The notes below the pieces were generated by a model that did no database searches, was not told the DNA's origin, and saw only the letters and a program-made list of their open reading frames with translations. This document shows, in pieces, positions 1 through 64,000 of a DNA stretch of 64,000 nucleotides. Origin of the DNA: Neoasaia chiangmaiensis (GTDB lineage: Bacteria > Pseudomonadota > Alphaproteobacteria > Acetobacterales > Acetobacteraceae); NCBI RefSeq assembly GCF_002005465.1, contig NZ_CP014691.1, positions 2,116,501 through 2,180,500 on the forward strand. Reading direction: 5' to 3'. How positions within the stretch are numbered: the stretch's first letter is position 1; each line of letters opens with the position of its first letter. A program made the translations under genes and the position numbers.

Positions 1-102
1 AAGCTGGTGAACTACAGGGTGCCGTCAGGCATGGACGCTGCGCCGCCGCCGAAAGAGGCGGCGGAAGTGCAAACCGGCGCGGCCAGCAAACAGGGCGAGT
101 AG
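1..102 (+). CDS. C-terminal end of an unidentified protein (5' truncated by window edge)
   Basis: Open frame from base 1 to a TAG at 100-102 gives 33 residues, rich in Ala, Pro and Glu near the end, with no recognisable motif. The start lies before the window. It is convergent with the minus-strand Trm112 gene that follows. I do not recognise the family; the frame is supported only by being open to the edge and by stopping cleanly before the next gene. Confidence 0.45.
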   Translation, partial: KLVNYRVPSGMDAAPPPKEAAEVQTGAASKQGE

Positions 103-133
103 CGCGCCCTGCCTGCATCGTCCGGCGTGCCGC

Positions 134-313
134 TCAGTTGTCGAGCTGGCGCGCCTCTTCCGGCAGCATGACGGGAATGCCGTCACGCACCGGATAGGCA
201 AGATGCGCGCGGGGGCTGATGAGTTCCTGCGCTTCGCGGTCGTATTGCAGCGGCCCTTTGGTGACGGGACAGACAAGCATCGAAAGCAGGCGGGGGTCGA
301 GTTCGGTCGTCAT
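134..313 (-). CDS. Trm112 family protein (UPF0434)
   Basis: A 59-residue protein with the Trm112/UPF0434 pattern: an N-terminal [18 protein letters not shown] stretch and a C-terminal [16 protein letters not shown]. Eukaryotic Trm112 activates methyltransferases; the bacterial role is less defined. The family usually has paired cysteines, but only one is visible here. I chose the ATG at 313 because an AGGAA sits just upstream; it falls right after the stop of the LON-domain gene, so the two are probably co-transcribed and translationally coupled. Confidence 0.85.
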
Positions 314-314
314 A

Positions 315-1022
315 TCATTCCTCATAGTCATCATCGTCATCGGGATCGACGTCTTCTTCCAGAAGGGTGAACAGCACTTCCGCTCGCGCGTCGATCGTGT
401 CGGCTTCCAGCAAGGCCTGTTTTTCGTCGGCGCTGAAAGGCACGAGCATCGGCAGGACGACGAGAAGCGTGTCGTCCTCCATCTGCTCGATGACGGTCCA
501 GCTCGTGCGGAGTTGATGCGCGGCGAAATAGCGCTTGAGCGATTCCATCAGGCGGTCGCGATCGATGGGCGCCGGTTCAAGTTCCGTCAGGTCGGCGGCG
601 TAACCGGAGGCGTCGATGTTGGCGATGCGATAGCCGCGGGGCCCGTCCGACTCGCGCAGGATACGGAAACGCGCAACGCCGCTCAGCGTGATGGCGAAGG
701 TGCCGTCCGCACGTTCGGTGAAAGCCGTGATACGACCGAGGCAGCCGACCTGATAGAGCGGCGGCGCGGGTTCGTCATCGGCTTCATCGCGCGGTTGCAC
801 CATGCCGATCAGGCGGTTGCCGGCCAGCGCGTCCTCGATCAGCGCGATGTAACGCGGCTCGAAGACGTTCAGCGGCAGCTTGCCCCAGGGCAGGAGCAGC
901 GCGCCGGAGAGGGGGAAAAGCCCGACCTGCGCCGGAATGTCGGCCAGCGTGGCCTCGTGCAGGCGCGGCAGGCGGCGGGGGATATCGTCCCCGCCAAAGA
1001 CGTCGCCGGAAGTTTCGCTCAT
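315..1022 (-). CDS. LON peptidase substrate-binding domain protein
   Basis: A 235-residue protein matching the N-terminal substrate-recognition domain of Lon (PUA-like fold) without ATPase or protease domains. Visible family features are [20 protein letters not shown] followed by [12 protein letters not shown] and a GCLGRI motif. The acidic DDDDDYEE tail is notable. Its ATG overlaps the thioredoxin stop by 4 bp (ATGA), and it is followed at once by the Trm112 gene, a three-gene cluster common in Alphaproteobacteria. A role in protein quality control beside the thioredoxin-like chaperone is inference. Confidence 0.88.
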
Positions 1023-1996
1023 GCGAAAAGCATGGCCGACAGCTTGCGGCGCGCCGGCAGGGTGGCCGGGTCGGCATTACCCCAGGCCTCGAAGAAGCGC
1101 AGCAGTTCGGTCTTGGCCGCGCCGTTGTTCCAGTCGCGGTCCGTCCTGATGATGTCGAGCAGCGCCTGCGCCGCTTCCGCACGCTGACCGGCACCGTTCA
1201 GCGCGCCGGCCAGCCTGAAGCGAAGCGTATGGTCGCCGGGGCTTGCGGCCAGTTCCGTCCGCAGCCCATCCAGTGCGGCAGCGGCGGCGCGGCCTTCCTG
1301 ATGCAGGGCCAATGCTGCACGGGCCCCGCTGACTTCCGGGTGATCGGCCAGCTTGGCGGGAACCTGGCTCAGCGCCTCGGCGGCCCCCGCATCGTCGTCC
1401 AGCGCGATCAGCGCGCGGATCATGCCGCCCCAGCCATCCGGATTCTCCGGCTCGATCTCCAGAAGGGAGGCGAACAATCCGACCGCTTCCTCGGCACGGT
1501 TCTCCTGTAACGCGGTGCGCGCGGCGGCAAGGATGTCGGCGCTGGGCATGGCGCCGCCGGTCAATTTCAGCAGCGCCTCGATGAAGCGCTTCACTTCGCT
1601 CTCCGGTTGCGCGCCCTGGATCAGGTCGACGATCTGGCCCTTGTAAAACGCGGCCACCAGCGGGATCGACTGGATCGGCAGGCCGATCTGCGCCAGTTGC
1701 CCGGCGAGGGCCTGGTTGGCCTCGATATCCACCTTGACCAGCTTGACGCGTCCGCCAGCCGCCGTGACCACCTTTTCCAGAACAGGCGTGAACTGGCGGC
1801 AGGGACCACACCACGGTGCCCAGAAGTCCACCAGGACTGGCAGGTCGCGGCTGGCATCCAGCACTTCCGGCATGAAGCTGCGCTGGTCGGCATCCACGAT
1901 CATCACACTGCCGGCCTGGGGTGGCGCAGGTGTGTCGCTGATGAAGGAGGAGCCGGGTTGCTGACTGCCGCGCGGCTGTCCGATGAGATGATCCAT
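1019..1996 (-). CDS. Thioredoxin-fold co-chaperone with TPR tail (CnoX/YbbN type)
   Basis: 325 residues: an N-terminal thioredoxin domain (about 35-140) with active site WCGPC at 62-66, then a helical TPR-like C-terminal half. This architecture is that of CnoX/YbbN, a cytosolic holdase-type chaperedoxin. Unlike E. coli CnoX, both redox cysteines (C63, C66) are present, so oxidoreductase activity is likely (inference). A GAGGAC lies about 9 bases before the ATG. It is the first gene of the minus-strand thioredoxin/LON/Trm112 operon. Confidence 0.88.
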   Translation of the reverse strand: MDHLIGQPRGSQQPGSSFISDTPAPPQAGSVMIVDADQRSFMPEVLDASRDLPVLVDFWAPWCGPCRQFTPVLEKVVTAAGGRVKLVKVDIEANQALAGQLAQIGLPIQSIPLVAAFYKGQIVDLIQGAQPESEVKRFIEALLKLTGGAMPSADILAAARTALQENRAEEAVGLFASLLEIEPENPDGWGGMIRALIALDDDAGAAEALSQVPAKLADHPEVSGARAALALHQEGRAAAAALDGLRTELAASPGDHTLRFRLAGALNGAGQRAEAAQALLDIIRTDRDWNNGAAKTELLRFFEAWGNADPATLPARRKLSAMLFA

Positions 1997-2186
1997 AAAA
2001 AAGCAGTCCTCGTTCGACGTCGATGCAGCCGATGGCCGCTGAATTGCTGTCTAAGATCGGCGCGCGGACGCGATGACGCAAGGTGAATGCGCTGCGTTCC
2101 CGATCTTCGTGAAAAAAATCCGCTTTTTCCGCTTCGAGGCTCTTGCGTCCGGAAGCCGACTCCCGTATTCACCCCTCCAACGGAGT

Positions 2187-2261
2187 GCGGGCGTAGCTCA
2201 GGGGTAGAGCACAACCTTGCCAAGGTTGGGGTCGTGGGTTCGAATCCCATCGCCCGCTCCA
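2187..2261 (+). tRNA. tRNA-Gly (GCC)
   Basis: Full cloverleaf of 75 nt with encoded CCA. The acceptor pair is GCGGGCG/CGCCCGC, the anticodon loop TTGCCAA gives anticodon GCC (2219-2221), and the T arm carries GGTTCGAATCC. Its 3' part from 2217 is repeated at 8148-8194, marking it as the integration target of the following island. Confidence 0.97.
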
Positions 2262-2263
2262 GA
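2217..2263 (+). repeat. attL-like copy of 47-bp direct repeat (3' end of tRNA-Gly)
   Basis: The 47 bases from the anticodon loop to two bases past CCA recur identically at 8148-8194. Only this copy lies within a complete tRNA. An identity segment formed by a tRNA 3' end is the usual attachment site of tyrosine-integrase elements. Confidence 0.85.
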
Positions 2264-2291
2264 TTCTCTCAAGAAAATTGGGCGGTTAGAG

Positions 2292-2313
2292 CGGTTCTTC
2301 GGGGCCGTTTTTT
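2292..2313 (+). terminator. Rho-independent terminator after tRNA-Gly
   Basis: CGGTTC and GGGCCG can pair (with two G-U pairs) around a TTCG tetraloop, followed by six T residues. It lies 30 bases past the tRNA end, in the right orientation to end the tRNA transcript. Confidence 0.6.
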
Positions 2314-2561
2314 GCTTCCCCGCCCTCGTCAGGCTGACCGGGGAAGCAGGGGGGAAGCAAACGGCGGCGTATTCGCGGCCGCTTCCGGATACTGGCGGCA
2401 TGGACCGTCTCCCTTATTCAGCGTGTCATGAGCGGAGTGTTTCCGCTGCCATGACGGCTCTTGCAATCGATCGCAATCCGACAGCCGACGCGACACGTTT
2501 CACCGAATGCGACGCCCGCAACAGAGTTCTGTCCCTTTCAACTCGGGGGTGGTTTTGCTGA

Positions 2562-2590
2562 GGCTGTGTCCCGTAGCGTGGTGTAGGAGC
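2562..2590 (+). repeat. Left 29-bp terminal inverted repeat of the IS256-family element
   Basis: Begins GGCTGTGTCCCGTAGCG and is the exact reverse complement of 3222-3250 over 29 bases. Confidence 0.9.
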
Positions 2591-2616
2591 ACCGATCCTC
2601 GACGGGTCCGAGGTTA

Positions 2617-3171
2617 TCAGGCGGCCACGGGGGGCATGCGGATTATGGGATTATGGCTTATGGCGGCCAGTCCTTCCAGCGTCATGTAGCGTCGGCAGAC
2701 GGCCCACTCGTCGTTCTGTTCGAGCATCAAGGCGCCGACCAGCCGGCTGACCTGGCTTTTGGAGACGCCGCCGGCCCCCATGGCGCGGACGAGGTCATCG
2801 ACCGATCGCGTGGAAATCCCCTGCACATAGGCTTCCTGGATCACGGCCAGCAACGCCTTTTCCGCTGTCCGGCGCGGCTCGAGGAAGGTCGGGAAATAGC
2901 TGCCCTTGCGCAGCTTCGGTATCGCGAGTTCGACCGTCCCTGCCCGCGTGTCCCAGTTCCGGGCGCGATAGCCATTACGCTACGCCGATCGGGATGCCGA
3001 ACGCACGCCCAATGGCGCACCGGTCCGGGCCTCGACCTCCATTTCCATCATCCGGTCGGCAGCGAACGCCAGCATCTCGCGCACGAAATCACCGTCAGAC
3101 GCTTGCTCCACAAGCTCCAGCAGCGCCATCTTGTCGTCGGTCATCGTCAGGTCCTTCAGGTTCGTTGTCAC
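2617..3171 (-). pseudogene. IS256-family (Mutator) transposase remnant
   Basis: Read on the minus strand in one frame. The N-terminal part (MTTNLKDLTMTDDKMALL onward) is interrupted by an in-frame TAG at 2980-2982 where the family usually has CAG (Gln) before RNGYR. It resumes as [18 protein letters not shown], then [16 protein letters not shown] and SKSQVSRL, and jumps directly to the C-terminal [14 protein letters not shown]. The catalytic DDE middle is missing. The junction lies where both ancestral segments encode Arg-Leu, which suggests deletion by short homology (inference from family knowledge). Confidence 0.85.
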
Positions 3172-3221
3172 ATCCGAACCCTACCAAAGACCGGCGATGG
3201 CCGCCTCAGCAGCCAAAACTC

Positions 3222-3250
3222 GCTCCTACACCACGCTACGGGACACAGCC
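3222..3250 (-). repeat. Right 29-bp terminal inverted repeat of the IS256-family element
   Basis: Ends CTACGGGACACAGCC and is the exact reverse complement of 2562-2590. Confidence 0.9.
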
Positions 3251-3304
3251 AGGTTCTAATCGCATACGATGGGGAAGCAATAATTACATAACGTAATCTC
3301 ACTT

Positions 3305-3323
3305 GCAAATGACTCTCAATAAC
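3305..3323 (+). promoter_or_regulatory. Fur-box-like site upstream of the siderophore receptor
   Basis: GCAAATGACTCTCAATAAC matches the Fur-type 19-mer GCAAATGATTCTCATTTGC at 15 of 19 positions by eye, about 50 bases before the receptor ATG. A second dyad, ATTAC-ATAAC-GTAAT, lies at 3283-3297. Iron repression of the cassette is inference. Confidence 0.45.
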
Positions 3324-3372
3324 GATACGAGCCCTGAGCCAACAACGGCATGAGACAACGTTGAGGACGGGT

Positions 3373-5559
3373 ATGCATCGCAGCCGGGTTATTTGTTTGA
3401 TCCCTTTTTCGCTTATCTTCGGTGGAGAGGCTTTTGCCGCCGATCAGCAGGAAAAGGCCGGGCAGCCGCATCAACGAGGGACATCCGCTGCCAGGCAGAG
3501 CCCGGCTCAGGCCGCCACGGTCGAAAGACTGGAAGTGCGTGGGCGGAGACCAGCGACCATTGCGTCCTCGGCTACAAAAAACGATACGCCTCTCATCGAA
3601 ACCGCCCAGTCGGTTACGGTTGTCACCCGTAACGAAATGGATATTCGAGGGGTACTGAACCTTAATCAGGCTGTACGGTATACGGCTGGTATCACACCAG
3701 ATCTCCGTGGTGGGGAGGGCTCGCGTTATGATCAGTTCCTGCTGCGCGGATTTATGGTTCCGACCTTCCTCGATGGGCTGAAGCTTCAGGATAGTCCGAC
3801 CGGATATGCGGTGGCGCAGACCGATACGTCCCGGCTCGATCGGGTAGAGATTCTCAAGGGGCCGGCTTCGGCTCTCTACGGTCAATCCAGCCCCGGCGGC
3901 CTCGTTGCGTTATCCAGCAAATTGCCGACGGACCGGCAGTCCTATGGCGGTGTCAACGCGACCGGTGGCATGTTCGATCTCTATCGCGTCGATGCGGATG
4001 TCGGGGGGTGGGCGACGAAAGACGGGCTGGTTCGCTATCGCGTCTATGGAACCGTCAATGGTCAGCATACCCAGTTGAGCCGCACGGGAAGCCGACGTTT
4101 CAGCATCAGCCCCGCCTTCACATTTGGCGGTGATGGGCCGACGACGTTGACGCTGCTGGGTAATTATCAATACGACCCGGAGAACGGGAGTTACGGCGGT
4201 GTTCCTCTGGTTGGTTCATTGAAGCCGGCACCGTTCGGTTATCTGCCGCGGAATTTCTATGATGGCGATGTGCCATATGAGAAGTTCAATCGGCGCCAGG
4301 GGGCGATCACCTATATTTTCAATCATCGTTTCAATAACGATTGGGTTTTCACGACGCGAGGACGTTACGATGATGTCAAGACGCAGTATCGAAGCGTCTA
4401 TAACAGCGGCTATTATATCGATGATGAAACGCTGGCGCGATCAGCGTTCGGCACCAACGAGCATACGCATAACCTGACGTTCGACAGCCAGTTCAAAGGG
4501 CATGTCCGAACGGGGCCTTTGCGCCACACGATGATGTTCGGTTTCGATTACATGCAGCAGCGTGCGACAGAATTGGGGTTCTACGGCAGTGCGCCAAGCC
4601 TGAACGTCTTCCACCCGGATTATGACATGAACATTCCGGCTGCGAGTCCCTATGTGGACTATCTGACGAACTCCCATCAGATCGGCGTTTACGGGCAGGA
4701 TGAAATCCGCTGGAAGGGACTGATCCTGACGGGAAGTTTGCGTAACGACTGGTATCGCTCGCATCAGATCGAGCATCTTTCCGGATCGGATACCCGGGAA
4801 AACCCAAGCCAGATCACGTGGCGCGCTTCGGGTCTGTATCATTTCGATTTCGGCCTTTCGCCTTATATCAGCTACTCGACCTCCTTTCAGCCCCAATCCG
4901 GCATCGTCTCCAACGATGGCGGCGCGACGCTTCGCCAGGCTGACCCGTCGATCGGCAAGCAGCTTGAAGGTGGTGTGAAATATCAGATTCCGGGCACGCC
5001 GATCCTGTTGACGGCGGCGGGATTTCATATCGAACAGACCAATGTTCTCGTATCCGGCGTCAATACTGGCTACAGCACTGAAAGTGGCCTGGTCCACTCG
5101 GACGGCTTCGAATTCGAGGCGCATGTGGAGGCCTACAAGAACCTGATGATCACCGCGGCGGTGAGCACGCAGAAGGTACGCGACGATTCTACCGGAAAGC
5201 CGTTGATCCAGTCGGGCCGGGGGAATGCATCGCTCTTCGCTTTCTACACTGTACCGAAGGGTCGCATGAAGGGCTTCGGCTTCGGGGGTGGCATGCGGTA
5301 CACCTCGAAATCCTATGGTGGCGAGGCCGATTACGGCAGCGTATGGGTGCCGCAATATGCCGTGTTCGATGCTTCCGTGCGCTATGACCTGACGAACCTG
5401 TCTCATACGCTGCGTGGGTGGACGGTCGGCGCAAGCGTGCGCAATCTGTTCGACAGGAACTTCATCGCCAACTGTCTGAGCTATGCATCCTATGGCCAGG
5501 AGTTCTGCTACTACGGTGAACGCCGCAATGCGCAGGCCAATATTGGCTATAGCTGGTAA
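3373..5559 (+). CDS. TonB-dependent siderophore receptor
   Basis: About 728 residues from the ATG at 3373, chosen over the upstream TTG because AGGACGG precedes it. An N-terminal signal peptide ends near AFA (residue 22). A plug domain follows (TPLIETAQSVTVVTRNEM, LRGF, RVEILKGPASALYGQSSPGG), then a long beta-barrel with aromatic-rich strands ending in ...NIGYSW, the usual terminal aromatic of outer-membrane barrels. No N-terminal STN signalling domain is visible. It heads a four-gene iron cassette; ferric-siderophore uptake is family-based, the ligand is unknown. Confidence 0.93.
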   Translation: MHRSRVICLIPFSLIFGGEAFAADQQEKAGQPHQRGTSAARQSPAQAATVERLEVRGRRPATIASSATKNDTPLIETAQSVTVVTRNEMDIRGVLNLNQAVRYTAGITPDLRGGEGSRYDQFLLRGFMVPTFLDGLKLQDSPTGYAVAQTDTSRLDRVEILKGPASALYGQSSPGGLVALSSKLPTDRQSYGGVNATGGMFDLYRVDADVGGWATKDGLVRYRVYGTVNGQHTQLSRTGSRRFSISPAFTFGGDGPTTLTLLGNYQYDPENGSYGGVPLVGSLKPAPFGYLPRNFYDGDVPYEKFNRRQGAITYIFNHRFNNDWVFTTRGRYDDVKTQYRSVYNSGYYIDDETLARSAFGTNEHTHNLTFDSQFKGHVRTGPLRHTMMFGFDYMQQRATELGFYGSAPSLNVFHPDYDMNIPAASPYVDYLTNSHQIGVYGQDEIRWKGLILTGSLRNDWYRSHQIEHLSGSDTRENPSQITWRASGLYHFDFGLSPYISYSTSFQPQSGIVSNDGGATLRQADPSIGKQLEGGVKYQIPGTPILLTAAGFHIEQTNVLVSGVNTGYSTESGLVHSDGFEFEAHVEAYKNLMITAAVSTQKVRDDSTGKPLIQSGRGNASLFAFYTVPKGRMKGFGFGGGMRYTSKSYGGEADYGSVWVPQYAVFDASVRYDLTNLSHTLRGWTVGASVRNLFDRNFIANCLSYASYGQEFCYYGERRNAQANIGYSW

Positions 5560-5845
5560 AATCCTCACGGTCGGCCGGGACCATCGCGACCTTATCCTTC
5601 GATTGTTGGTCGCGCTTCCCGGTGGTTATTCGCTTGCCGGCCTTGGGGGCGTCTGCCTGAGCCTCTGGTTGCCGCTTTCGCGGGCGGATGACGCCATGGC
5701 TGGCATTCTCTTCGGGCTCGTCATCTGGCCGGTCGTGTTTATCGTTTCATTCGGACTGTCCAGCGTGCGGCGCTTGCTGGCAGGGCTTGCCGGAGGTCTG
5801 CTGGTGCTCGCTCTCTTGACGATCGAAAGCGGGTGGCGACCATGA
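5528..5845 (+). CDS. DUF3649-type small membrane protein
   Basis: About 105 residues with three likely membrane segments (LLVALPGGYSLAGLGGVCLS, GILFGLVIWPVVFIVSF, LLAGLAGGLLVLALLT). Position and topology fit DUF3649 iron-cassette proteins, which sit between a TonB receptor and a PepSY protein. The ATG at 5528 overlaps the receptor end by 32 bp; a later start is possible. It ends with an ATGA overlap into the PepSY gene. Inner membrane; biochemical role unknown. Confidence 0.7.
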   Translation: MRRPILAIAGKILTVGRDHRDLILRLLVALPGGYSLAGLGGVCLSLWLPLSRADDAMAGILFGLVIWPVVFIVSFGLSSVRRLLAGLAGGLLVLALLTIESGWRP

Positions 5846-7305
5846 AGGAGACATTTCGGGCGTCGATGGCGTGGCTGCATACAGCCCTTGGATTGACCAC
5901 CGGCTGGGTGCTTTATGCCATTGCGTTGTCCGGCGCGCTGAGTGTTTTTCGACAAGCCATCAATTTATGGGCTCGTCCGGAACTGGGGGCGGCATCCGTG
6001 GATGCCGTTCAGGCCGATAGCCTTGCCATCGCGTGGCTTAATCGGCATGCGGCATCGTCGGGCGCGTGGTATCTGGGAAGCGCAACGGCGGACGCGCCTT
6101 TCGCGAGCGCCATCTGGTCCGATCCACATGGCAGGTTTCTGCAACGTGTTTTCGATCCGTCAAGCAGCAGTCCGGAAGGTATTCGCGACACGCTGGGCGG
6201 CGAATTTTTCTATCGCTTCCATTTCGAGCTTCAGTTGCCCTATCCATGGGGGCGGTTGATTGCGGCGGTCGCGGCACTGGCGATGGTTGCGGGACTGATC
6301 ACGGGAATCGTCATCCACCGACGGATGTTTGCCGATTTCTTTACGTTCCGGATGCGGCGTGGACAGCGAAGTTGGCTCGATGCCCATAATCTTCTTGGCG
6401 TCGCGGCGCTGCCGTTTCATCTGATGATCTCCTTTACAGGCGCCGTCATGCTGGGGTCGTTGCTCCTGCCCTGGAGTACGCAGGCGATCTATCGGCATGA
6501 CATCGCAAGCTCGTTCACCGATCTGAACCCTGCGTTGTATTCACGGCCGGTTCTGGGTCAGCCGGGGCGGCTTGCACCCATGGCGCCATTGCTGCGGGAG
6601 TCGGAACGACGCTTTGAGGGTGCCGGGATTGCGCAGATCTACGTGACCAATCCGGCTGATCGTGCCTCCGTGGTGGCCGTCATCGCCGGTAACGATGGTG
6701 TGGTCAGCACGGCAGTGCGAACCCTGATTTTCGATGGCCCGACAGGTCGGCTGATCAGCGAACACGTGGAGAAAAGACCGGTCATTGGCGCTTATGCCCT
6801 CCTCTATGGCTTACACGTGGCGCGTTTTGCGCCGTGCCTTGCGCGATGGCTTTATTTCCTGTCCGGTTTGATGTTGGCGGGCGTGATCGGCAGCGGCATG
6901 CATCTCTGGGTGATCAAGCGGCTGCGGCGACAATCGCACCTCGGGCATCGAATTGCCGGACGGCTGAATACGGGCGTGCTGGCCGGGGCACCTTTGGGCT
7001 TTGCCACGTTTTTTCTGGCCAATCGAATTCTGCCATCCATGATGGCCGGCCGTGCCCGGTATGAGGTCCAGTCGGTTTTCATCGTCTGGGCGATGGCCAT
7101 TGTTTTCGCATTCCTGCGCCGCCCGGCACGTGCGTGGCCGGAATTGTGGGGCTGCAATGCGTTGGCCTGCATGACCATCGCCCTGCTGGGTGCGCCCTGG
7201 CATAAGCCGGTCGCCATTGGCGTCAGTCTGACGGCTCTCGTGCTGGCGGGCGCTTTCGGTTATGCGGCCGGACGATCCGCAGCGCGGAAGGTGTTCGCAA
7301 TATGA
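5842..7305 (+). CDS. PepSY-associated TM-helix (PiuB-type) iron-uptake protein
   Basis: 487 residues. First helix near 10-35 (WLHTALGLTTGWVLYAIALS), a periplasmic PepSY-like region, then paired helices (LIAAVAALAMVAGLITGIVI; FHLMISFTGAVMLGS) and a C-terminal group of about four helices. The conserved histidines (HTALGL, HRRMF, HNLLGV) fit the PepSY_TM family, proposed to act as inner-membrane siderophore reductases. The start is the ATG in ATGA with the previous gene; a GTG nine bases upstream is possible. It is coupled again by ATGA to the next gene. Confidence 0.85.
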   Translation: MKETFRASMAWLHTALGLTTGWVLYAIALSGALSVFRQAINLWARPELGAASVDAVQADSLAIAWLNRHAASSGAWYLGSATADAPFASAIWSDPHGRFLQRVFDPSSSSPEGIRDTLGGEFFYRFHFELQLPYPWGRLIAAVAALAMVAGLITGIVIHRRMFADFFTFRMRRGQRSWLDAHNLLGVAALPFHLMISFTGAVMLGSLLLPWSTQAIYRHDIASSFTDLNPALYSRPVLGQPGRLAPMAPLLRESERRFEGAGIAQIYVTNPADRASVVAVIAGNDGVVSTAVRTLIFDGPTGRLISEHVEKRPVIGAYALLYGLHVARFAPCLARWLYFLSGLMLAGVIGSGMHLWVIKRLRRQSHLGHRIAGRLNTGVLAGAPLGFATFFLANRILPSMMAGRARYEVQSVFIVWAMAIVFAFLRRPARAWPELWGCNALACMTIALLGAPWHKPVAIGVSLTALVLAGAFGYAAGRSAARKVFAI

Positions 7306-7652
7306 TCGGCGTGGGCGTTCTCTGCGGGCAGGGGGGCATGCTGCTGCTTGCCGCAGGTTCGATACGTGGTGGCAGCGTTATCTCCCGTCGCGTGCCATCG
7401 GTATTCTTCCGGCGGATGCTGCAATCGGGCGGCGTTGGATTGATGGGGTTGAGCCTTTGGCTTCAGTTGCACAATGCCGCAACGCCTGCCATCTCCCTGC
7501 TTGTCTGGATTGGTATCGTCAGTATCGAAATTCTGACGACGGCCTTGGTTCAGACCGGCCTTGACCGTCGCAGGGAATCTCCTCTTGGGGCGCGTGCCTT
7601 AAAGCGGGGAGGACAGGAGCGTCTGGGCCTGTTGCATGAGCGGCAACCATAG
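7302..7652 (+). CDS. DUF3325-type small membrane protein
   Basis: 116 residues with about three membrane segments (VGVLCGQGGMLLLAAGSI, GGVGLMGLSLWLQL, LLVWIGIVSIEILTTALV). Size and place after a PepSY protein fit DUF3325, the usual fourth member of this cassette. The last 25 or so residues are hydrophilic and overlap the opposite-strand remnant at 7599, so the original C-terminus may have been changed at that junction. Confidence 0.65.
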   Translation: MIGVGVLCGQGGMLLLAAGSIRGGSVISRRVPSVFFRRMLQSGGVGLMGLSLWLQLHNAATPAISLLVWIGIVSIEILTTALVQTGLDRRRESPLGARALKRGGQERLGLLHERQP

Positions 7653-7829
7653 ATCCGGCCGGATGGTATCGACCACGCGAGTGGGATCGGCGAATGAGGC
7701 GATCGTACCATGGGCGACATTCCGGGCGACACGCTGGATCGTTGGGCTATCCTGCGTGGGATGAGGATGGACGACCAATGCCTGCGCGCTGCCAAGCGCG
7801 GCGAGACGATGTGACAGGGCAGCGATCTC
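7599..7829 (-). pseudogene. C-terminal remnant of an unidentified gene
   Basis: The minus-strand frame gives a coherent stretch (PAEIAALSHRLAALGSAQA ... SFADPTRVVDTIRPDLWLPL ... QTLLSSPL) ending in a stop. It loses coherence upstream near 7830, where a plus-strand MFS remnant begins. It looks like the 3' end of a real gene cut off by rearrangement. I do not recognise the family. Confidence 0.4.
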
Positions 7830-7835
7830 GGCGGG

Positions 7836-8062
7836 GTGCAACGGTGTCTCGCCGCCAGCTATTTCGTCATGAGCTATCTGGCCTTCAGCGCGCCCGCCTT
7901 CGTCGCGGGTTTTGCCGTTCGCGCATGCGGTCTGCGGTCTGCGGTCTGCGGACGACGACCGACGCTTATGTTGCGCTTCTTCTGATGCTGACAGCACTCA
8001 CGCTGCGCGGTCTGAGCCGGGACAGAGTGATGACCGACGCTTGTTCTGCTCCGTTGCGTTGA
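7836..8062 (+). pseudogene. C-terminal remnant of an MFS transporter
   Basis: The plus strand reads GVQRCLAASYFVMSYLAFSA then PAFVAGFAVRACGLR, typical of late helices of MFS permeases. It continues in another frame as TTTDAYVALLLMLTALTLRG. The switch lies exactly in a tandem TGCGGTC array (7926-7951). Removing two 7-bp copies (14 bp) would rejoin the two frames. The rest of the gene is missing. Being beside a siderophore cassette, it may have been a siderophore or drug exporter (inference). Confidence 0.6.
7926..7951 (+). repeat. 3.7-copy tandem repeat of TGCGGTC
   Basis: Three perfect 7-bp units followed by TGCGG. This is a slippage-prone array that coincides with the frameshift in the MFS remnant. 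Confidence 0.85.
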
Positions 8063-8147
8063 TCCGGACAGTTGTGGCGTTACAGGGGGCTGGCTTATAG
8101 GGCTTTCGGATAGAAAAAGATGCCCTGGCGTAGTTTGCCTTTTCGGG

Positions 8148-8194
8148 TTGCCAAGGTTGGGGTCGTGGGTTCGAATCCCATCGCCCGCTCCAGA
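8148..8194 (+). repeat. attR-like copy of the 47-bp tRNA-Gly repeat
   Basis: Identical over 47 bases to 2217-2263. No acceptor 5' strand or D arm precedes it, so it is a tRNA fragment, not a gene. It marks the right end of the island. Confidence 0.85.
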
Positions 8195-8251
8195 AAATCA
8201 ATAAGAATCAGTCTTCAACAGACCTGATGGCCAAACGGCTTTTACGCCGTT

Positions 8252-8890
8252 TCAGGCATAGGGTGTGTTGATCATGGCGGCCATAATGCCGCGGGTTCCC
8301 TTGTCGATCAGGTCGAGGAACACGGCTTTCGCTGCCGAGGCATCTTCTCGCTGCCGGAATATCCGATGGGCTTGAACGAACGCCACGCTCCAGGTCGACA
8401 GCAGTAGATTCGCGGCCAACAATGTGTCTGCGTCGGTCGGTTCGCGTTGGCTGCATTCGGCGAGCGACGCAGCCACCACTTGTGCGAATTCATCGCGGAT
8501 TGCCCGCGCCCGCGCCATGAGCGTTTCGCTCGCTTCCACCGTCTCCACGAATTTTCGGCTTCCGGCAAAAAAACGAAGATAGGGTTGGGGACCCTCGACC
8601 AGTTCGTGGGCGAACCGTCTCAGCGTCTCGATCGGCGATGTGCCGTCCACGGACTCCCGCAAGGCGGCGCGCAGCATCGCGCGTCCTTCCTCATCGCGGT
8701 CGAAGAACATGTCTTCCTTGCGCGGAAAGTGGTTGAACACCGTCATGCGGCCGACGTCGGCTGCCTCTGCGATCTCGTCTACCGTGACATGATCGAAGCC
8801 ATTCTCGAGAAAGAGCCGCGTGGCGGCATCGGATATAGCCTGTCGCGTGGCCAGGCGCCTGCGCGTGTGGCGATCGGGAATCGTTGACAT
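8252..8890 (-). CDS. TetR/AcrR family transcriptional regulator
   Basis: 212 residues from the ATG at 8890 (an in-frame ATG at 8899 is also possible). The N-terminal helix-turn-helix is clear: RQAISDAATRLFLENGFDHV, TVDEIAEAADVGRMTVFNHF, PRKEDMF. The C-terminal ligand domain is variable, as usual. It is divergent from the flavin monooxygenase with only about 55 bp between starts, so it probably represses that gene and itself in response to the monooxygenase substrate (inference from arrangement). Confidence 0.9.
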   Translation of the reverse strand: MSTIPDRHTRRRLATRQAISDAATRLFLENGFDHVTVDEIAEAADVGRMTVFNHFPRKEDMFFDRDEEGRAMLRAALRESVDGTSPIETLRRFAHELVEGPQPYLRFFAGSRKFVETVEASETLMARARAIRDEFAQVVAASLAECSQREPTDADTLLAANLLLSTWSVAFVQAHRIFRQREDASAAKAVFLDLIDKGTRGIMAAMINTPYA

Positions 8891-8917
8891 GAAAAACATT
8901 CTAGCACAGGAAAGAAC

Positions 8918-8933
8918 ATACTGAGTATATAAT
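8918..8933 (+). promoter_or_regulatory. Palindrome next to a TATAAT -10 box between tetR-type and monooxygenase genes
   Basis: ATACT-G-AGTAT (8918-8928) is a perfect 11-bp palindrome sharing its last base with TATAAT (8928-8933), 12 bases before the monooxygenase ATG. No good -35 is visible 17 bp upstream. It is a plausible TetR operator, though TetR operators are often longer. Confidence 0.45.
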
Positions 8934-8945
8934 AGGACGAAGTCT

Positions 8946-10454
8946 ATGATGGCGGTCGATATTGTGGTCGTGGGTGCCGGGCCGGTCGGGCTGCTGACGG
9001 CGATCGAACTGACCCTGGGCGGCGCAAGCGTTCTTGTGCTGGAGCGGCTGGTGACGCCGAGCCGGAATATCAAGGCCCTAGGGATCGGGCCTCTGGCCGT
9101 CGAGGCTTTGCAGCGGCGTGGCATGGCAGCAGCCATAGATGCCGAGGAGGAGCGCAATGCCAGCGCGATCAACCGCTTCCTGCGGCAGGACAGAGGCGAA
9201 TCGCGGATGGCGAAATTCAGCGGTCACTTCGCGTTCCTGCCTATCCGGCGAGAGGTGCAAAGGGAGCCGCAGCGGCGGATGCGTGCCGTCGATCAGCAGG
9301 GTCTGGAAGCCATCCTGTCGGATCGGGCGCGTGCACTGGGCATTGAGGTCCGACGTGGATGCGCGGTGACTGGCTACGAGGATCGTGCGGATAGCGTGGC
9401 AGTGACATGGACATCGTCAGCCGGCGCGTGCGCGATCCGCTGTGCCTATCTTGTCGGCTGCGATGGCGGACGCAGCACCGTACGCAAGCTGGCGGGTTTT
9501 GGTTTTCCCGGCACGCCCCCGACATTGACGATGTATCAGGCCATCGTCGATCTCGACACACCGTCGGCATTGCCGAGCGGCTGGCACCGAACATCGGAGG
9601 GCGTGTTCGCCCATGGTCCATTCCCGCGTCGGCTGTTCATGCTGGATTTCAGCGGCCCACCCCAGGACCGTCAGGCGCCGGTGACGCGTGAAGAGATCGA
9701 GGCGGTGCTGCGGCGGATCAGCGGAACAGACATTCGCGTTCGTGCGATGGAGGTCGGAAATCGGTGGGCGGACAACACGCGTCTTGCCGAGACATATCGC
9801 AAGGGTCGTGTGTTGCTGGCGGGCGATGCGGCGCATGTGCATGCGCCATTTGGCGGGCAGGGATTGAGTCTCGGCCTCGTGGATGCGGCCAATCTCGGCT
9901 GGAAGCTTGCTGCGGTCGTGCGCGGTGATCGGCCGGAGAGCCTGCTCGATACCTATACGGCCGAGCGCCGACCGGTTGCCGAGGCCGTCCTGGCCAACAC
10001 ACTGGCCCAGGTTGCGATCATGCGTCCCGATCCGCAATCGGGCGCCATGCGTGATATCATGGCCAAGCTTATGCAGATTGACGACATCGGCAGTCTGATG
10101 GGTGAGATGATGAACGGTCTGGCAACGCGGTACGACCTGAATACAGCGCAAGGCGAGGTTGGAAGACTGATCGGCGACAGGCCAGTGCGTGAGGCTGGCC
10201 CTGGCGGCACGCTTTACGACATCATGCGGGAAGGCCGCGCCGTTCTTCTGGATGCATCGCGTGAGGGCATGGCATCCCGGCTGGCTGCCCCTTGGGAGCG
10301 GAGGGTGATTCGCCTCCCGGATCAGGCCGGTCCGTCGATGTTGATCCGGCCTGACGGCTGCGTAGCCTGGGCAGCATCGGATGACGGTACGGGCGGTCTG
10401 GTCGATGCGTTGCATCGTTGGTTCGGAGCGCCCGGGATGCGCGTGTCCGACTAG
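8946..10454 (+). CDS. FAD-dependent monooxygenase (PheA/TfdB aromatic hydroxylase family)
   Basis: 502 residues. N-terminal Rossmann motif GAGPVG (residues 10-15) and ERL after the second strand; a GCDGGRSTVRKLAG segment (the DG motif that contacts NADPH and FAD); then GDAAHVHAPFGGQGLSLGL, the second FAD-binding block. The C-terminal thioredoxin-like region is short. AGGACGA precedes the ATG at 8946 (a second ATG lies at 8949). The substrate is probably an aromatic or polyketide-like compound, not determined. Its stop overlaps the convergent porin gene by 4 bp. Confidence 0.9.
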   Translation: MMAVDIVVVGAGPVGLLTAIELTLGGASVLVLERLVTPSRNIKALGIGPLAVEALQRRGMAAAIDAEEERNASAINRFLRQDRGESRMAKFSGHFAFLPIRREVQREPQRRMRAVDQQGLEAILSDRARALGIEVRRGCAVTGYEDRADSVAVTWTSSAGACAIRCAYLVGCDGGRSTVRKLAGFGFPGTPPTLTMYQAIVDLDTPSALPSGWHRTSEGVFAHGPFPRRLFMLDFSGPPQDRQAPVTREEIEAVLRRISGTDIRVRAMEVGNRWADNTRLAETYRKGRVLLAGDAAHVHAPFGGQGLSLGLVDAANLGWKLAAVVRGDRPESLLDTYTAERRPVAEAVLANTLAQVAIMRPDPQSGAMRDIMAKLMQIDDIGSLMGEMMNGLATRYDLNTAQGEVGRLIGDRPVREAGPGGTLYDIMREGRAVLLDASREGMASRLAAPWERRVIRLPDQAGPSMLIRPDGCVAWAASDDGTGGLVDALHRWFGAPGMRVSD

Positions 10455-12103
10455 AAGCGGAACACGAAATTGGACTGATAATAACTGCCGCTTTTCGCGC
10501 CCGCCGCCTTCATGGAGTCGGAGGCGATGAAGCGTGCGCCATATTGCGTCCAGGTCAGATGCCGGTTGAGCTGGAGCGTGAGCGAGGCCTGCGGGATGAT
10601 GCCGATCAGCCCGCCGCCGATATTGCGGAAGGAATAGACTTTGGACGAGCTGTAGACATCGTCATTCGTGCTGTCGCGCCACATGAAGGGTGCCTTGAAC
10701 TGAAGGCTCAGCCAGTCCAGCGGCGTGGTGCGCAGGACGGGGGAGAGGCTAATGAGGTTGCTGGGCGCGATATAGGTCGTGGTGTCGAGATAGTTGGTCT
10801 GTGGGTTGAACGGCGCGATATAGGTGCCGACCGTTCCGTTGGCGGAGCGCGTATCGCCACCGGAATAAAGATCGGTCTGGACGCCGAGGAAGGGGTGCCA
10901 GCGCGATTTCGGATTGCGATACCCGACGATGGAATTGACCGCGTAGGCGTCCACAGAACGTGTGGCCCCTGATTTGCTGTTCTCGAATGTGCCGCTCTGA
11001 TACAGTCCGCCGATCGAGAACTCGAAGGACGGCGAACTGCCGTACCAGCGAAAACCGCCATCCTGGCGTGCCGTACTGCCATTCAGCGTGGATTTGCCAG
11101 CGGCGACCGCGGCCAGACTTCCTTCGAGGTGGAAGCCGATCGCGAAAAGATCGAGATAGGTGGCCAGTTTTTCATGGCCGAGCCGAATATCCGGCGGGGC
11201 CAGCGTGACATCGAGCCCGTGCAGGCGTGTGCCCCAATCCTCGTTGTCGTGAAACATCTTGTTCTGGTTGATGTTGGTGCCGACGAAATCGTAGAGGTCC
11301 ACGCGAACGCGTGGCCAGATCGCGTAACCGCGGATGCCGTTCCAGGCCAATGGCACGTTGGGCGTCTCGCGATTATAGAGGATGTAGGAAGGCGCATCGA
11401 GGAACTGCTGCCGGCCGAACATCAGCCCGGATTTCGCGCCCAGCAGCGTGGCTGTTCCTTCGACGAAGCCCTGTTGCAGATCGAGGCGCTTGCGATAGGT
11501 GGTACCGTAGCCATAACCGGCCCAGCCGCCGGCATCCGCGTTGACCAGTTGTCCGAAAAAGCGCAGATGCGACCCCAGATGCAGATCCGCACCATAGAGG
11601 TTGCGAACGCCGAAACGGCCGGAACCGGGACTGCCCTGCGTGCCGAGGCTCGGGTGCTCCTCAAACCAGTTGCGCAGTCGCGTCTCGCCTGAAAACGTGA
11701 GCCAGATCGTTTTGCTGTCGTTCAGGGCGATGAATTTAAGCGGGTCGAACGGATCGTTGCGCAACGATCTGTCGCGCAGATAGCGCCAGTCTTCCGCCCA
11801 GGGCGCGACGCCATATCGGCCAACCGGGCCGAAACCGGCGGATTCACCATTGCCGCGCGTGAAAACGCCCCAGTCGCCCTGGGTGCCATGCGGCGGGCGG
11901 TTCTGCTTGGCGGTCACGCGTCGTGGCTGGCCCACCACACCGGCATGGGGGAAATTCTGGATTTCCGGCCGCGGGGGTGCCTGAACGGTCAACGATTCCG
12001 TGCTGACAACCGGCGGCAGGGAGGTCTGCGCGCCGGCTGTCGCCGTGCCGAGGGCAAGCGACGTGGCGGCGAACAAGGCAGAATGCGCAGGCATGATGGA
12101 CAT
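10451..12103 (-). CDS. Alginate export family outer-membrane porin
   Basis: About 550 residues: an N-terminal signal peptide (MPAHSALFAATSLALGTATA then GAQ), a proline-rich linker, then a beta-barrel with the AlgE-like start (DPLKFIALNDSKTIWLTFSG, ETRLRNWFE) and many amphipathic strands, ending VFRF with a terminal aromatic. The family (alginate_exp) forms monomeric outer-membrane channels; in acetic acid bacteria the substrate need not be alginate. The start is uncertain among ATGs at 12103 and 12094; GGAG precedes them. Confidence 0.85.
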   Translation of the reverse strand: MSIMPAHSALFAATSLALGTATAGAQTSLPPVVSTESLTVQAPPRPEIQNFPHAGVVGQPRRVTAKQNRPPHGTQGDWGVFTRGNGESAGFGPVGRYGVAPWAEDWRYLRDRSLRNDPFDPLKFIALNDSKTIWLTFSGETRLRNWFEEHPSLGTQGSPGSGRFGVRNLYGADLHLGSHLRFFGQLVNADAGGWAGYGYGTTYRKRLDLQQGFVEGTATLLGAKSGLMFGRQQFLDAPSYILYNRETPNVPLAWNGIRGYAIWPRVRVDLYDFVGTNINQNKMFHDNEDWGTRLHGLDVTLAPPDIRLGHEKLATYLDLFAIGFHLEGSLAAVAAGKSTLNGSTARQDGGFRWYGSSPSFEFSIGGLYQSGTFENSKSGATRSVDAYAVNSIVGYRNPKSRWHPFLGVQTDLYSGGDTRSANGTVGTYIAPFNPQTNYLDTTTYIAPSNLISLSPVLRTTPLDWLSLQFKAPFMWRDSTNDDVYSSSKVYSFRNIGGGLIGIIPQASLTLQLNRHLTWTQYGARFIASDSMKAAGAKSGSYYQSNFVFRF

Positions 12104-12196
12104 GGGCTCCAAAATTCCATGTCATCATAGAAACGGAACATTATCTCCGCTACATCGTATTTTTCAAATTTGTCGAAATTATTATGTGCTTTTTTG

Positions 12197-12796
12197 TTAC
12201 TGCTCCGAATGTGCGGAGAATGCGGCCGGTGTCAGATGCGTGCGGTTGTAATCGAGTTGCGCATGGGTCAGCTGAAAGCCGATCTCCATGGCGTAATTCG
12301 TCTCCTGAATGTTGTCGGACGCCGGAACGTCGATAATGCGCACGGGCGTGCGGACCGTCGTCGTGCTGACGTTCGGTTCGAACTGGATCGGCGTCTCGAA
12401 GACCTTCTTGTCGACGATGTGGCCGTCATGCAGCACCGCCACGAAATACGGCAGCGTCACCGTGTCGCCCTTGGCCGCCGGCCCGCGCGCCACGTTCATC
12501 GCGACGCTCAACCGCGTGCGGACGATCTTCTTGTGGTTGTCCGTCGGGCCAGCCTCGCAGGCACCGGTCAGGCCGGTCATGCTGGCATGGCTGACCAGGC
12601 TGCCGACATCCAGTCCGCGCCCGTTATAATCGTAGCTGTCGGCGGCCTCGCCCAGAATCTCGACATGGGGGCAGGCCGGGGCGAAGGCGCTCTGCTCGTC
12701 CTGATCGCAGGCGGCGAGCGGCAGGAAGCCAAGGGCTGCCGCGGCAAAAGCGGCGAACCGCGCCGGGTGGGCGCGGGAAGAAATGGCGCTTGTCAT
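12197..12796 (-). CDS. Predicted lipoprotein of unknown function
   Basis: 199 residues from the ATG at 12796. A type II signal peptide ends in a lipobox LAAC (Cys30), so the mature protein should be lipid-anchored at a periplasmic face. The rest has ordered beta-like stretches (HVEILGEAADSYDYNGRGLD, VTLPYFVAVLHDGHIVDKKV) with three further cysteines or fewer. No family recognised. A 207-bp gap before ispH holds no other gene that I can support. Confidence 0.75.
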   Translation of the reverse strand: MTSAISSRAHPARFAAFAAAALGFLPLAACDQDEQSAFAPACPHVEILGEAADSYDYNGRGLDVGSLVSHASMTGLTGACEAGPTDNHKKIVRTRLSVAMNVARGPAAKGDTVTLPYFVAVLHDGHIVDKKVFETPIQFEPNVSTTTVRTPVRIIDVPASDNIQETNYAMEIGFQLTHAQLDYNRTHLTPAAFSAHSEQ

Positions 12797-13003
12797 GGGC
12801 TTGTGCTCTCGAACCTTCCAATCCGTGACGCCGGTTTTCTGCCGGCACGTTGCGATATGGCCCGATCCATCCGATAATGAATGGTCATAACGGGGCTTGC
12901 ATGCTGGCGGCGGTTTGCGTAACGCCCCTTTTGTGCAGGACGTTCGCGCGCCGCCGGTTGCGGTCTGTCCGCTATACTGCCTGCCGTCTGATTGGGGAAC
13001 ACC

Positions 13004-14014
13004 ATGTCCGACACGCTGACCACCGCTCCCGAGAGCCGCCACGATTCGCCGATTGCCGACGAGGGTCGTACGCTGCGCGTATTGCTGGCCGGGCCGCGCG
13101 GCTTCTGTGCAGGCGTGGATCGCGCGATCCGCGTCGTCGAGGAAGCGATTCGCCGTTTCGGCGCGCCGGTCTATGTCCGTCACGAAATCGTCCATAACCG
13201 CACGGTGGTGGAAGACCTGGAAGCGAAGGGCGCGATCTTCGTCGAGGAACTCGATGAAGTGCCGGAGGACGGCCATGTCGTCTTCTCCGCGCATGGCGTG
13301 CCGAAATCGGTTCCCGCCGAGGCGCAGCGTCGCAATCTCCTTTATCTGGACGCCACGTGCCCGCTCGTTTCCAAGGTGCATCGCGAGGCCGAGCGTCACT
13401 TCGCGGAAGGCGGTCCGGATGCCCGGCACATCCTGATGATCGGCCATGCCGGCCACCCGGAGGTCGTCGGCACGATGGGTCAGCTGCCGCCGGGCGCCGT
13501 CACGCTCATCAACGATGCCGAGGAAGCGCGCACGGTGCAGCCGGAAGACCCGATGCGCCTGGCGTTCATCACCCAGACCACGCTATCGGTCGATGATACG
13601 GCCGAGATCGTGGATATCCTGCGCAGCCGTTTCCCGCATATCGAGGGGCCGAAGCGCGAGGATATCTGCTACGCCACCACGAATCGGCAGGAAGCCGTCA
13701 AGGCGATTGCGCCCGAGAGCGACCTGGTCATCGTCATCGGATCGCCGAATTCCTCGAATTCGCAGCGTCTGCGTGAGGTTGCCGAGCGTTCCGGCGCGAA
13801 GCGCGCGCTGCTGGTGCCGAAGCTCGCGGCGCTGGACTGGAGCGTGCTGGACGGTGTCGAGACCATCGGCATCACGGCGGGCGCATCGGCGCCGGAAGCG
13901 CTGGTGCAGGAAATGGTGAAGGCGCTTTCCGAGCGCTACACGCTAAAAATCGAAGAACGGATCGTCAAGGAAGAGAGCGTCATCTTCCGGCTGCCCAGCC
14001 CGCTCGGCGCCTGA
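13004..14014 (+). CDS. ispH: 4-hydroxy-3-methylbut-2-enyl diphosphate reductase (IspH/LytB)
   Basis: 336 residues. The last MEP-pathway enzyme, reducing HMBPP to IPP and DMAPP with a [4Fe-4S] cluster. The three cluster cysteines are visible: GFCAGV (C35), DATCPLV (C119) and [10 protein letters not shown] (C222), with HEIVHN, SAHGVP and GHAGHPE (substrate histidines), the TQTT motif and GSPNSSNS. The ATG at 13004 was chosen, preceded by GGGGAAC; the in-frame TTG upstream is less likely. It is followed by thrB and rnhA, the usual alphaproteobacterial order. Confidence 0.97.
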
Positions 14015-14047
14015 TCCATGCCGCTGCCGCGCGCCGCCTGACCCTGC

Positions 14048-15010
14048 ATGGCGGTTTATACGACGGTTTCATCGGCGGCACTGGCATCCTTCCTGGCCGA
14101 TTACGATATCGGTCAGGCCGTGGATTGCCAGGGCATCGCCGAAGGCATCGAGAACTCCAACTTTCTCCTGACCACCGATACCGGAAGCTTCATCCTGACG
14201 CTTTATGAGCGGCGGATGAAGGCTGAGGAACTTCCGTGGTTTCTCGGCCTGATGCGCCATCTGTCAGCTCGTGGTCTGGCCTGCCCGACACCCGTGGCCG
14301 GGCGCGACGGCGAAACGCTACGGCATTTGGCGGAGCGGCCTGCCGCCGTCACGACGTTCCTGCCCGGTCGCCCCACGCCGGTGATCGATGCATCGGCCTG
14401 TCATGCGCTTGGCGTGGCACTGGCGCAATTTCATGCATGGGGTCGCGACTACGTGGTGGAGCGGCGCAATGCCCTCGGGCCGGAAGCCTGGCAGCCGCTT
14501 CTCGATTCGTGTCACGGATCGGGAGACGATCTGCAGCCGGAGCTGACATCGCGTGTCTCAACGGCCATTGCCGAGGTGACGCGTGAGTGGCCGGCTGCGG
14601 ATTCATTGCCGCGCGGGCAGATCCATGCGGATCTGTTTCCGGACAATGTCTTTTTCCGGGACGGCGCGCTCTCGGGCATCATCGATTTCTATTTCGCCTG
14701 CACCGATCATCTGGCCTACGATCTGGCGATCTGCATCAACGCATGGTGTTTCCCCGACGAGGCGCGGCTGGACATGAATCTGGCCCGGGCGTTGTTGGCG
14801 GGATACGAATCCGTTCGCGCGCTGGAGCCGGTCGAGCGGTTTCATATGACGCGTCTCTGCCAGGGCGCGGCGTTACGATTCCTGCTGACGCGGCTTTACG
14901 ACTGGGTCAACACGCCCAGGGATGCTTTGGTGACGCGCAAGGATCCGCTCGCCTACTGGTCGCGCCTGCAGGCGTGGCAGGCACCTGGCGCAGGATTTTT
15001 TCATGAGTGA
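14048..15010 (+). CDS. thrB: Homoserine kinase, APH-fold type
   Basis: 320 residues of the aminoglycoside-phosphotransferase fold form of ThrB, which phosphorylates homoserine for threonine synthesis. GIENSNFLLTTDTGSFIL forms the N-lobe nucleotide site; HADLFPDN (193-200) is the catalytic loop and IIDF (Asp213) the metal-binding Asp. It ends inside the start of rnhA (8-bp overlap), suggesting coupling. It starts 33 bp after ispH. Confidence 0.94.
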   Translation: MAVYTTVSSAALASFLADYDIGQAVDCQGIAEGIENSNFLLTTDTGSFILTLYERRMKAEELPWFLGLMRHLSARGLACPTPVAGRDGETLRHLAERPAAVTTFLPGRPTPVIDASACHALGVALAQFHAWGRDYVVERRNALGPEAWQPLLDSCHGSGDDLQPELTSRVSTAIAEVTREWPAADSLPRGQIHADLFPDNVFFRDGALSGIIDFYFACTDHLAYDLAICINAWCFPDEARLDMNLARALLAGYESVRALEPVERFHMTRLCQGAALRFLLTRLYDWVNTPRDALVTRKDPLAYWSRLQAWQAPGAGFFHE

Positions 15011-15455
15011 CGAAAAACCGCATGTCGAAATCTGGACGGATGGCGGCTGCAAGCCCAATCCGGGGCCGGGCGGTTGGGCGGTGCTGATGCGTTCGAACGG
15101 GCATGAGCGGGAAATATCCGGCGGCGACAGGGCGACGACGAACAACCGGATGGAACTGACGGCGGCGGCCGAGGCGCTGGAAGCACTGAAGCGGCCCTGC
15201 CGGGTCGATCTGCATACCGACAGCGAATATCTCCGCAATGGCGTGACGCGCTGGCACACCGGCTGGGTGCGACGGAACTGGCGTAATGCCGCCGGCGATC
15301 CTGTGGCGAACATGGAGATCTGGCGGCGTATCCTCGACGCCGAGAAGCGGCACGATGTGTCCTGGCATTGGGTGCGTGGCCATTCCGGGCATGTCGAGAA
15401 CGAGCGCGTGGACAAGCTGGCGACCGCCGCGCGCGAGGCCATCGAGCGCGGCTGA
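15003..15455 (+). CDS. rnhA: Ribonuclease HI
   Basis: 150 residues, near the E. coli length. The four carboxylates are present: Asp13 (IWTDGGCKPNPGPGG), Glu51 (NNRMEL), Asp73 (HTDSEYL) and Asp137 (ENERVDKLA), with His127 in RGHSGH. It removes RNA from RNA-DNA hybrids in the cytoplasm. It overlaps the thrB end by 8 bp and is convergent with the substrate-binding protein gene 2 bp further on. Confidence 0.97.
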   Translation: MSDEKPHVEIWTDGGCKPNPGPGGWAVLMRSNGHEREISGGDRATTNNRMELTAAAEALEALKRPCRVDLHTDSEYLRNGVTRWHTGWVRRNWRNAAGDPVANMEIWRRILDAEKRHDVSWHWVRGHSGHVENERVDKLATAAREAIERG

Positions 15456-15457
15456 CC

Positions 15458-16492
15458 TCACCCCGCGTCAGGCGTCGGCTCGGGGGGCGGAACGCACAGT
15501 TCATGGGCCAGTGCCATCGAGCGGCGTTCGTTCGGTATCTGGCCGATCAATTTGAGTTCGTCCGTATATTCCGCCACCTGCACCATCAGATCATGTCCCA
15601 GCACGATATGCGGGGCGATCTCCCGGTCCAGCATGGCGCGCGGATCGGGGATCGGGTCGGGCATCTCCGCCAGTTGGCGGGCGATTTCGTTCTTCTGCTG
15701 CGGCCAGTTATGGGCTGCCGCGCGCAACGCCAGGATCAACGCGGGCGCCAGTCCGGGGTCGGCTTCCAGCCGTGTCGAGGCAATGCCGAGACACTGGTCG
15801 ACCCGCTCGCGTTCGGCTCCGGTCATGCTGTCGAGCATGTCCCAGCTCTGACCCTTCGTTTCCCGCATGATCCGCCAGCCGAGCGGATCGTGAACGACCA
15901 GTGCATCCACACGACCGGCGAGGAACGCGTCGTCGAGCTCGTTCGGGGGAATCTGGACCCAGTTCACGCCCTGATCGGGATTCATGCTCCGGCGACGCAG
16001 ACGGATGCCGAGAAACCGCCGGTCCGCGCCATCGAGGCGATAGACCCCGATGTTGCGGCCCGCGAGATCGCTGACACGATGGATCGGCAGATGGCGATTG
16101 ACGAGCAGGCGGTAGCTTCCGCCGCGCAGGCCGCAGAGAAGACGCGCGGGAAGCTGGCCGGATGGCGCGTCGCGCAGGCGGGGAATCCAGGCCAGCAGCG
16201 GTGCCACGGCGGCATCCGCCCGGCCTTGCGTGACGGCGTCGATCGCGGCATCGCCATTGGCCGCATTGATGATGGTGACATCCAGCCCGAACTGGCCGAA
16301 TTCGCCATCCTGCGCCAGCATCAGCAACGGATCGGTGTCCGAATCGGGCCAGGCGATGCGCAGGCTGCGCGTCTTGCCGTCGGTCTCCAGATGGTGACGG
16401 GGGCGGTGCAGCAGATGCTGCGTTTCCAGAGCGGCTGCCGCGGCGATCGCAGCGCCGCCGATCCAGAATTTGCGGCGTGTCGTCAGAGGCAT
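15458..16492 (-). CDS. ABC transporter substrate-binding protein, NitT/TauT (SsuA-like) type
   Basis: 344 residues with a Tat-like N-terminus (TTRRKFWIGGAAIAAAAALE; twin Arg followed by a hydrophobic run). LRIAWPDSDTDPLLMLAQDG and NAANGDAAIDAVTQGRADAA fit the SsuA/TauA/NMT1-like periplasmic fold, as does LAGRNIGV. No ATPase or permease gene is adjacent, so it is an orphan binding protein in this window. The ligand (sulfonate, taurine, thiamine precursor) cannot be told. Confidence 0.8.
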   Translation of the reverse strand: MPLTTRRKFWIGGAAIAAAAALETQHLLHRPRHHLETDGKTRSLRIAWPDSDTDPLLMLAQDGEFGQFGLDVTIINAANGDAAIDAVTQGRADAAVAPLLAWIPRLRDAPSGQLPARLLCGLRGGSYRLLVNRHLPIHRVSDLAGRNIGVYRLDGADRRFLGIRLRRRSMNPDQGVNWVQIPPNELDDAFLAGRVDALVVHDPLGWRIMRETKGQSWDMLDSMTGAERERVDQCLGIASTRLEADPGLAPALILALRAAAHNWPQQKNEIARQLAEMPDPIPDPRAMLDREIAPHIVLGHDLMVQVAEYTDELKLIGQIPNERRSMALAHELCVPPPEPTPDAG

Positions 16493-16566
16493 GAAGAAGA
16501 ATTCTCCAAAATTTCGAAAAGGGGGTTTACCCCTGCAATCCGCTTCGCTAGAACCTGCCTCGCCGG

Positions 16567-16642
16567 TCCCGAATAGCTCAGTTGGTAGAGCAAGCGACTG
16601 TTAATCGCTGGGTCGTAGGTTCGAGTCCTACTTCGGGAGCCA
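16567..16642 (+). tRNA. tRNA-Asn (GTT)
   Basis: 76-nt cloverleaf with encoded CCA; acceptor TCCCGAA/TTCGGGA, anticodon loop CTGTTAA giving GTT, T arm GGTTCGAGTCC. Confidence 0.97.
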
Positions 16643-16664
16643 AGCGCTTTCTCCTTCAAAAATT

Positions 16665-17918
16665 TCATTCTTCCGGCTTGATGTGATCGAGGCGATCCAG
16701 CGTCCAGAGACGTGGGAACAGCCGTATCCATAATCCGGCGACCACGATCGTACCGATACCGCCGAGCACGACGGCGCTTTCCGGTCCGATCGCGCTGGCC
16801 AGCATGCCGCTTTCGAATTCGCCCAGTTGGTTGCTGGAGCCGATGAACAGCATGTTCACGGCGGAAACGCGGCCACGCATGCCGTCCGGCGTCGCCAGTT
16901 GCGCGAGCGCCCCGCGCACCACCACGCTGATGACGTCCGCCGCACCGAGAACGGCCAGCGCGATGACCGACAGCGTGAGGTCGTGCGACAGACCGAAAAC
17001 GATTGTGGCGATGCCGAAGATAATCACCGCAAGGAACATGATCGGCCCGCAGCGACCCTGTAACGGATAGCGCGCCAGGATCAGCGATGCGGCCAGCGCG
17101 CCCAGGGCAGGGGCGGAACGCAGCATGCCGAGGCCGATCGGGCCGAGATGCAGCACATCGCTGGCATAGACCGGCAGCATCGCCGTGGCGCCGCCGAGCA
17201 GCACGGCGAAGAGATCGAGCGAGATGGCGCCGAGGAGATCCTGCCGCCGACGCAGGAACGCGATGCCGCCGAACACCGACTCGAGGCTCATCGGCGAGCG
17301 GTTGCCGGCATAGGGGGGCAGGCGCAGCATCGTCGTCGCAACCAGCGAGGCGGCGAAACCGATGGCGCAGATCAGGTAGCACAGACCCGCACCCAGCCCG
17401 TAAAGCAGGCCGCCCAGCGAGGGGCCGATGATGGAGGCCGTCTGAAACAGGGAGGAGGACAGCGCCGCGGCGCGCGGAAACTGCGCCGGCGTGGCAATGG
17501 CTGGCAGGAAGGTCTGTTGCGCGGGAGCTTCGAACGACCGCAGCGCGCCGAAGGCCGCGACCAGAACGTAGATCGCCCATGGCGCAAGATGGCCGGTCAG
17601 CGCGGCGACGGCCATCAGGATGGCGCCGAGCACCTCGATCGTCTGACAGATCTGCACGATCCGGCGACGGTCGTGCCGATCCGCGACATGCCCGGCGATG
17701 AAGACGAGCCCCAGCATGGGCAGGAACTGAACAAGCCCGACAAAACCGAGCGCCGCCACGCTATGGGTCAGCGCATAGATCTGCCACCCGACCGCGACGG
17801 CCAGCACCTGTGCCGAGAGAGCGGAAAGCGCGCGCCCCACCAGAACGGGGCGGAGACCGCGTAGGCCATGCAGGGAATCGGGCGAGGGAATAAAGTCGGA
17901 CGTGTCGAGTTTGGCCAT
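16665..17918 (-). CDS. MFS transporter (EntS-like exporter, MFS_3)
   Basis: 417 residues from the ATG at 17918 (ATG of MAKLDTSDF). Around 10-12 membrane helices, with the MFS motif A region GHVADRHDRRRIVQ after helix 2 and a second copy-like loop later. The profile (AALGFVGLVQFLPMLGLVFI, LGGLLYGLG) fits the MFS_3/EntS group of exporters. It is divergent from the CsaA-like gene. The substrate is unknown. Confidence 0.85.
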   Translation of the reverse strand: MAKLDTSDFIPSPDSLHGLRGLRPVLVGRALSALSAQVLAVAVGWQIYALTHSVAALGFVGLVQFLPMLGLVFIAGHVADRHDRRRIVQICQTIEVLGAILMAVAALTGHLAPWAIYVLVAAFGALRSFEAPAQQTFLPAIATPAQFPRAAALSSSLFQTASIIGPSLGGLLYGLGAGLCYLICAIGFAASLVATTMLRLPPYAGNRSPMSLESVFGGIAFLRRRQDLLGAISLDLFAVLLGGATAMLPVYASDVLHLGPIGLGMLRSAPALGALAASLILARYPLQGRCGPIMFLAVIIFGIATIVFGLSHDLTLSVIALAVLGAADVISVVVRGALAQLATPDGMRGRVSAVNMLFIGSSNQLGEFESGMLASAIGPESAVVLGGIGTIVVAGLWIRLFPRLWTLDRLDHIKPEE

Positions 17919-18002
17919 GGTGGCGCGGACTATAGGGGCACGCCGCGTGCGGCGGAATGGCATGCGATTGCAAAATGACACGCGCGCAGGCAGCATTCGG
18001 GA

Positions 18003-18353
18003 ATGAATGTCTCAATACAGGATCGGATCGACTCGCTCGCGGCATGGGAAGCGCGGCCGGGCGCGCTGGATATTCGCGTGGGCACGGTCGTTCAGGCGGA
18101 ACAGGAGGCGGGAGCGGTTCGTCTGTGGATCAATTTCGGCCCTGAATTCGGCCAGCGTCGCTCCAGTCTGCGTCTTTCGTCACGATATGATCTGCAAGGA
18201 CTGGTTGGCAGCCAGGTCTGTGCTGTGGTTAATCCGCGTCCGCACGGTGCCGCGTTCGACGAGGTGCTGACGCTTGGCATGACCGATTATGTCGGCGAGA
18301 TCGTATTGATACGCCCCGACCAGCGCGTGGCGGATGGAGGAAAGTTGTTCTGA
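18003..18353 (+). CDS. CsaA-like tRNA-binding domain protein
   Basis: 116 residues of a single OB-fold tRNA-binding domain, related to CsaA/YgjH. Visible: DIRVGTVVQAE near the N-terminus, RSSLRLSSRYDLQGLVGSQV, VVNPRPHGAAFDEVLTLGM, then VLIRPD and VADGGKLF at the end. Members act as dimeric RNA-binding or secretion-related chaperones; the role here is not known. The TGA overlaps the ATG of gpt by one base. Confidence 0.88.
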   Translation: MNVSIQDRIDSLAAWEARPGALDIRVGTVVQAEQEAGAVRLWINFGPEFGQRRSSLRLSSRYDLQGLVGSQVCAVVNPRPHGAAFDEVLTLGMTDYVGEIVLIRPDQRVADGGKLF

Positions 18354-18835
18354 TGGCCACGAATTACGCCACGGTGACATGGGACCAGTTGCATCGCGAT
18401 GCGCGCACGCTCGCATCCGCCCTGATGCCGCGCGGTCCGTTCAAGGGAATCGTCGCCGTCACGCGCGGCGGCCTGATTCCGGCCGCGATCATCGCGCGCG
18501 AACTGGATTGCCGTCTGGTCGAGTCCATCTCGGTCGTCAGCTATTCCGGCGAGAGCAACGAGGACCAGAGCGTGCCGGTCGTCGTCAAGCCCGCCACGGC
18601 GGCCGGGGACGGCGAGGGCTTCCTGATCATCGACGATCTCGTCGATTCCGGCGAGACGGCGAAGGTGGTGCGCGATGTGCTGCCGAAAGCGCATTTCGCC
18701 TGCCTGTATGCCAAGCCCTCCGGCCGGCCGCATACCGATCAGTATGTGATGGAAGTGTCGCAGGATACATGGGTGTTGTTCCCGTGGGATACGGCGCCGC
18801 TGTTCGTGCCGCCGCTGGCGCGTCAGGGCAACTGA
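18353..18835 (+). CDS. gpt: Xanthine(-guanine) phosphoribosyltransferase
   Basis: 160 residues. PRPP motif IIDDLVDSGETA and the upstream VAVTRGGLIPAAIIARELD loop are diagnostic for Gpt of the type I PRTases, and RPHTDQYVM matches the family. It salvages guanine and xanthine to nucleotides. It is coupled to the preceding CsaA-like gene by a TGATG overlap and followed by tRNA-Pro. Confidence 0.93.
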   Translation: MATNYATVTWDQLHRDARTLASALMPRGPFKGIVAVTRGGLIPAAIIARELDCRLVESISVVSYSGESNEDQSVPVVVKPATAAGDGEGFLIIDDLVDSGETAKVVRDVLPKAHFACLYAKPSGRPHTDQYVMEVSQDTWVLFPWDTAPLFVPPLARQGN

Positions 18836-18914
18836 TCCCCAGGGCGGAAAAATTGAAAAAATTCGCGCGGGAGCCATTTCGCTTCGGAGTCCGATGAGAT
18901 AGGTTCCGCGCGTT

Positions 18915-18991
18915 CGGGGCGTGGCGCAGCCTGGTAGCGCGCTTGTTTTGGGTACAAGAGGCCCCCGGTTCGAGTCCGGGCGCCCCGACCA
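18915..18991 (+). tRNA. tRNA-Pro (TGG)
   Basis: 77-nt cloverleaf with encoded CCA; acceptor CGGGGCG/CGCCCCG, anticodon TGG in a TTTTGGGTA context, T arm GGTTCGAGTCC. Confidence 0.96.
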
Positions 18992-19019
18992 CTTCTCCCG
19001 CTTATCCGCGGCTGGGTAA

Positions 19020-19096
19020 GCGCCCTTAGCTCAGTTGGATAGAGCAACAGCCTTCTAAGCTGTGGGTCGCTGGTTCGAATCCAGCAGGGCGCGCCA
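19020..19096 (+). tRNA. tRNA-Arg (TCT), prophage integration target
   Basis: 77-nt cloverleaf with encoded CCA; acceptor GCGCCCT/AGGGCGC, anticodon loop CTTCTAA giving TCT. The phage integrase gene begins 82 bp downstream and points toward it, the standard layout for integration into a tRNA 3' end; the tRNA is left intact. I found no repeat of its 3' end elsewhere in the window. Confidence 0.96.
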
Positions 19097-19178
19097 GATT
19101 TCCGTTATTTCCTGCGTCAAAAAGTTGGCAGGGTTTGCAGATGGTTTGCAGTGCACTGTTGGTAGGTTGCCAAACCGT

Positions 19179-20375
19179 TCACATCAGTCGGCCACGTGTG
19201 GCGGCGATTGAGACAACTTTGCTCGTCGTCCTCTCCTGATGTTTCTCCCATGCTTCCATGCCGGCTACCGCCACTTCGGTGCGTCTGGGCAGATAAGTGT
19301 CAATGATGCGCTGACAGTAATCGATGCCATGCCCGGAGATCGCGGCGATTTGCGGAGTCGTCGCTCCTGCCTCGGCAAGGCGAACAATACCTGTGCGCCG
19401 AAGGTCACGCCGCTGCCGATGCTGTGCGCTGAGTTCCTGTCGGACCTCTTCCTTGCTTTTCCCGCATTTGAACAGTTCGCGTGCGTGCGCCAGGCCGAGG
19501 CGGCCCATGACCTGATCCCACGCCCGGGCAAAGTTGCGATTCGCCCAGACCTTCCCTGTCGGGCTCGGGACCAGCAGTTGCAGCGGAGCTGGTCCTATTC
19601 GAGCTGTGATGACACCGGCCTGTTCAAGGTCCTCGCGCGTAAGCTCAGCGAGCCGTCTTTGAATATGCGGCACAAGCCTCGTGTGCACAGGGACATCCAG
19701 CAGCGCGCCGGTTTTCGCCTGGCGCAATGCGATGAACATGCGACCGTCACGTTGCGAGATCCGTGCGGCGTCCATCGCAAGGACGTCACTTGGTCTTTGG
19801 ACCGTGTAGAGCAGAAGCAGGTAGGCGAGCTGAAGGGTAGGGCGCGCGCGCTCCAGAAACGCGTCCTCCATGCGATAGCTCCATATCTCAGTGCGACTTG
19901 CGATGTGCAAGCGCCCAAATCTTTCGGCAACATTGTCGGACACGAGGCCACTGTCCTTCGCGCGGCCAAGCAGGATTTGCAGCAGAGAGAGCACCTGGTT
20001 CGCTTTTCGCGGCGTAACGCTCAGGCGTTCGCGAATCGCCAACACGTCCTGCCGAGTGATGGCGCGTGCTGGAATATCTCCCCAGTCTTCCCGCATCCGA
20101 TCGAGATAGCCGCGGTAAAGGATCTGCGTCGTCTTTCGCAGCGACCGATAAGATTCGGATTTAAGATAGTCGACGATCAGCGCGGCGATGCTGCCGGTTT
20201 GAACGCCGGCAGCCTGCAAAGGCGAAATGGACAGTTGCGCAAGGCTTTCGAGCGCGATTGCGCGGTCGTGCCCAAGGAAGCGCTTCGTTTTCCGGTCATA
20301 GAAATATTCAATGGTGGTTCCGTCGCTGCGACGTTTCCGCACCACGTTGAGGCCGGTTCTGCGAGAGGGTGGCAT
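19179..20375 (-). CDS. int: Phage integrase (tyrosine recombinase)
   Basis: 398 residues. A SAM-like N-terminal binding region (about 50-150, SLRKTTQILYRGYLDRMRED) precedes the catalytic domain. The box I Arg is in VQRPSDVLAM; box II reads RRDLRRTGIVRLAEAGATTP, then ISGHG and the nucleophile Tyr in DTYLPR. Box II normally begins with His (HxLR); here that position is Arg. Last gene of the leftward operon, overlapping the preceding helix-turn-helix gene by 68 bp, and next to the tRNA-Arg target. Confidence 0.92.
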   Translation of the reverse strand: MPPSRRTGLNVVRKRRSDGTTIEYFYDRKTKRFLGHDRAIALESLAQLSISPLQAAGVQTGSIAALIVDYLKSESYRSLRKTTQILYRGYLDRMREDWGDIPARAITRQDVLAIRERLSVTPRKANQVLSLLQILLGRAKDSGLVSDNVAERFGRLHIASRTEIWSYRMEDAFLERARPTLQLAYLLLLYTVQRPSDVLAMDAARISQRDGRMFIALRQAKTGALLDVPVHTRLVPHIQRRLAELTREDLEQAGVITARIGPAPLQLLVPSPTGKVWANRNFARAWDQVMGRLGLAHARELFKCGKSKEEVRQELSAQHRQRRDLRRTGIVRLAEAGATTPQIAAISGHGIDYCQRIIDTYLPRRTEVAVAGMEAWEKHQERTTSKVVSIAATRGRLM

Positions 20376-20670
20376 TCATTTTCTCCGCTAGAGAGGGTTT
20401 GCCGGATTCCGCAGAAACGGGGGCGCCGGTTGCAGCCGGCGTCCCCACCCCGAGAGCAGAATCACGGTCCGCATAGGCATCGAGCAGACTCCGGTCCCAG
20501 GTCAATCGTCCGCCCTTTCCGCCGCGTAGGCGCGGGGGTGGCCACCACCCTTGGCTGACTTCGAGATCAAACGTGCCTTCGCCGACGCCGACGTAGAGCG
20601 CCGCAAGGCTTTTGCTCAGATATCTGGGCCAAAACGGTAGGTTTGCTTCCCGCTTTGCTCTTTCACTCAT
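20308..20670 (-). CDS. Small helix-turn-helix protein, excisionase-like
   Basis: 120 residues. The central part (SLAALYVGVGEGTFDLEVSQ followed by GWWPPPRLRGGKGGRLTWD and RSLLDAYAD) looks like an AlpA/excisionase winged-helix domain; the C-terminal 50 residues are low-complexity and overlap the integrase start. Its place directly before int suggests a recombination directionality factor (inference from position). Confidence 0.6.
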   Translation of the reverse strand: MSERAKREANLPFWPRYLSKSLAALYVGVGEGTFDLEVSQGWWPPPRLRGGKGGRLTWDRSLLDAYADRDSALGVGTPAATGAPVSAESGKPSLAEKMNATLSQNRPQRGAETSQRRNHH

Positions 20671-20706
20671 GCGCGACGTCCTCCGGTGGCCTGCACTCGC
20701 GGTCAG

Positions 20707-21186
20707 TCATGGCGCGCATCCTTTACTGGTCTTTCCGTTATTCTGGCCGTCAGGGGATACGCCGCAGAACTCTTTCCAATGCCGCCACCCGTTAGGGCAG
20801 GCGAAACCCCACTCACGGATGCGTGGCCCGGTGACGAAGATCGTCCAGACCGGGATATCGAAGGCTCCCCTGTCGTTGCGCACGCCACTCTCAAGCAATT
20901 CTACGCGGTGTAGCGCAGCGGCACGACCAAAACGCAGTCGCCACGGTTTGCGCCAGAATACACCTGCGGGTGTATGCTCAAGGTATCCTGGACCGGAGAT
21001 GATCAGGCTGCACCACCACCACGGATGATCATGCAAAGCCCGGTCATCATCGGACCGGCAGAAGTGATGCAGATAGATGTTGAACCATCGGTTGCGAGGG
21101 ATCAGCCACCATCTCCGAAGATAAGGCCTGTCCTGGTCGTCTCCGATGACGAAATCAGGAGCGCGGCGAAAGCGATCCAAGATCAT
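20707..21186 (-). CDS. Cupin-like phage protein
   Basis: 159 residues from the ATG that overlaps the previous stop (ATGA). His-rich core YLHHFCRSDDDRALHDHPWW, GYLEHTPAG and LHRVELL resembles the double-stranded beta-helix metal-site pattern (HxH...H) of small phage cupin-like proteins. A dioxygenase or isomerase role is unproven. Part of the coupled leftward operon. Confidence 0.55.
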   Translation of the reverse strand: MILDRFRRAPDFVIGDDQDRPYLRRWWLIPRNRWFNIYLHHFCRSDDDRALHDHPWWWCSLIISGPGYLEHTPAGVFWRKPWRLRFGRAAALHRVELLESGVRNDRGAFDIPVWTIFVTGPRIREWGFACPNGWRHWKEFCGVSPDGQNNGKTSKGCAP

Positions 21187-21428
21187 CCTTCCCCTCCCTG
21201 CGTCGGTGCGGATGCGAGGGCGGACGTTTGGATCATGATCGGCGGATGAGCCGCTCCCATTATCCAAACCTCAACACTTCCTCCGCGATTAAGCATTTCG
21301 AGTTCTGCAGGCGTTGGCTCCCAACGACTGACGAAACAGCCGTCGATGCGCTTGATATGAAGGTCGCGAACGTCCGGGGCATTTCCACGCATAATTCTGT
21401 CAGCACCTTCGATGCGTAGCGGGATCAT
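21183..21428 (-). CDS. Small phage protein of unknown function
   Basis: 81 residues with an ordered core FVSRWEPTPAELEMLNRGGS and VEVWIMGAAHPPIMI. Joined by ATGA overlaps to both neighbours. The last 12 or so residues (ALASAPTQGGEG) are nearly the same as the end of the next upstream gene product (ALASASTQGDGE), encoded by a duplicated 30-bp segment. No function assigned. Confidence 0.6.
   Translation of the reverse strand: MIPLRIEGADRIMRGNAPDVRDLHIKRIDGCFVSRWEPTPAELEMLNRGGSVEVWIMGAAHPPIMIQTSALASAPTQGGEG
21194..21223 (-). repeat. 30-bp direct repeat, copy 1 (3' end of the 81-residue gene)
   Basis: 29 of 30 bases match 21436-21465. Both copies encode the same C-terminal tail in two consecutive genes. 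Confidence 0.8.
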
Positions 21429-21982
21429 TCACCATCTCCCTGCGTCGATGCGGATGCGAGGGCGGCGCGAATAAGGTCCGGCGTCCGTGACGCAGAGTCG
21501 TTTGTCTCAGGGTCAGGCATTCGAATAAAGCCGAACTCGATACCGTTCGTTATGAACTGGTCAGCCGCACGCAACGCCTTCACCAGCCGCGCGATCTTCT
21601 CCGCGCTGTCGTCGGGCGGTGCAGGGCGCGTGTAGAGGGGGACAGAGAAGGGCGCGCGTTCCTTTTTTCGCATTTCACCGAATACATTTGGTCGGTCAGG
21701 GTGTGAGCGAAACCATTCAATGGTTCTTGCTGTCGTCCACGCAAAAGCCTCCACACCCCGCGCGGCTTCCGCTTCGGATCGGGCGCGGGCATTCCAGTTG
21801 CTGACAAAGTTCTCCTTGAAGCCAAACTCAACGTTTCCGCTGGCTAGGCACCTCGTGCAGCAAATGCACGAGCCTCCTGCGTTCTCGCCCTCGGCGATAT
21901 CAACACGCTCGGCTTCACCGCCACAAAACGGACACGGCAGAAGTCCTTCCCGCGTCCGGGTCGGCGTTTGGTTGTTGGTCAT
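21425..21982 (-). CDS. Lar-like zinc-finger protein (restriction alleviation family N-terminus)
   Basis: 185 residues from the ATG at 21982 (ATGA overlap upstream). The N-terminus has GLLPCPFCGGEAERVD, then CICCTRCLASGN and WNARA, the pattern of the Lar restriction-alleviation family (two CxxC pairs). Lar of Rac prophage reduces type I restriction; small Lar-like domains in phages may have other roles. The C-terminal two thirds (NVFGEMRKKERAPFSVPLYT, RTPDLIRAALASASTQ) are a separate helical region. Confidence 0.65.
   Translation of the reverse strand: MTNNQTPTRTREGLLPCPFCGGEAERVDIAEGENAGGSCICCTRCLASGNVEFGFKENFVSNWNARARSEAEAARGVEAFAWTTARTIEWFRSHPDRPNVFGEMRKKERAPFSVPLYTRPAPPDDSAEKIARLVKALRAADQFITNGIEFGFIRMPDPETNDSASRTPDLIRAALASASTQGDGE
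21436..21465 (-). repeat. 30-bp direct repeat, copy 2 (3' end of the Lar-like gene)
   Basis: 29 of 30 bases match 21194-21223; see that entry. Confidence 0.8.
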
Positions 21983-22449
21983 GGGTAGGTCACCGTTACT
22001 AGCGCCGGCCAGTCCCCAATGCCCCATTTCTCTTTTATTCCGAGTGGGTGTTTATCTTCTCGTATGCGCGAAGGAACCGACCAACTTCGGCCCGGTGTGG
22101 TTCCTAAAAGACTCCATCCAGACGCACGAAGAGAAGCGCCTCCCTCTTCCGGGAAGATGAAGGTGCAGGCTCGCACGTAACCAATAGAGCGCGCTGCTCG
22201 CCAAGATGCGCCGTAAAGGAACGAACACGCATTGCGCGTCCCATCCGTGCATAGGCGCGTAACCTCAACCGTTAAGCCGTCATCGTCCCGTCGAGCCGAG
22301 GGGCGACCGACAACGCAAACGCCAACTACTTTACCTTCCGCATCGCGAGCGCCGATGCCAAATAGCCACCCGACCGGGCGCTTATGGTGCCGATGGATAG
22401 CGTCAATCATGGCGAACGCCTGCGCCTGCTTGACCGGGAAAGCGATCAT
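21979..22449 (-). CDS. XF1762-like phage protein (GNAT-like fold suspected)
   Basis: 156 residues. FAMIDAIHRHHKRPVGWLFG, VGVCVVGRPSARRDDDGLTV, EVTRLCTDGTRNACSFLYGA and GGASLRASGW match the phage XF1762-type family, which resembles a minimal N-acetyltransferase. Substrate unknown. ATGA overlaps on both sides. Confidence 0.7.
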   Translation of the reverse strand: MIAFPVKQAQAFAMIDAIHRHHKRPVGWLFGIGARDAEGKVVGVCVVGRPSARRDDDGLTVEVTRLCTDGTRNACSFLYGASWRAARSIGYVRACTFIFPEEGGASLRASGWSLLGTTPGRSWSVPSRIREDKHPLGIKEKWGIGDWPALVTVTYP

Positions 22450-22988
22450 ACTCCCGATCCCTTCATCTGGCGGATGGCGGCGGCGCACTTCGACGTGACA
22501 ATCACGAAACCCGCGCTCCACTTGCCGTCATCAAGTCGATCACAAACCCGCGCCGCATCTTCCAGCGCCTTCCGCCGTTCATCCGCGCGAATGGTCGCTT
22601 CGTCTAAAGCGGGCGCTTGCGGGGCCGTTAATGGGCGCACGAAGTGGAGAATCATTTCGGCGTCTTCCGTGTCGAAGGCGCTCGCGAGCGTCCAGCCGCC
22701 ATCAGCGACCCAAGCCGGTAGTTCCACCTTGGCCACGTCCTCACGCGACAACGACTCTCCACGCTCCCAGTCCCACTCTTCGGATAGAGAACGGCTTTCG
22801 ATGCCGAGATAGGTCAGCACGGACGCTATGTGGCTTGGTTCCCAATCCTCATCGAACATCCGCTCGAACCGTGCACATGGCGGCCCATCCGGGAGCCCAA
22901 CGTCCTGAATATGCCATTCATATGAACCAACCGACGGTTGAGCGCTCAGCTGCTCAGTCGGGGCCTCGTCTCGTTGCTGGTCGTTCAT
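22446..22988 (-). CDS. Phage protein of unknown function
   Basis: 180 residues from the ATG at 22988. Acidic and soluble-looking (YEWHIQDVGLPDGPPCARF, ERMFDEDWEPSHIASVLTYL), with a C-terminal helix LEDAARVCDRLDDGKWSAG. No motif recognised. Translationally coupled on both sides in the leftward operon. Confidence 0.6.
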   Translation of the reverse strand: MNDQQRDEAPTEQLSAQPSVGSYEWHIQDVGLPDGPPCARFERMFDEDWEPSHIASVLTYLGIESRSLSEEWDWERGESLSREDVAKVELPAWVADGGWTLASAFDTEDAEMILHFVRPLTAPQAPALDEATIRADERRKALEDAARVCDRLDDGKWSAGFVIVTSKCAAAIRQMKGSGV

Positions 22989-24478
22989 GGCACGTCTCCC
23001 GCCAGCCATGACGGCATGCGTTTCGGCACGGAATTGCCGACCAGGCGCATGCCTTCCGTTTTCGTCAGGGGTCTAATCTCGCCGCCGATGTTGACCCACG
23101 TCGGCAGGCGCAACTCATGGGCTGCCGCAGCTTCGCGCACGTCCAGCATCCGCATGGTGATGTCGGTAATCGCATAGCTTGCGCTCCCGATTTCCACACC
23201 GACGACGCCGAAGCGGGCCAGAGTCGTCAGCGCGTGCAATGGCTCGCGCGCATCCTGGTGCTGTGATCCCTGGCCATAGTATTTGGTCAGGAAAGCGCCA
23301 ACGCATGCGATATGGCGGCCGCCTGACGTAACGGTCGGAAGAGGATCCTCGATATCGGCCGACTGGCTGGTGCCGCGCAGGTGAGCGAGCGTTGCGGCCG
23401 TCAGCTGCTGCTGCGTGCCACGCGATGTCAGCGTCGAGAGAGGGTCATTGAGATCCGTGCCGACGACGCCTTGGTCGACCGTGAAGTTGTGCTGCGCCAT
23501 CCACGCGGAGACGACCGACAGTTCGCCACGGTGCGCGCCCGTGATCGTCGGCAACGGCTCTGTCGTATCATAAGCCCGAGGTGCCCCCGTGTGTGTAATC
23601 GGCATGATGAACGGACGCGGGTTTTCGAGAATGTAGCGCCGCAATCCATGCGCGATCCGCCGCTCGGTATTCGGGCGAAGCGGACGCGGCCGGTTGAAAA
23701 TGCTGCGCATCGGGATCGACCAGTCGATGATCGTGTGAGCGCCGACCCATGGTCGCAGACGCTCGCTTTTGGCGCGATCGCGGGGCGCGTGCGTGCGTTG
23801 CGGCCAGGCGATCGGCAGGGCGTCGTAACGGACAACGGCAAACCATCGGCGCCGCGTCGTCGGAACACCGAAATCCGCGCAGCACAGGTCGCGATCTTCA
23901 TATTCACCGCCCAGCTGGCGAAGATGGCGGACAAATGCCCGAAAGCTCTTGCCCGTCCGGCGTTTGTCGCGGACCAACTGCTGGAGATGGCGCGGCACCC
24001 GCTCGCCACGCGCCGCAACAGTGCCGTCGAGCTTGACGACACGTCCGGTCGTGCGGTCGCGCTTGGCGATCAGCGGCCCCCAGCCACGGATCTCGCGCAC
24101 GTTCTCCATCATGACGATACGTGGACGCACCTTTCCGACCCAGCGGCATACCTGCCACGGCAGAGAGCGCACGCGCGCACTGCGCGGCGCACCACCTTTC
24201 GCGACAGAGTGATCGCGGCAATCCGGGCTGGCCCAAAGGACGTTGACGGCCCGCCCGCCTGTCGCTTCCAGAGGATCGACGTCGAAGATGTCGCCTGTGA
24301 CGTGGCGTGTGTGCGGGTGGTTTGCAGCATGCGCCGCGATCGCCACTGGGTCGTGGTTGCACGCGACATGAACCGGGCAGCCAGCGTCTTCCAGGCCTTC
24401 GCATGCACCACCGAGCCCTGCGAACAGGACCACGGTGATTTCGGCGTCGAGCGCCCATTGTGTGGAGACGTGCTTCAT
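22985..24478 (-). CDS. DNA cytosine-5 methyltransferase
   Basis: 497 residues. Motif I FAGLGG (19-24), motif IV SPDC (84-87, the PC dipeptide altered to DC as in a known phage/MTase subgroup) with RDHSVAKGG after it, motif VI ENVREI (125-130). The C-terminal half has at least four spaced xPLxTxTxxG motifs (EPLPTITGAHRG, DPLSTLTSRGT, DPLPTVTSGGR, EPLHALTTLAR) and the LPTWVNIGGEIRPLTKTEGM block ending in GNSVP. Probably protects phage DNA from host restriction (inference). ATGA overlaps on both sides. Confidence 0.9.
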   Translation of the reverse strand: MKHVSTQWALDAEITVVLFAGLGGACEGLEDAGCPVHVACNHDPVAIAAHAANHPHTRHVTGDIFDVDPLEATGGRAVNVLWASPDCRDHSVAKGGAPRSARVRSLPWQVCRWVGKVRPRIVMMENVREIRGWGPLIAKRDRTTGRVVKLDGTVAARGERVPRHLQQLVRDKRRTGKSFRAFVRHLRQLGGEYEDRDLCCADFGVPTTRRRWFAVVRYDALPIAWPQRTHAPRDRAKSERLRPWVGAHTIIDWSIPMRSIFNRPRPLRPNTERRIAHGLRRYILENPRPFIMPITHTGAPRAYDTTEPLPTITGAHRGELSVVSAWMAQHNFTVDQGVVGTDLNDPLSTLTSRGTQQQLTAATLAHLRGTSQSADIEDPLPTVTSGGRHIACVGAFLTKYYGQGSQHQDAREPLHALTTLARFGVVGVEIGSASYAITDITMRMLDVREAAAAHELRLPTWVNIGGEIRPLTKTEGMRLVGNSVPKRMPSWLAGDVP

Positions 24479-25230
24479 GCTGCATTCTCCTGCCGCGCGG
24501 CGTCAATATTTCGCTGCTCGACCGTGAACGTCAGCGCCCAGACCCACGGGTTTTCGGTCCATGCATCTGGCCCGTGGATTTCGGCCCATATGGTTCGAAA
24601 CCAACTATTGGGCGATCCCCAATAGTTCCCCGCATATTGCGCGCCTTGCACCTCGACGGCTCGACCGGATCGTAAACGGATGCATCCCTCGCTCTGTGCA
24701 TCTTCCTCGCTGATGTCCTGCAACCGCTGCGCGCGAATGTAGCTGACGGTGAGCGTCAACCGGCTGGCGGCGCGGGGCATTAAGATCGACGGCTTCCATG
24801 GCGGACTGTCGCGCGTTTCCTCACGATCGGGGTCGAACCAGCGGCCTACGTTGTCCGTCGCGCGATAGAAGATTTTTCTATCTCCGACGGGCATGTCATT
24901 GTCGTCATAGTCAAATCCGGGATACCACGTCTCTCGGACCCAGAGACGATCGCCAGGAACGCATGGCGCTCTGCCAACGCTTGGGCCGCATCGGTCATCT
25001 TGCGACCACCAGCACCAATCTCGCGTCATGCCACGAGGATTCTGAGGCGTGCAGCGCGCACCGCAGTATGAATCAATATAGGGGTGTGGATGCCTCTGAA
25101 CATTGTCTGGGTGGACACCGCCAGCATACGCGGCGGGCTGAACCTTCATCACCCGACGTGTCTGCGTCTTCCGACCTTCCAAAAGCGCGCGGATCATCGG
25201 ACCGCTGAAGAGTATCGGTTTGTCGGTCAT
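24475..25230 (-). CDS. Phage ASCH-like / morphogenetic-type protein
   Basis: 251 residues. The N-terminus PILFSGPMIRALLEGRKTQT with RRV and PGDRLWVRETW further in are the hallmark of a phage family with an ASCH (PUA-like) fold, proposed to bind nucleic acid or modified bases. C-terminal LTVSYIRAQRLQDISEEDA and PWVWALTFTV fit the same family. Four Cys in the middle may bind metal. Function unproven. Confidence 0.7.
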   Translation of the reverse strand: MTDKPILFSGPMIRALLEGRKTQTRRVMKVQPAAYAGGVHPDNVQRHPHPYIDSYCGARCTPQNPRGMTRDWCWWSQDDRCGPSVGRAPCVPGDRLWVRETWYPGFDYDDNDMPVGDRKIFYRATDNVGRWFDPDREETRDSPPWKPSILMPRAASRLTLTVSYIRAQRLQDISEEDAQSEGCIRLRSGRAVEVQGAQYAGNYWGSPNSWFRTIWAEIHGPDAWTENPWVWALTFTVEQRNIDAARQENAA

Positions 25231-25448
25231 GCGTAGACGCTCCCCTTTTCGGTGAGGTCGATGTGGACGCGGCCGTTGGGCCCGGGGGCGACGTCAGCCA
25301 GGCGCGAAGAACGATGGCAGATGACCACGCATTCCTTGCTGCGCACGGCATGCTGGCGGGCAATCTTCTCCGCGCCTCGATAGTCGTCGGAGCGTTCGAC
25401 CAGCTGGCCTGTCTGTCTGTAGACGGCGAACATACGGCGCTTCTTCAT
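25227..25448 (-). CDS. Small basic phage protein of unknown function
   Basis: 73 residues from MKKRRMFAVYRQTGQ at 25448, where ATGA overlaps connect it to both neighbours. It ends in GPNGRVHIDLTEKGSVYA. No family recognised. Confidence 0.55.
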   Translation of the reverse strand: MKKRRMFAVYRQTGQLVERSDDYRGAEKIARQHAVRSKECVVICHRSSRLADVAPGPNGRVHIDLTEKGSVYA

Positions 25449-25642
25449 CGGCGTGGTCTTCCGCCCAGACCGGTGTTGCCCGCGGCCAACACAGAGGGTC
25501 CGCTGGGCGTTACCGCCCCGATTGCCGCTTTCCACGTCGCGTCCGAGATGCGCATGCCAGCCAAAAGACCGATCGTGAAAATCACGATCGCGGATATGAT
25601 GACCCAGAAGCATTCTCCCGAGTCCCAGAAGCCTTCCATCAC
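25445..25642 (-). CDS. Small single-pass membrane protein
   Basis: 65 residues with one helix, ECFWVIISAIVIFTIGLLAG, then a hydrophilic tail. ATGA overlaps on both sides place it firmly in the leftward operon. No function assigned; superinfection exclusion is possible but unsupported. Confidence 0.55.
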   Translation of the reverse strand: MMEGFWDSGECFWVIISAIVIFTIGLLAGMRISDATWKAAIGAVTPSGPSVLAAGNTGLGGRPRR

Positions 25643-26040
25643 TTCTGCTCTCCCGGCCGGGCGGCGAACGCGAGATGGCGCAGTGCAAGGACCTGGCGCT
25701 GGATCCAGAGCTCAAGCGGCGATGCAGGCGGCACATCAATCGTCTCGATCTGCGCTGCCACAGATGGTGTCGGCGGAATCAGGCGCAGAGGCACTTTTGG
25801 ACGGGTGCGGTCGAGCATATCGACGAGCTCGTCCTCCAGCTGCAGGGCGGAGTTGCGATAGGCATTGTAGGAGCCGACATTCGGCTTCTGCAGGGCCTCC
25901 TCGGCTCGTTGTCGGCAGAAGCGGGCGCGCATTTGCAGGTCAAGAAGTTGCGCCTGCTGTTCTGGCGTGCGGTTAGAGATCATCTCACGGAATGCCTGGT
26001 CGGTCAGTCCAGCCAGGCGCGGGTGAATTCCATAGGTCAT
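25639..26040 (-). CDS. Phage protein of unknown function
   Basis: 133 residues from MTYGIHPRLAGLTDQAF. Mostly helical (MISNRTPEQQAQLLDLQMRA, NAYRNSALQLEDELVDMLDR), possibly coiled-coil. No motif recognised. ATGA overlaps on both sides. Confidence 0.6.
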   Translation of the reverse strand: MTYGIHPRLAGLTDQAFREMISNRTPEQQAQLLDLQMRARFCRQRAEEALQKPNVGSYNAYRNSALQLEDELVDMLDRTRPKVPLRLIPPTPSVAAQIETIDVPPASPLELWIQRQVLALRHLAFAARPGEQK

Positions 26041-26336
26041 GACAGGGCATCTCCGGACGCGCTGCGCTGCGCGACGTTGTCGACGACGAGAATGGGTGAG
26101 GCGATCTGCCGGCATGGCGCGCGGGACCGGACACGGTCAGCGAGGGCACGGGTCTCCGCGACATCGGCTTGAGAAAAGCCCGCGCAGACGGCCATATCGG
26201 CCAGTTCGTCCAGCCAATCCGCGAACATGAGGGCGTTCCACGGCAGCAGGATCGACTGGGCGATGAGGCTTTCAGCCTTCGCGACAATCTGCGGCGGTGT
26301 GCGGAAGACGGATTGGGGCGCTGCACCGGAAGGCAT
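26037..26336 (-). CDS. Phage protein of unknown function
   Basis: 99 residues from MPSGAAPQSVFRTPPQ, overlapping the previous gene end as TAATG. Helical (FADWLDELADMAVCAGFSQA). No motif recognised. Confidence 0.55.
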   Translation of the reverse strand: MPSGAAPQSVFRTPPQIVAKAESLIAQSILLPWNALMFADWLDELADMAVCAGFSQADVAETRALADRVRSRAPCRQIASPILVVDNVAQRSASGDALS

Positions 26337-26731
26337 TACTTGGCCTCCCGAGCGGTGCCGCGCGGAGGGAAAATCTGGGCGGCCAGCACGGTCGATGCAT
26401 GACTGGACACTCCCGACGCGCATTGGCGAAGGATCCAGCTTTCAACGATGAGAGCGGCTGTGTGCTGCGCCGTGGCGTTCAGGACGTTGGCTTCGTGCTC
26501 GACGGCATTGCCGGAGCAGACCTTGAACATGGCGTCGCGCAGGGCCTTGGAGGCTGCGACGCGGGCACGGCTGGCTGTGCGGATGATGGAACGGGTGTCA
26601 CCTTGGTGACGGTGGAGCTCGCTGAACTGCTGGATGCAGCGCGAGGTTATCTGGCGATCAAGCGAAGGGCGGCTGCATATCTGCGCGCCGAAGGCCTCGA
26701 CCGAAAGGCGTATGGACATTGTTGTCTCCAT
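26336..26731 (-). CDS. First gene of the leftward early operon, unknown function
   Basis: 131 residues from the ATG at 26731 (MSIRLS at 26719 is an alternative start). Helical and basic (TASRARVAASKALRDAMFKV). It starts 27 bp after a 17-bp operator and TTGACG box on the minus strand, so it is the promoter-proximal gene of the operon ending with int. No family recognised. Confidence 0.55.
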   Translation of the reverse strand: METTMSIRLSVEAFGAQICSRPSLDRQITSRCIQQFSELHRHQGDTRSIIRTASRARVAASKALRDAMFKVCSGNAVEHEANVLNATAQHTAALIVESWILRQCASGVSSHASTVLAAQIFPPRGTAREAK

Positions 26732-26757
26732 CGCGGGGTGGCGATGGAAACAACATC

Positions 26758-26780
26758 GTATAGCTTAGCTATACCGTCAA
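26758..26780 (-). promoter_or_regulatory. Leftward early promoter with operator OL
   Basis: On the minus strand TTGACG (26780-26775) is followed directly by the palindrome GTATAG-CTAAG-CTATAC (26774-26758), i.e. 17 bp fill the spacer before the -10 position. The same GTATAG-N5-CTATAC arrangement occurs at 27329-27345. A lone half-site CTATAC lies at 26799-26804. Control by the phage repressor and/or Cro is inference. The remaining sequence up to 26942 holds no supportable gene. Confidence 0.65.
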
Positions 26781-26942
26781 GAGAAAAGTGCAGCCTTGCT
26801 ATACAGGTGCGATAGCGCTCAGCGTGATACAGGTCATCAGAATAAAACGAAATGTGTTTGACGGCTCGCGTTAGTTCATGCTTTGTTCGCAAATGAGAGT
26901 GAAGAAAGGCTCTGTCTATGTGGTTAGAAAGCGTTCGTCTGT

Positions 26943-27275
26943 TTAGGCATCCGAGTGAGCCGATTCCGAAGAATGCTTCTGTCCCGATAGAATTTCGGCC
27001 TCAAGCTGCGATGCCAAATGGTGCGGAAGCCCAGACCAATCACCAAGAAACACATAGTCAAAAGTAACGTTTCTTGCGCGTGATAGGCGATATAATGCGT
27101 AAGGTTGAATTGGATGATTGCCTGACATCCAGTGGTTCAGGACGCCCTTGCTGACGCCCATAATGGCTGCTGCTTCAGTGAACGCCATGCCGAGCAGTTC
27201 GATCGCTCGGCGAAGGCGGTGTCCACAGGTGACCTGATAATCTGACAGGGAAAGTATCTCGACTTGCATGGTCAT
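26943..27275 (-). CDS. Phage repressor-like helix-turn-helix protein
   Basis: 110 residues from the ATG at 27275 (or 27269). A helix-turn-helix AFTEAAAIMGVSKGVLNHWM is flanked by CGHRLRRAIELLG and YALYRLSRARNVTFDYVFLG, the XRE pattern. No C-terminal protease domain, so it is not a LexA/CI-type self-cleaving repressor. It is divergent from the Cro-like gene across a 77-bp switch region, so it is the best candidate for the lysogenic repressor. Confidence 0.7.
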   Translation of the reverse strand: MTMQVEILSLSDYQVTCGHRLRRAIELLGMAFTEAAAIMGVSKGVLNHWMSGNHPIQPYALYRLSRARNVTFDYVFLGDWSGLPHHLASQLEAEILSGQKHSSESAHSDA

Positions 27276-27328
27276 GATGGTATCGCCACGCTGCATTTGA
27301 TGCGGTGAAGGAAACCGCTTGCTTTGTG

Positions 27329-27345
27329 GTATAGTAACGCTATAC
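27329..27345 (+). promoter_or_regulatory. Operator OR at the Cro-like gene promoter
   Basis: GTATAG-TAACG-CTATAC is a perfect 17-bp palindrome, extended by one more base pair on each side (G/C). TTGCTT (27319-27324) and TATACC (27341-27346), 16 bp apart, could be the -35 and -10. The predicted start of transcription then falls at or next to the A of the Cro-like ATG at 27353. Confidence 0.65.
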
Positions 27346-27352
27346 CGACGGT

Positions 27353-27571
27353 ATGGCTGACTCGTCTGATCTTCGCTCGGGGCTTGATGATGCGATCCGC
27401 ATTTGCGGGTCGAAAGCTGAGCTTGCGCGGCGACTAGGCATAACGCGCGGCGCCGTTCATCAGTGGGATGTGTGCCCATTAGAGCGCGCCATTGATATTG
27501 AGCGTGTGACCGGCGTCTCGAGACTGCGGCTTCGCCCCGATTTTTTTGCAAAATCGGGAGAGGCCGCTTGA
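27353..27571 (+). CDS. Cro-like (YdaS-type) helix-turn-helix regulator
   Basis: 72 residues. LDDAIRICGSKAELARRLGI with TRGAVHQWDVCPLERAIDIE is the YdaS/Cro-type helix-turn-helix; LRPDFF near the end is typical of this family. Divergent from the repressor gene and probably first gene of the rightward transcript. No Shine-Dalgarno is evident, and the -10 is very close, so the message may be leaderless. Confidence 0.8.
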   Translation: MADSSDLRSGLDDAIRICGSKAELARRLGITRGAVHQWDVCPLERAIDIERVTGVSRLRLRPDFFAKSGEAA

Positions 27572-27573
27572 TG

Positions 27574-27870
27574 TTATCCCTTCGTCTTCAGCCATTCCAA
27601 CAAGTCGCCGATGACTTCGCCAGTGCCAGGAACGTGCAACGACTGAACGCTGTCGATCGCGAAGCTGCGCGCCATCTTCCGCTCGTGGCAGTATGCCTTG
27701 ATCGTGTCGATGCGAATCGTGCCGTCGGGCAGTTGAACACCTTTCAGTTCGTTCAGCGTGATGACACGCTTCGTTTCGCCCTTCTTTCCCCCGTAGTGCA
27801 GCACAAGATCGGTCTTGATGTCCGATACCGTGACGGGCGGCAGACTTGGCTCTCCGATTTCGATTTTCAT
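27574..27870 (-). CDS. Phage protein with WYL-like motif pattern, unknown function
   Basis: 98 residues, convergent with the Cro-like gene 2 bp away. The segment IRIDTIKAYCHERKMARSFAI-D-SVQ resembles the AYCH-x-R-x-x-R-SF-R-I-D-R-I pattern of WYL-type ligand-sensing domains, but the protein is too short for a full one. Could modulate the switch; this is a guess from position. Confidence 0.55.
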   Translation of the reverse strand: MKIEIGEPSLPPVTVSDIKTDLVLHYGGKKGETKRVITLNELKGVQLPDGTIRIDTIKAYCHERKMARSFAIDSVQSLHVPGTGEVIGDLLEWLKTKG

Positions 27871-27920
27871 AGTTCTGTATCATCCATGCTTGGTTGTGGT
27901 GACCGCATGGTGATCCGTCG

Positions 27921-27946
27921 CGGCCGGTTGGGCAACCGACCGGCCG
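27921..27946. other. GC-rich hairpin between early genes
   Basis: CGGCCGGT and ACCGGCCG form perfect 8-bp arms around TGGGCAACCG. No T tract follows, so it is not a simple terminator on either strand. It lies inside a 19-codon frame (27907-27966) that ends in an ATGA overlap with the next gene. Confidence 0.5.
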
Positions 27947-27962
27947 TGGAAGGCGGTTCGCG

Positions 27963-28193
27963 ATGAGCGACCATCGCCTTTTGGATGCTGCAACAGGTTG
28001 CCTGCAATCCGCCCTGGCCATCGGGCCGGAAGCTTTCGTCATGGCATCGGTCCCGGGCGTCGCGATGCCGGCGACAACACAGCTCCTTGTGAAAATTTGT
28101 CCGGATGCAAGCACGGGAGGCGTGCGTCTGACCGTCTCCATGTTGCCGGTCCGTGACGGAACTGATCCGCGATCATGCGGTGAAAATGGATAG
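27963..28193 (+). CDS. Small phage protein of unknown function
   Basis: 76 residues starting in ATGA with a 19-codon upstream frame. Core SALAIGPEAFVMASVPGVAM, QLLVKICPDAS. No family recognised; support is frame, position and coupling only. Confidence 0.45.
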   Translation: MSDHRLLDAATGCLQSALAIGPEAFVMASVPGVAMPATTQLLVKICPDASTGGVRLTVSMLPVRDGTDPRSCGENG

Positions 28194-28199
28194 GCGGTT

Positions 28200-28601
28200 A
28201 TGACACTGGAACTACGTTTGAGCGCTTTGGAACTCGCAACACGTGTGCCGTGCCTCTCTGGAGTTGAGGAGATTGTCGACGCTGCGGAAAAGATCCTGCT
28301 TTGGCTGAAGAAGGATGAGCCTTCTACCCAAGGCCAAAAATGCTGCGCGGATGAAGAGCCGAAAGTTTTTGTTCCGAGTTGTTCGTCAGGGCGTGAGCAG
28401 CGCCTCAGTGTCCTGAAACACTCAATTCCGGAAATGCGGAAAGACCTATCGACGATGCAGGATGTGTATGCGCTTGCTTGCCCCGCAGGCGCATCAGACG
28501 ACGAGCTGCGCAGGCTTCGCAATAAGATTGCAGAGTTTGAAAAGTTGATTGATGTGGCGGAACGCGCTGTCGCATCTCTCGAAAAAAAGTTCGTCGGCTG
28601 A
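28200..28601 (+). CDS. Coiled-coil phage protein of unknown function
   Basis: 133 residues. C-terminal half is a likely coiled coil (DDELRRLRNKIAEFEKLIDV, AERAVASLEKKFVG). N-terminal half carries ELATRVPCLSGVEEIVDAAE and three cysteines. No function recognised. It ends 2 bp before the GcrA-like gene. Confidence 0.55.
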   Translation: MTLELRLSALELATRVPCLSGVEEIVDAAEKILLWLKKDEPSTQGQKCCADEEPKVFVPSCSSGREQRLSVLKHSIPEMRKDLSTMQDVYALACPAGASDDELRRLRNKIAEFEKLIDVAERAVASLEKKFVG

Positions 28602-28603
28602 CC

Positions 28604-28912
28604 ATGACGTGCCGATGGCCCTTTGGTGATCCACGCAAACCGGGTTTCCGGTTCTGCTGTGCGCCCGTGGCTGGCGGTGCGTCCTATTGTGCCGAGCATC
28701 GTCTCCTGGCCTTTACAGGTCCTGCTGTGACTGCGCGTCAGATGCGGGACGATCTACGTTTTGCGCGACTGGGCACCATGCGTGTCCGGACGTGTTCCGG
28801 GCCGGAGTTGGAAGCTCCGGCCCGTCGTCGTGAGGCTCATTTCCAATCGCCATCACCCCGCTTCGATCATGGGATGATGGAGGATTCGGATGCGGGAGTC
28901 TCGCGTGAATAG
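28604..28912 (+). CDS. Short GcrA-like zinc-motif protein
   Basis: 102 residues. TCRWPFGDPRKPGFRFCCAP then VAGGASYCAEHRLLAF is the conserved C-terminal zinc-type motif of GcrA, the alphaproteobacterial cell-cycle regulator that acts at methylated GANTC promoters. The N-terminal DNA-binding part of GcrA is absent, so this is a stand-alone tail module. It may interact with sigma-70 RNA polymerase like the GcrA C-terminus (inference). Followed by a 23-bp overlap with the next gene. Confidence 0.75.
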   Translation: MTCRWPFGDPRKPGFRFCCAPVAGGASYCAEHRLLAFTGPAVTARQMRDDLRFARLGTMRVRTCSGPELEAPARRREAHFQSPSPRFDHGMMEDSDAGVSRE

Positions 28913-29174
28913 CGGCAACTTCTTTCCACTTTCGCGCCTTGACGGCTGCGCTGAAATTGTGTCGCGCGTCCTGCGTCGCCGATTCGGCTCTGAGCGTCAT
29001 GGTGCCAAGCTGATCGCGCGGGCGGCTGATGTCAGCCCGCGGACAGCGCGAAACTGGATGGCGGGTTCCTGCGTGCCACGCGGTGACGAACTGATGCGCC
29101 TGATGAGCGAGTGCGACGAGCTCGCCGAAGCCATTTTCCAGAAAGTGCGGGAGGGCCGATGCCCAGAGGAATAA
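28890..29174 (+). CDS. Helix-turn-helix phage protein
   Basis: 94 residues from the ATG at 28890, chosen because GGAGG lies 6-10 bases upstream. The core HGAKLIARAADVSPRTARNW followed by MAGSCVPRGDELMRLMSECD is a helix-turn-helix of the kind seen in phage early regulators. It overlaps both neighbours. Confidence 0.65.
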   Translation: MRESRVNSGNFFPLSRLDGCAEIVSRVLRRRFGSERHGAKLIARAADVSPRTARNWMAGSCVPRGDELMRLMSECDELAEAIFQKVREGRCPEE

Positions 29175-29485
29175 CTGCCGAGATCGGCCGCTGGCTTGGA
29201 TTCGGTTATGACAAGGGTCCGCCGCGTATCTGGACGCTCGGGTGGGTCGTCATCAGCGTTCATGATGGTGTGGTGCTGCGGATTGGCAGCTACGCACTGG
29301 CGCTGCGTCGGGCGAATGACTCGATTGATGCGAAGGACGCTGAGATTGCCCGGCTGGAGCAGGCGCTCGCGGGTCGGCTGGACGAGATCGAAGCGATGCG
29401 GACATCGTCGCACGGCGGGTTTTCGGCCATTTGCAAAGTTGTGGTTGAAAACCTCGACCGGTTGGAAGGGAGCAACGACAGATGA
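29159..29485 (+). CDS. Phage protein of unknown function with coiled coil
   Basis: 108 residues from MPRGITAEIGRWLGFGY. Central beta-like part (LGWVVISVHDGVVLRIGSYA), then a coiled coil (LRRANDSIDAKDAEIARLEQ). It ends as ATGA into the replication-type gene. No family recognised. Confidence 0.55.
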   Translation: MPRGITAEIGRWLGFGYDKGPPRIWTLGWVVISVHDGVVLRIGSYALALRRANDSIDAKDAEIARLEQALAGRLDEIEAMRTSSHGGFSAICKVVVENLDRLEGSNDR

Positions 29486-30696
29486 CGTCGCTCCCAGCGA
29501 GCTTTGATCGATCAAGTATCACACCCATGGCGTTCTTGCGCGCGATGCCGGCTGAGCAGCGCGGTGTCTTTCATAGCGTCCTGGATGCTCTGAAGAGTGC
29601 CCGTGATGCCGTCTTCCGTGCGGGGGCCCAGCCCCTTAGCGACGGGCAGATTGCGATGCTGGCGTGCGAGACGGAAGACGTGCTGGCGCGGACGGTCCCT
29701 GAACTTGTCCGTACGGGCTTTCTCGGCCGCGACGATGACGGGGCGCTTTATAGCCCGCACCTGGTCGATCGTGCATTGCGCCGAGAGGAGAGGGCACGGA
29801 TCCGTGCTGAACGTGAGGCGCGTGCCGCTGAATTTGTGACGCGGCAGGAAGCAGGCGAATTTCCGTCCGATGCAGACGTCCGTGCGCTGACGGCGCCAGC
29901 CAATGGAAGGTTTGGTGGTCGCCCTCGCAAAGGTGAGACGGCCGAGCAGGCGCATGCTCGTCGCGCAGCGGCATTCGAAGAGAAACGTCGCCAGCATGAA
30001 ATGCGGCTTCTTTCGAAGATCGATGGTGGGCCAGTTCCGGAAAATGCGGAAACCAAAAACCAAAAACCTTTTTCAGAAACGGTTTTGGTTTCCGGGGTTT
30101 CGGTTTCTGAAAAGGTTTCCGGGTTTCCCGTAGATCTAGAATCAGAAGAAAAGAATATCCCTTCTAATTCTGATTCTACGAAAACTCCGGAAACCGAAAC
30201 TGGCCCGGTTACGGCACCAGTTTCGCCCGAAGCCGTGAGTCAGCTGGCCGCGCGGATCATGAACGTATCGAAGCTGCCGGAGAACCAGCTCGGGTTTGCC
30301 AAATCAATGGGTGGCAAATGGCTTCGGGAGGGCATCCCGGCGGATGTGATCGTCCAGGCCATTGCCGATCATCTCGCCGCCATGGCGAAGAACGGCGACG
30401 TTCCGCAAAAAATGGGCGTTTTCCGTGGCAAGCCGGAAGATGCATGGGCTGATGCGCGGGCGGCCGGGGCGGTTATCGACACAGCACGGCATGATCGTGC
30501 GGAGTGGGAAATTGAAGGTGACGCCGCTTACGAGAAGGCGACGCGTGAAATGAGCCGGATGCTGCAGAGCGACCGTGACTACGGGAAATTCACCCGTGCG
30601 TGGCCAGATCGCGCGCGCGAGTTGGGCCTCCCAGCTTGTGAGATGACGCGCGATGCTTACCGGAATGCGTATCGCCCGCGGGACGTGGCAGCATGA
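29482..30696 (+). CDS. Phage replication-type protein (initiator candidate)
   Basis: 404 residues in three parts: an N-terminal winged-helix-like region (about 1-95, LSDGQIAMLACETEDVLART, VPELVRTGFL), a basic helical linker with GRFGGRPRKGETAEQAHARR, a low-complexity middle (about 185-245, rich in S, E, T, K, V), and a C-terminal helical domain (MGGKWLREGIPADVIVQAIA). Layout and place after the early regulators resemble phage replication initiators of the lambda O type; no helicase or primase motifs are visible. Direct and inverted repeats inside the gene suggest an origin. Confidence 0.6.
   Translation: MTSLPASFDRSSITPMAFLRAMPAEQRGVFHSVLDALKSARDAVFRAGAQPLSDGQIAMLACETEDVLARTVPELVRTGFLGRDDDGALYSPHLVDRALRREERARIRAEREARAAEFVTRQEAGEFPSDADVRALTAPANGRFGGRPRKGETAEQAHARRAAAFEEKRRQHEMRLLSKIDGGPVPENAETKNQKPFSETVLVSGVSVSEKVSGFPVDLESEEKNIPSNSDSTKTPETETGPVTAPVSPEAVSQLAARIMNVSKLPENQLGFAKSMGGKWLREGIPADVIVQAIADHLAAMAKNGDVPQKMGVFRGKPEDAWADARAAGAVIDTARHDRAEWEIEGDAAYEKATREMSRMLQSDRDYGKFTRAWPDRARELGLPACEMTRDAYRNAYRPRDVAA
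30048..30195. other. Candidate phage replication origin (repeat cluster inside the replication-type gene)
   Basis: A/T-rich stretch with many copies of GGAAACC or its complement GGTTTCC (e.g. 30048-30054, 30087-30093, 30114-30120), TTTTCAGAAAC paired with GTTTCTGAAAA about 22 bp apart, and an 11-bp inverted repeat TAGAATCAGAA / TTCTGATTCTA (within 30137-30178). It encodes only a low-complexity linker, like the iteron region in lambda O. Function is inference. Confidence 0.5.
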
Positions 30697-30842
30697 GGTA
30701 CGTCGCGATCACCGCCATTGTCATTGCAGTTCTGGCATGCGTGACCGTCCTTGCGCTGAACGGGCAACAGCCGTTCGCCAAGGATTTGGGCGGTTACGCT
30801 TTGGGTCTGCTTTTCCTCATGATCATTCTGGGGTGGCTGTAG
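30693..30842 (+). CDS. 49-residue membrane protein
   Basis: Starts in ATGA with the replication-type gene. Two hydrophobic segments (YVAITAIVIAVLACVTVLAL and YALGLLFLMIILGWL) separated by NGQQPFAKDLGG. No family recognised. Confidence 0.5.
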   Translation: MRYVAITAIVIAVLACVTVLALNGQQPFAKDLGGYALGLLFLMIILGWL

Positions 30843-30843
30843 G

Positions 30844-30891
30844 ATGTCCGCTCCAGATACGCGACGTCTGCTAGGGGCACAATATTCATGA
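30844..30891 (+). CDS. 15-codon mini-frame, possible coupling leader
   Basis: ATG at 30844 to TGA at 30889-30891 (MSAPDTRRLLGAQYS), overlapping the methyltransferase ATG as ATGA. The encoded peptide has no recognisable identity; it may only deliver ribosomes to the next start. Confidence 0.25.
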   Translation: MSAPDTRRLLGAQYS

Positions 30892-31514
30892 GAGCCTCGG
30901 GCTACGCGCGTCACGAAGATGGTTGGTACGTCGAGCCACCTTGGGCGGTCGATGCATTGATCGAGGTCGAAAGGCCATTCTCGGGGCTTGTCGTTGATCC
31001 CTGCTGCGGCGCGGGTAATGTCGTCAAGCGGCTGGAGCTTGCCGGTTACCTCGCGAAAGGTGGCGATTTACGGATGCGGTGGGACCGCGCTGTGATCGGA
31101 ACGTTTTCCACCACACTTGAGTGCTATCAGCCGGACAGTGTTGTCAGCAATCCGCCGTATCATCTGGCGCAAGAGGTGATCGATTGCGCGCTAAAGTACT
31201 CGAGCGACCGTGTGTGCATGCTACTACGGCTAGGATTTCTTGAGAGTGTGAAGCGGCGAGGATGGTTCCAGGCGACCCCGCTCGCCCGGGTTTGGGTTTC
31301 GAGCCGGCGGATGTCGATGCCGCCCGGCGGTTCAGATGTGAAGGCGGATGGAGGCGCGATCCCGTACGCCTGGTATGTGTGGGAACATGGCTATTCTGGC
31401 GCGCCGACCCTCGGATTTCTCCCGGATGCCGGTATGGGGCAGCAATCTCATTCTCTTCCGCGATCCTCGACCGACCGATCTATCGATGCTCTGTCCAGGA
31501 GCGTGAGGCGATGA
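30888..31514 (+). CDS. SAM-dependent DNA adenine methyltransferase-like protein
   Basis: 208 residues. DPCCGAGN (37-44) is the SAM-binding motif and SNPPYH (87-92) the NPPY catalytic motif of amino-methyltransferases; EPPWAVDALIEVERPFSG precedes. Target-recognition domain is not obvious, so the substrate is probably DNA adenine but unproven. The C-terminal 35 residues are low complexity. ATGA overlap with the next gene. Confidence 0.78.
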   Translation: MRASGYARHEDGWYVEPPWAVDALIEVERPFSGLVVDPCCGAGNVVKRLELAGYLAKGGDLRMRWDRAVIGTFSTTLECYQPDSVVSNPPYHLAQEVIDCALKYSSDRVCMLLRLGFLESVKRRGWFQATPLARVWVSSRRMSMPPGGSDVKADGGAIPYAWYVWEHGYSGAPTLGFLPDAGMGQQSHSLPRSSTDRSIDALSRSVRR

Positions 31515-31729
31515 CGATTCGAAGTATAGCGCAAGCCCAAATTCTGGGCTTTTTTTCTATCCGGTCGCAGTTATCTCGCACACGGAAAGAGATCGCTGTG
31601 TTAAAAGAACAGATCGCTAACAAAGACCTGGAAATATCGACATTACAGGTCCGCCTCAAACGTGTGCTCGATGGGCGGGACATAGATGGGCGTTTTGTTC
31701 GACGAGGCATCTCACGATCGGAGAAGTAA
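31511..31729 (+). CDS. Small coiled-coil phage protein
   Basis: 72 residues from MTIRSIAQAQILGFFSI; a basic coiled coil follows (TRKEIAVLKEQIANKDLEIS, TLQVRLKRVLDGRDIDG). ATGA overlap upstream, TAATG downstream. No function known. Confidence 0.55.
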   Translation: MTIRSIAQAQILGFFSIRSQLSRTRKEIAVLKEQIANKDLEISTLQVRLKRVLDGRDIDGRFVRRGISRSEK

Positions 31730-32250
31730 TGGCGTCTTCTGCCAGCGCCGCGAAGATCGACGCGGAAGAACAATGCGCCCCGTTTGAGGGCGCATCTGAG
31801 AAAACACTTATTTTCGTCGACCTGACACGCAAGGACGGTCAGGACGCCAGAATTGTCGCCCGGCGCGGTGCAGGGCTTTACGGATTACTCAAAAATCAGA
31901 CGATTACCGAGGCTCATGTCGCTGCCGCAGAATGTTGGGCCAAGGATTACGAGACGGGCGTCATGGGCGCTTCGGATCCTGATCGGGCGCGGCATAGCAA
32001 GCGCGGCGACATTCATGACATGATGATCGCGCGTAGTGCCGCGATGGGCCGATGCCAGGCGGTAAAGAAAAACCTTGGCGCCCTGGCCGAGCAATATCTG
32101 ATCTGGTTGACGATCGATGGTCTTTCGATGAGCGCTCTTGCGGCGAAAGCCGGGAAGGATCGGAAGCTCGTCACGGGCGCTGTCGAATTTCTTCTGGAGC
32201 AGTTGGTGGAATTTTTTGACGGGCAGCCAGGCACATTCTGGCGCGCTTGA
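31729..32250 (+). CDS. Phage regulatory-type protein (C-terminal helix-turn-helix, late-regulator candidate)
   Basis: 173 residues. C-terminal ALAEQYLIWLTIDGLSMSAL, AAKAGKDRKLVTGAVEFLLE resembles the short helix-turn-helix found in DUF6456-like and phage late-control proteins. It is the last gene before a strong terminator, a place often held by antiterminators. Assignment is tentative. Confidence 0.5.
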   Translation: MASSASAAKIDAEEQCAPFEGASEKTLIFVDLTRKDGQDARIVARRGAGLYGLLKNQTITEAHVAAAECWAKDYETGVMGASDPDRARHSKRGDIHDMMIARSAAMGRCQAVKKNLGALAEQYLIWLTIDGLSMSALAAKAGKDRKLVTGAVEFLLEQLVEFFDGQPGTFWRA

Positions 32251-32290
32251 CTTGGGCCAAGTGACGAGCGTAGACGTATAGGCTCTCGAT

Positions 32291-32324
32291 AGGCGTGTGA
32301 CTGGAAACGGTCCACGCCTTTTTT
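32291..32324 (+). terminator. Rho-independent terminator after the early rightward genes
   Basis: AGGCGTG pairs with CACGCCT around an inner GAC/GTC stem, followed by TTTTTT. It lies about 40 bp past the preceding gene. Confidence 0.8.
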
Positions 32325-32360
32325 ATTGGCGCAAGGCGTCCCCCCGAAAAGCGAATCCAG

Positions 32361-32768
32361 ATGAAAAACGTCGCGGCAGCGCGTGTGGGCGATATCGTCC
32401 TGCGCGGCAATCGTCATGTACTGATTGTCGCCGTTGCGGACGGTCTCGCGCGCGTCGTGCCGCTCATTCGGGGTCGCACGGAAATTCATCGATCAGACGT
32501 GCGTCTGCCCGAAGCAGCTTGCCTCTCGTTGAGCACACACAATGTCGTGCTGCGGTGTTGCGACGCTCATTGGCGGACGAATGTGTTTGCCCCTCGCGTC
32601 GGGCAGGCAGACGCAGCGCTTTTGAGCGACGTCACGCTTTCGTTGCAGCGGGAGGCGCAGACGCGTGAGATCGAGAAGCTGCCAGCCGGCATTGTGCGAT
32701 CGGTGCTCGGACGAGGTCCGAGGATCGGTGACTGCGGTCGGAAAGTAGGCGGCGCGCCATCCGATTGA
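32361..32768 (+). CDS. Phage protein of unknown function (SH3/PemK-like barrel suspected)
   Basis: 135 residues. N-terminal VGDIVLRGNRHVLIVAVADG then LARVVPLIRGRTEIHRSDVR is reminiscent of the PemK/MazF-like or SH3 barrel start, but no clear catalytic set can be seen and no antitoxin gene is adjacent. C-terminal half QREAQTREIEKLPAGIVRSV is helical. Treat as hypothetical. Confidence 0.45.
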   Translation: MKNVAAARVGDIVLRGNRHVLIVAVADGLARVVPLIRGRTEIHRSDVRLPEAACLSLSTHNVVLRCCDAHWRTNVFAPRVGQADAALLSDVTLSLQREAQTREIEKLPAGIVRSVLGRGPRIGDCGRKVGGAPSD

Positions 32769-32798
32769 TGAGCACGAAATGCGGCAGAATAATCCGGA

Positions 32799-32883
32799 GT
32801 TATCTGGCACCGATGGAAGAGCGATGTGGCAGATAACCCGATATACGGCCCGAAAGGCCGACAGATAATTACTGTTATCTGCC
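32799..32883. promoter_or_regulatory. Array of inverted GTTATCTG motifs and a hairpin upstream of the second recombinase
   Basis: GTTATCTGGCA at 32799 and TGGCAGATAAC at 32827 form one near-perfect inverted pair; CAGATAA-TTACTG-TTATCTG at 32862-32881 forms a second, perfect one. A hairpin CGGCC-CGAAA-GGCCG sits between them (32846-32860). The array is about 70 bp before the recombinase ATG. It could be a recombination site or an operator. Confidence 0.6.
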
Positions 32884-32950
32884 GGATTTAGTCCACTCGA
32901 AAGGCGCATGAAATGACGACATTTCAATGTGTTAGTGGAGATATGGACGA

Positions 32951-33802
32951 ATGGCGAAGCGCGTAGCCTCAAAATCGTCCAATATCTCCGACGACGAAAG
33001 GCTGATGCAGCTCTGGCTTCATGGCGTGTCTCAAAACACGGTGAAGGCCTATCGGCGAGACATGGAAGCGTTCCGTTCATGGGTGGTAAAGCCGCTCGTC
33101 GAAGTGACGCTGGACGACCTGCAGAACTGGTACACCTCTCTCGATGGTGCGGATGCGACCCGGCGCCGGAAGCTTGCTTCCGTGAAGTCGGGGCTCGCAT
33201 TCGGTACGCGCGTTCGCCTGCTCCCGGTTGATGTTGGTGCGGCGCTTCGGCTCGAGAGGGAGCGCGACACGCTGAACGAGCGCATCCTCCTCGAGGAAGA
33301 TGTGCTGCGGATGATCGACCGCGAGCAAAGTCCACGGAAGAGGGCATGCCTTCGTGTCCTCTATCTTCTGGGGCTTCGTATCTCCGAGATGTGCGCGCTG
33401 ACCTGGCGGAATATGACTCGCCGGCAACAGGGAGGCATTGCCTCAGTTTTCGGGAAAGGCGGGAAAACCCGCAGCGTGCCGGTCCCGGCCAAGCTGTGGA
33501 AAGAGCTCATGGCGCTGAGAGTAGACAACCGGCCCGATACGCCAGTTGTCCCCGGCCATGATGGCGGCAAGCTGAGCTTGAGCGCGGCACATCGCCTCGT
33601 GAAGCGGGCCGCCGGGCGTGCCGGATTGCCAGACAGCGTTTCGGCGCACTGGCTCCGGCACGCCAATGCATCCCATGCGCTGGACAACGGCGCACCGGCT
33701 CACGTCGTGCAGGCCACCCTTGGCCACGCTTCGCTCGCCACCACGACGCGATACAGCCACGTCCGCGAGGGCGACGGGACCGGAAATTATCTGAAGGGCT
33801 GA
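32951..33802 (+). CDS. Second tyrosine recombinase, XerC/D-like
   Basis: 283 residues, Xer size. N-terminal SAM-like domain (LHGVSQNTVKAYRRDMEAFR), then catalytic set: Arg in LLGLRISEMC, Lys in GKGGKTRSVPV, HWLRH (box II intact), GHAS, and Tyr in TTRYSHVR. It is independent of the tRNA-proximal integrase 13 kb away. Possible roles are dimer resolution, a DNA inversion, or being a second integrase acquired from another element. Confidence 0.92.
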   Translation: MAKRVASKSSNISDDERLMQLWLHGVSQNTVKAYRRDMEAFRSWVVKPLVEVTLDDLQNWYTSLDGADATRRRKLASVKSGLAFGTRVRLLPVDVGAALRLERERDTLNERILLEEDVLRMIDREQSPRKRACLRVLYLLGLRISEMCALTWRNMTRRQQGGIASVFGKGGKTRSVPVPAKLWKELMALRVDNRPDTPVVPGHDGGKLSLSAAHRLVKRAAGRAGLPDSVSAHWLRHANASHALDNGAPAHVVQATLGHASLATTTRYSHVREGDGTGNYLKG

Positions 33803-33848
33803 ACGTCGTCGCGGTTGGCGATGCGCCCTCATGAAACTGAGAGGCGCA

Positions 33849-34040
33849 ATGGCTCGAGCCAAAACTTACCGCCCCGCTGATTTCGTGCCGACACAGGCCA
33901 ATGTGTGGGCGCGGGCTGCGGACGGATATGATCGTATTGCCCGGACGGACCGTTTGCCGGGTAAACGCATCTGGGCGCAGGAAGAAGCGCAGCGCTGCCG
34001 GCGAATGGCGGCTCGTGAAGCGAAGGATATCGTCGCGTGA
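33849..34040 (+). CDS. Small basic phage protein
   Basis: 63 residues from the ATG at 33849 (GAGAGG upstream; an earlier in-frame ATG at 33831 is possible). RPADFVPTQANVWARAADGY, then a basic helix. It ends in GTGA overlap with the DUF3164 gene. No function known. Confidence 0.5.
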   Translation: MARAKTYRPADFVPTQANVWARAADGYDRIARTDRLPGKRIWAQEEAQRCRRMAAREAKDIVA

Positions 34041-34648
34041 GCCATAATCCTGACGACTACATGACTGACTCCGCCGGTCGTCTCGTGCCTCGAAAGAACG
34101 TGCGCGCCGAGGACCTGCTTCAGGACGAGCTCGTGCGCAAGTTACACGAGCAGGCTGCGCAGCATCGTGAGGCGTTACGCTCCTTCCGGGAGACCTGCTT
34201 TGCCGATATTGCCAGTCTGCTCGATCTGCTGTCCGAGCAGTACGACGCGAAGAAGGGTGGTGCGAAAGGCAATCTTACGCTGTCCAGCTATGATGGCCGT
34301 CTTCGTGTCTCGATTTGCATCGGCGATGCAATCAGCTTCGGGCCAGAACTCCAGGTTGCGAAAGAGCTTATCGATAGCTGTCTAACGCGGTGGAGCGAGG
34401 GCGCGAACGACAATATCCGGGCGATTGTCATGGACGCGTTCGATGTTGGGAAAGAGGGACATCTCAGCGCAACGAAGATTCTGGCGTTGCGGCGGCTCTC
34501 GATCGACGATGATGAATGGAACCGCGCTATGCATGCGATCACCGCGTCCGTTAAGGTGGACGCGACGCGCAGCTATGTGCGGTTCCATGAGCGTGTAGGG
34601 CAGCGCGAGCCGTTCGTTCAGGTGCCTCTGGATATGGCCCGGGCTTAG
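34037..34648 (+). CDS. DUF3164 family phage protein
   Basis: 203 residues from a GTG in a GTGA overlap. DSAGRLVPRKNVRAEDLLQD, then FADIASLLDLLSEQYDAKKG, GNLTLSSYDGRLRVSICIGD and AKELIDSCLTRWSEGANDNI match DUF3164, known mainly from Mu-like phages. Function unknown. No transposase genes are near. Confidence 0.8.
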   Translation: MSHNPDDYMTDSAGRLVPRKNVRAEDLLQDELVRKLHEQAAQHREALRSFRETCFADIASLLDLLSEQYDAKKGGAKGNLTLSSYDGRLRVSICIGDAISFGPELQVAKELIDSCLTRWSEGANDNIRAIVMDAFDVGKEGHLSATKILALRRLSIDDDEWNRAMHAITASVKVDATRSYVRFHERVGQREPFVQVPLDMARA

Positions 34649-34663
34649 AAGTGCCTAGTTCGA

Positions 34664-35308
34664 TTAATTTGAATGCGCTGTTGTGTATAACTGCGCCCCG
34701 TAGGCAGTGGAGGCTAAACGTTCTATGCCAATGCTGTTGCTTGGTTTAGTGAAGATGTTGAGTGAAGTAAGATGCGATAGTGAAATCTCGATTTCATTGC
34801 GATAGATATTTGCTCCGCTTTCATGGCTTGCACTTTCGACAAACTTTATTATCCCATCGATATTGCAGTATTTGTTAGGCCCGACTGGCGAGGTGACACC
34901 ATAGAGATACCGGAAGACAAGCAGATCGATTGGCTCAAACGAACGAAGAGTTTTTATGAATTCTCTGCGGAAGCCTCGGAGATGACCCGTTGCAGTCTTG
35001 GCCAATAGACAAGCCCAAATTTCTTGGAATTCCTTACGGTCATCGTCCATCGTTGCTTCGAGGATTGGCCTAGTGTTGGTCTCCGATATCTCGTCAGATG
35101 GGATCGTTGGTTGATCTCCAATCTTAGCCCGGGCCAGCGCCATCACTGCTTCACTGTTTGTTTCTCTCCGCTGCCTAGCCCGGCGGAGGGGGTCGCTGAT
35201 CAAATAGTTGACAAGCTCCTTTGAGGCATCAGTCACTCCAGGTAACGCAAGCTGCGCCTGCCTCATGTCATTGAACATTTGTAGAATAAGATCTGCCGCC
35301 ACGGCCAT
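34664..35308 (-). CDS. Abi-alpha (DUF4393) abortive-infection-like protein
   Basis: 214 residues from the ATG at 35308 (a GTG 3 bases upstream is possible). DPLRRARQRRETNSEAVMAL, ARAKIG, RPILEATMDDDRKEFQEIWA, CLLAKTATG and FIKTLRSFEPIDLLVFRYLY match the DUF4393/Abi-alpha family: a bundle of helices with the EExxxxQxxWxxLL-like core. Opposite strand to its neighbours and visibly A/T-richer, so a moron expressed by itself. Exclusion of other phages is inference from family naming. Confidence 0.7.
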   Translation of the reverse strand: MAVAADLILQMFNDMRQAQLALPGVTDASKELVNYLISDPLRRARQRRETNSEAVMALARAKIGDQPTIPSDEISETNTRPILEATMDDDRKEFQEIWACLLAKTATGHLRGFRREFIKTLRSFEPIDLLVFRYLYGVTSPVGPNKYCNIDGIIKFVESASHESGANIYRNEIEISLSHLTSLNIFTKPSNSIGIERLASTAYGAQLYTTAHSN

Positions 35309-35499
35309 CACCTTCAGAACTGAGCCAAACCTGCATTGAAGCTTTGACACAGGATGTAACAGCGCGTTCTGACGCACAAGAGGTGATGGGTATGCAGGCA
35401 GGGGCTGAGCTGCTGACACAGCTCAAGCCGCGCAGCTCACACTGCGCACGGGAACCCCCGCCCTGACTCCCGAGGGAGCAGGGACATATTGGGCACCAA

Positions 35500-36306
35500 A
35501 TGGTTAACAACTGGTTAACGCCTGCCGATCCGGCAGCGCCTGTCGCTCCCTATTTGGGCGGCAAACGTAATCTCGCACGAATCATCGTGCAGAAAATCTC
35601 CGCTATCGAGCACACGACTTATGTCGAGCCGTTTGTGGGAATGGGCGGTGTTTTCCTTCGCCGCCCATTCCGGGCAAAAGCCGAGGTCATCAACGACATC
35701 TCACGTGATGTCTCCAATCTGTTCCGCATATTGCAGCGGCACTATGTTGCCCTGATGGACCTCTTGCGGTTCCAGATCACAAGCCGATCGGAATTCGAAC
35801 GTCTCGTCGCAGCGAAGGCTGAAACGTTAACAGATTTGGAGCGCGCAGCTCGCTTTCTTTACCTGCAACGACTGGCATTTGGCGGCAAAATTAGCGGACG
35901 CAATTTTGGCGTGGATGTCGCCCGGCCTGCACGTTTTGATGTCGCGAGGCTTGGACCATTGCTCGATGAGGTTCACCAGCGGTTATCGGGCGTCGTTGTC
36001 GAGTGTCTGCCGTTCGAGCGTGTCATCAGTGTCTACGATCGGCCGGGGACGCTCTTCTATCTCGATCCACCGTATTTCGGCTGCGAGAAAGACTACGGCC
36101 CGAACGTCTTCCATCGAGACGATTTCGAGCGACTTTCGGGGCTATTAGCTCAGATCAAAGGTCGCTTCCTGCTGTCGTTAAACGACCGGCCCGAGGTGCG
36201 GGCCATCTTTTCGCGTTTCACGATCGAGCCCGTTACCACGTCTTACGGTGTGGGGAAGGGCTCAACTGCGGCGCGTGAGCTCCTTATCTCTGGCCCGGAA
36301 AATTAA
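35500..36306 (+). CDS. DNA adenine methylase (Dam / D12 class)
   Basis: 268 residues. PYLGGKRNL (18-25) and EPFVGMGGVF (43-52) form the SAM site; LDPPYFG (188-194) is the DPPY catalytic motif; SLNDRPEVRAIF is the later conserved block. The order I-IV matches alpha-class D12 methylases. It probably modifies adenines in phage DNA, which could protect from restriction or mimic host methylation (inference). Confidence 0.9.
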   Translation: MVNNWLTPADPAAPVAPYLGGKRNLARIIVQKISAIEHTTYVEPFVGMGGVFLRRPFRAKAEVINDISRDVSNLFRILQRHYVALMDLLRFQITSRSEFERLVAAKAETLTDLERAARFLYLQRLAFGGKISGRNFGVDVARPARFDVARLGPLLDEVHQRLSGVVVECLPFERVISVYDRPGTLFYLDPPYFGCEKDYGPNVFHRDDFERLSGLLAQIKGRFLLSLNDRPEVRAIFSRFTIEPVTTSYGVGKGSTAARELLISGPEN

Positions 36307-36307
36307 C

Positions 36308-36916
36308 ATGTATCACCACGTTCATATTGGCGGCGGTTTTGTTCTGCTTTCCGTTCTCAGTCTCTGCCTGCTCATTCTTGCTATCACGGCGCCCATCATG
36401 ATTGGCGCCAGATCAAAGCGTAACTCTGCCGAGCGCATGCGTCGCCTTTCGGCGGAGATCGAGGAAAGCCGTGCACGGCGCGTAGAGCGCCGAGTGCGCT
36501 ACGCCGAGGACTGTGCGGGTGGTGCGCAACTGACAGCTCATCGCGTCAATGTTTCCGGGCGACCTGGACAAACGGCCGCTTCCTCGCCGCGCGGCTTCGC
36601 TTCGCGTGCTGATGATATGGGAATGATGCGGCAAGCATCTCCGGTTGCACCTTCATCGCCTGTTGTCGTTCAGAGTGGTTCTTCGGCGACTGGTCTCGTT
36701 GAAGGTCTGGTTATCGGCGATCTATTGGGAAGCATGGGGCATGACCGAAGCGAAATCGTAACTGAACATACGATCGAAAGCGTTTCGCCATCGTGGGATC
36801 CAATACCGACAGGCGACAGCGGAGGGGGCTTCTTCAGTTTCGATAGTTCGCCCAGTTACGATTGTGGAGGCGGGAGTAGTTTCGACAGTGGTGGCTCATT
36901 CGATTGTAGCTTCTGA
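36308..36916 (+). CDS. Membrane-anchored phage protein with Gly/Ser/Asp-rich tail
   Basis: 202 residues from MYHHVHIGGGF. One N-terminal membrane segment (FVLLSVLSLCLLILAITAPI), a basic helix (SAERMRRLSAEIEESRARRV), then a repetitive end (SFDSSPSYDCGGGSSFDSGG). No family recognised; possibly a late-region small membrane protein. Confidence 0.55.
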   Translation: MYHHVHIGGGFVLLSVLSLCLLILAITAPIMIGARSKRNSAERMRRLSAEIEESRARRVERRVRYAEDCAGGAQLTAHRVNVSGRPGQTAASSPRGFASRADDMGMMRQASPVAPSSPVVVQSGSSATGLVEGLVIGDLLGSMGHDRSEIVTEHTIESVSPSWDPIPTGDSGGGFFSFDSSPSYDCGGGSSFDSGGSFDCSF

Positions 36917-36930
36917 CGGCTGCTGGTTTC

Positions 36931-37584
36931 ATGCTGTCGATAAAGCTCGATACTTCTGCGATCAGAAAACAGATTTCTGATCTGCAGAAGCAGATTCCGT
37001 TTGCCACTTCATTGGCGCTGAACGATCTGGCCTTCCAAGCGATGCGGGCCGAGAATGATGCAATGTCGCGGATCTTCGATAATCCGCGGCCTTTCACGCA
37101 AAATTCGTCGCGTGTTCGAAAAGCCTCAAAGCGCAATCTGATTGCGATCGTTTCTCTCAAAGACGCTCAGGCGAAGTACTTGACGCCATATGAGAGTGGC
37201 GGACAGCATGAAACGCCAGGCAAGGGACTGCTCATTCCCGCTGATATCCGGTTGGATCAGTTCGGACAGTTGCCGAATGGACTCATCAAGCGGTTGGCGG
37301 AACGCAAGGATGTGTTCGTTGGCACTGTGCATGGCATTTCTGGCTTCTGGCTTCGTACTCCGAAGCTCAACGCGAACGGAAAGCCCAAGGGTGGTCGCCG
37401 TGGTGTCTTGAACGCCACAAGGCATCAGAATACTGGGCTGACGTTGCTTCTGCGTTTCGGTGATAACAAGCCGGTGACGAAGCGCATGCACTATCGAGAT
37501 CGTGTCGCTGAGGTTGTGGCCAAGAATGGTCCTCGCGCCCTCGAATTGGCGATGAGAAAGGCGATTGCGACGGCGTTTCGCTGA
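36931..37584 (+). CDS. Phage protein of unknown function, structural candidate
   Basis: 217 residues. LSLAL-type start (FATSLALNDLAFQAMRAEND), MSRIFDNPRPFTQNSSRVRK, then ESGGQHETPGKGLLIPADIR and a basic C-terminus (GDNKPVTKRMHYRDRVAEVV). The pattern recurs in minor structural or head-closure proteins of tailed phages, but I cannot name a family. It is followed by a 154-bp gap before the terminase genes. Confidence 0.55.
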   Translation: MLSIKLDTSAIRKQISDLQKQIPFATSLALNDLAFQAMRAENDAMSRIFDNPRPFTQNSSRVRKASKRNLIAIVSLKDAQAKYLTPYESGGQHETPGKGLLIPADIRLDQFGQLPNGLIKRLAERKDVFVGTVHGISGFWLRTPKLNANGKPKGGRRGVLNATRHQNTGLTLLLRFGDNKPVTKRMHYRDRVAEVVAKNGPRALELAMRKAIATAFR

Positions 37585-37649
37585 AAAGTGCCGGATTTCT
37601 CGGGATTTTGCGAACCTGCGCGAAATCCACGAATGTGGAGCGTGAATAC

Positions 37650-37720
37650 CCCCCCGGTCTTTGGGTCCTTCCTACCCCCCTGCCGTAACGCGGGGATTGC
37701 GCCAGCCCCAGTGTTCCCTA
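37650..37720. other. Candidate cos/pac region upstream of the small terminase
   Basis: Gene-free stretch with C-runs (tacccccccgg, accccccctgcc) followed by GTAACGCGGGG, which can pair with them, directly before a Nu1-like gene. In lambda-like phages the cohesive-end site lies here. No cut site can be named from sequence alone. Confidence 0.3.
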
Positions 37721-37738
37721 GCTACGAGTTGAAAAAAG

Positions 37739-38347
37739 ATGTCCGCACCTGCCGCGACCGGCGTTTCGATCCGTGAATTCGCGCGGCTCGCCGGTTGCGA
37801 TGATAAGCAGGTGCGTCGGGCCATTGAAAAGGGCAGAATCCAGCGCTTTTCTGATGGTTCTATCGATCCCGCGCAGGTCGATGGAGATTGGCGTCGAGCG
37901 ACGCGAAGGGGCGCGGACAACCGTGCGGACAATTTGGTGAAACGCAGTGCGGACAAACCGAAAGTGTCCGCACCGGCGAAACGACGCAAAGTGTCCGCAC
38001 CCGCGAAGGACGAAACTCCGGCGGAAGCGGCAGAGCGGATCGTTAAGGAAGCTGGCGGCGACCTCTTGCCGCTGAACGCAGCAATCTGTTTGAAGGAAAA
38101 CTTCGCCGCGCGCCTCAAGCAACTCGAGTACGACCAGAAGGCTGGCAAGGTTGTCGATGTAGCATTGATCGCGAAGAAGGTCGGGGAAGAATATGCCCGG
38201 GTCCGGACACGGCTCCTTGCCATCCCAGCGGAGCAGGCTCCGACGCTCCACCGCTTCAAAACGGTGACGGAACTGCAGGACCGACTTTTGAACCTCATAA
38301 TCCGCGCTCTGGAAGAACTGACAGCCGATGGAGATGCTGCTTCCTGA
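37739..38347 (+). CDS. Terminase small subunit (Nu1-like)
   Basis: 202 residues. N-terminal winged helix (GVSIREFARLAGCDDKQVRR then AIEKGRIQRFSDGSIDP) typical of Nu1, which binds cos; a Lys-rich linker (PKVSAPAKRRKVSAPAK); then helix RLKQLEYDQKAGKVVDVALI and LTADGDAAS. Its end overlaps the large subunit by 20 bp. Confidence 0.85.
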   Translation: MSAPAATGVSIREFARLAGCDDKQVRRAIEKGRIQRFSDGSIDPAQVDGDWRRATRRGADNRADNLVKRSADKPKVSAPAKRRKVSAPAKDETPAEAAERIVKEAGGDLLPLNAAICLKENFAARLKQLEYDQKAGKVVDVALIAKKVGEEYARVRTRLLAIPAEQAPTLHRFKTVTELQDRLLNLIIRALEELTADGDAAS

Positions 38348-40334
38348 GACAGAATATGTCGCAGGATACGCGGAGTTCTGTCGTCAGCTTGTGAACGCTC
38401 GCAAGTTGAACCTCAAACCACCGCCGAAGCTGACGATCAGTCAGTGGGCCGCAGAATATGCCGTCTTGTCAAAGGAGACGAGCGCCCAGACGGGCAAGTT
38501 TGAAGCGTTTGCCTATCAGCCCGGTATTATGGACGCGATGTCAGACCCGGCGGTCGAACAGGTTTCGGTGATGAAGTCGGCCCGCGTCGGCTACACGAAA
38601 ATTCTCGATCACGGAATCGGCTACTACCTCCATCAGGATCCGTCACCCATCCTCGTCGTGCAACCCCGCGTCGAAGATGCCGAGGACTACTCAAAGACTG
38701 AAATCGAGCCGATGTTGCGCGATACCCCGGTACTGTCGGAGATCGCGGGCAACCCGAAAGCAAAATCAACAGATCAGACGATCCTGAAGAAGACGATGCG
38801 CAACGGTGCATCGCTGACTCTGGTTGGTGCGAACAGTCCCGGCGGCTTTCGCCGTATTACCGTCCGCATTGTCATGTTCGACGAAGTGGACGGCTACCCT
38901 GTAGGCGGGGCGGGCACGGAAGGCGATCAGATCGCCTTGGGCGCCAAGCGATCGGAGACCTTCTGGAACCGTAAGGTCATTGCGGGGTCCACACCGACCG
39001 TCAAAGGGCTCAGCCGTATCGAGGCCCGATACGAAGAAGGCGACATGCGTCGCTTCTACGTGCCGTGTCCGCATTGCGGCGAGAAGCAGGTCCTGGAATG
39101 GGGCGGTAAGGAAACGCCGCATGGGATCAAATGGGACAAGGATGCCGCTGGGAATAATGTCCCAGAGACTGCGCACTACGTCTGCCGTCACAATGGCTGC
39201 ATCATCGAAGAGGCCGATAAGCCCGAGATGGTCGAGGCAGGCGAGTGGATCGCGGAGAAGCCGTTCAAGGGTCACGCCTCGTTTCATATTTGGGCGGGGT
39301 ATTCCCTGTTTCCTAATGCAGCATGGGGAAAGCTTGCGGCTGAATGGCTGCGGGTCAAGGACAAGCCGCTTGAGCGCCAGACGTTTGTTAATCTCGTCCT
39401 GGGGCTCCCTTACGAGGACCGCGGCGAAGGAGCTCTCAACGAGATCACCCTCGCCGCCCGGACCGAAGTATGGGCCGGTGAGGTTCCGGAAGGTGTTGCC
39501 ATACTTACGGCCGGCGGCGACACGCAGGACGACCGCATCGAGCTTGAGATTGTCGGCTGGGGAAAAAACGAAGAACGTTGGTCGATCGCGCACCTGGTTT
39601 TTGAAGGTGATCCAGACGGGCCCGAGGTATGGGAACAGGTCGATTCTGCTTTGAAGCGGCAATGGTTCCGGGCGGACGGCCAGCCGTTCACAGTCAGTGC
39701 GGCATGCCTCGATTCTGGTGGTCATCATACCCAGAAGGTCTACGAGTTCTGTAAAGCGCGCCTCGGCCGCAAAATCTGGGCTATCAAGGGCGAGTCCGCT
39801 CGTGGTGGGGCGCGGTCTCCCGTATGGCCGAGCAAGCGCATCACTGCGCGCAACAAGTCCAAGTTTCGGCCAGTGATCATCGGCGTCAATGCAGCCAAGG
39901 ACGTTATCCGCTCCCGGCTGCATCTGAAACCTGCCGACAACGGTGAGCCCCAACCTGGCTACATGCACTTTCCGTCGGATCGCGACGTAAACTATTTTGC
40001 TCAGCTCGTCGCAGAACGTTCCGTCCGGAAAAGCGAGAGGGGAAAAGTTTTTCGTGTCTGGGAAAAGCTTCCAGGACGGAACAATGAGGCTTTGGACCTT
40101 GCAGTCTACAGCTATGCGGCGCTCTGCGGCCTCTACCACATGGGCCTGAAGCTTAATGCGAAGGCGGACCAGATAGCGTCAGAGAGGCCAGATCCAGAGC
40201 AGGTCCGGCACGCGACTGCGCTGTCGATAGAAGGGAGCGGGCCGAACGACGATGTCGGTGCGAAGAATGGCCAGTCCTTGGTCGAAACCTCGACGCCAGC
40301 ATCGCAGAAGCGCCGGTCTCGCTGGAGTTTTTAA
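38328..40334 (+). CDS. Terminase large subunit (lambda gpA type)
   Basis: 668 residues. Walker A-like SARVGYTK (as in lambda gpA), Walker B-type IVMFDEVDGYP, PTVKGLSRIEARYEEGDMRR, then the nuclease half (LTAGGDTQDDRIELEIVGWG with metal Asp). Zinc-like CPHCGEKQ. It packages DNA into proheads. The start is ATG 38328 or 38334, inside the Nu1 end. Confidence 0.95.
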   Translation: MEMLLPETEYVAGYAEFCRQLVNARKLNLKPPPKLTISQWAAEYAVLSKETSAQTGKFEAFAYQPGIMDAMSDPAVEQVSVMKSARVGYTKILDHGIGYYLHQDPSPILVVQPRVEDAEDYSKTEIEPMLRDTPVLSEIAGNPKAKSTDQTILKKTMRNGASLTLVGANSPGGFRRITVRIVMFDEVDGYPVGGAGTEGDQIALGAKRSETFWNRKVIAGSTPTVKGLSRIEARYEEGDMRRFYVPCPHCGEKQVLEWGGKETPHGIKWDKDAAGNNVPETAHYVCRHNGCIIEEADKPEMVEAGEWIAEKPFKGHASFHIWAGYSLFPNAAWGKLAAEWLRVKDKPLERQTFVNLVLGLPYEDRGEGALNEITLAARTEVWAGEVPEGVAILTAGGDTQDDRIELEIVGWGKNEERWSIAHLVFEGDPDGPEVWEQVDSALKRQWFRADGQPFTVSAACLDSGGHHTQKVYEFCKARLGRKIWAIKGESARGGARSPVWPSKRITARNKSKFRPVIIGVNAAKDVIRSRLHLKPADNGEPQPGYMHFPSDRDVNYFAQLVAERSVRKSERGKVFRVWEKLPGRNNEALDLAVYSYAALCGLYHMGLKLNAKADQIASERPDPEQVRHATALSIEGSGPNDDVGAKNGQSLVETSTPASQKRRSRWSF

Positions 40335-40606
40335 TGCCGAAGTCCATTTTCCCGGTGCCGCGTGGCACCTACGCCGGAATGACCGAACAGCAGGTTACTG
40401 ATGCGCGCAATACCGCGCAGCAGCAACTGATCGGTCTCCTGTCTGGCACCAGACCGCAGAGCGCCGGATACACGCAGGGCGAGGGCGGTCGAAACGTCAC
40501 GTTTGCCGGGGCATCCGAGGCCCAGCTCCGAAACATGCTTCGTGAATTGAATGCCCTGCTGGGCGTTGGGACGTCACGCCGCGCGATAAGGCCATATTTC
40601 CGATGA
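40334..40606 (+). CDS. Head-tail joining protein (gpW type)
   Basis: 90 residues between terminase and portal, the position of lambda W. TDARNTAQQQLIGLLSGTRP and EAQLRNMLRELNALLGVGTS fit the small helical gpW fold. TAATG overlap with the terminase; ends in ATGA with the portal gene. Confidence 0.75.
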   Translation: MPKSIFPVPRGTYAGMTEQQVTDARNTAQQQLIGLLSGTRPQSAGYTQGEGGRNVTFAGASEAQLRNMLRELNALLGVGTSRRAIRPYFR

Positions 40607-42246
40607 AGCAGGGCTTTTTCACTCGTATGCGCCAAGCCTTCTCGGGCAAGGCGCAAGCAAACGGTCATGTGCCGGCGACGCTGCCACCAAACTGGATGGG
40701 GGGCATGGGCGGCCCGTTCGCCTACGACGCAGCGAATATGTTCGGTGCGGAAACGGCGGACTGGAATCCGTGGCTTCGTTCCCCGGATGCGGAGATTAAC
40801 ATTGATCGCGACCGTATGGCAGCGCGGTCACGAGACCTTTTCCGCAATGACGGCTGGGCTCGGGGGAGTGTTACGCGCATCACGGATAACGTGGTGGGCG
40901 CGCAATTTCGCTTGGTTTCCAATCCGGATTATCGTGCGCTTCGTTTCCGACACGGATCGGCATTTGATGCCGTGTGGGCGAAAGAGTTCCGACAAGCCAT
41001 GGAAGCCGAGTGGCGGATGTGGTCGGAAAACAGCCAGTTGTTTTGCGACGCGGCCCAGAAGCTTACCGTGACGCAGATGTTTCGACTGGCGTTCATGCAT
41101 CAGATGAAAGACGGCGAAGCCCTCGCCGTTTTGCGCTGGATGCCGGAAAATATCGAGATGGGCGCAGATTATGCGACCACGCTGCAGCTGATCCATCCGG
41201 ATCGCCTATCAAATCCCTTCCAGCAGATGGACACCCACAGTCTGCGCGGAGGGGTCGAGATCAACAATGATGGTGCCCCGATTGCGTATCACGTTCGGCA
41301 GGCTCATCAGTTTGACTATTTCGACGCCATCCAGAGCATGACGTGGGATCGTCTGCCACGGTTCACCCCATGGGGGCGACCGGTCGTCGTCCACTCCTAC
41401 GATTTCGACGACGCCGGGCAGCATCGTGGCCTGAGTGCATTCATCCCCGTACTCAGCCGTTTCAAAATGCTGGCCAATTACGACAAGGCAGAACTGCAAC
41501 AAGCTCTGATTCAGACGATTTTCGCGACCTTCATCCAGAGCCCGTATGACCCGGAAGACGTGGAAAACGCTCTCAGTGACGGGGAATTGTCTCAATATCA
41601 GAAAATGCGTCAGGAGTGGCATTCGGAGAATAAGCTCACCCTGGGCGGCGCGCGTATCCCGGTCATGCCACCTGGGGAAGAAGTCAAAACGGTTTCTGCC
41701 ACGCGGCCCAACAGCGGGTTCGACGCATTCCAAGGGACGTTCTTACGAAACCTTGCGGCAGGAATCGGAACGTCTGCCGAGCAGCTGAGCATGGATTATA
41801 GCAAGACGAATTACAGTTCGTCCCGCTCCTCCATGCTGGAAATCTGGAAAACGATGCATCGTCGCCGCAACGATTTCGCGGTCAGCTTGGCGAATCCGAT
41901 CTATTCCGGTTTTGCCGAAGAGGTATTTGACCAAAAGCGCGTTCCGTTGCCGCGTAATGCGCCTGACTTCCTGGATGGCAAAACCGCATACACGCGCTGC
42001 TCGTGGATCGGACCTGGCCGCGGATGGGTCGACCCGGTGTCCGAACGTCAGGGTGCCGTCATCGGTCTCGACGCCGGGTTCAACACTCTCGAACGTGAAT
42101 GCGCCGAACAGGGACTGGATTACGAAGAGGTCCTCGATCAGCGCCAGGTTGAACGCCAGATGATGGCGGAGCGAAACCTTCCTTATCCCCAATGGGCCAT
42201 GGGTTCCCCCATGAACCAGGCCACAAAGAAACCGGACGCCGAATGA
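40603..42246 (+). CDS. Portal protein (lambda gpB family)
   Basis: 547 residues. DRMAARSRDLFRNDGWARGS, VTRITDNVVGAQFRL, then MRQEWHSENKLTLGG, TFLRNLAAGIGTSAEQLSMD, YSKTNYSSSRSSMLEIWKTM are hallmark blocks of lambda-type portals. Forms the dodecameric vertex for packaging. ATGA overlaps on both sides. Confidence 0.95.
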   Translation: MKQGFFTRMRQAFSGKAQANGHVPATLPPNWMGGMGGPFAYDAANMFGAETADWNPWLRSPDAEINIDRDRMAARSRDLFRNDGWARGSVTRITDNVVGAQFRLVSNPDYRALRFRHGSAFDAVWAKEFRQAMEAEWRMWSENSQLFCDAAQKLTVTQMFRLAFMHQMKDGEALAVLRWMPENIEMGADYATTLQLIHPDRLSNPFQQMDTHSLRGGVEINNDGAPIAYHVRQAHQFDYFDAIQSMTWDRLPRFTPWGRPVVVHSYDFDDAGQHRGLSAFIPVLSRFKMLANYDKAELQQALIQTIFATFIQSPYDPEDVENALSDGELSQYQKMRQEWHSENKLTLGGARIPVMPPGEEVKTVSATRPNSGFDAFQGTFLRNLAAGIGTSAEQLSMDYSKTNYSSSRSSMLEIWKTMHRRRNDFAVSLANPIYSGFAEEVFDQKRVPLPRNAPDFLDGKTAYTRCSWIGPGRGWVDPVSERQGAVIGLDAGFNTLERECAEQGLDYEEVLDQRQVERQMMAERNLPYPQWAMGSPMNQATKKPDAE

Positions 42247-43106
42247 GCAGGTTACCCCATCTCGCACAGCGTCTCTTCAATACGCCGATCGCGATCCAGC
42301 CTCAGAAGGCCGAGATCGTGGTGGCGGCATTGGCGGATCGACTGGGCGTTACCCACATGTTCCGTGACGGATCCATGCGCGCTCTGTCACAGTCGTCGAT
42401 GCTTCTGGCTGACGAGGACCGCGCCCCTGATCGTGCCTACCAGGTCGTGGCTGGCGTCGCGATTATTCCTGTAACGGGAACGCTCGTTCAGAAACTCGGT
42501 ACGCTTCGGCCGTTTTCGGGAATGACTGGCTATGACGGCATCCGCATCAACTTTCTTGCTGCGTTGAACGATCCCGATGTCGAAGCCATCGTGCTCGATA
42601 TCGATAGCCCAGGCGGCGAAGTAGCAGGGTGCTTTGATCTTGCCGACGCTATTTACAGCGCGCGCGGGCAGAAGCCGATTCACGCGGTTCTGAACGAGAG
42701 CGCTTATAGCGCCGCGTATGCGATTGCGTCTGCTGCTGACCGAATCACTGTGCCGCGCACTGGCGGAACTGGGTCGATCGGCGTGATCTGCATGCATGTG
42801 GATCTGACGAAGGCGCTTTCCGAAAGCGGTGTCGTCGTTACCATGATCCGATACGGCGCCTATAAAGCCGAAGGATCCGAGTTTGAGGCCCTGTCGAAAG
42901 ATGCGCTTGCTCGGATGCAGGCAGACATCGATGAGATGGGCGAACTGTTCTGCGACACGGTTGCGCGGAATCGCTCGATCAAAGCCTCAACTGTCCGTGG
43001 CTTTGAAGCCCGGACATTTCTCGGCGCTTCAGGCGTCGATGCGAAGCTCGCGGATGCCGTTGCGGCACCGGATGCAGCATTCGCCGAGCTGCTTGGCTCG
43101 CTCTGA
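42243..43106 (+). CDS. Head maturation protease (S49 family, lambda gpC type)
   Basis: 287 residues from the ATG in ATGA overlap. DIDSPGGEVAGCFDLADAI, then NESAYSAAYAIASAADRITV with the catalytic Ser, RTGGTGSIGVICMHVD, and YGAYKAEGSEFEALS with the likely Lys. Prohead protease in the lambda gpC position. No overlapping Nu3 frame is needed, because a separate scaffold gene follows. Confidence 0.92.
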   Translation: MSRLPHLAQRLFNTPIAIQPQKAEIVVAALADRLGVTHMFRDGSMRALSQSSMLLADEDRAPDRAYQVVAGVAIIPVTGTLVQKLGTLRPFSGMTGYDGIRINFLAALNDPDVEAIVLDIDSPGGEVAGCFDLADAIYSARGQKPIHAVLNESAYSAAYAIASAADRITVPRTGGTGSIGVICMHVDLTKALSESGVVVTMIRYGAYKAEGSEFEALSKDALARMQADIDEMGELFCDTVARNRSIKASTVRGFEARTFLGASGVDAKLADAVAAPDAAFAELLGSL

Positions 43107-43145
43107 TTTGTTGCGGCATCGCCGCATTTCTCAAAAGGACATTCC

Positions 43146-43796
43146 ATGGCACGCACCCGCGATGCTTTGCTGGGCTCGAGTGTGAGCTTTGCCCATCTGA
43201 TCGGCACCGGCGCAAGAGCCGCTCGTCGCGCGAAGCGCGCCGAGGACCGGGACGACGATCAGGAAGATGACGATGCCCCTGGCGCTGACGACGATGACGA
43301 CGGCACCGACGCGAAGAGCGCCAAGGGCAAGCGCGCGAAAGAGGGTGATGAAACCAGCGACGATGACGCTGATGATGATGGCAGTGACGATGAGCCCAAA
43401 AGCCGGAAAACGGCCAGGGGAAAGCGCGCTGACGACGACGGCGATGATGCTGACGACGATGACGCTGATGATGAAGAGGATCCGAAAGCGCGTGCCGCCC
43501 GCAAGCGCGAGCGCGCCCGCTGCGCCGCGATTTTCGGCAGCAAGTCGGCCGGCAAGCGGCCTGACCTTGCTGCGCATCTTGCGTTCAACACGAGCCTACC
43601 GCGTCGCGAAGCCGTCAGCTTGCTGAAGGCAGCTGCTGCTGGCGAAGAGCCAAAGAAAACCGGTCTGTCCGCGCGGATGGAATCCTTCGGAGACTTCCGT
43701 GTCTCGGGATCGGCACCTTCGCCGAACCGGCGGCAGGCTGTCACCAGCTCCTGGGACGCTGCGGCGGCCAGCGCCGGCATCAAAACGCGCCGGTAA
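43146..43796 (+). CDS. Scaffold-type protein with long Asp-rich tract
   Basis: 216 residues. A tract of about 100 residues is dominated by Asp alternating with basic blocks (EDRDDDQEDDD, DDDGDDADDDDADDEEDP), and a C-terminal helical part (SLPRREAVSLLKAAAAGEEP) follows. Sits between protease and decoration genes where scaffolds usually lie. Coding repeats rich in GACGAC may be slippage-prone. Confidence 0.65.
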   Translation: MARTRDALLGSSVSFAHLIGTGARAARRAKRAEDRDDDQEDDDAPGADDDDDGTDAKSAKGKRAKEGDETSDDDADDDGSDDEPKSRKTARGKRADDDGDDADDDDADDEEDPKARAARKRERARCAAIFGSKSAGKRPDLAAHLAFNTSLPRREAVSLLKAAAAGEEPKKTGLSARMESFGDFRVSGSAPSPNRRQAVTSSWDAAAASAGIKTRR

Positions 43797-43824
43797 TTTC
43801 ATCTGACAGCAAAAGGATCTGACG

Positions 43825-44481
43825 ATGGTCAGCCCTGTTCTGAACGAACATTTTTATACTGGCGCGTTCCTCGTCCGCGAAGCCAATGGCTTTCTGTCGC
43901 GCGACGAAGGCGTCCTGGTCAACGAGACATCTGCACCGATCTCCTTTGAAGGTGGTTTGATTCTCAGCTCTGCGACCTCCGTCACCGGTGAGTTTACCTT
44001 CAATGAAGGCAACACGGGCAACGGGACGATCGGCGCGATCTCTGTCGCAACCGGGACGGCGCCAGCCAATTATAGCATCGAATTTACCGATGCGACCGAC
44101 TTCACCGTCACGGCGCCCGATGGGAGTGTCATCGGCACTGGCACGGCCGGGACAGCGTTTTCGGGCGGCGGCCTTGGGTTTACGGTGACGGCAGGCAGCA
44201 CGCCTTTTGTCGCGGGTGACGGCTTCACCATTGTCGTCGTGGCGACGAGCGAGCCACAGTATGTGCCCTATACCGGTGCTGCAAACGCGGTGGGAGTCTT
44301 GTTCAATCGCCGGATCGTTGAAGCCGAAAGCGCCAGCAAGGTGACGGTAATCTCCCGCATGGCCGAGGTGAACGGCGCCGAACTGGAATGGGACGCCTCT
44401 GTGGAGGCCGCGGCGAATGCCGCGACGTTGCAGGCGCAGGCGCTTGCTCAGCTCAAGGCGCAGGGCATCGTCGCCCGCTAA
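43825..44481 (+). CDS. Head decoration protein (lambda gpD type) with inserted beta domain
   Basis: 218 residues, about twice lambda gpD (110). Both ends match gpD (VSREEGVLV-like start; VGVLFNRRIVEAESASKVTV near the end); about 100 residues in the middle (FTFNEGNTGNGTIGAISVAT ... VTAGSTPFVAGDGFTIVVVA) form an inserted beta-rich domain exposed on the capsid (inference). Confidence 0.85.
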   Translation: MVSPVLNEHFYTGAFLVREANGFLSRDEGVLVNETSAPISFEGGLILSSATSVTGEFTFNEGNTGNGTIGAISVATGTAPANYSIEFTDATDFTVTAPDGSVIGTGTAGTAFSGGGLGFTVTAGSTPFVAGDGFTIVVVATSEPQYVPYTGAANAVGVLFNRRIVEAESASKVTVISRMAEVNGAELEWDASVEAAANAATLQAQALAQLKAQGIVAR

Positions 44482-44526
44482 TCCCGTTGCCGCTTAGCGG
44501 TCAAGGATTTCCATAATAATTGGTCA

Positions 44527-44552
44527 CCCGCCCACCTTCTTAGTGTGGCGGG
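44527..44552 (+). other. Hairpin between decoration and capsid genes
   Basis: CCCGCCCAC pairs with GTGTGGCGGG around CTTCTTA with one bulge. No T-run follows, so partial termination or mRNA processing is possible. Confidence 0.45.
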
Positions 44553-44579
44553 CGTCGCACTGTACGCCCCAGGACGAAC

Positions 44580-45617
44580 ATGAGCGTTTTAGACGTATTC
44601 AATCAGGACCCTTTCACGAGCATGGAACTCACCACGTTCGTGGACCGGGTGCCGTTCCAGCCGACCGGCATCGGCGATCTTAATATCTTTGAGGATAAGC
44701 CGATCCGCACGACCGCGCTGATGGTCGAGGAACGTAACCAGAAGCTCGTCGTGATTCCGACCAGCGCACGTGGTTCGGCGGCAACCGAGCGTCAGACCGA
44801 GAAGCGCACAGCGCGTTACTTCGAAACTCCCCGCCTGTCGCATGGTGATACCATTTACGCGACTGAGCTCCAGAACGTGCGTCAGTTTGGCGAACAGTCT
44901 GTGCTGATGCAGGTGCAGACTGAAGTTGCGCGCCGACTTGCAGGACCGACCGGCCTGACCTCCAATATGGAATATACCTGGGAGCTGCATCGCCTATCGG
45001 CGATTCAGGGCCAGCTCCTCGATGCCGATGGCTCAGTGCTTTTCGACTGGTTTGATGAATTCGGCATCAAGCGGCCGACCGAAATTGGTTTCAACCTGAG
45101 TGCAGCAACGCCCAAGGACGGTGCGCTTCGTATCCTCATCAACCAGAAGGTCGTGCGTCCCATGATGCGGGCGGCGCAGGGCGCCTGGACGCCGTCCACG
45201 AAGATCTACGCCATGTGTGGCGATGAATTCTGGGACGCGTTGATTACTCACCCGGATGTGTTGAAAACATACTTCAACTGGGAAGCTGCCAAAGAACTTC
45301 GCAAGGGAACGGCCTTCGAAGCCATGGATTTCGGCGGCGTGAGCTGGTTCAACTATCGCGGTTCAAACGATAATTCGACTATCGCCGTGCCGACAGACAA
45401 GGCGAAGTTCTTCCCGGTTAATGCGCCTGGCGTCTTCCAGCGGGCACTGGCACCGGGCGAATCCGTTGAATGGGTCAATACGCCGGGCAAGCCGATGTAT
45501 GTGATCCCGATTTTCGATCGTGATCGCAATTTCTGGTGGCGCCAGGAAGTCTATTCCTACCCGCTGCACATTTGCACACGACCGGAAATCCTCCAATCCG
45601 GCCGCCTGGGGAGCTGA
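44580..45617 (+). CDS. Major capsid protein (lambda gpE type)
   Basis: 345 residues. The lambda E family pattern: PFTSMELTTFVDRVPFQPTG near the N-terminus, GRRRTARYFETPRLS-like segment (KRTARYFETPRLSHGDTIYA), ELQNVRQFGEQSVLMQVQTE, and C-terminal QEVYSYPLHICTRPEIL. Forms the icosahedral shell. Confidence 0.93.
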   Translation: MSVLDVFNQDPFTSMELTTFVDRVPFQPTGIGDLNIFEDKPIRTTALMVEERNQKLVVIPTSARGSAATERQTEKRTARYFETPRLSHGDTIYATELQNVRQFGEQSVLMQVQTEVARRLAGPTGLTSNMEYTWELHRLSAIQGQLLDADGSVLFDWFDEFGIKRPTEIGFNLSAATPKDGALRILINQKVVRPMMRAAQGAWTPSTKIYAMCGDEFWDALITHPDVLKTYFNWEAAKELRKGTAFEAMDFGGVSWFNYRGSNDNSTIAVPTDKAKFFPVNAPGVFQRALAPGESVEWVNTPGKPMYVIPIFDRDRNFWWRQEVYSYPLHICTRPEILQSGRLGS

Positions 45618-45621
45618 TTCG

Positions 45622-46035
45622 ATGCCATTGGATTGGGACAAACTCGTCATTGGACCCTGTCAGCAGATTTTCAGTGACGATCCGATCCAATGGCAGTCAT
45701 CGCTCTTGGGAGGTCTGATTCCCATCAGCGGAATCTTCGATGAAGGGTTTCTGGCGCTTCAGCCTCTTGGTGGGGAGGAAGACGGGCTGACCCCCGTACA
45801 CGTATCCAGTGCCAAGCCTATTGTTGGCATACAGCTGTCGCAGTTCGTCCAATACGGCGTTGAACCGCAACAGGGCGATATTCTGATTATCAGAAAGCAA
45901 ACCTACCGGATTCAGGAGGTGCGGTCTGATAGCCATGGTTCAGCAACGCTCATCCTGAACGATGCGGAAAGAGAAAATGACCCTTTACCGTTCGGACCTC
46001 CGCGAAATGGCGGCGCAGGCTTTGCGGGACGCTGA
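45622..46035 (+). CDS. Head-tail joining protein (gpFII position)
   Basis: 137 residues from MPLDWDKLVIGPC. Beta-rich (SAKPIVGIQLSQFVQYGVEP, QQGDILIIRKQTYRIQEVRS), as in gpFII-type connectors. Overlaps the next gene by 59 bp. Confidence 0.65.
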   Translation: MPLDWDKLVIGPCQQIFSDDPIQWQSSLLGGLIPISGIFDEGFLALQPLGGEEDGLTPVHVSSAKPIVGIQLSQFVQYGVEPQQGDILIIRKQTYRIQEVRSDSHGSATLILNDAERENDPLPFGPPRNGGAGFAGR

Positions 46036-46501
46036 CACGCTCGCCGGTGAGAATGTCTTTACCGCCCGGTCCTGGCCAGTGACCCCTGCCGCCCTCCCCA
46101 CTATTCAACTTCAGGTTCCTGAAGATGACGGCGAGAGTATGGGGCGCTCTGCGCAAGGCTTCACTCGCGTTGCAAATCTTGCCATTCGAGCCAAGGTTCT
46201 TGGCGGAACGCCTGAGAAAGCAGAACTGACCGCTGAGGTAATTGGCGAGCAGATCGAAATGGCGCTGATGTGCAGCGCGGCTCTTCAAGAGGCGATTCAG
46301 CAGGTCACGCATCTTCGATCGAGCCTCGTTATTGATAGCTCGGGCAGGAATCATATCGCTGAGCTCAGGATCCTGATGGGCCTGGAATATTCCGAGTATT
46401 TTCCGCCTCCAGGCACACCGCTGGCCGAGATCAAGGGCCAGATGCAGGCCGAGGGCAATCCCGATTTCGCCGATATGGCGGTCCCATTTCCACAGAATTG
46501 A
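45977..46501 (+). CDS. Tail terminator / completion protein (gpU-like)
   Basis: 174 residues from MTLYRSDLREMAAQALRD (GGAAAGAGA upstream). AALPTIQLQVPEDDGESMGR, VANLAIRAKVLGGTPEKAEL and a helical stretch fit tail-terminator type proteins. Between the connector and the Mu-like tail block. Confidence 0.6.
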   Translation: MTLYRSDLREMAAQALRDADTLAGENVFTARSWPVTPAALPTIQLQVPEDDGESMGRSAQGFTRVANLAIRAKVLGGTPEKAELTAEVIGEQIEMALMCSAALQEAIQQVTHLRSSLVIDSSGRNHIAELRILMGLEYSEYFPPPGTPLAEIKGQMQAEGNPDFADMAVPFPQN

Positions 46502-46509
46502 GGTTTTCC

Positions 46510-46704
46510 ATGTTGGTGAAACCGGCACTGGGCCGCGCTGTGCGCTGGCCCGGCACGCGGCGTTTGCTCGCCGAGAGCGGGCAGGACGTTCCTGAAACGA
46601 GTTTCTGGCTTCTGGCCCTGCACAATGGCGATGTCGAGAAGGTCGATCCTTCTCCCGTCAAGGCGGTGTCGCCTCCTATCGAGACGCATGAGGTGTCGGC
46701 ATGA
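46510..46704 (+). CDS. DUF2635 protein (Mu gp38 type)
   Basis: 64 residues. VKPALGRAVRWPGTRRLLAE, SGQDVPETSFWLLALHNGDV matches the small DUF2635 protein always found directly before the sheath in Mu-like phages. ATGA overlap with the sheath. Confidence 0.8.
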   Translation: MLVKPALGRAVRWPGTRRLLAESGQDVPETSFWLLALHNGDVEKVDPSPVKAVSPPIETHEVSA

Positions 46705-48191
46705 GCGGGACCATCACAGTGCCGGGCTATAACGCTGCCAATCGGGTTCCCGGCTTCTATTTCGCGCTCGACAACTCCAAGGCCAACACAGCTTCGGCAG
46801 CGCGGCGCGTGCTGATCGTCGGGCAGCAGCTGGCAGGCGCATCGGCCGTGGCCGGTGTGGCGACGCTGTCGAACGGGCCGAGCGACGCGATCGCCAAATA
46901 CGGCGCGGGTTCGCAGTGCGCCCGGATGGTGGCGCGCTATCGCAAGCTCGACAGCTTCGGCGAAGTCTGGGTCCTGCCTTTGGCCGACGACCCGAGTGCC
47001 GTTGGTGCGACGGGCAGCTTCACGATCTCCGGGACTGCGTCGGCCTCCGGTACGCTGCCACTGTATGTCGGCGATCAGCTGATCTCCACGCTGGTGACGG
47101 CGGGCGATACGGCGGCCACGATCGCGGCCAACGTTGTTGCAGCAGCTGCCGGCGTGACGAACATGCCGGTCTCGATCGCGATCGATGGCGCGCAGAGTGC
47201 CAAGATCGATGTGACGGCGCTCAACAAGGGTATGTCGGGGAACGATATCGCGCTCGGTGTCGCGCTGCTCGGCACGCCGGGTGGCCAGTCCGTCCCGGCA
47301 GGTGTGTCGGTGACGATTGGCGCCATGTCCGGTGGCACGACCAATCCGACGAACGTCGCCTCGGTCCTGTCGACGCTCGGCAACCGCGTCTATGACCTGT
47401 TCATCCATCCCTACACGGATGCGGGCAGCCTCAGCGCCCTCAAGAGCCTGTTCGATAATGACACGGGTCGCTGGTCGCCGATGCAGCAGCTCTATGGTCA
47501 CGGGATCACCGCGTATCGCGGCACCTATGGGCAGGCAACGGCGTTCGGTCTGACACAGAACGATCCGCATCAGACGATCATGCCGATCTCTGACAGTCCG
47601 AACGCGCCGATGGACTGGGCAGCGGAAATCGGTGCGCAGGTTGCCGTGTCGATGCGTAACAACCCGGCGCTGCCGATCAGTGGTATTCCGCTGACCGTCA
47701 TGGCGCCATCCGACGCGGGGCGCCTTACCTTCGATCAGCGATCCAGCCTGCTGTATGACGGGATGTCGACGCACACGGTCGCCGATGACGGTACAGTATA
47801 TATAGAGCGGCTGCTGACGACATATCAGCAGAATGCCGAGGGACAGCCGGACAACAGCTATCTCGATATCGAGACGCTGCTGCAGGCGGAAGTCTGCCTG
47901 CAGGATATGAGCAGCTTCCTTGCACAGCAGGTGGGCGGTTCGATCCTGGTGGCGGACGGCACCAAGATCCCGGCCGGTGTGAAGGCGACCACGGCCCAGC
48001 TGATCGGCAAGCTCTGTGCGTCGCGCTATCGCTGGCAGGCGTCGCAGCTGTGGGTGCAGAACGCTGACACCTTCGCGGCGAACATCGTCGCGCAGAATAT
48101 CGGCGGTGGCGTGGTCAAGTTGCTGATGCCCTACGACTTCGCCAATCAGCTCTGGGTCATCGCGGGCAACGCCCAATTCGTGAAATCGTAA
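46701..48191 (+). CDS. Contractile tail sheath protein (Mu gpL type)
   Basis: 496 residues. VPGFYFALDNSKANTASAAR, VLIVGQQLAGA, VWVLPLADDPSAVGATGSFT, then a variable middle, and conserved QLIGKLCASRYRWQASQLWV near the end. Identifies the phage as a myovirus. Confidence 0.93.
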   Translation: MSGTITVPGYNAANRVPGFYFALDNSKANTASAARRVLIVGQQLAGASAVAGVATLSNGPSDAIAKYGAGSQCARMVARYRKLDSFGEVWVLPLADDPSAVGATGSFTISGTASASGTLPLYVGDQLISTLVTAGDTAATIAANVVAAAAGVTNMPVSIAIDGAQSAKIDVTALNKGMSGNDIALGVALLGTPGGQSVPAGVSVTIGAMSGGTTNPTNVASVLSTLGNRVYDLFIHPYTDAGSLSALKSLFDNDTGRWSPMQQLYGHGITAYRGTYGQATAFGLTQNDPHQTIMPISDSPNAPMDWAAEIGAQVAVSMRNNPALPISGIPLTVMAPSDAGRLTFDQRSSLLYDGMSTHTVADDGTVYIERLLTTYQQNAEGQPDNSYLDIETLLQAEVCLQDMSSFLAQQVGGSILVADGTKIPAGVKATTAQLIGKLCASRYRWQASQLWVQNADTFAANIVAQNIGGGVVKLLMPYDFANQLWVIAGNAQFVKS

Positions 48192-48201
48192 GGAGGGGAC
48201 C

Positions 48202-48585
48202 GTGTCCGGATCCGTTTATCGCGGGCCCCTCGCGGGCACCGCGACCTGCACCATCAATGGCGAGCCGTGGAGCATCGTCAGCGAATGCCAGTATCAGCCT
48301 TCGGGCGATGTCAACGAGACCCTGAAAGGGCAATCGGCGGTTGAAGGCTTCTCGGTCATGCCGCAGCAGGGCTTCGTCCAGATGACCCTGCGTGACCGGC
48401 GCGATCGCGACGTTTCGGCGTTTCAGGGCGCGTCGGGGCTGACCATCGTGATCGTCCAGGCCAATGGCAAGGTCGTCACCTGCACCAATGGGTGGCAGAC
48501 CGAGGCGATCAATCTCAACACGCAGGAAGGCACGTTCGAGCTGCATGTCGAAAGCGACAGCGTGACCGTGGATGTGGTGTCCTGA
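48202..48585 (+). CDS. Tail tube protein (Mu gpM type)
   Basis: 127 residues. YRGPLAGTATCTINGEPWSI, QPSGDVNETLKGQSAVEGFS, MTLRDRRDRDVSAFQGASGL fit the inner-tube family; forms hexameric rings inside the sheath. The stop overlaps the next ATG (TGATG). Confidence 0.88.
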   Translation: MSGSVYRGPLAGTATCTINGEPWSIVSECQYQPSGDVNETLKGQSAVEGFSVMPQQGFVQMTLRDRRDRDVSAFQGASGLTIVIVQANGKVVTCTNGWQTEAINLNTQEGTFELHVESDSVTVDVVS

Positions 48586-49247
48586 TGACCCAGCCGACTG
48601 ATCAGGAACTGCTGGCGGCGCTGTCGCCGGTCGATGACGAGGTGAAGGAGGGCGTCGAGGAAGGCGTCTTCGTTCCCCCGAAACCGATCGAGACGAAGAC
48701 GGGCCAGTTCACTGAACTTCGGCTGCATGAGCCGAGCGTCTTCGCCTTTCTTTGCGCAACGCAGGTGATCGGCAAGCGGGCGACACTCGAATCGGTCTAC
48801 GATTCGCAGATCGATCTCGTGGCACGCGTCGCCGGCTGGCCCAAGACGGGGATTGAGCAGCTTGGATCCCGCCAGCTCGACGAAGCGATCGAATACGTCG
48901 TGAAATTCGAGCGTGACGCGCGCCGGGATCTGGACGAGACGCCGGATTTCTCCGAGCAGCTCATCCTGTCCTTCGATCCCCCGATCGATGGTGGTGGTCG
49001 GCAGCACGGCGAGATGATGCTGCGTGAGCCCGTCGTAGCGGAACGTCGCCGTTTCAAGGTGATTGAGGCCAAGATGACGGCCGAGGCCTCGTTCCGGGCC
49101 GAGATCAAGCTTGTCGAAGACGTGAGCGGCTGGCACCCGGCAGCGGTCATGCGACTGCCCATCAGCAAATTCGTCAAGGCGGCCGACTATCTCACCGGTT
49201 TTTTTACCTCTGGCCAGGCGATTGGGAGCAGCTCCCGGCTGACCTGA
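48585..49247 (+). CDS. Tail assembly chaperone, short form (Mu gp41 type)
   Basis: 220 residues in frame 0. ETKTGQFTELRLHEPSVFAF, and C-terminal AVMRLPISKFVKAADYLTGF are as in Mu gp41/P2 gpE. It stops just after a T-run (TTTTTTT, 49199-49205) that allows a -1 shift into a longer form. Confidence 0.85.
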   Translation: MTQPTDQELLAALSPVDDEVKEGVEEGVFVPPKPIETKTGQFTELRLHEPSVFAFLCATQVIGKRATLESVYDSQIDLVARVAGWPKTGIEQLGSRQLDEAIEYVVKFERDARRDLDETPDFSEQLILSFDPPIDGGGRQHGEMMLREPVVAERRRFKVIEAKMTAEASFRAEIKLVEDVSGWHPAAVMRLPISKFVKAADYLTGFFTSGQAIGSSSRLT

Positions 49248-49381
49248 GCCAGATCTTCACCGGCTGGACGCGCGGCGACCAGGAAAGTCTGTCCGGCACG
49301 GCCATGATGGCGGCGGTCGCAGACGCACGCCGGATCGTCGAGCAGCGGCAGAAGGAAGCAAGGCGTGGGAACCGGCGTTAA
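48585..49381 (+). CDS. Tail assembly chaperone, -1 frameshifted long form (Mu gp41-42 type)
   Basis: Frame 0 until 49205, then -1: the slip on T TTT TTT (49199-49205) makes the next codon TAC at 49205. The -1 frame runs YLWPGDWEQLPADLSQIFTG ... EQRQKEARRGNRR to TAA 49379-49381, 58 more residues. It has no start codon of its own near its beginning, overlaps the tape-measure GTG by 17 bp, and its content (FFYLWPGDW) matches what gp41-42 fusions show. Confidence 0.8.
49199..49205 (+). other. Slippery heptamer for programmed -1 frameshift
   Basis: T TTT TTT with codons GGT TTT TTT in frame 0 (49197-49205). Classical X XXY YYZ slip site in the tail chaperone gene. Confidence 0.8.
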
Positions 49382-51254
49382 GGTCGCGATCAGCGCGAAG
49401 GATCAAGCCAGCTCTGCGCTGGAAAGGATCAATACGCGCATCGCGCGGCTGCAGGAACCTGTCAGGCGGGCGCAGGCAGCGATGTCGCGTTTCGGCTCTC
49501 TGACCGGGCTCAATCGCCTCAGTGACGGCTTCTCGCGCGTCACACGCTCGGCGATGGGTTCGTATCGGGCGATTGGTCAGATCATTCCCGCGCTAAGCGC
49601 GATCACCAGCGTCGCCAGTATTGCCGGCGTTTTCAGCATGGCCCGTGCCTGGGGGCAGATGGGCACGAACCTGCGGACGTCGGCGCGTGCGATTGGCATG
49701 TCGCCTGCACGTCTGAAGTCGCTGCAGAACGCGACAGATCTGGCGGGTGGATCGGCCGAGGCAATGTCCGGCGCCCTGCAAGGCTTGTCGGAAACGCGGT
49801 GGCGGGCCGTCAACGGATACGCTCCAGAGGCGGTTGCGCAATTTAACGCGCTGGGCATCAGTCTTCAGGATCTGCACAAGCTGGCGCCTGAGCAGATGTT
49901 TGATCGAATTGCCAAGAAGCTGAGGGCTATCCGCGACCCGGCGGCTCGCACGATCGCGGCGACGCAGATTTTTGGCGGCGCGGCGCAGGGCTTGCTGCCG
50001 ATCTTCCAGCAGACTGAGAAGGAATGGCTGGCGAACGTCGCGGCCGGCGAGAAAAACGCCGGGATGACGGACAAGAACGTCGAGGCGGCGGCCAATGCCG
50101 AGCGTTCATATCGAAGCCTGACGCAAGCGGCCGAGGGATTTCGAAACGAACTGGCTGAGGCGCTGAGCCCCGCCATTCTCCCCGTCATCCAGATGATGCG
50201 AGACTGGGTCGTTGCCAACCGAGACTGGATCAACACCAGTATCGCTCGGCATGTCCGCCAGCTTACGACCTGGCTGAAGAACGGCGGCTGGGCTGAGATC
50301 AAGAAAGATATCTTTGCCGTCGGAGACGCGCTTTTGCGCGTGCTTCATTTCATCGAGCGGCTGGACGATTCGCCTGCCTTCCGTCGGATATTAGGCGGTG
50401 GTGCCCCTGGGGCGGGTTCCTCTGAGTCTACCACGAGCTGGGGCGAATTTTTCGGCGGAACGGGCGCCATGCAGGGTGTGGGTGGCCCGTTGAATGCGCT
50501 GTATGAGCGCCGTCAACGCGCGCGCCTCGCCCAATTGCAGCTCGACCTTCGCGGCCCGCATTCTTCCGGCCCGTTGGGAAGCATCCGCAATTCCCACCTG
50601 CGTTCCGATCCGATTTTCTATCGAGACTATCAGTCTTTGAGGAAGCTGGGTCTGACGCCGGCACAGGCCTCCGGCATGGTGGCGAGTGAATATGCGGAAA
50701 GCGCCGGCAATGAGCGCGCCGTCAATGGCTCGCATTATGGTCTGTTCCAGTGGGATACTGAGCGTCAGGGCGATTACGCCGCGATGAACGGCGGCCGCAG
50801 CATTCTCGATGCGACGCATGACCAGCAGCTCAAATTCGCGGTCGATGAGCTCCGGACAACCCGTGGGGGTGCCGGGCGTCGCGTCCTGTCGGCGACAACG
50901 GCAGCCGATGCAGGACACGATTTCGCCTACTACGATGAGGTTCCCTACACCGACGAGGCGCGGCGGGAAGCCGAGTCGCAGCGCAGGGCGACCATTGCCA
51001 ACCAGTTTTACGAGCGATTTGGCAATAACGATCGCTACGGCAGCAACTGGTTCGCCCGCGATCTCCATCAGGGTCTGTATGACCTCAAGGATATGGTTGG
51101 TGGTGGCCCGCAGAAACTGCGGGTCGAGGTTGCGCACACGAACGCACCGCCCGGTTCGTCCGTGCGCGTCACCGGCACCAGTTCTGGTCTGACGGTGCAT
51201 AGCGTCAGTCAGCAGCGCGCCATGGATCCGATCAACACCGCCACAGGGAACTGA
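49365..51254 (+). CDS. Tape measure protein with C-terminal phage tail lysozyme-like domain
   Basis: 629 residues from a GTG, short for a tape measure. N-terminal coiled-coil and hydrophobic helices (IGQIIPALSAITSVASIAGV), SARAIGMSPARLKSLQNATD and GLLPIFQQTEKEW typical of Mu-type tape measures. Residues about 420-520 (LGLTPAQASGMVASEYAESA, GNERAVNGSHYGLFQWDTER) form a lysozyme-like domain with Glu in SEYAES as possible catalytic acid. Penetration of peptidoglycan is likely (inference). Confidence 0.85.
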   Translation: MGTGVKVAISAKDQASSALERINTRIARLQEPVRRAQAAMSRFGSLTGLNRLSDGFSRVTRSAMGSYRAIGQIIPALSAITSVASIAGVFSMARAWGQMGTNLRTSARAIGMSPARLKSLQNATDLAGGSAEAMSGALQGLSETRWRAVNGYAPEAVAQFNALGISLQDLHKLAPEQMFDRIAKKLRAIRDPAARTIAATQIFGGAAQGLLPIFQQTEKEWLANVAAGEKNAGMTDKNVEAAANAERSYRSLTQAAEGFRNELAEALSPAILPVIQMMRDWVVANRDWINTSIARHVRQLTTWLKNGGWAEIKKDIFAVGDALLRVLHFIERLDDSPAFRRILGGGAPGAGSSESTTSWGEFFGGTGAMQGVGGPLNALYERRQRARLAQLQLDLRGPHSSGPLGSIRNSHLRSDPIFYRDYQSLRKLGLTPAQASGMVASEYAESAGNERAVNGSHYGLFQWDTERQGDYAAMNGGRSILDATHDQQLKFAVDELRTTRGGAGRRVLSATTAADAGHDFAYYDEVPYTDEARREAESQRRATIANQFYERFGNNDRYGSNWFARDLHQGLYDLKDMVGGGPQKLRVEVAHTNAPPGSSVRVTGTSSGLTVHSVSQQRAMDPINTATGN

Positions 51255-51256
51255 GC

Positions 51257-52555
51257 ATGTCCGGAACGTTGACCCGCACGGCCGCTGAGTTCCTGCAGTG
51301 CTCGTTCCGAGGCGTCCCGTTCGCGGTGGTCGGTGGCGGCGGCTCGAACGGTCGGCGCCTGGCGTCGCATACCTACCCCTATCGGGACGGGATAGAGGTC
51401 GAGGACCTCGGCAAGGCCGCACGCTCATATCGAATCGCTGGCTTCGTGGTCGGTCCGTTCGCTTACGCGCAGCGTGACCTGCTGGTGACGGCAGCCGAGA
51501 CGAAAGGCTCGGGCCTGCTGATGCATCCGACGATCGGTGTCGTGCAGGCGCATTGCGTTCGGTTCGAGTGGCGCGAGCGCGACGGTGTGAAGAACGTCGT
51601 CGATCTCGACTTCGAGTTCGTCGAAAAGACGAACTACCTCAGCAACATGATCCTCACGTCGCTGCATGCGGCGATCGGCGTCGCGGCGCTGGCGATGTCC
51701 GTTGCGGCGGCGTCCGATTATGCCTCGAATACCAGCGCATCGTTTGCCGAGGGAAGTTCGGTCAATCGGGCGGCGGTCGCCGTGGCATCCGGATGGTCGA
51801 CCTCTGCGACGCAAGCAGCGAATTCGCCTCAGGCGTTGTCGTCTGCGGCATCGGTCTTGCCGGGTAACAACGGACGATACGCTGCCGGAAATGGTGGTCT
51901 GACGGATCCGAATGCGACGGAAGCATCTGTGATCGATGAGCTGACGGCCGATCGGGCGACGATTGCAGCGGCCGTTTCCAATGTGGCGGCTGCGAACGGC
52001 GCCTCGGAGATCGCCGCGGCGGTCTTCGCGCTGACGGAAGCGGTCCGGGCATCCCTCGCGGATCCGGGCGCGCAGATCGCCTTGTTGCTGCCGATGGTCG
52101 CTTGTGCGCCGGTCGTCACGACGTCCAGCGCGCCGATCGGTGCAGCGATCGCCACGGTTCAGACAGCCACGGCTGCACTGTGTCGTCAGGCGGCGCTGTA
52201 TTCGATCGCGCAGGCCTGCTCGGACTGGACGCCGGCATCGTCGGACGACGCTCAGGCACTGTCCGCGCAGGTGGCGGCCCTGTTCGATGCGGAAGCAACG
52301 ATCGCAGCGGATGCGGGCGACGATGCAACGTGGCAGGCGATGCGCGATTTGCAGGCGCAGGTGACGCAGGATCTTGCGAACCGGGCGGCGCGTCTGCCCG
52401 ACATCGTGACGATCACGCGCAACGCGCCGCTGCCTGCCCTTCTGCTGGCGCAGCAGCTTTACGCCGATGCGACGCGCAGCGACGAGCTGATCCAGCGCGC
52501 CGATCCGATCCATCCGGCGTTCATGCCGACAGAATTCAAGGCATTGTCATCGTGA
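51257..52555 (+). CDS. DNA circularization / tail protein (Mu gpN type)
   Basis: 432 residues. CSFRGVPFAVVGGGGSNGRR, THEY-type YPYRDGIEVEDLGKAARSYR, GFVVGPFAYAQRDLLVTAAE, TIGVVQAHCVRFEWRER match the DNA circularisation N-terminal domain of Mu gpN. Ala-rich helical C-terminal half. GTGA overlap with the next gene. Confidence 0.9.
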   Translation: MSGTLTRTAAEFLQCSFRGVPFAVVGGGGSNGRRLASHTYPYRDGIEVEDLGKAARSYRIAGFVVGPFAYAQRDLLVTAAETKGSGLLMHPTIGVVQAHCVRFEWRERDGVKNVVDLDFEFVEKTNYLSNMILTSLHAAIGVAALAMSVAAASDYASNTSASFAEGSSVNRAAVAVASGWSTSATQAANSPQALSSAASVLPGNNGRYAAGNGGLTDPNATEASVIDELTADRATIAAAVSNVAAANGASEIAAAVFALTEAVRASLADPGAQIALLLPMVACAPVVTTSSAPIGAAIATVQTATAALCRQAALYSIAQACSDWTPASSDDAQALSAQVAALFDAEATIAADAGDDATWQAMRDLQAQVTQDLANRAARLPDIVTITRNAPLPALLLAQQLYADATRSDELIQRADPIHPAFMPTEFKALSS

Positions 52556-53697
52556 GTGGATTTATCAGCGAGCTGAAAAGCATTCTGGGCTGGGATGCCG
52601 CCACGTCGGAAGTCGCCTCGATCAAGGTGGGCGGCCAGATCATCAGCGGATGGACGTCGGTCGTGATCCGCTGTGGCGTGGACATCATGCCCTGGACAGC
52701 AGATTTCGGCATGACGTCGTATCAGCCAGCAGACGGCACGACCGTCGATATCACGTCGGGCGCGGACTGCGCGGTCTATATCGGCACGACGCTGGTGCTG
52801 ACCGGCTATGTCGTGACCGTGGTCGAGGACCTCGACGGCGATAACCATACTCTCCAGATCTCGGTCGCCTCTAAGAGCATCGATCTTGTTGATTGCGCGG
52901 CCGAGTTCTCGACCTATCAGATGAACGGCACGAACGCTCTTGCGATCGCCCAGCGGGTCAGCGCGTTTGCCGGGATCAATGTCGCGTCGATCAACGGCGC
53001 GGGCAATATCGATGTCCAGCAGTTCTCGATCATCCTGACGGAAACAGCCTACGAGGTCATCGAACGCTTGAGCCGCCTTGCGGGTGTGCTCTTCTATGAC
53101 CAGCCGGACGGCAGCATCGCCCTTTCGGGGGTCGGTAGCTCCCGATCGGCCTCCGGCTTCCAGATCGGGCGGAATGTCGAACGGTTCACGCGCGTGGACA
53201 GCCAGGCTGGGCGTTACTCCGACGTGACGGCCATCCTGGCCACCACCATCATGCTGTTCACGAAACCCGGCGACCAGGGTTATGTCGATCAGATGAAGGC
53301 GCTGACGGCCGGGCCGGTTGCAAAGGATCCCGGCGTCACGCGACCGCGTCACATGCTGATCCCGGTCGAGCTCGGCGATCCAGGTCTGTCGCTGCCGATC
53401 ACCACGAAGCGAGTGCAGTGGGAAGTGGCGCGGCGTTACGGTCGGTCGCAGCCCGTCAATGTGACGTGCGACAGCTGGCGCGACACGGAAGGCAAGCTTT
53501 GGCAGCCGAACATGGTGGCCCCTGTCACCACGCGCTCCGGGCGTTCGGTCGATCTTGTCATTGGCGAGCTGACTTTCCGTCAGGATGACAACGGCACGCA
53601 CGCAGACGCTGTGCTGATGCCGAAGGAAGCCTTCCTGCCGGAACCGATAATCCTGCCGTTCCAGCAGAATGAGGGCATTGCCGCGCTCAGCAGTTAG
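52552..53697 (+). CDS. Baseplate hub protein (Mu gpP type)
   Basis: 381 residues from a GTG in overlap. SIKVGGQIISGWTSVVIRCG, VDIMPWTADFGMTSYQ, VYIGTTLVLTGYVVTVVEDL and C-terminal APVTTRSGRSVDLVIGELTF match gpP/gpD hub proteins. Confidence 0.9.
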   Translation: MSGFISELKSILGWDAATSEVASIKVGGQIISGWTSVVIRCGVDIMPWTADFGMTSYQPADGTTVDITSGADCAVYIGTTLVLTGYVVTVVEDLDGDNHTLQISVASKSIDLVDCAAEFSTYQMNGTNALAIAQRVSAFAGINVASINGAGNIDVQQFSIILTETAYEVIERLSRLAGVLFYDQPDGSIALSGVGSSRSASGFQIGRNVERFTRVDSQAGRYSDVTAILATTIMLFTKPGDQGYVDQMKALTAGPVAKDPGVTRPRHMLIPVELGDPGLSLPITTKRVQWEVARRYGRSQPVNVTCDSWRDTEGKLWQPNMVAPVTTRSGRSVDLVIGELTFRQDDNGTHADAVLMPKEAFLPEPIILPFQQNEGIAALSS

Positions 53698-53705
53698 GAT
53701 TTTCC

Positions 53706-54203
53706 ATGTCCATGGTCATGACGCGCCTGGCGCGGCGCATTTCGATGGCGCTCGGCATCGGGCGCCAGACGGCGGACACGAACGAATCCACTAGCACACC
53801 GACCGTGCAGGTCGCCCTGAATGGCGGTGAGCTGCGGTCAGATGTGCCGATGGTGCAGCTCTACGGCTTTGCCAGCCGATCGGTGCCGGGTTCGGATGTC
53901 ATCGTCGTCTTCCAGGACGGTGACCGCTCGCGTGGCGTGGCGGTCGCAACCGGCGATCAGCGCAACCGGCCGACAGATCTCCAGCCGGGCGAGGTCTGCG
54001 TGTTTCATCCGCAAACCGGCAGCCGGATCTGGATGAAAGCAGACGGCTCCATTGCGATCGTGCCGCATAACGGACAGGCGCTGCTGGACGGCACCCTGAC
54101 CGTCACGAAGGACGTCATTGCGAACGGTGTTTCGCTCGTGAACCATCTGACCAGCGACGTGCAGCCGGGATCCGGCCAGTCTGGACCGCCCGTCGCCACC
54201 TGA
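53706..54203 (+). CDS. Baseplate spike/assembly protein (Mu gp45 type)
   Basis: 165 residues. QVALNGGELRSDVPMVQLYG, FASRSVPGSDVIVVFQDGDR, GVAVATGDQRNRPTDLQPGE, and a C-terminal beta-helix-like end (TKDVIANGVSLVNHLTSDVQ). Central membrane-piercing spike complex. Confidence 0.9.
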   Translation: MSMVMTRLARRISMALGIGRQTADTNESTSTPTVQVALNGGELRSDVPMVQLYGFASRSVPGSDVIVVFQDGDRSRGVAVATGDQRNRPTDLQPGEVCVFHPQTGSRIWMKADGSIAIVPHNGQALLDGTLTVTKDVIANGVSLVNHLTSDVQPGSGQSGPPVAT

Positions 54204-54213
54204 ACGGAACATC

Positions 54214-54711
54214 ATGGATATCGCGATTACTTGGAACGTGCGCGAGTGTCGCGGCGACTGGTCCATCGTGTCGAGCGATCTGGCGCTGGATAATCCGTTG
54301 CGTACGGCAGTCATGGTCAGCTTGTTCACGGATCGCGTAGCGCCCGAGCAGCCATCATCCGGCGATCAGGCGGTTGGCATCGCGGCGCCGGGCAATGCGG
54401 CCAACAGCGGGATGAGCGATCGGCGAGGGTGGTGGGGTGATGCTTACGCGGATCTGCCGATTGGCTCGCGTCTCTGGCAGCTGCGCCGCGCGATCAAATC
54501 CGGGGATCACGCCATTCCATTAGAACTCGAAGCGATCTGCCGCGAGGCCCTGCAATGGCTGATCGATGACGGCGTGGCCAGCGGGGTGACCGTGAATGCG
54601 GCATGGAGCGCGCTCAGCAGCAGCACTGTCGAGTTTGCCGTGACGATCGCCGAGCCGACCGGCTCGACACAGACATTCTATTATTCCTGGGCTTGGGAGG
54701 GCCTGACCTGA
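54214..54711 (+). CDS. Baseplate wedge protein (Mu gp46 type)
   Basis: 165 residues. GDWSIVSSDLALDNPLRTAV, GMSDRRGWWGDAYADLPIGS, RLWQLRRAI, EAICREALQWLIDDGVASGV are typical of phage GP46 proteins (with the WWGDxxx motif). The next gene starts immediately. Confidence 0.92.
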   Translation: MDIAITWNVRECRGDWSIVSSDLALDNPLRTAVMVSLFTDRVAPEQPSSGDQAVGIAAPGNAANSGMSDRRGWWGDAYADLPIGSRLWQLRRAIKSGDHAIPLELEAICREALQWLIDDGVASGVTVNAAWSALSSSTVEFAVTIAEPTGSTQTFYYSWAWEGLT

Positions 54712-55827
54712 ATGGCCTACCAGCGTCCGACTCTCGCCCAGCTGCGGCAGCAGGCCCTGCAGGACGTGCTCAACGGTGGCATCCCGAATGTGGTCGCCGT
54801 GTTGCGCTTCTCGGTTCTCTACGTGTTGTGCATGGTTTTGGCTGGGCTGGCGAACCTGCATTATGGCTACCTCGACTGGATTGCCAGGCAGGCGGTGCCG
54901 TGGACAGCCACCGGTATATTCCTTGAGGGATGGGCGGCTCTCAAGGGAAAGACTCGCCAGGCCGCCACGGCGGCCAGCGGATCCGTGACATTCGTCGCCA
55001 GCGGGACGGATGTCATTCCGCCCGGCACGACAGTCCAGATCACCGGGGGGCTGTCCGCGACCACGACCGCCGACAGCGTCACGGCAAACGGCAGCACTGT
55101 TGCCGCCTGCACGATGGGCGCGACAGGCGCGGCCGGTAATCTTGCGGTCGGCGCTGTGGCCACGCTGGGTAGCCCCGTGCCGGGTGTGCAGAGCGTGGGC
55201 GTCGTCAGCGCGCCGTTTACCGGCGGCGCCGATATCGAAACGGACGACAGCCTGCGCAACCGGATGCTGGATGCCTTTGCGGAAGGCGGACAGAACGGGG
55301 CGGCGGACGACTATGAGGGATGGGCTCTCGATGTCCCCGGCGTGACGCGTGTCTGGGTCAATCCGCTCGGATTCGGTGCGGGAACGGTCGTTGTCTATAT
55401 CATGCTCGATAATGCCGAAGCCGCCAATGGCGGGTTCCCACAAGGAACAGACGGCACCGCGAGCAAGGACCCGCGCTATGTGACGGCATCAGGCGACCAG
55501 CTTACGGTCGCCGATGCGATCTACGCCGTGCGTCCGGTCACGGCACTCGTCATTGTCTGTGCGCCGGTCGCCCAGCCGGTCAACTTCACGATCTCCAGTC
55601 TCGGCAGCAACAATACATCGGCGACGCAAGCCCTGATTACTGACGCACTGGCGGACATGTTTACGCGGTTGTCATCACCTGGAGGGACGATCTACCCCAA
55701 TCAGTGGAACGAGGCGATTGCGGCGCTTGGCTTGTCGCAGTTCAATGTGTCTTCGCCATCAGGGCCGGTTACTGGCGTGAACGCGGGCGCCATGCCTACG
55801 CTCGGCACTGTCCAGTGTTCGGCGTAG
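54712..55827 (+). CDS. Baseplate J-like protein (Mu gp47 type)
   Basis: 371 residues. PTLAQLRQQALQDVLNGGIP, FLEGWAALKGKTRQAATAAS, FTGGADIETDDSLRNRMLDA, DDYEGWALDVPGVTRVWVNP are baseplate_J blocks. Wedge component. Confidence 0.93.
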   Translation: MAYQRPTLAQLRQQALQDVLNGGIPNVVAVLRFSVLYVLCMVLAGLANLHYGYLDWIARQAVPWTATGIFLEGWAALKGKTRQAATAASGSVTFVASGTDVIPPGTTVQITGGLSATTTADSVTANGSTVAACTMGATGAAGNLAVGAVATLGSPVPGVQSVGVVSAPFTGGADIETDDSLRNRMLDAFAEGGQNGAADDYEGWALDVPGVTRVWVNPLGFGAGTVVVYIMLDNAEAANGGFPQGTDGTASKDPRYVTASGDQLTVADAIYAVRPVTALVIVCAPVAQPVNFTISSLGSNNTSATQALITDALADMFTRLSSPGGTIYPNQWNEAIAALGLSQFNVSSPSGPVTGVNAGAMPTLGTVQCSA

Positions 55828-55830
55828 CGC

Positions 55831-56484
55831 GTGAGCAATATCACGTTCTCGGCGGAGGCGTTCCGTCAGGCGTTGCTGCGGTTGCTGCCCTCCGGCGCAA
55901 TCTGGTCGCGCGATCCCGATGCCCTGCCGAGCCGGCTTGCCGGCGTCTGGGGCAGGACCTTCTTTCGTAATGGCGCGCGTGCCGCCAACCTCCTGACCGA
56001 CGCTTTCCCGGCGACTGCCGTGGAGCTGTTGCCGGAATGGGAGGCTTCTCTCGGCCTGCCTGATCCGTGCGCGGGCACCGATCCAACGATCGCATCGCGT
56101 CAACGCCAGGTCGTCACGCGGCTGACCGACAGTGGCGGTTCCTCGATCGCCTATTTCACGGCTTTCGCGGCATCGCTGGGCTACGACATCACGATCACCG
56201 AATTCGTGCCGGCGCGTGTCGACATCATGACGGTCGAGGAACCGCTCTACGACGAATCGTGGGCGTATGCCTGGCAGGTCAATGCCCCGGCGAGCGTGGT
56301 CAGCTATTTCGAAGTCGATCAGTCCTATGTCGAAGAGCCGCTCGCCAGCTGGGGCAGCTCCGCGCTGGAGTGCGAGCTCCGTGCGCGTGTGCCTGCGCAC
56401 ACCATCATCATCTTTTCGTATTCGGGCCAAGGGGCCGTCGGCATCTGGGATGCCGGGATTTGGGGCAGGGACAGCTGGGGATGA
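55831..56484 (+). CDS. Tail protein (Mu gp48 / YmfQ type)
   Basis: 217 residues from GTG. ALLRLLPSGAIWSRDPDALP, AVELLPEWEASLGLPDPCAG, RQRQVVTRLTDSGGSS, ITEFVPAR and a C-terminal ELRARVPAHTIIIFSYS match YmfQ/DUF2313. ATGA overlap with the tailspike. Confidence 0.92.
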   Translation: MSNITFSAEAFRQALLRLLPSGAIWSRDPDALPSRLAGVWGRTFFRNGARAANLLTDAFPATAVELLPEWEASLGLPDPCAGTDPTIASRQRQVVTRLTDSGGSSIAYFTAFAASLGYDITITEFVPARVDIMTVEEPLYDESWAYAWQVNAPASVVSYFEVDQSYVEEPLASWGSSALECELRARVPAHTIIIFSYSGQGAVGIWDAGIWGRDSWG

Positions 56485-58151
56485 CACTTGCTGTAGGACA
56501 GCCGATCGAACTGTCGGACGTGCAGAGCCTGGTCAACGGCCGGCTGTCGCCGACGGGCGTGGGCTCGGGGCTGCTGTTCACCGTCACCGGCGCGCCATCG
56601 GCGGCGACCGGCTACGAGATCGTCGCCGACGAGCATCTGATGCGCGCCTATGGCGCCACCTTCGACGGCAGCCACGACGATTCCGGGGCCATTCAGGCGA
56701 TCATCAACGCGTCCCGCACGCTGACACCGGCGCCGATCGCGCTGCCGACCATCCTGTTCCGGTTTCCGGCATGCGGCAGCCTGATCGCCAACCGGATCAC
56801 CAGCGGCGCGCATAACATCTCGATCACCGGGGCCGGGCAGCAGAACACCGTTCTGGAAATGATTTCGGGCGGTGCCGGCGGATGGCAACATGGCACACAG
56901 TCGGCACCGGCAACCGGCTATTTCCAGTTCTCCAATGCGATGCTGCAGGACGGCAATCCGCATGGTTCGGGCTCTATCGGTATCGAGATCAACGCCGCGC
57001 CGAGCAACTTTCCGAATTGCCTGACCACCACGGATTTCACGCTGTTCAAGTGGGCACGCCCGATGGTCGTGCGTAACGTGCCGCGAGGATGGGAGTGCCG
57101 AAACGGCTGTTTCTTCGGCCCGGATTACTCCGTCCAGCAGTATGGTGCGATCGACGTCGTCAGCAACAACACCGGGCATGGCTGCTTCAGCTACACCTTC
57201 GCCAACGTCATGACCGTCAACTACTTCTGGGGGTGGCGTTACAATGTGGCGTGGCAGCTGGAAGGGCAGGTCTTCTATTCCTGCCGTTCCTATTCCGGAT
57301 GGGGCATGGTGCAGGCGAATGTCAGTCCGTCAGCTCTGGGGTCGGACATCGCGGATTACCAGTCGCCGCTATGGTACTTCACCGATTGTGACTGGCAGGG
57401 CTACGGCTACGGCTACGATCTGAAGAACGTGCGCAACGTCCGCATCCGCGGCGGCTATCTGATCAGCAATGCGCTGGACAACACCAGTGGCTCGGTCCTT
57501 CCGCCTGCGCCGGGCGACACGACGAACACGCCACGCACACGTCGTGCCTATGTATCGCTGATCGACTGCGCCGATGTCGTCAGCGACGGCCTGTGCTGCG
57601 ATTTTTCCGACGCCAACGGCGGCGACACGTCAATCTTCTATACCGACAACAAGACGAATGGCGCCCGGTTTCGCGGGACGTCGTTTCTTGCCGCGACGAA
57701 TCCCTACACTGCCTTCGAATACCAGGCAGGGGGCACCAGCAATCGGGCAGGCGATTTCGATTCCGTCTTCCTGCTCTGGCCTTCGGGTGTCCAGCGGGTG
57801 CAGGACGGCAGCAACAACCAGATGGTCCAGTCGTTGCTGCGGCCGCTTGCCGGACAAGGAATTCACGCGGACGTTAATGAAAACGGCACGATGACCGTTG
57901 CCACGGTGGCCATGAACCAGGTCATCGACAGCAACGGCAATATTGCTGTGCCCTTCCCGACGCGTTCGAACGGTGCGCCGTTTTTCCAGAGTCCCTCGGG
58001 CCCGACCGTCACGCACGATCAGCAGAACGCGCTCGTGCAGGTCGGTTACGGCTCGCAGGTGTCGGTCACCAATACCGGATTCGTGCTGAACTTCGGCAAG
58101 TCGTCGGCCGGGACCCAAATGAATATTCCCTACATCGCAAAAGGTGAATGA
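56481..58151 (+). CDS. Tailspike / tail fibre with beta-helix fold (pectate-lyase-like)
   Basis: 556 residues from the ATG in ATGA overlap. Starts with a fibre-type head (QPIELSDVQSLVNGRLSPTG), then YGATFDGSHDDSGAIQAIIN, the usual beginning of pectate-lyase-like beta helices, with repeated short beta segments and many Cys/Trp. Probable receptor-binding or polysaccharide-degrading spike; no catalytic residues assigned. Confidence 0.8.
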   Translation: MTLAVGQPIELSDVQSLVNGRLSPTGVGSGLLFTVTGAPSAATGYEIVADEHLMRAYGATFDGSHDDSGAIQAIINASRTLTPAPIALPTILFRFPACGSLIANRITSGAHNISITGAGQQNTVLEMISGGAGGWQHGTQSAPATGYFQFSNAMLQDGNPHGSGSIGIEINAAPSNFPNCLTTTDFTLFKWARPMVVRNVPRGWECRNGCFFGPDYSVQQYGAIDVVSNNTGHGCFSYTFANVMTVNYFWGWRYNVAWQLEGQVFYSCRSYSGWGMVQANVSPSALGSDIADYQSPLWYFTDCDWQGYGYGYDLKNVRNVRIRGGYLISNALDNTSGSVLPPAPGDTTNTPRTRRAYVSLIDCADVVSDGLCCDFSDANGGDTSIFYTDNKTNGARFRGTSFLAATNPYTAFEYQAGGTSNRAGDFDSVFLLWPSGVQRVQDGSNNQMVQSLLRPLAGQGIHADVNENGTMTVATVAMNQVIDSNGNIAVPFPTRSNGAPFFQSPSGPTVTHDQQNALVQVGYGSQVSVTNTGFVLNFGKSSAGTQMNIPYIAKGE

Positions 58152-58474
58152 TGGCGCTTGAAAAGAACGTCACGGACCCGGTCACGGGCGTCAGCGCCAG
58201 CTACTGGGCGATCCGTGAGGACAAGATCATGGGGGCACCGGTCAACCGGCGTCAGGTCTGGCTGGGCGGCTATGACGGATCCGCGGCGGTGGGCATCAGC
58301 CCCGCGCGTCTGAACCTCTGGTTTCAGTTCGCGGCGTCCGATCTCGGTGTGTCCGACGTCTCGGAGGCCAGCTGGGCCCAGATTTATGCCGCGATCCTCG
58401 CCCTCGCCAATGCGGCGTCCGACAACGCCGTCAGCCTCGATGTCAGCGCCCTTGCGGGCGCGCAGACCGTATAA
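58148..58474 (+). CDS. Small tail-region protein of unknown function
   Basis: 108 residues, ATGA overlap with the spike gene. KNVTDPVTGVSASYWAIRED, RRQVWLGGYDGSAAVGISPA, then a helical end. Possible fibre chaperone or adaptor by position. Confidence 0.6.
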   Translation: MMALEKNVTDPVTGVSASYWAIREDKIMGAPVNRRQVWLGGYDGSAAVGISPARLNLWFQFAASDLGVSDVSEASWAQIYAAILALANAASDNAVSLDVSALAGAQTV

Positions 58475-58487
58475 GGAGCCCGTTCTC

Positions 58488-58862
58488 ATGGGACTGCTCA
58501 AAGATGTCTCGGTGACCAATGGGACGCGTCGGCGCCTCCAGCGGGCAGACACGGCCCCGCCGCCTTTCCCGACAGCGACCTACTGGCGCATCCACGCCGT
58601 CACGGTCGAGCATGGCACCACGCCGCGCGTGTCGATCGCCATGTCCGGCTACACGGACAAGGAGGCCAGCGATCGTGGTGACCCATGGTGCGCCGGCCGC
58701 AAATTCATGTTTTCCGCGGAGGATCTTGGGCAGGCGGATCTGCATACGCTCAGCACGGCGGTGCTCTATCGCGCCATCGTTCGCAAAATCAACGCCGCGC
58801 CGGAGGGCGACATGACGCCGGCTGTGGCACGTGATGCGCTGTTCGGCGCGACGGCGGCATAA
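58488..58862 (+). CDS. Small tail-region protein of unknown function
   Basis: 124 residues with AAGGAG 10 bp upstream. VTNGTRRRLQRADTAPPPFP, ATYWRIHAVTVEHGTTPRVS. No family recognised; likely structural by position. Confidence 0.6.
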   Translation: MGLLKDVSVTNGTRRRLQRADTAPPPFPTATYWRIHAVTVEHGTTPRVSIAMSGYTDKEASDRGDPWCAGRKFMFSAEDLGQADLHTLSTAVLYRAIVRKINAAPEGDMTPAVARDALFGATAA

Positions 58863-58874
58863 GGAGAGCGCTTC

Positions 58875-59828
58875 ATGTTCCTCAATGACGAACCGAGCAG
58901 TGTTGCCGACATGCCGGCGATGCCGGCGGCAACCGGCAATACGCCCGGCTGGTTCACGGGCGGCAACCCTGCCTCCGGACAGGGGCCATCGCTTGTCCGA
59001 TTCTGGCACGTCAATCAGCTCTTCGCGGAATTCAAGGCGTTTCTCGATGCGGCCGGGATTGCGCCGCAGAAAGGCGCTCTCAATCAGGTTCTGACGGCGT
59101 GTCAGCAGATGTTCGCACCGGCCAGCGCCGTTCAGGGGCGCCTCCTGCGTACGCAGATCTTCAACGGCGGAACCGGCTTCGTGTCTCTCCTTTCGACGAC
59201 GCGTCTGATCCGCCTGTCCATGGCGGCTGGTGGTGGTGCCGGCGGCGGCGTGGACGCCAGTCAGAGCAATGGTGCCTGCGCTGGCTCGGCGGGTGCAGCC
59301 GGTGCGGAGATCGTGGCCGATATCCTGGTATCGGCATTTGCCAATACGTCGGCGATTCCTTTCATCATCGGAACGGGCGGCGTTGGGCAGTCCGCCGCCA
59401 ACGGGACGAATGGCGGTGCAACATCGTTCGGTTCATCCACATCGGGGCCGTATTTCTCTTGCGGAGGCGGCAACGGCGGCGTCAAGGGCGGCAATGTCGG
59501 TCCGGGCACGTCGGGGCAGACAGGGCAATCGATCGGCGGGCAGCCGACGATCACGAACTGGAGCGGCACCACCCGGCGCGCGAAGTGGGGCATTAACGGT
59601 CCGAACGGACTGGTCATGGCCAATAGCGGCAATGCGGCTGGCGTTGCTTTGTCCGGCATCGGGGCGCCCAGCTCTTTTGCATCGGGCGGCTTCAATACAC
59701 GTAACGGCGTCGGCTCGAATGCCACCGGCTACGCGGCCGGCGGCGGCGCTGCGGCATCTTTGGACGGTAACGCGTATGCCGGCGGCAACGGAGGCGGGGG
59801 CATTCTGATCGTCGATGAATACTCGTGA
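58875..59828 (+). CDS. Glycine-rich tail fibre protein
   Basis: 317 residues. After a conserved start (LVRFWHVNQLFAEFKAFLDA), the C-terminal 200 are Gly/Ala/Ser-rich (AAGGGAGGGVDASQSNGACA, GTGGVGQSAANGTNGGATSF, YAGGNGGGGILIVDEYS), like the polyglycine-rich tips of phage fibre adhesins that bind receptors. Confidence 0.8.
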   Translation: MFLNDEPSSVADMPAMPAATGNTPGWFTGGNPASGQGPSLVRFWHVNQLFAEFKAFLDAAGIAPQKGALNQVLTACQQMFAPASAVQGRLLRTQIFNGGTGFVSLLSTTRLIRLSMAAGGGAGGGVDASQSNGACAGSAGAAGAEIVADILVSAFANTSAIPFIIGTGGVGQSAANGTNGGATSFGSSTSGPYFSCGGGNGGVKGGNVGPGTSGQTGQSIGGQPTITNWSGTTRRAKWGINGPNGLVMANSGNAAGVALSGIGAPSSFASGGFNTRNGVGSNATGYAAGGGAAASLDGNAYAGGNGGGGILIVDEYS

Positions 59829-60346
59829 GCGCGGTGCCGTTCAGCGGATGGACGGTGGCGCCGTCGCGCACTCTTCCGCTCGCCGCGCCAAGCCAGCGCC
59901 CGCTGGTCGGATTGCGTCAGGCGGCGCTTTCGCTTGTTTGGATACCGAAAGCGCCGACCGATCTGCTGGATTTCGCGCTAGATCCCACGGACTGGCTTGC
60001 CGATAGTGGCGATATGCTGAGCAGTATGCAGGTCGTGCTACCAGCTGCGCAGATCATGGGGGATCTGGTGGCGCTGTGGGCGGGACCGCTGAATGGGATG
60101 GCCGCTGTCTTTTTGGCCGGGGGCCAGCCGGGCACGAACGTCACGATCGCCGTGCAGATCGAGACGGCGGCGGGGCGTCGCCATACCGAGCAGGTTTCAG
60201 TGCAGATCAATGCGGCGACCAGTGCGGGTGCGGTCGCGAGCGCGCCAATCCTGTCGGGTGGCTATGGCATCGCGCCCAATCTGCTTCGTCTGGCCGATGG
60301 CACGTTTCTGACCGATGCCGCCGGTCGCCCCTTTGCAATATCGTGA
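59825..60346 (+). CDS. Fibre-tail adaptor-like protein
   Basis: 173 residues from GTG overlapping the previous stop. SLVWIPKAPTDLLDFALDPT then beta-rich LVALWAGPLNGMAAVFLAGG and NVTIAVQIETAAGRRHTEQV resemble phage fibre-tail adaptor proteins. Tentative. Confidence 0.6.
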   Translation: MSAVPFSGWTVAPSRTLPLAAPSQRPLVGLRQAALSLVWIPKAPTDLLDFALDPTDWLADSGDMLSSMQVVLPAAQIMGDLVALWAGPLNGMAAVFLAGGQPGTNVTIAVQIETAAGRRHTEQVSVQINAATSAGAVASAPILSGGYGIAPNLLRLADGTFLTDAAGRPFAIS

Positions 60347-60352
60347 GATGAC

Positions 60353-60940
60353 ATGTCCGGAAGCACGACGACGAACACAGGCGGCGCGACCGCCACCGTG
60401 CCGGGCGGCACGGCATTTTCCGCTCTTCCACAACAATCGACGCCACCCAGCTCAGGCGATGGCTTTCTGGGTGTGTTTGGCGGTCAGTTCCAGTTTCTGA
60501 CGGCTGAGCAGGCCTGGGCGGGTGCGGTGCCGATCGCGGGTGGGGTGTCCCTGACAGGGTCGCTCGGTGGCATAGCGCCAACTGCTCCAGCCCATCTGAC
60601 GACCAAGGCTTATGTCGATACGGCGATTGCCAGCGTGACTGGCGCAGTATCACAGGCTGCTGGCCAGGCGCAGGTCTCCGCCACGAACGCTGCCAACGCC
60701 GCGGAAGGGGCTGCCAATGCCGCGACACTGGCGGTGACGGCCAAGATCGGCAAGGCGGGCGGCGCGGCGGCCTTGTCGCCGGACGGCAATCTCATGCTCG
60801 GGACGGTTGAGTTCCTTGGCGTATCGTCCAGCGGCCTGCCGCTTCTCATTATCGATGTGCCGGACTCGGATCCGGGCGTGGCGAACGCGCTCTGGAGCAA
60901 CGGTGGGGCACTGTGGCTATCGCCTGGAGCATCTACATGA
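60353..60940 (+). CDS. Tail fibre-type protein with coiled-coil stalk
   Basis: 195 residues. LGGIAPTAPAHLTTKAYVDT, then Ala-rich coil (QAAGQAQVSATNAANAAEGA) typical of trimeric fibre stalks, and a compact end. Ends in ATGA overlap. Confidence 0.7.
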   Translation: MSGSTTTNTGGATATVPGGTAFSALPQQSTPPSSGDGFLGVFGGQFQFLTAEQAWAGAVPIAGGVSLTGSLGGIAPTAPAHLTTKAYVDTAIASVTGAVSQAAGQAQVSATNAANAAEGAANAATLAVTAKIGKAGGAAALSPDGNLMLGTVEFLGVSSSGLPLLIIDVPDSDPGVANALWSNGGALWLSPGAST

Positions 60941-63351
60941 TCGGCAAAACCCTGCGGTTTCTGATGGCGGCTTCGGCCGCCTTTTTTGTGCCTCCTGCCA
61001 TGGCCGCGCCGGGCATCCTGGCGCAGGCGACCAGCGCCGCGCAGTCTCTTGGGCGCTATGCGCCGATGAAGCCGCCGGGTGGGCTTGATCTGGCCACGCC
61101 GCTGGGTGGTGCAACCGGTCCAGCCCTCCAGGCGTTGGTTCAGACGGTAAATAATTCAGCCCAGCTGGATGCGAATCAGAACGTGACGAATCCGCTTCTT
61201 TCGACGCAGGCTCAGATCAACGTCAACGGCTCGGCGTATTCGCAGATGGCGTCGGGCGATCTGTCGGCGATCGGCGGCGGATACGACGTGTCGTTCATCG
61301 GCGGGATCGCGGCCCAGACCTTGCCGGGTTCGCCTTATGGTTCCGGTTATGCGCAGCCGGGACACTTGATTATCACCGGCAATCCGTCCGGTCCCTATGA
61401 CGCCGGTTGCGTGCTCTGCCTTGGAGAAGACCCAACCGTTCATCCAGGCATGCCGATCTCCGGCCAGGACTATCGCGGCGGTTTCGTCTCGACGCATGAC
61501 GCCGTGCAGTTCGAGCAGGTGCCGACGAACGCCATGGCGCGCATGATCCTGGCTGTCGATCACTACACCGCGACAGCCGTCGTGCTGAAAACCGCCCTGA
61601 CGGCGGCCCAGATCGCACAGATCCATTCGGGCATGTATATCGTCACCAACTCGGTGCCGGGCGGGGCCACGCAGACCGCGATCGGCGATGCCAGCCTGAA
61701 CGGTGCGCTTCCTTCGTTCCAGAATTATGCCGGAAACGTGCAAAGCGTTTCGGAGGGCGGCACGACAATCAACGTTTATGGCTGGGCGCAGGAGCAGCAG
61801 CAGGGTGGCGCGGTGCCGAGCACATCGTCGCTCGATACGGTCTGGGACCCGGCCACGACATCGGCGGTCGTCTATCTCGGCATGCCGAACAAGACCTTCG
61901 GCCAGAACGTCTACATGACTTACGACGGCAGCCGCGGCGGTCAGGGCGGCAGTGCCGCCACGTCCCTGATCCATCAGATGGAGTGGAACGAGGTCGATGA
62001 GATCGTCAACAACACCGCCAGGGACCGGGAGGTCAGCGTCCACGGCCTGACACTGACGACGAACGCGAGCGGCCCGAACCAACTGACATCGGACAGCTAT
62101 CATCTCAAGCTGGCGGGCGGCCAGCAGAACTATATCATAATGCAGCCGCAGTGGTGGACGACGCTGATTAGCGGCGACAACCTGTATGTCGGCCAGCCGC
62201 AGGGACCGGCGCTGACGGCCAATACAAGTTCTGTCCTGTTCCAGGTGGCGCAGTCCACGAACACCGGGAGCGCGACATGGGCGTCCCACCACATGATCCG
62301 GCTGATGGCGTGGAACAAACGTAACACCGCAGACGATGGGACGAGCTATACCAATATTACGACGAACCTCGGCGTGGGCGTCGATGGCACAGCCAGCACC
62401 GTGCCAAGCCAGATACAGGGACACCTTGAGTTCACGCCGGCCGCCAACCCCTACGGGCTGTCAATCTGCTCGAGCGGGCAAAGCGGCGCGACGTGCAGCA
62501 TCCAGCTCGATAACTATGGCAACCCCAACGTCATCCAGCAACTCAACCTCACAAAAGGCGGCTGGCTTAACTTCGCCGACAAGTACGGCAACGAAGGCGG
62601 CTGGATACAGCCGCCAAATGGTTCGGATACGACCGGGGCGACGCCTGTCAATGAGGTGGATGTTCACTTCCCGGCGGATAACGGTCTGCTCAACATTCTC
62701 GGCACCGCAAGGACATACGCGCTATCGGTAAGCGCGGCCGCGTATAATCCAGCCACGACAAGCGGTTCTACCACGACAGCGGCGTCGGTGTCCGGCCAAG
62801 GCACCTACCAGACGTGGAACCAACTGCACTCCGGTTCAGCCAACACGGAAATCATCAACATCGCCCCGAGCGGTGTCACCGGGGGATTTTCATTCTATGC
62901 CGTCAACTCCGGCGTGGACCCCACGGCAGCCACGGCCCTGTTGAGCATGTCAGCACAGAACGCGCGTTTCAGCACGGATGTGTTCGTCGGCAACGGCAAG
63001 GCGATCCATCTGCCGGATGCGCAAGGTGGCGACGTTTACATCTACAATGACGGGGAAAGCACGGTTGGGTTTGGTGCCGTCAAGCTGCAATTTGGCTCGG
63101 ATGCTTCCGTGAGCGCCAACGGCACACAATGGAATTTCGCCGGGCCGATTGCCGTGCCGGAAACAGAGGTATCCGGAGCCGTCCAGACACTGTCCCAGAT
63201 CAAGGCCGCAACGCACTTCGAGGGCGACGAGGTGTGGTGCCACGATTGCCTCAACAGCGGACAGGCGACCGGCAAAGGAACGGGACGGAAGGTCTGGCGG
63301 GATAGCGCCGGAACGTGGCGCACCGGAGATGGCGCGGTAGCCGCGAACTGA
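60937..63351 (+). CDS. Large tail fibre / tailspike with secretion-signal-like N-terminus
   Basis: 804 residues from MIGKTLRFLMAASAAFFVPP, AMAAPG, i.e. a classic Sec signal peptide shape with an AMA cleavage site. The rest has beta-rich repeats (GTAYSQM, ALSVSAAAYNPATTSGSTTT) and fibre-like composition. An upstream in-frame ATG at 60913 would hide the signal. Function as a side spike is by position. Confidence 0.75.
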   Translation: MIGKTLRFLMAASAAFFVPPAMAAPGILAQATSAAQSLGRYAPMKPPGGLDLATPLGGATGPALQALVQTVNNSAQLDANQNVTNPLLSTQAQINVNGSAYSQMASGDLSAIGGGYDVSFIGGIAAQTLPGSPYGSGYAQPGHLIITGNPSGPYDAGCVLCLGEDPTVHPGMPISGQDYRGGFVSTHDAVQFEQVPTNAMARMILAVDHYTATAVVLKTALTAAQIAQIHSGMYIVTNSVPGGATQTAIGDASLNGALPSFQNYAGNVQSVSEGGTTINVYGWAQEQQQGGAVPSTSSLDTVWDPATTSAVVYLGMPNKTFGQNVYMTYDGSRGGQGGSAATSLIHQMEWNEVDEIVNNTARDREVSVHGLTLTTNASGPNQLTSDSYHLKLAGGQQNYIIMQPQWWTTLISGDNLYVGQPQGPALTANTSSVLFQVAQSTNTGSATWASHHMIRLMAWNKRNTADDGTSYTNITTNLGVGVDGTASTVPSQIQGHLEFTPAANPYGLSICSSGQSGATCSIQLDNYGNPNVIQQLNLTKGGWLNFADKYGNEGGWIQPPNGSDTTGATPVNEVDVHFPADNGLLNILGTARTYALSVSAAAYNPATTSGSTTTAASVSGQGTYQTWNQLHSGSANTEIINIAPSGVTGGFSFYAVNSGVDPTAATALLSMSAQNARFSTDVFVGNGKAIHLPDAQGGDVYIYNDGESTVGFGAVKLQFGSDASVSANGTQWNFAGPIAVPETEVSGAVQTLSQIKAATHFEGDEVWCHDCLNSGQATGKGTGRKVWRDSAGTWRTGDGAVAAN

Positions 63352-63357
63352 CATCCA

Positions 63358-63382
63358 GCCGCCCCATCCGGGCGGCTTTTTC
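63358..63382 (+). terminator. Rho-independent terminator after the fibre gene
   Basis: GCCGCCC-CATCC-GGGCGGC followed by TTTTT, 7 bp after the stop. Confidence 0.85.
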
Positions 63383-63399
63383 ATATCTGGAGGATCGCC

Positions 63400-63429
63400 A
63401 TGCGCGACCTGATCGGGTGCGCGGCATGA
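63400..63429 (+). CDS. 9-codon leader frame with strong Shine-Dalgarno
   Basis: GGAGGATCGCC precedes ATG at 63400; MRDLIGCAA ends at TGA 63427-63429 overlapping the next gene's ATG as ATGA. The next gene has no Shine-Dalgarno of its own, so translation is probably coupled. Confidence 0.4.
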   Translation: MRDLIGCAA

Positions 63430-63842
63430 TCCGGCGCGCTCAGGAATATCTGCGTCTCATCATCCGACGCGAGCACTGGTGGGCCGAAGCATGGTCCGCG
63501 ATCGCGCTCCTGACCTTCGGGCTGGTATCGTTGCGCCGAACGCATGACGCGTTGCATGCGACACCCTCGACCCACAGCTTCTTCATCCTCATGCCCAACG
63601 GCCTGTGGCAATGCCTGTTGATCCTGGGGGGCGCCTATCAGCTCGCGGCGCTGTCGTTCGAGACGCGCTGGTGGCGTTGGTGGCGCGGCAGTGCTGCGGC
63701 CCTGGCGGCCTTCTTCTCGGCATGGGTCGCCGTCAGCCAGGTCATCTACACCTTCGGCTTCAACCCGATCGTTCTCTATGTCGTGGCCTGGTGCGGCGTG
63801 AACCTGTTCGCTCTCAGTCGCGCCTTCGGAGGGCTCCGATGA
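63426..63842 (+). CDS. Membrane protein, holin-block candidate
   Basis: 138 residues from MIRRAQEYLRLIIRREHWWA. About four membrane segments (AWSAIALLTFGLVSL, LLILGGAYQLAAL, SAAALAAFFSAWVAVSQVIY, IVLYVVAWCGVNLFAL). After the tail block, a place for lysis genes; no holin family identified with certainty. Confidence 0.6.
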   Translation: MIRRAQEYLRLIIRREHWWAEAWSAIALLTFGLVSLRRTHDALHATPSTHSFFILMPNGLWQCLLILGGAYQLAALSFETRWWRWWRGSAAALAAFFSAWVAVSQVIYTFGFNPIVLYVVAWCGVNLFALSRAFGGLR

Positions 63843-63843
63843 C

Positions 63844-64000
63844 ATGTCGTTTCTCTCCGAACTGTGGCCTTCGCTCCAGCCCTATGTAGCGCAACATCCG
63901 TGGCTGGCGCCGGTCATCGCGGGCTGCCTTGTCTGCTCTTTCGTCCTGCGGGGACTTTCTGTCGCCTGGGCACAGTATCGAAACCAGCAGCATCAGGCCG
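63844..64000 (+). CDS. Small membrane protein, 3' truncated by window edge
   Basis: Starts MSFLSELWPSLQPYVAQHPW and has one membrane helix (LAPVIAGCLVCSFVLRGLSV) before the edge. Begins 1 bp after the preceding stop. Possibly a lysis-block protein. Confidence 0.55.
   Translation, partial: MSFLSELWPSLQPYVAQHPWLAPVIAGCLVCSFVLRGLSVAWAQYRNQQHQA

Follow-up and report, generated by a model that had tools for sequence, protein, structure and literature searches.

A five-armed DNA array and the tyrosine recombinase gene which it directly precedes probably form a self-contained, phage-borne site-specific resolution system which would convert dimers and multimers into monomers. Both are located in a prophage of Neoasaia chiangmaiensis, within a stretch of 64,000 nucleotides (positions 2116501-2180500 of a single contig of 3.4 Mb, NZ_CP014691.1) that is referred to as the window and whose numbering is used throughout; the prophage lies inside this contig and is not kept as a plasmid. 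What is directly observed comprises the arms and their spacing, the way in which they change jointly between phages, the tie of the array to the gene and the retained active site of the encoded enzyme. A preliminary description of the same DNA had proposed a recombination site for this second recombinase of the prophage, serving either resolution, a plasmid state or an invertible switch. Judged from the sequence, the array is apparently of the recombination type and tied to the gene, and resolution would be the best of the functions offered.

The four octamers on which that proposal was based are clearly present. Direct reading of the sequence reveals three copies of GTTATCTG at 32799-32806 (+), 32830-32837 (-) and 32874-32881 (+) and a variant, ATTATCTG, at 32862-32869 (-). 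Counting both strands, TTATCTG occurs nine times in the window, whereas 300 dinucleotide shuffles contain 2.6 on average. Chance does not account for the clustering either: four octamers fall inside 90 bp, while the biggest cluster in any shuffle comprises two and none of the 300 shuffles reaches three. The octamers constitute the inner parts of 11-nt arms, five of which are found upstream of the recombinase gene, namely E and A separated by a 7-bp spacer, a lone arm B and a 28-bp core composed of C and D (Table 1). This core, CCGACAGATAA-TTACTG-TTATCTGCCGG at 32858-32885, exhibits an Xer-like 11-6-11 geometry and, as its centre is not self-complementary, it has a direction in spite of its nearly symmetric arms. 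Of the two inverted pairs that had been described, the last one alone forms a core of the recombinase type, and the unit turns out to be longer at its left side, where it includes the degenerate fifth arm E. Together, E and A look like a second, altered core of the same direction as C-D. Pairing by inverted repeat is possible for A with B, C with D and B with D. A further TTATCTG, at 33787-33793, lies near the 3' end of the recombinase gene; no motif matching it is found at that place in the phages phiAP1 or phiKM1, and it probably occurs there by chance.

Table 1. Features of the array, its gene and its surroundings (window coordinates)
Feature	Position	Strand	Remarks
Separate integrase of the prophage	19179-20375	-	not part of the system; beside tRNA-Arg 19020-19096
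Arm E (GCGGCAGAATAA)	32781-32792		degenerate, leftmost arm; carries one extra base; 7 bp to the left of A
E-A spacer TCCGGAG	32793-32799		7 bp; same length in all 30 distinct type-1 arrays listed
Arm A (TTATCTGGCAC)	32800-32810		right-hand orientation
Arm B (GTGGCAGATAA)	32826-32836		single arm in left-hand orientation; direct repeat of C, 32 bp to its left
CGGCC-CGAAA-GGCCG stem	32846-32860		real in the window; not a conserved part
Core arm C (CCGACAGATAA)	32858-32868		inverted repeat of D at 10/11 positions
Core central region TTACTG	32869-32874		6 bp; not self-complementary
Core arm D (TTATCTGCCGG)	32875-32885		right half of the core
Simple tyrosine recombinase	32951-33802	+	283 aa, ATG start; starts 65 bp past the last 11-nt arm
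DUF3164 protein gene	34037-34648	+	PF11363, E 1.2e-69; downstream of the recombinase

A check on the conservation of the array with the gene, which had been set in advance, was run on the recombinase's clade, comprising loci with more than 54.3% identity to the recombinase. All five arms are complete at the same spacing in 99 of its 101 loci, the other two (L093 and L028) being cut by contig ends; these loci come from overlapping collections, so they are not 101 independent phages, and identical arrays are counted once where this is stated, the number of distinct arrays being 59. One locus, L085, was kept despite a TGA reported in frame. phiAP1 and phiKM1 share this layout, hereafter type 1, with other letters (TTATCTTGCG and TTATGTCCC types). 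While the arm letters vary between phages, the distance from E to C stays constant at 75-76 bp and that from B to C at 31-32 bp. In 57 of 58 distinct upstream sequences that possess a core and belong to proteins of more than 53% identity, the ATAA of arm E is placed at -76 or -75 from the core ATAA, that of arm B at -32 or -31, and the TTAT of arm A at -65 or -64, compared to an average of 0.1 for these tetramers at other offsets. The sole sequence without the extra arms is that of L142 which, at 54% identity, is omitted from the 101-locus clade by the identity cut. The information content of 30 arrays of equal length amounts to a mean of 1.4-1.7 bits in the arms versus 0.56 and 0.78 bits in the linkers.

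The hairpin between B and C, in which the preliminary description had seen a structured centre, does not share this conservation. Although the CGGCC/GGCCG stem is present in the window, only 15 of the 59 distinct arrays (window included) have a perfect stem of 5 bp or more at this place, with differing letters, and the other 44 lack it; we therefore reject the hairpin as the centre of the site. Such stems are nevertheless commoner than the mean of mononucleotide shuffles (15/59 versus 2.3), and the count falls to 4/59 if it is restricted to the linker alone.

The arms change jointly from phage to phage. This was assessed with 11 representatives of 34 distinct arrays and 5000 permutations, a procedure that ignores the relatedness of the phages. 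The letters of C and D match at 5.00 of 6 positions within a phage compared to 3.85 between phages, those of B and C at 5.00 compared to 3.56, and those of B and D at 5.09 compared to 3.58, none of the 5000 permutations being as high in any of the three cases. Similarly, no permutation is as high for E-B, and 11 are for E-C. Arm A covaries weakly (40 permutations as high for A-D, 33 for A-C); its covariation with B is not clear (272/5000), and between E and A covariation is absent (2.82 within versus 2.88 between; 3902/5000). Since B and C are direct repeats, their joint change is not explicable by RNA pairing. Altogether, no fewer than ten arm motifs occur among the 11 representatives, on a scaffold that stays fixed.

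That the array belongs to the second recombinase, as had been suggested, is borne out by the 99 complete clade loci and by two DNA patterns derived from the array. These match 35 stretches of the viral collection, 16 of which contain a complete array and 19 neither array nor gene. Fifteen of the 16 arrays have the recombinase gene in the same stretch, and the sixteenth stretch (L185, 1,143 bases) belongs to the contig of L116, where the gene is present. In 112 array-matched pairs, which are not independent of each other, similar arrays are preceded by unrelated DNA, the homology stopping 0-20 bp left of the ATAA of arm E; the position of this edge indicates that array and gene travel as one module.

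The same edge might be expected of a second integrase whose attP, formed by the core, places the phage or a module of it elsewhere, and there are phages, Brujita among them, that integrate by means of a simple tyrosine recombinase (PMC8138268). We nevertheless assign a very low probability to this explanation. The array lies whole inside prophages with phage genes on either side (a gene for a 135-aa protein upstream in 87 of the 100 other clade loci, the DUF3164 gene after the recombinase in 98) and is not split into attL and attR. Moreover, a second, separate tyrosine recombinase ORF is found in 18 of 22 viral contigs of the clade that were tested, the other four of which may be cut. Of seven type-2 viral records (see below), mostly fragments, only one shows such a second ORF. 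Both phiAP1 and phiKM1 carry a separate integrase besides the recombinase, and the integrase of phiAP1 suffices by itself, as a vector equipped with it and with attP is described to integrate unaided (PMC8566455).

An invertible switch, the third of the functions offered, is unlikely and was rejected, as the window, scanned with up to 6/22 arm mismatches allowed, contains this one core and, apart from it, one place with 6/22 arm mismatches; an inverted second core is not present nearby, and no second core with up to 5/22 arm mismatches was found in the window. The exact CAGATAA-N6-TTATCTG is a single copy in the genome. Likewise, phiKM1, scanned in two pieces, and phiAP1, of which 27,272 of 42,805 bases were scanned, each show one core within these parts.

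The surroundings of the module deserve brief mention. The neighbouring ORFs, as far as this part of the window's ORFs was scanned, are phage genes, with no Tn3-family transposon with TnpA among them. An Abi_alpha domain gene (PF14337, E 5.7e-9) at 34664-35419 (-) lies between the genes for the DUF3164 protein and a D12-class adenine methyltransferase and looks like an inserted abortive-infection gene. DNA methyltransferase genes of three kinds occur in the prophage region, at 22985-24478 (-), 30888-31514 and 35500-36306. In addition, a 102-aa protein encoded at 28604-28912 matches the model of the cell-cycle regulator GcrA (PF07750) at its end only, in positions 110-149.

The recombinase ORF is intact and its product matches PF00589 (E 8.6e-27) and PF02899 (E 1e-06). 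A SAM-like domain spans residues 25-84 and the catalytic domain residues 116-272 of the 283, leaving no room for an arm-binding domain. The catalytic residues R143, E146, K169, H233, R236, H259 and Y268 are all present; the seven are retained by each of the 74 complete proteins (an additional one is incomplete) and are invariant in all 26 aligned phage proteins, which include those of more distant phages. In nine pairs dN/dS amounts to 0.05-0.21. An AlphaFold model based on 26 sequences (pLDDT 87.4, pTM 0.65) finds its best fold matches in the PDB with XerA, IntI4, an archaeal Xer and XerD, and also matches XerH, lambda Int and Cre; the closest solved sequences are XerD and XerC-like proteins. 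The scores against the NCBIfam models remain well below the cut-offs, with 147.5/329.6 bits for XerD, 144.4/335.15 for XerC, 130/220 for XerA and 39.8/267 for XerS.

The retention of the active site bears on the suggestion that the array is a simple operator, standing in front of the operon, with the protein being a repressor of tyrosine-recombinase fold. A precedent is given by MrpR of SPbeta, likewise a phage DNA-binding protein of this fold acting as a regulator (PMC10516654). The array does stand directly before the gene, and the only promoter-like match of the region (32765-32793) overlaps arm E, in which its second hexamer lies, although such matches are weak evidence. MrpR, however, is described as having lost the catalytic residues and as binding sites scattered over its phage (PMC10516654), in contrast to the residues kept in all 74 complete proteins and the one array seen in the window; furthermore, an 11-6-11 core of conserved geometry exceeds the needs of an operator. 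As the whole story an operator is therefore unlikely. As a second role of the array, repression of the recombinase's own promoter is nonetheless likely: because the array is located directly before the gene, before or over the promoter, binding of the recombinase probably limits the expression of its own gene.

A different layout of the arms (type 2) is observed in a sister clade (support 100/98; 97/84 for both clades together). Here, the extra arms are all in the same orientation, at -76, -53 and -21 from the core. They are seen in 12 of 16 more distant loci with an exact ATAA-N6-TTAT core (in one of them at -75, -52 and -21), the average for such motifs at other offsets being 0.04 per offset. 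L050 (identical with L164), whose core reads ACAA-CAATGG-TTGT, was assigned by eye as a thirteenth type-2 locus. Both layouts have the 75-76-bp frame in common, and the distances of 21, 32 and 53 bp correspond approximately to 2, 3 and 5 turns of the helix. L148, which is grouped with the other relatives considered below, contains two ATAA 23 bp apart resembling a type-2 remnant and speaks against a clean split of the layouts by clade. Being duplicates or cut loci, L147, L164, L029, L092 and L028 were omitted from the tree or from the 37 other relatives considered below. Among 54 more distant loci, 11 have a DUF3164 gene near the recombinase, seven of these belonging to the 13 loci assigned to type 2, and the DUF3164 protein is a possible partner of the recombinase.

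The comparison of both types is informative with respect to an element that would act as RNA, with C-D as an intrinsic terminator and alternative arm hairpins controlling readthrough into the recombinase and later genes. In 44 of the 59 distinct type-1 arrays a TTTT follows arm D within 3 nt, and the pairings named above are compatible with such hairpins; the type-1 core could indeed also act as a transcription terminator. Yet a T-run is present in none of 12 type-2 arrays, and their extra arms, all being direct repeats, cannot pair together. A terminator scan of the window finds none, and variants of arm D such as TTATCACGCGG break pairs with C. An RNA element hence appears highly improbable to us.

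Of the systems known, the closest in layout is that of TnpI and its site, the IRS (res), in Tn4430 and Tn5401. The TnpI site consists of IR1-IR2 and DR1-DR2, that is, of four subsites. As in the phages, a single tyrosine recombinase is composed of core-binding and catalytic domains and has no arm-binding domain. The type-2 array, with its extra arms all in direct repeat, especially resembles the arrangement IR1-IR2 plus DR1-DR2. In contrast, the array in the window has not four subsites but five arms, the type-1 layout including the E-A pair with its 7-bp spacer and the lone arm B, and is located outside a Tn3-family transposon in temperate phages with an integrase of their own. The TnpI site, too, is described as lying directly upstream of the gene and as combining an inverted-repeat core with further arms, and TnpI binding as also modulating expression (PMC7157771). 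Our best reading is that the phage system would work like TnpI/IRS, from which it is set apart by the absence of a Tn3-family transposon, the likeness being one of layout.

Other systems share fewer traits. Cre/loxP of P1 also consists of a phage-encoded tyrosine recombinase and a site beside its gene, and keeps the phage DNA monomeric (PMC2409434). P1, however, is a plasmid prophage, unlike the integrated prophage with its separate integrase described here, and the sequence relation to Cre is weak, being a fold match alone at 13-16% identity. Xer/dif and Xer/cer share the 11-6-11 core with ATAA and TTAT flanking the centre, yet one protein is present here, below the cut-offs for XerC, XerD, XerA and XerS, and its extra arms have the recombinase motif, whereas the accessory sequence of cer is described to be bound by PepA and ArgR (PMC2409434). 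A search for the host dif with CGCATAA-N6-TTATGTTAA gave matches with three mismatches at best, seven compared to nine in a reversed control, and thus identified no host dif. In tyroviruses, too, an additional tyrosine recombinase of the phage, gp50, is accompanied by a putative attP in which an 11-bp inverted repeat beside the gene surrounds a 6-bp centre (PMC9703825), but these are large Bacillus phages, and extra arms are not known to be reported for their site. A five-arm array was not found described in the open-licence literature searched.

In the resolution system that we propose, the recombinase would bind C and D and, with two core copies brought together, exchange strands across the 6-bp centre. 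The remaining arms, E, A and B, would be occupied by further subunits of the same protein, giving rise to a fixed complex; held at fixed phase, these extra arms would act like the subsites of res, IRS and cer. Such a complex would be topologically selective, favouring two directly repeated arrays on one molecule, and the reaction would reduce dimeric or multimeric circular phage genomes to monomers. As one core is found in the window and in the scanned parts of phiKM1 and phiAP1, two copies in a dimer or multimer would be the natural substrates. Counting against resolution, the phage integrates, and its need to resolve multimers is not obvious. Besides, the terminases of cos-packaging phages want concatemers.

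The terminase genes (small subunit 37739-38347, large subunit 38328-40334) follow the gene after a few kb, as might suit a recombinase that, instead of resolving multimers, fuses phage circles or circularises linear DNA with terminal redundancy in the manner of Cre in P1. In principle, recombination is reversible where each genome has one site; in known systems, however, added arms at fixed spacing favour intramolecular resolution, cer being the case described (PMC2409434), and we hold such a maker of multimers or circles to be distinctly unlikely. More speculatively still, and with little expectation of its being right, the array may be conceived as a concatemer sensor: once replication has linked phage genomes, synapsis of two arrays on one molecule would resolve the link and at the same time lift the block on the operon that begins with the recombinase, coupling DNA topology to the start of the middle and late programme, with the DUF3164 protein as partner.

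Close relatives of the recombinase are found in acetic acid bacteria. Relatives at E values up to 1e-60 are present in 17 of 299 genomes of the family, the window's own included, and among 385 genomes from across the class the window's own recombinase alone passes 1e-50. Plasmids harbour more distant kin, the best at 52% identity. Inspection of 12 plasmid neighbourhoods, one of them without annotation, revealed ParA or a replication initiator near the gene in L055, L060 and L061 and toxin-antitoxin genes in L056, L057 and L064. This speaks for the resolution reading and points to replicon maintenance, although it is no proof thereof. That the plasmid relatives carry the same array was not borne out. 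Among the 12 plasmid loci a clear 10-of-11 core is present in one (L055), and nine of 37 other relatives show a 9-of-10 core, only one of the nine coming from a plasmid record; control gaps of 8 and 12 nt yield nearly as many inverted repeats (8 and 7, versus 9 for 6 nt), even gaps sharing the same dyads. The 52% identical recombinase is encoded by L053 (NZ_CP015609.1), an unannotated 22-kb plasmid labelled 'Bacillus safensis', a species label that may deserve a check given the recombinase's other kin.

Should the resolution reading hold, temperate phages that integrate would possess a one-protein resolution system which is complete and includes a topological filter. To our knowledge, systems of this kind are known mainly from a few Bacillus transposons. 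The reading raises the question of why an integrating phage would undo multimers. The ten or more arm motifs on one scaffold would, in addition, represent a natural set for the choice of DNA by tyrosine recombinases and for recombinase-site pairs which do not cross-react.
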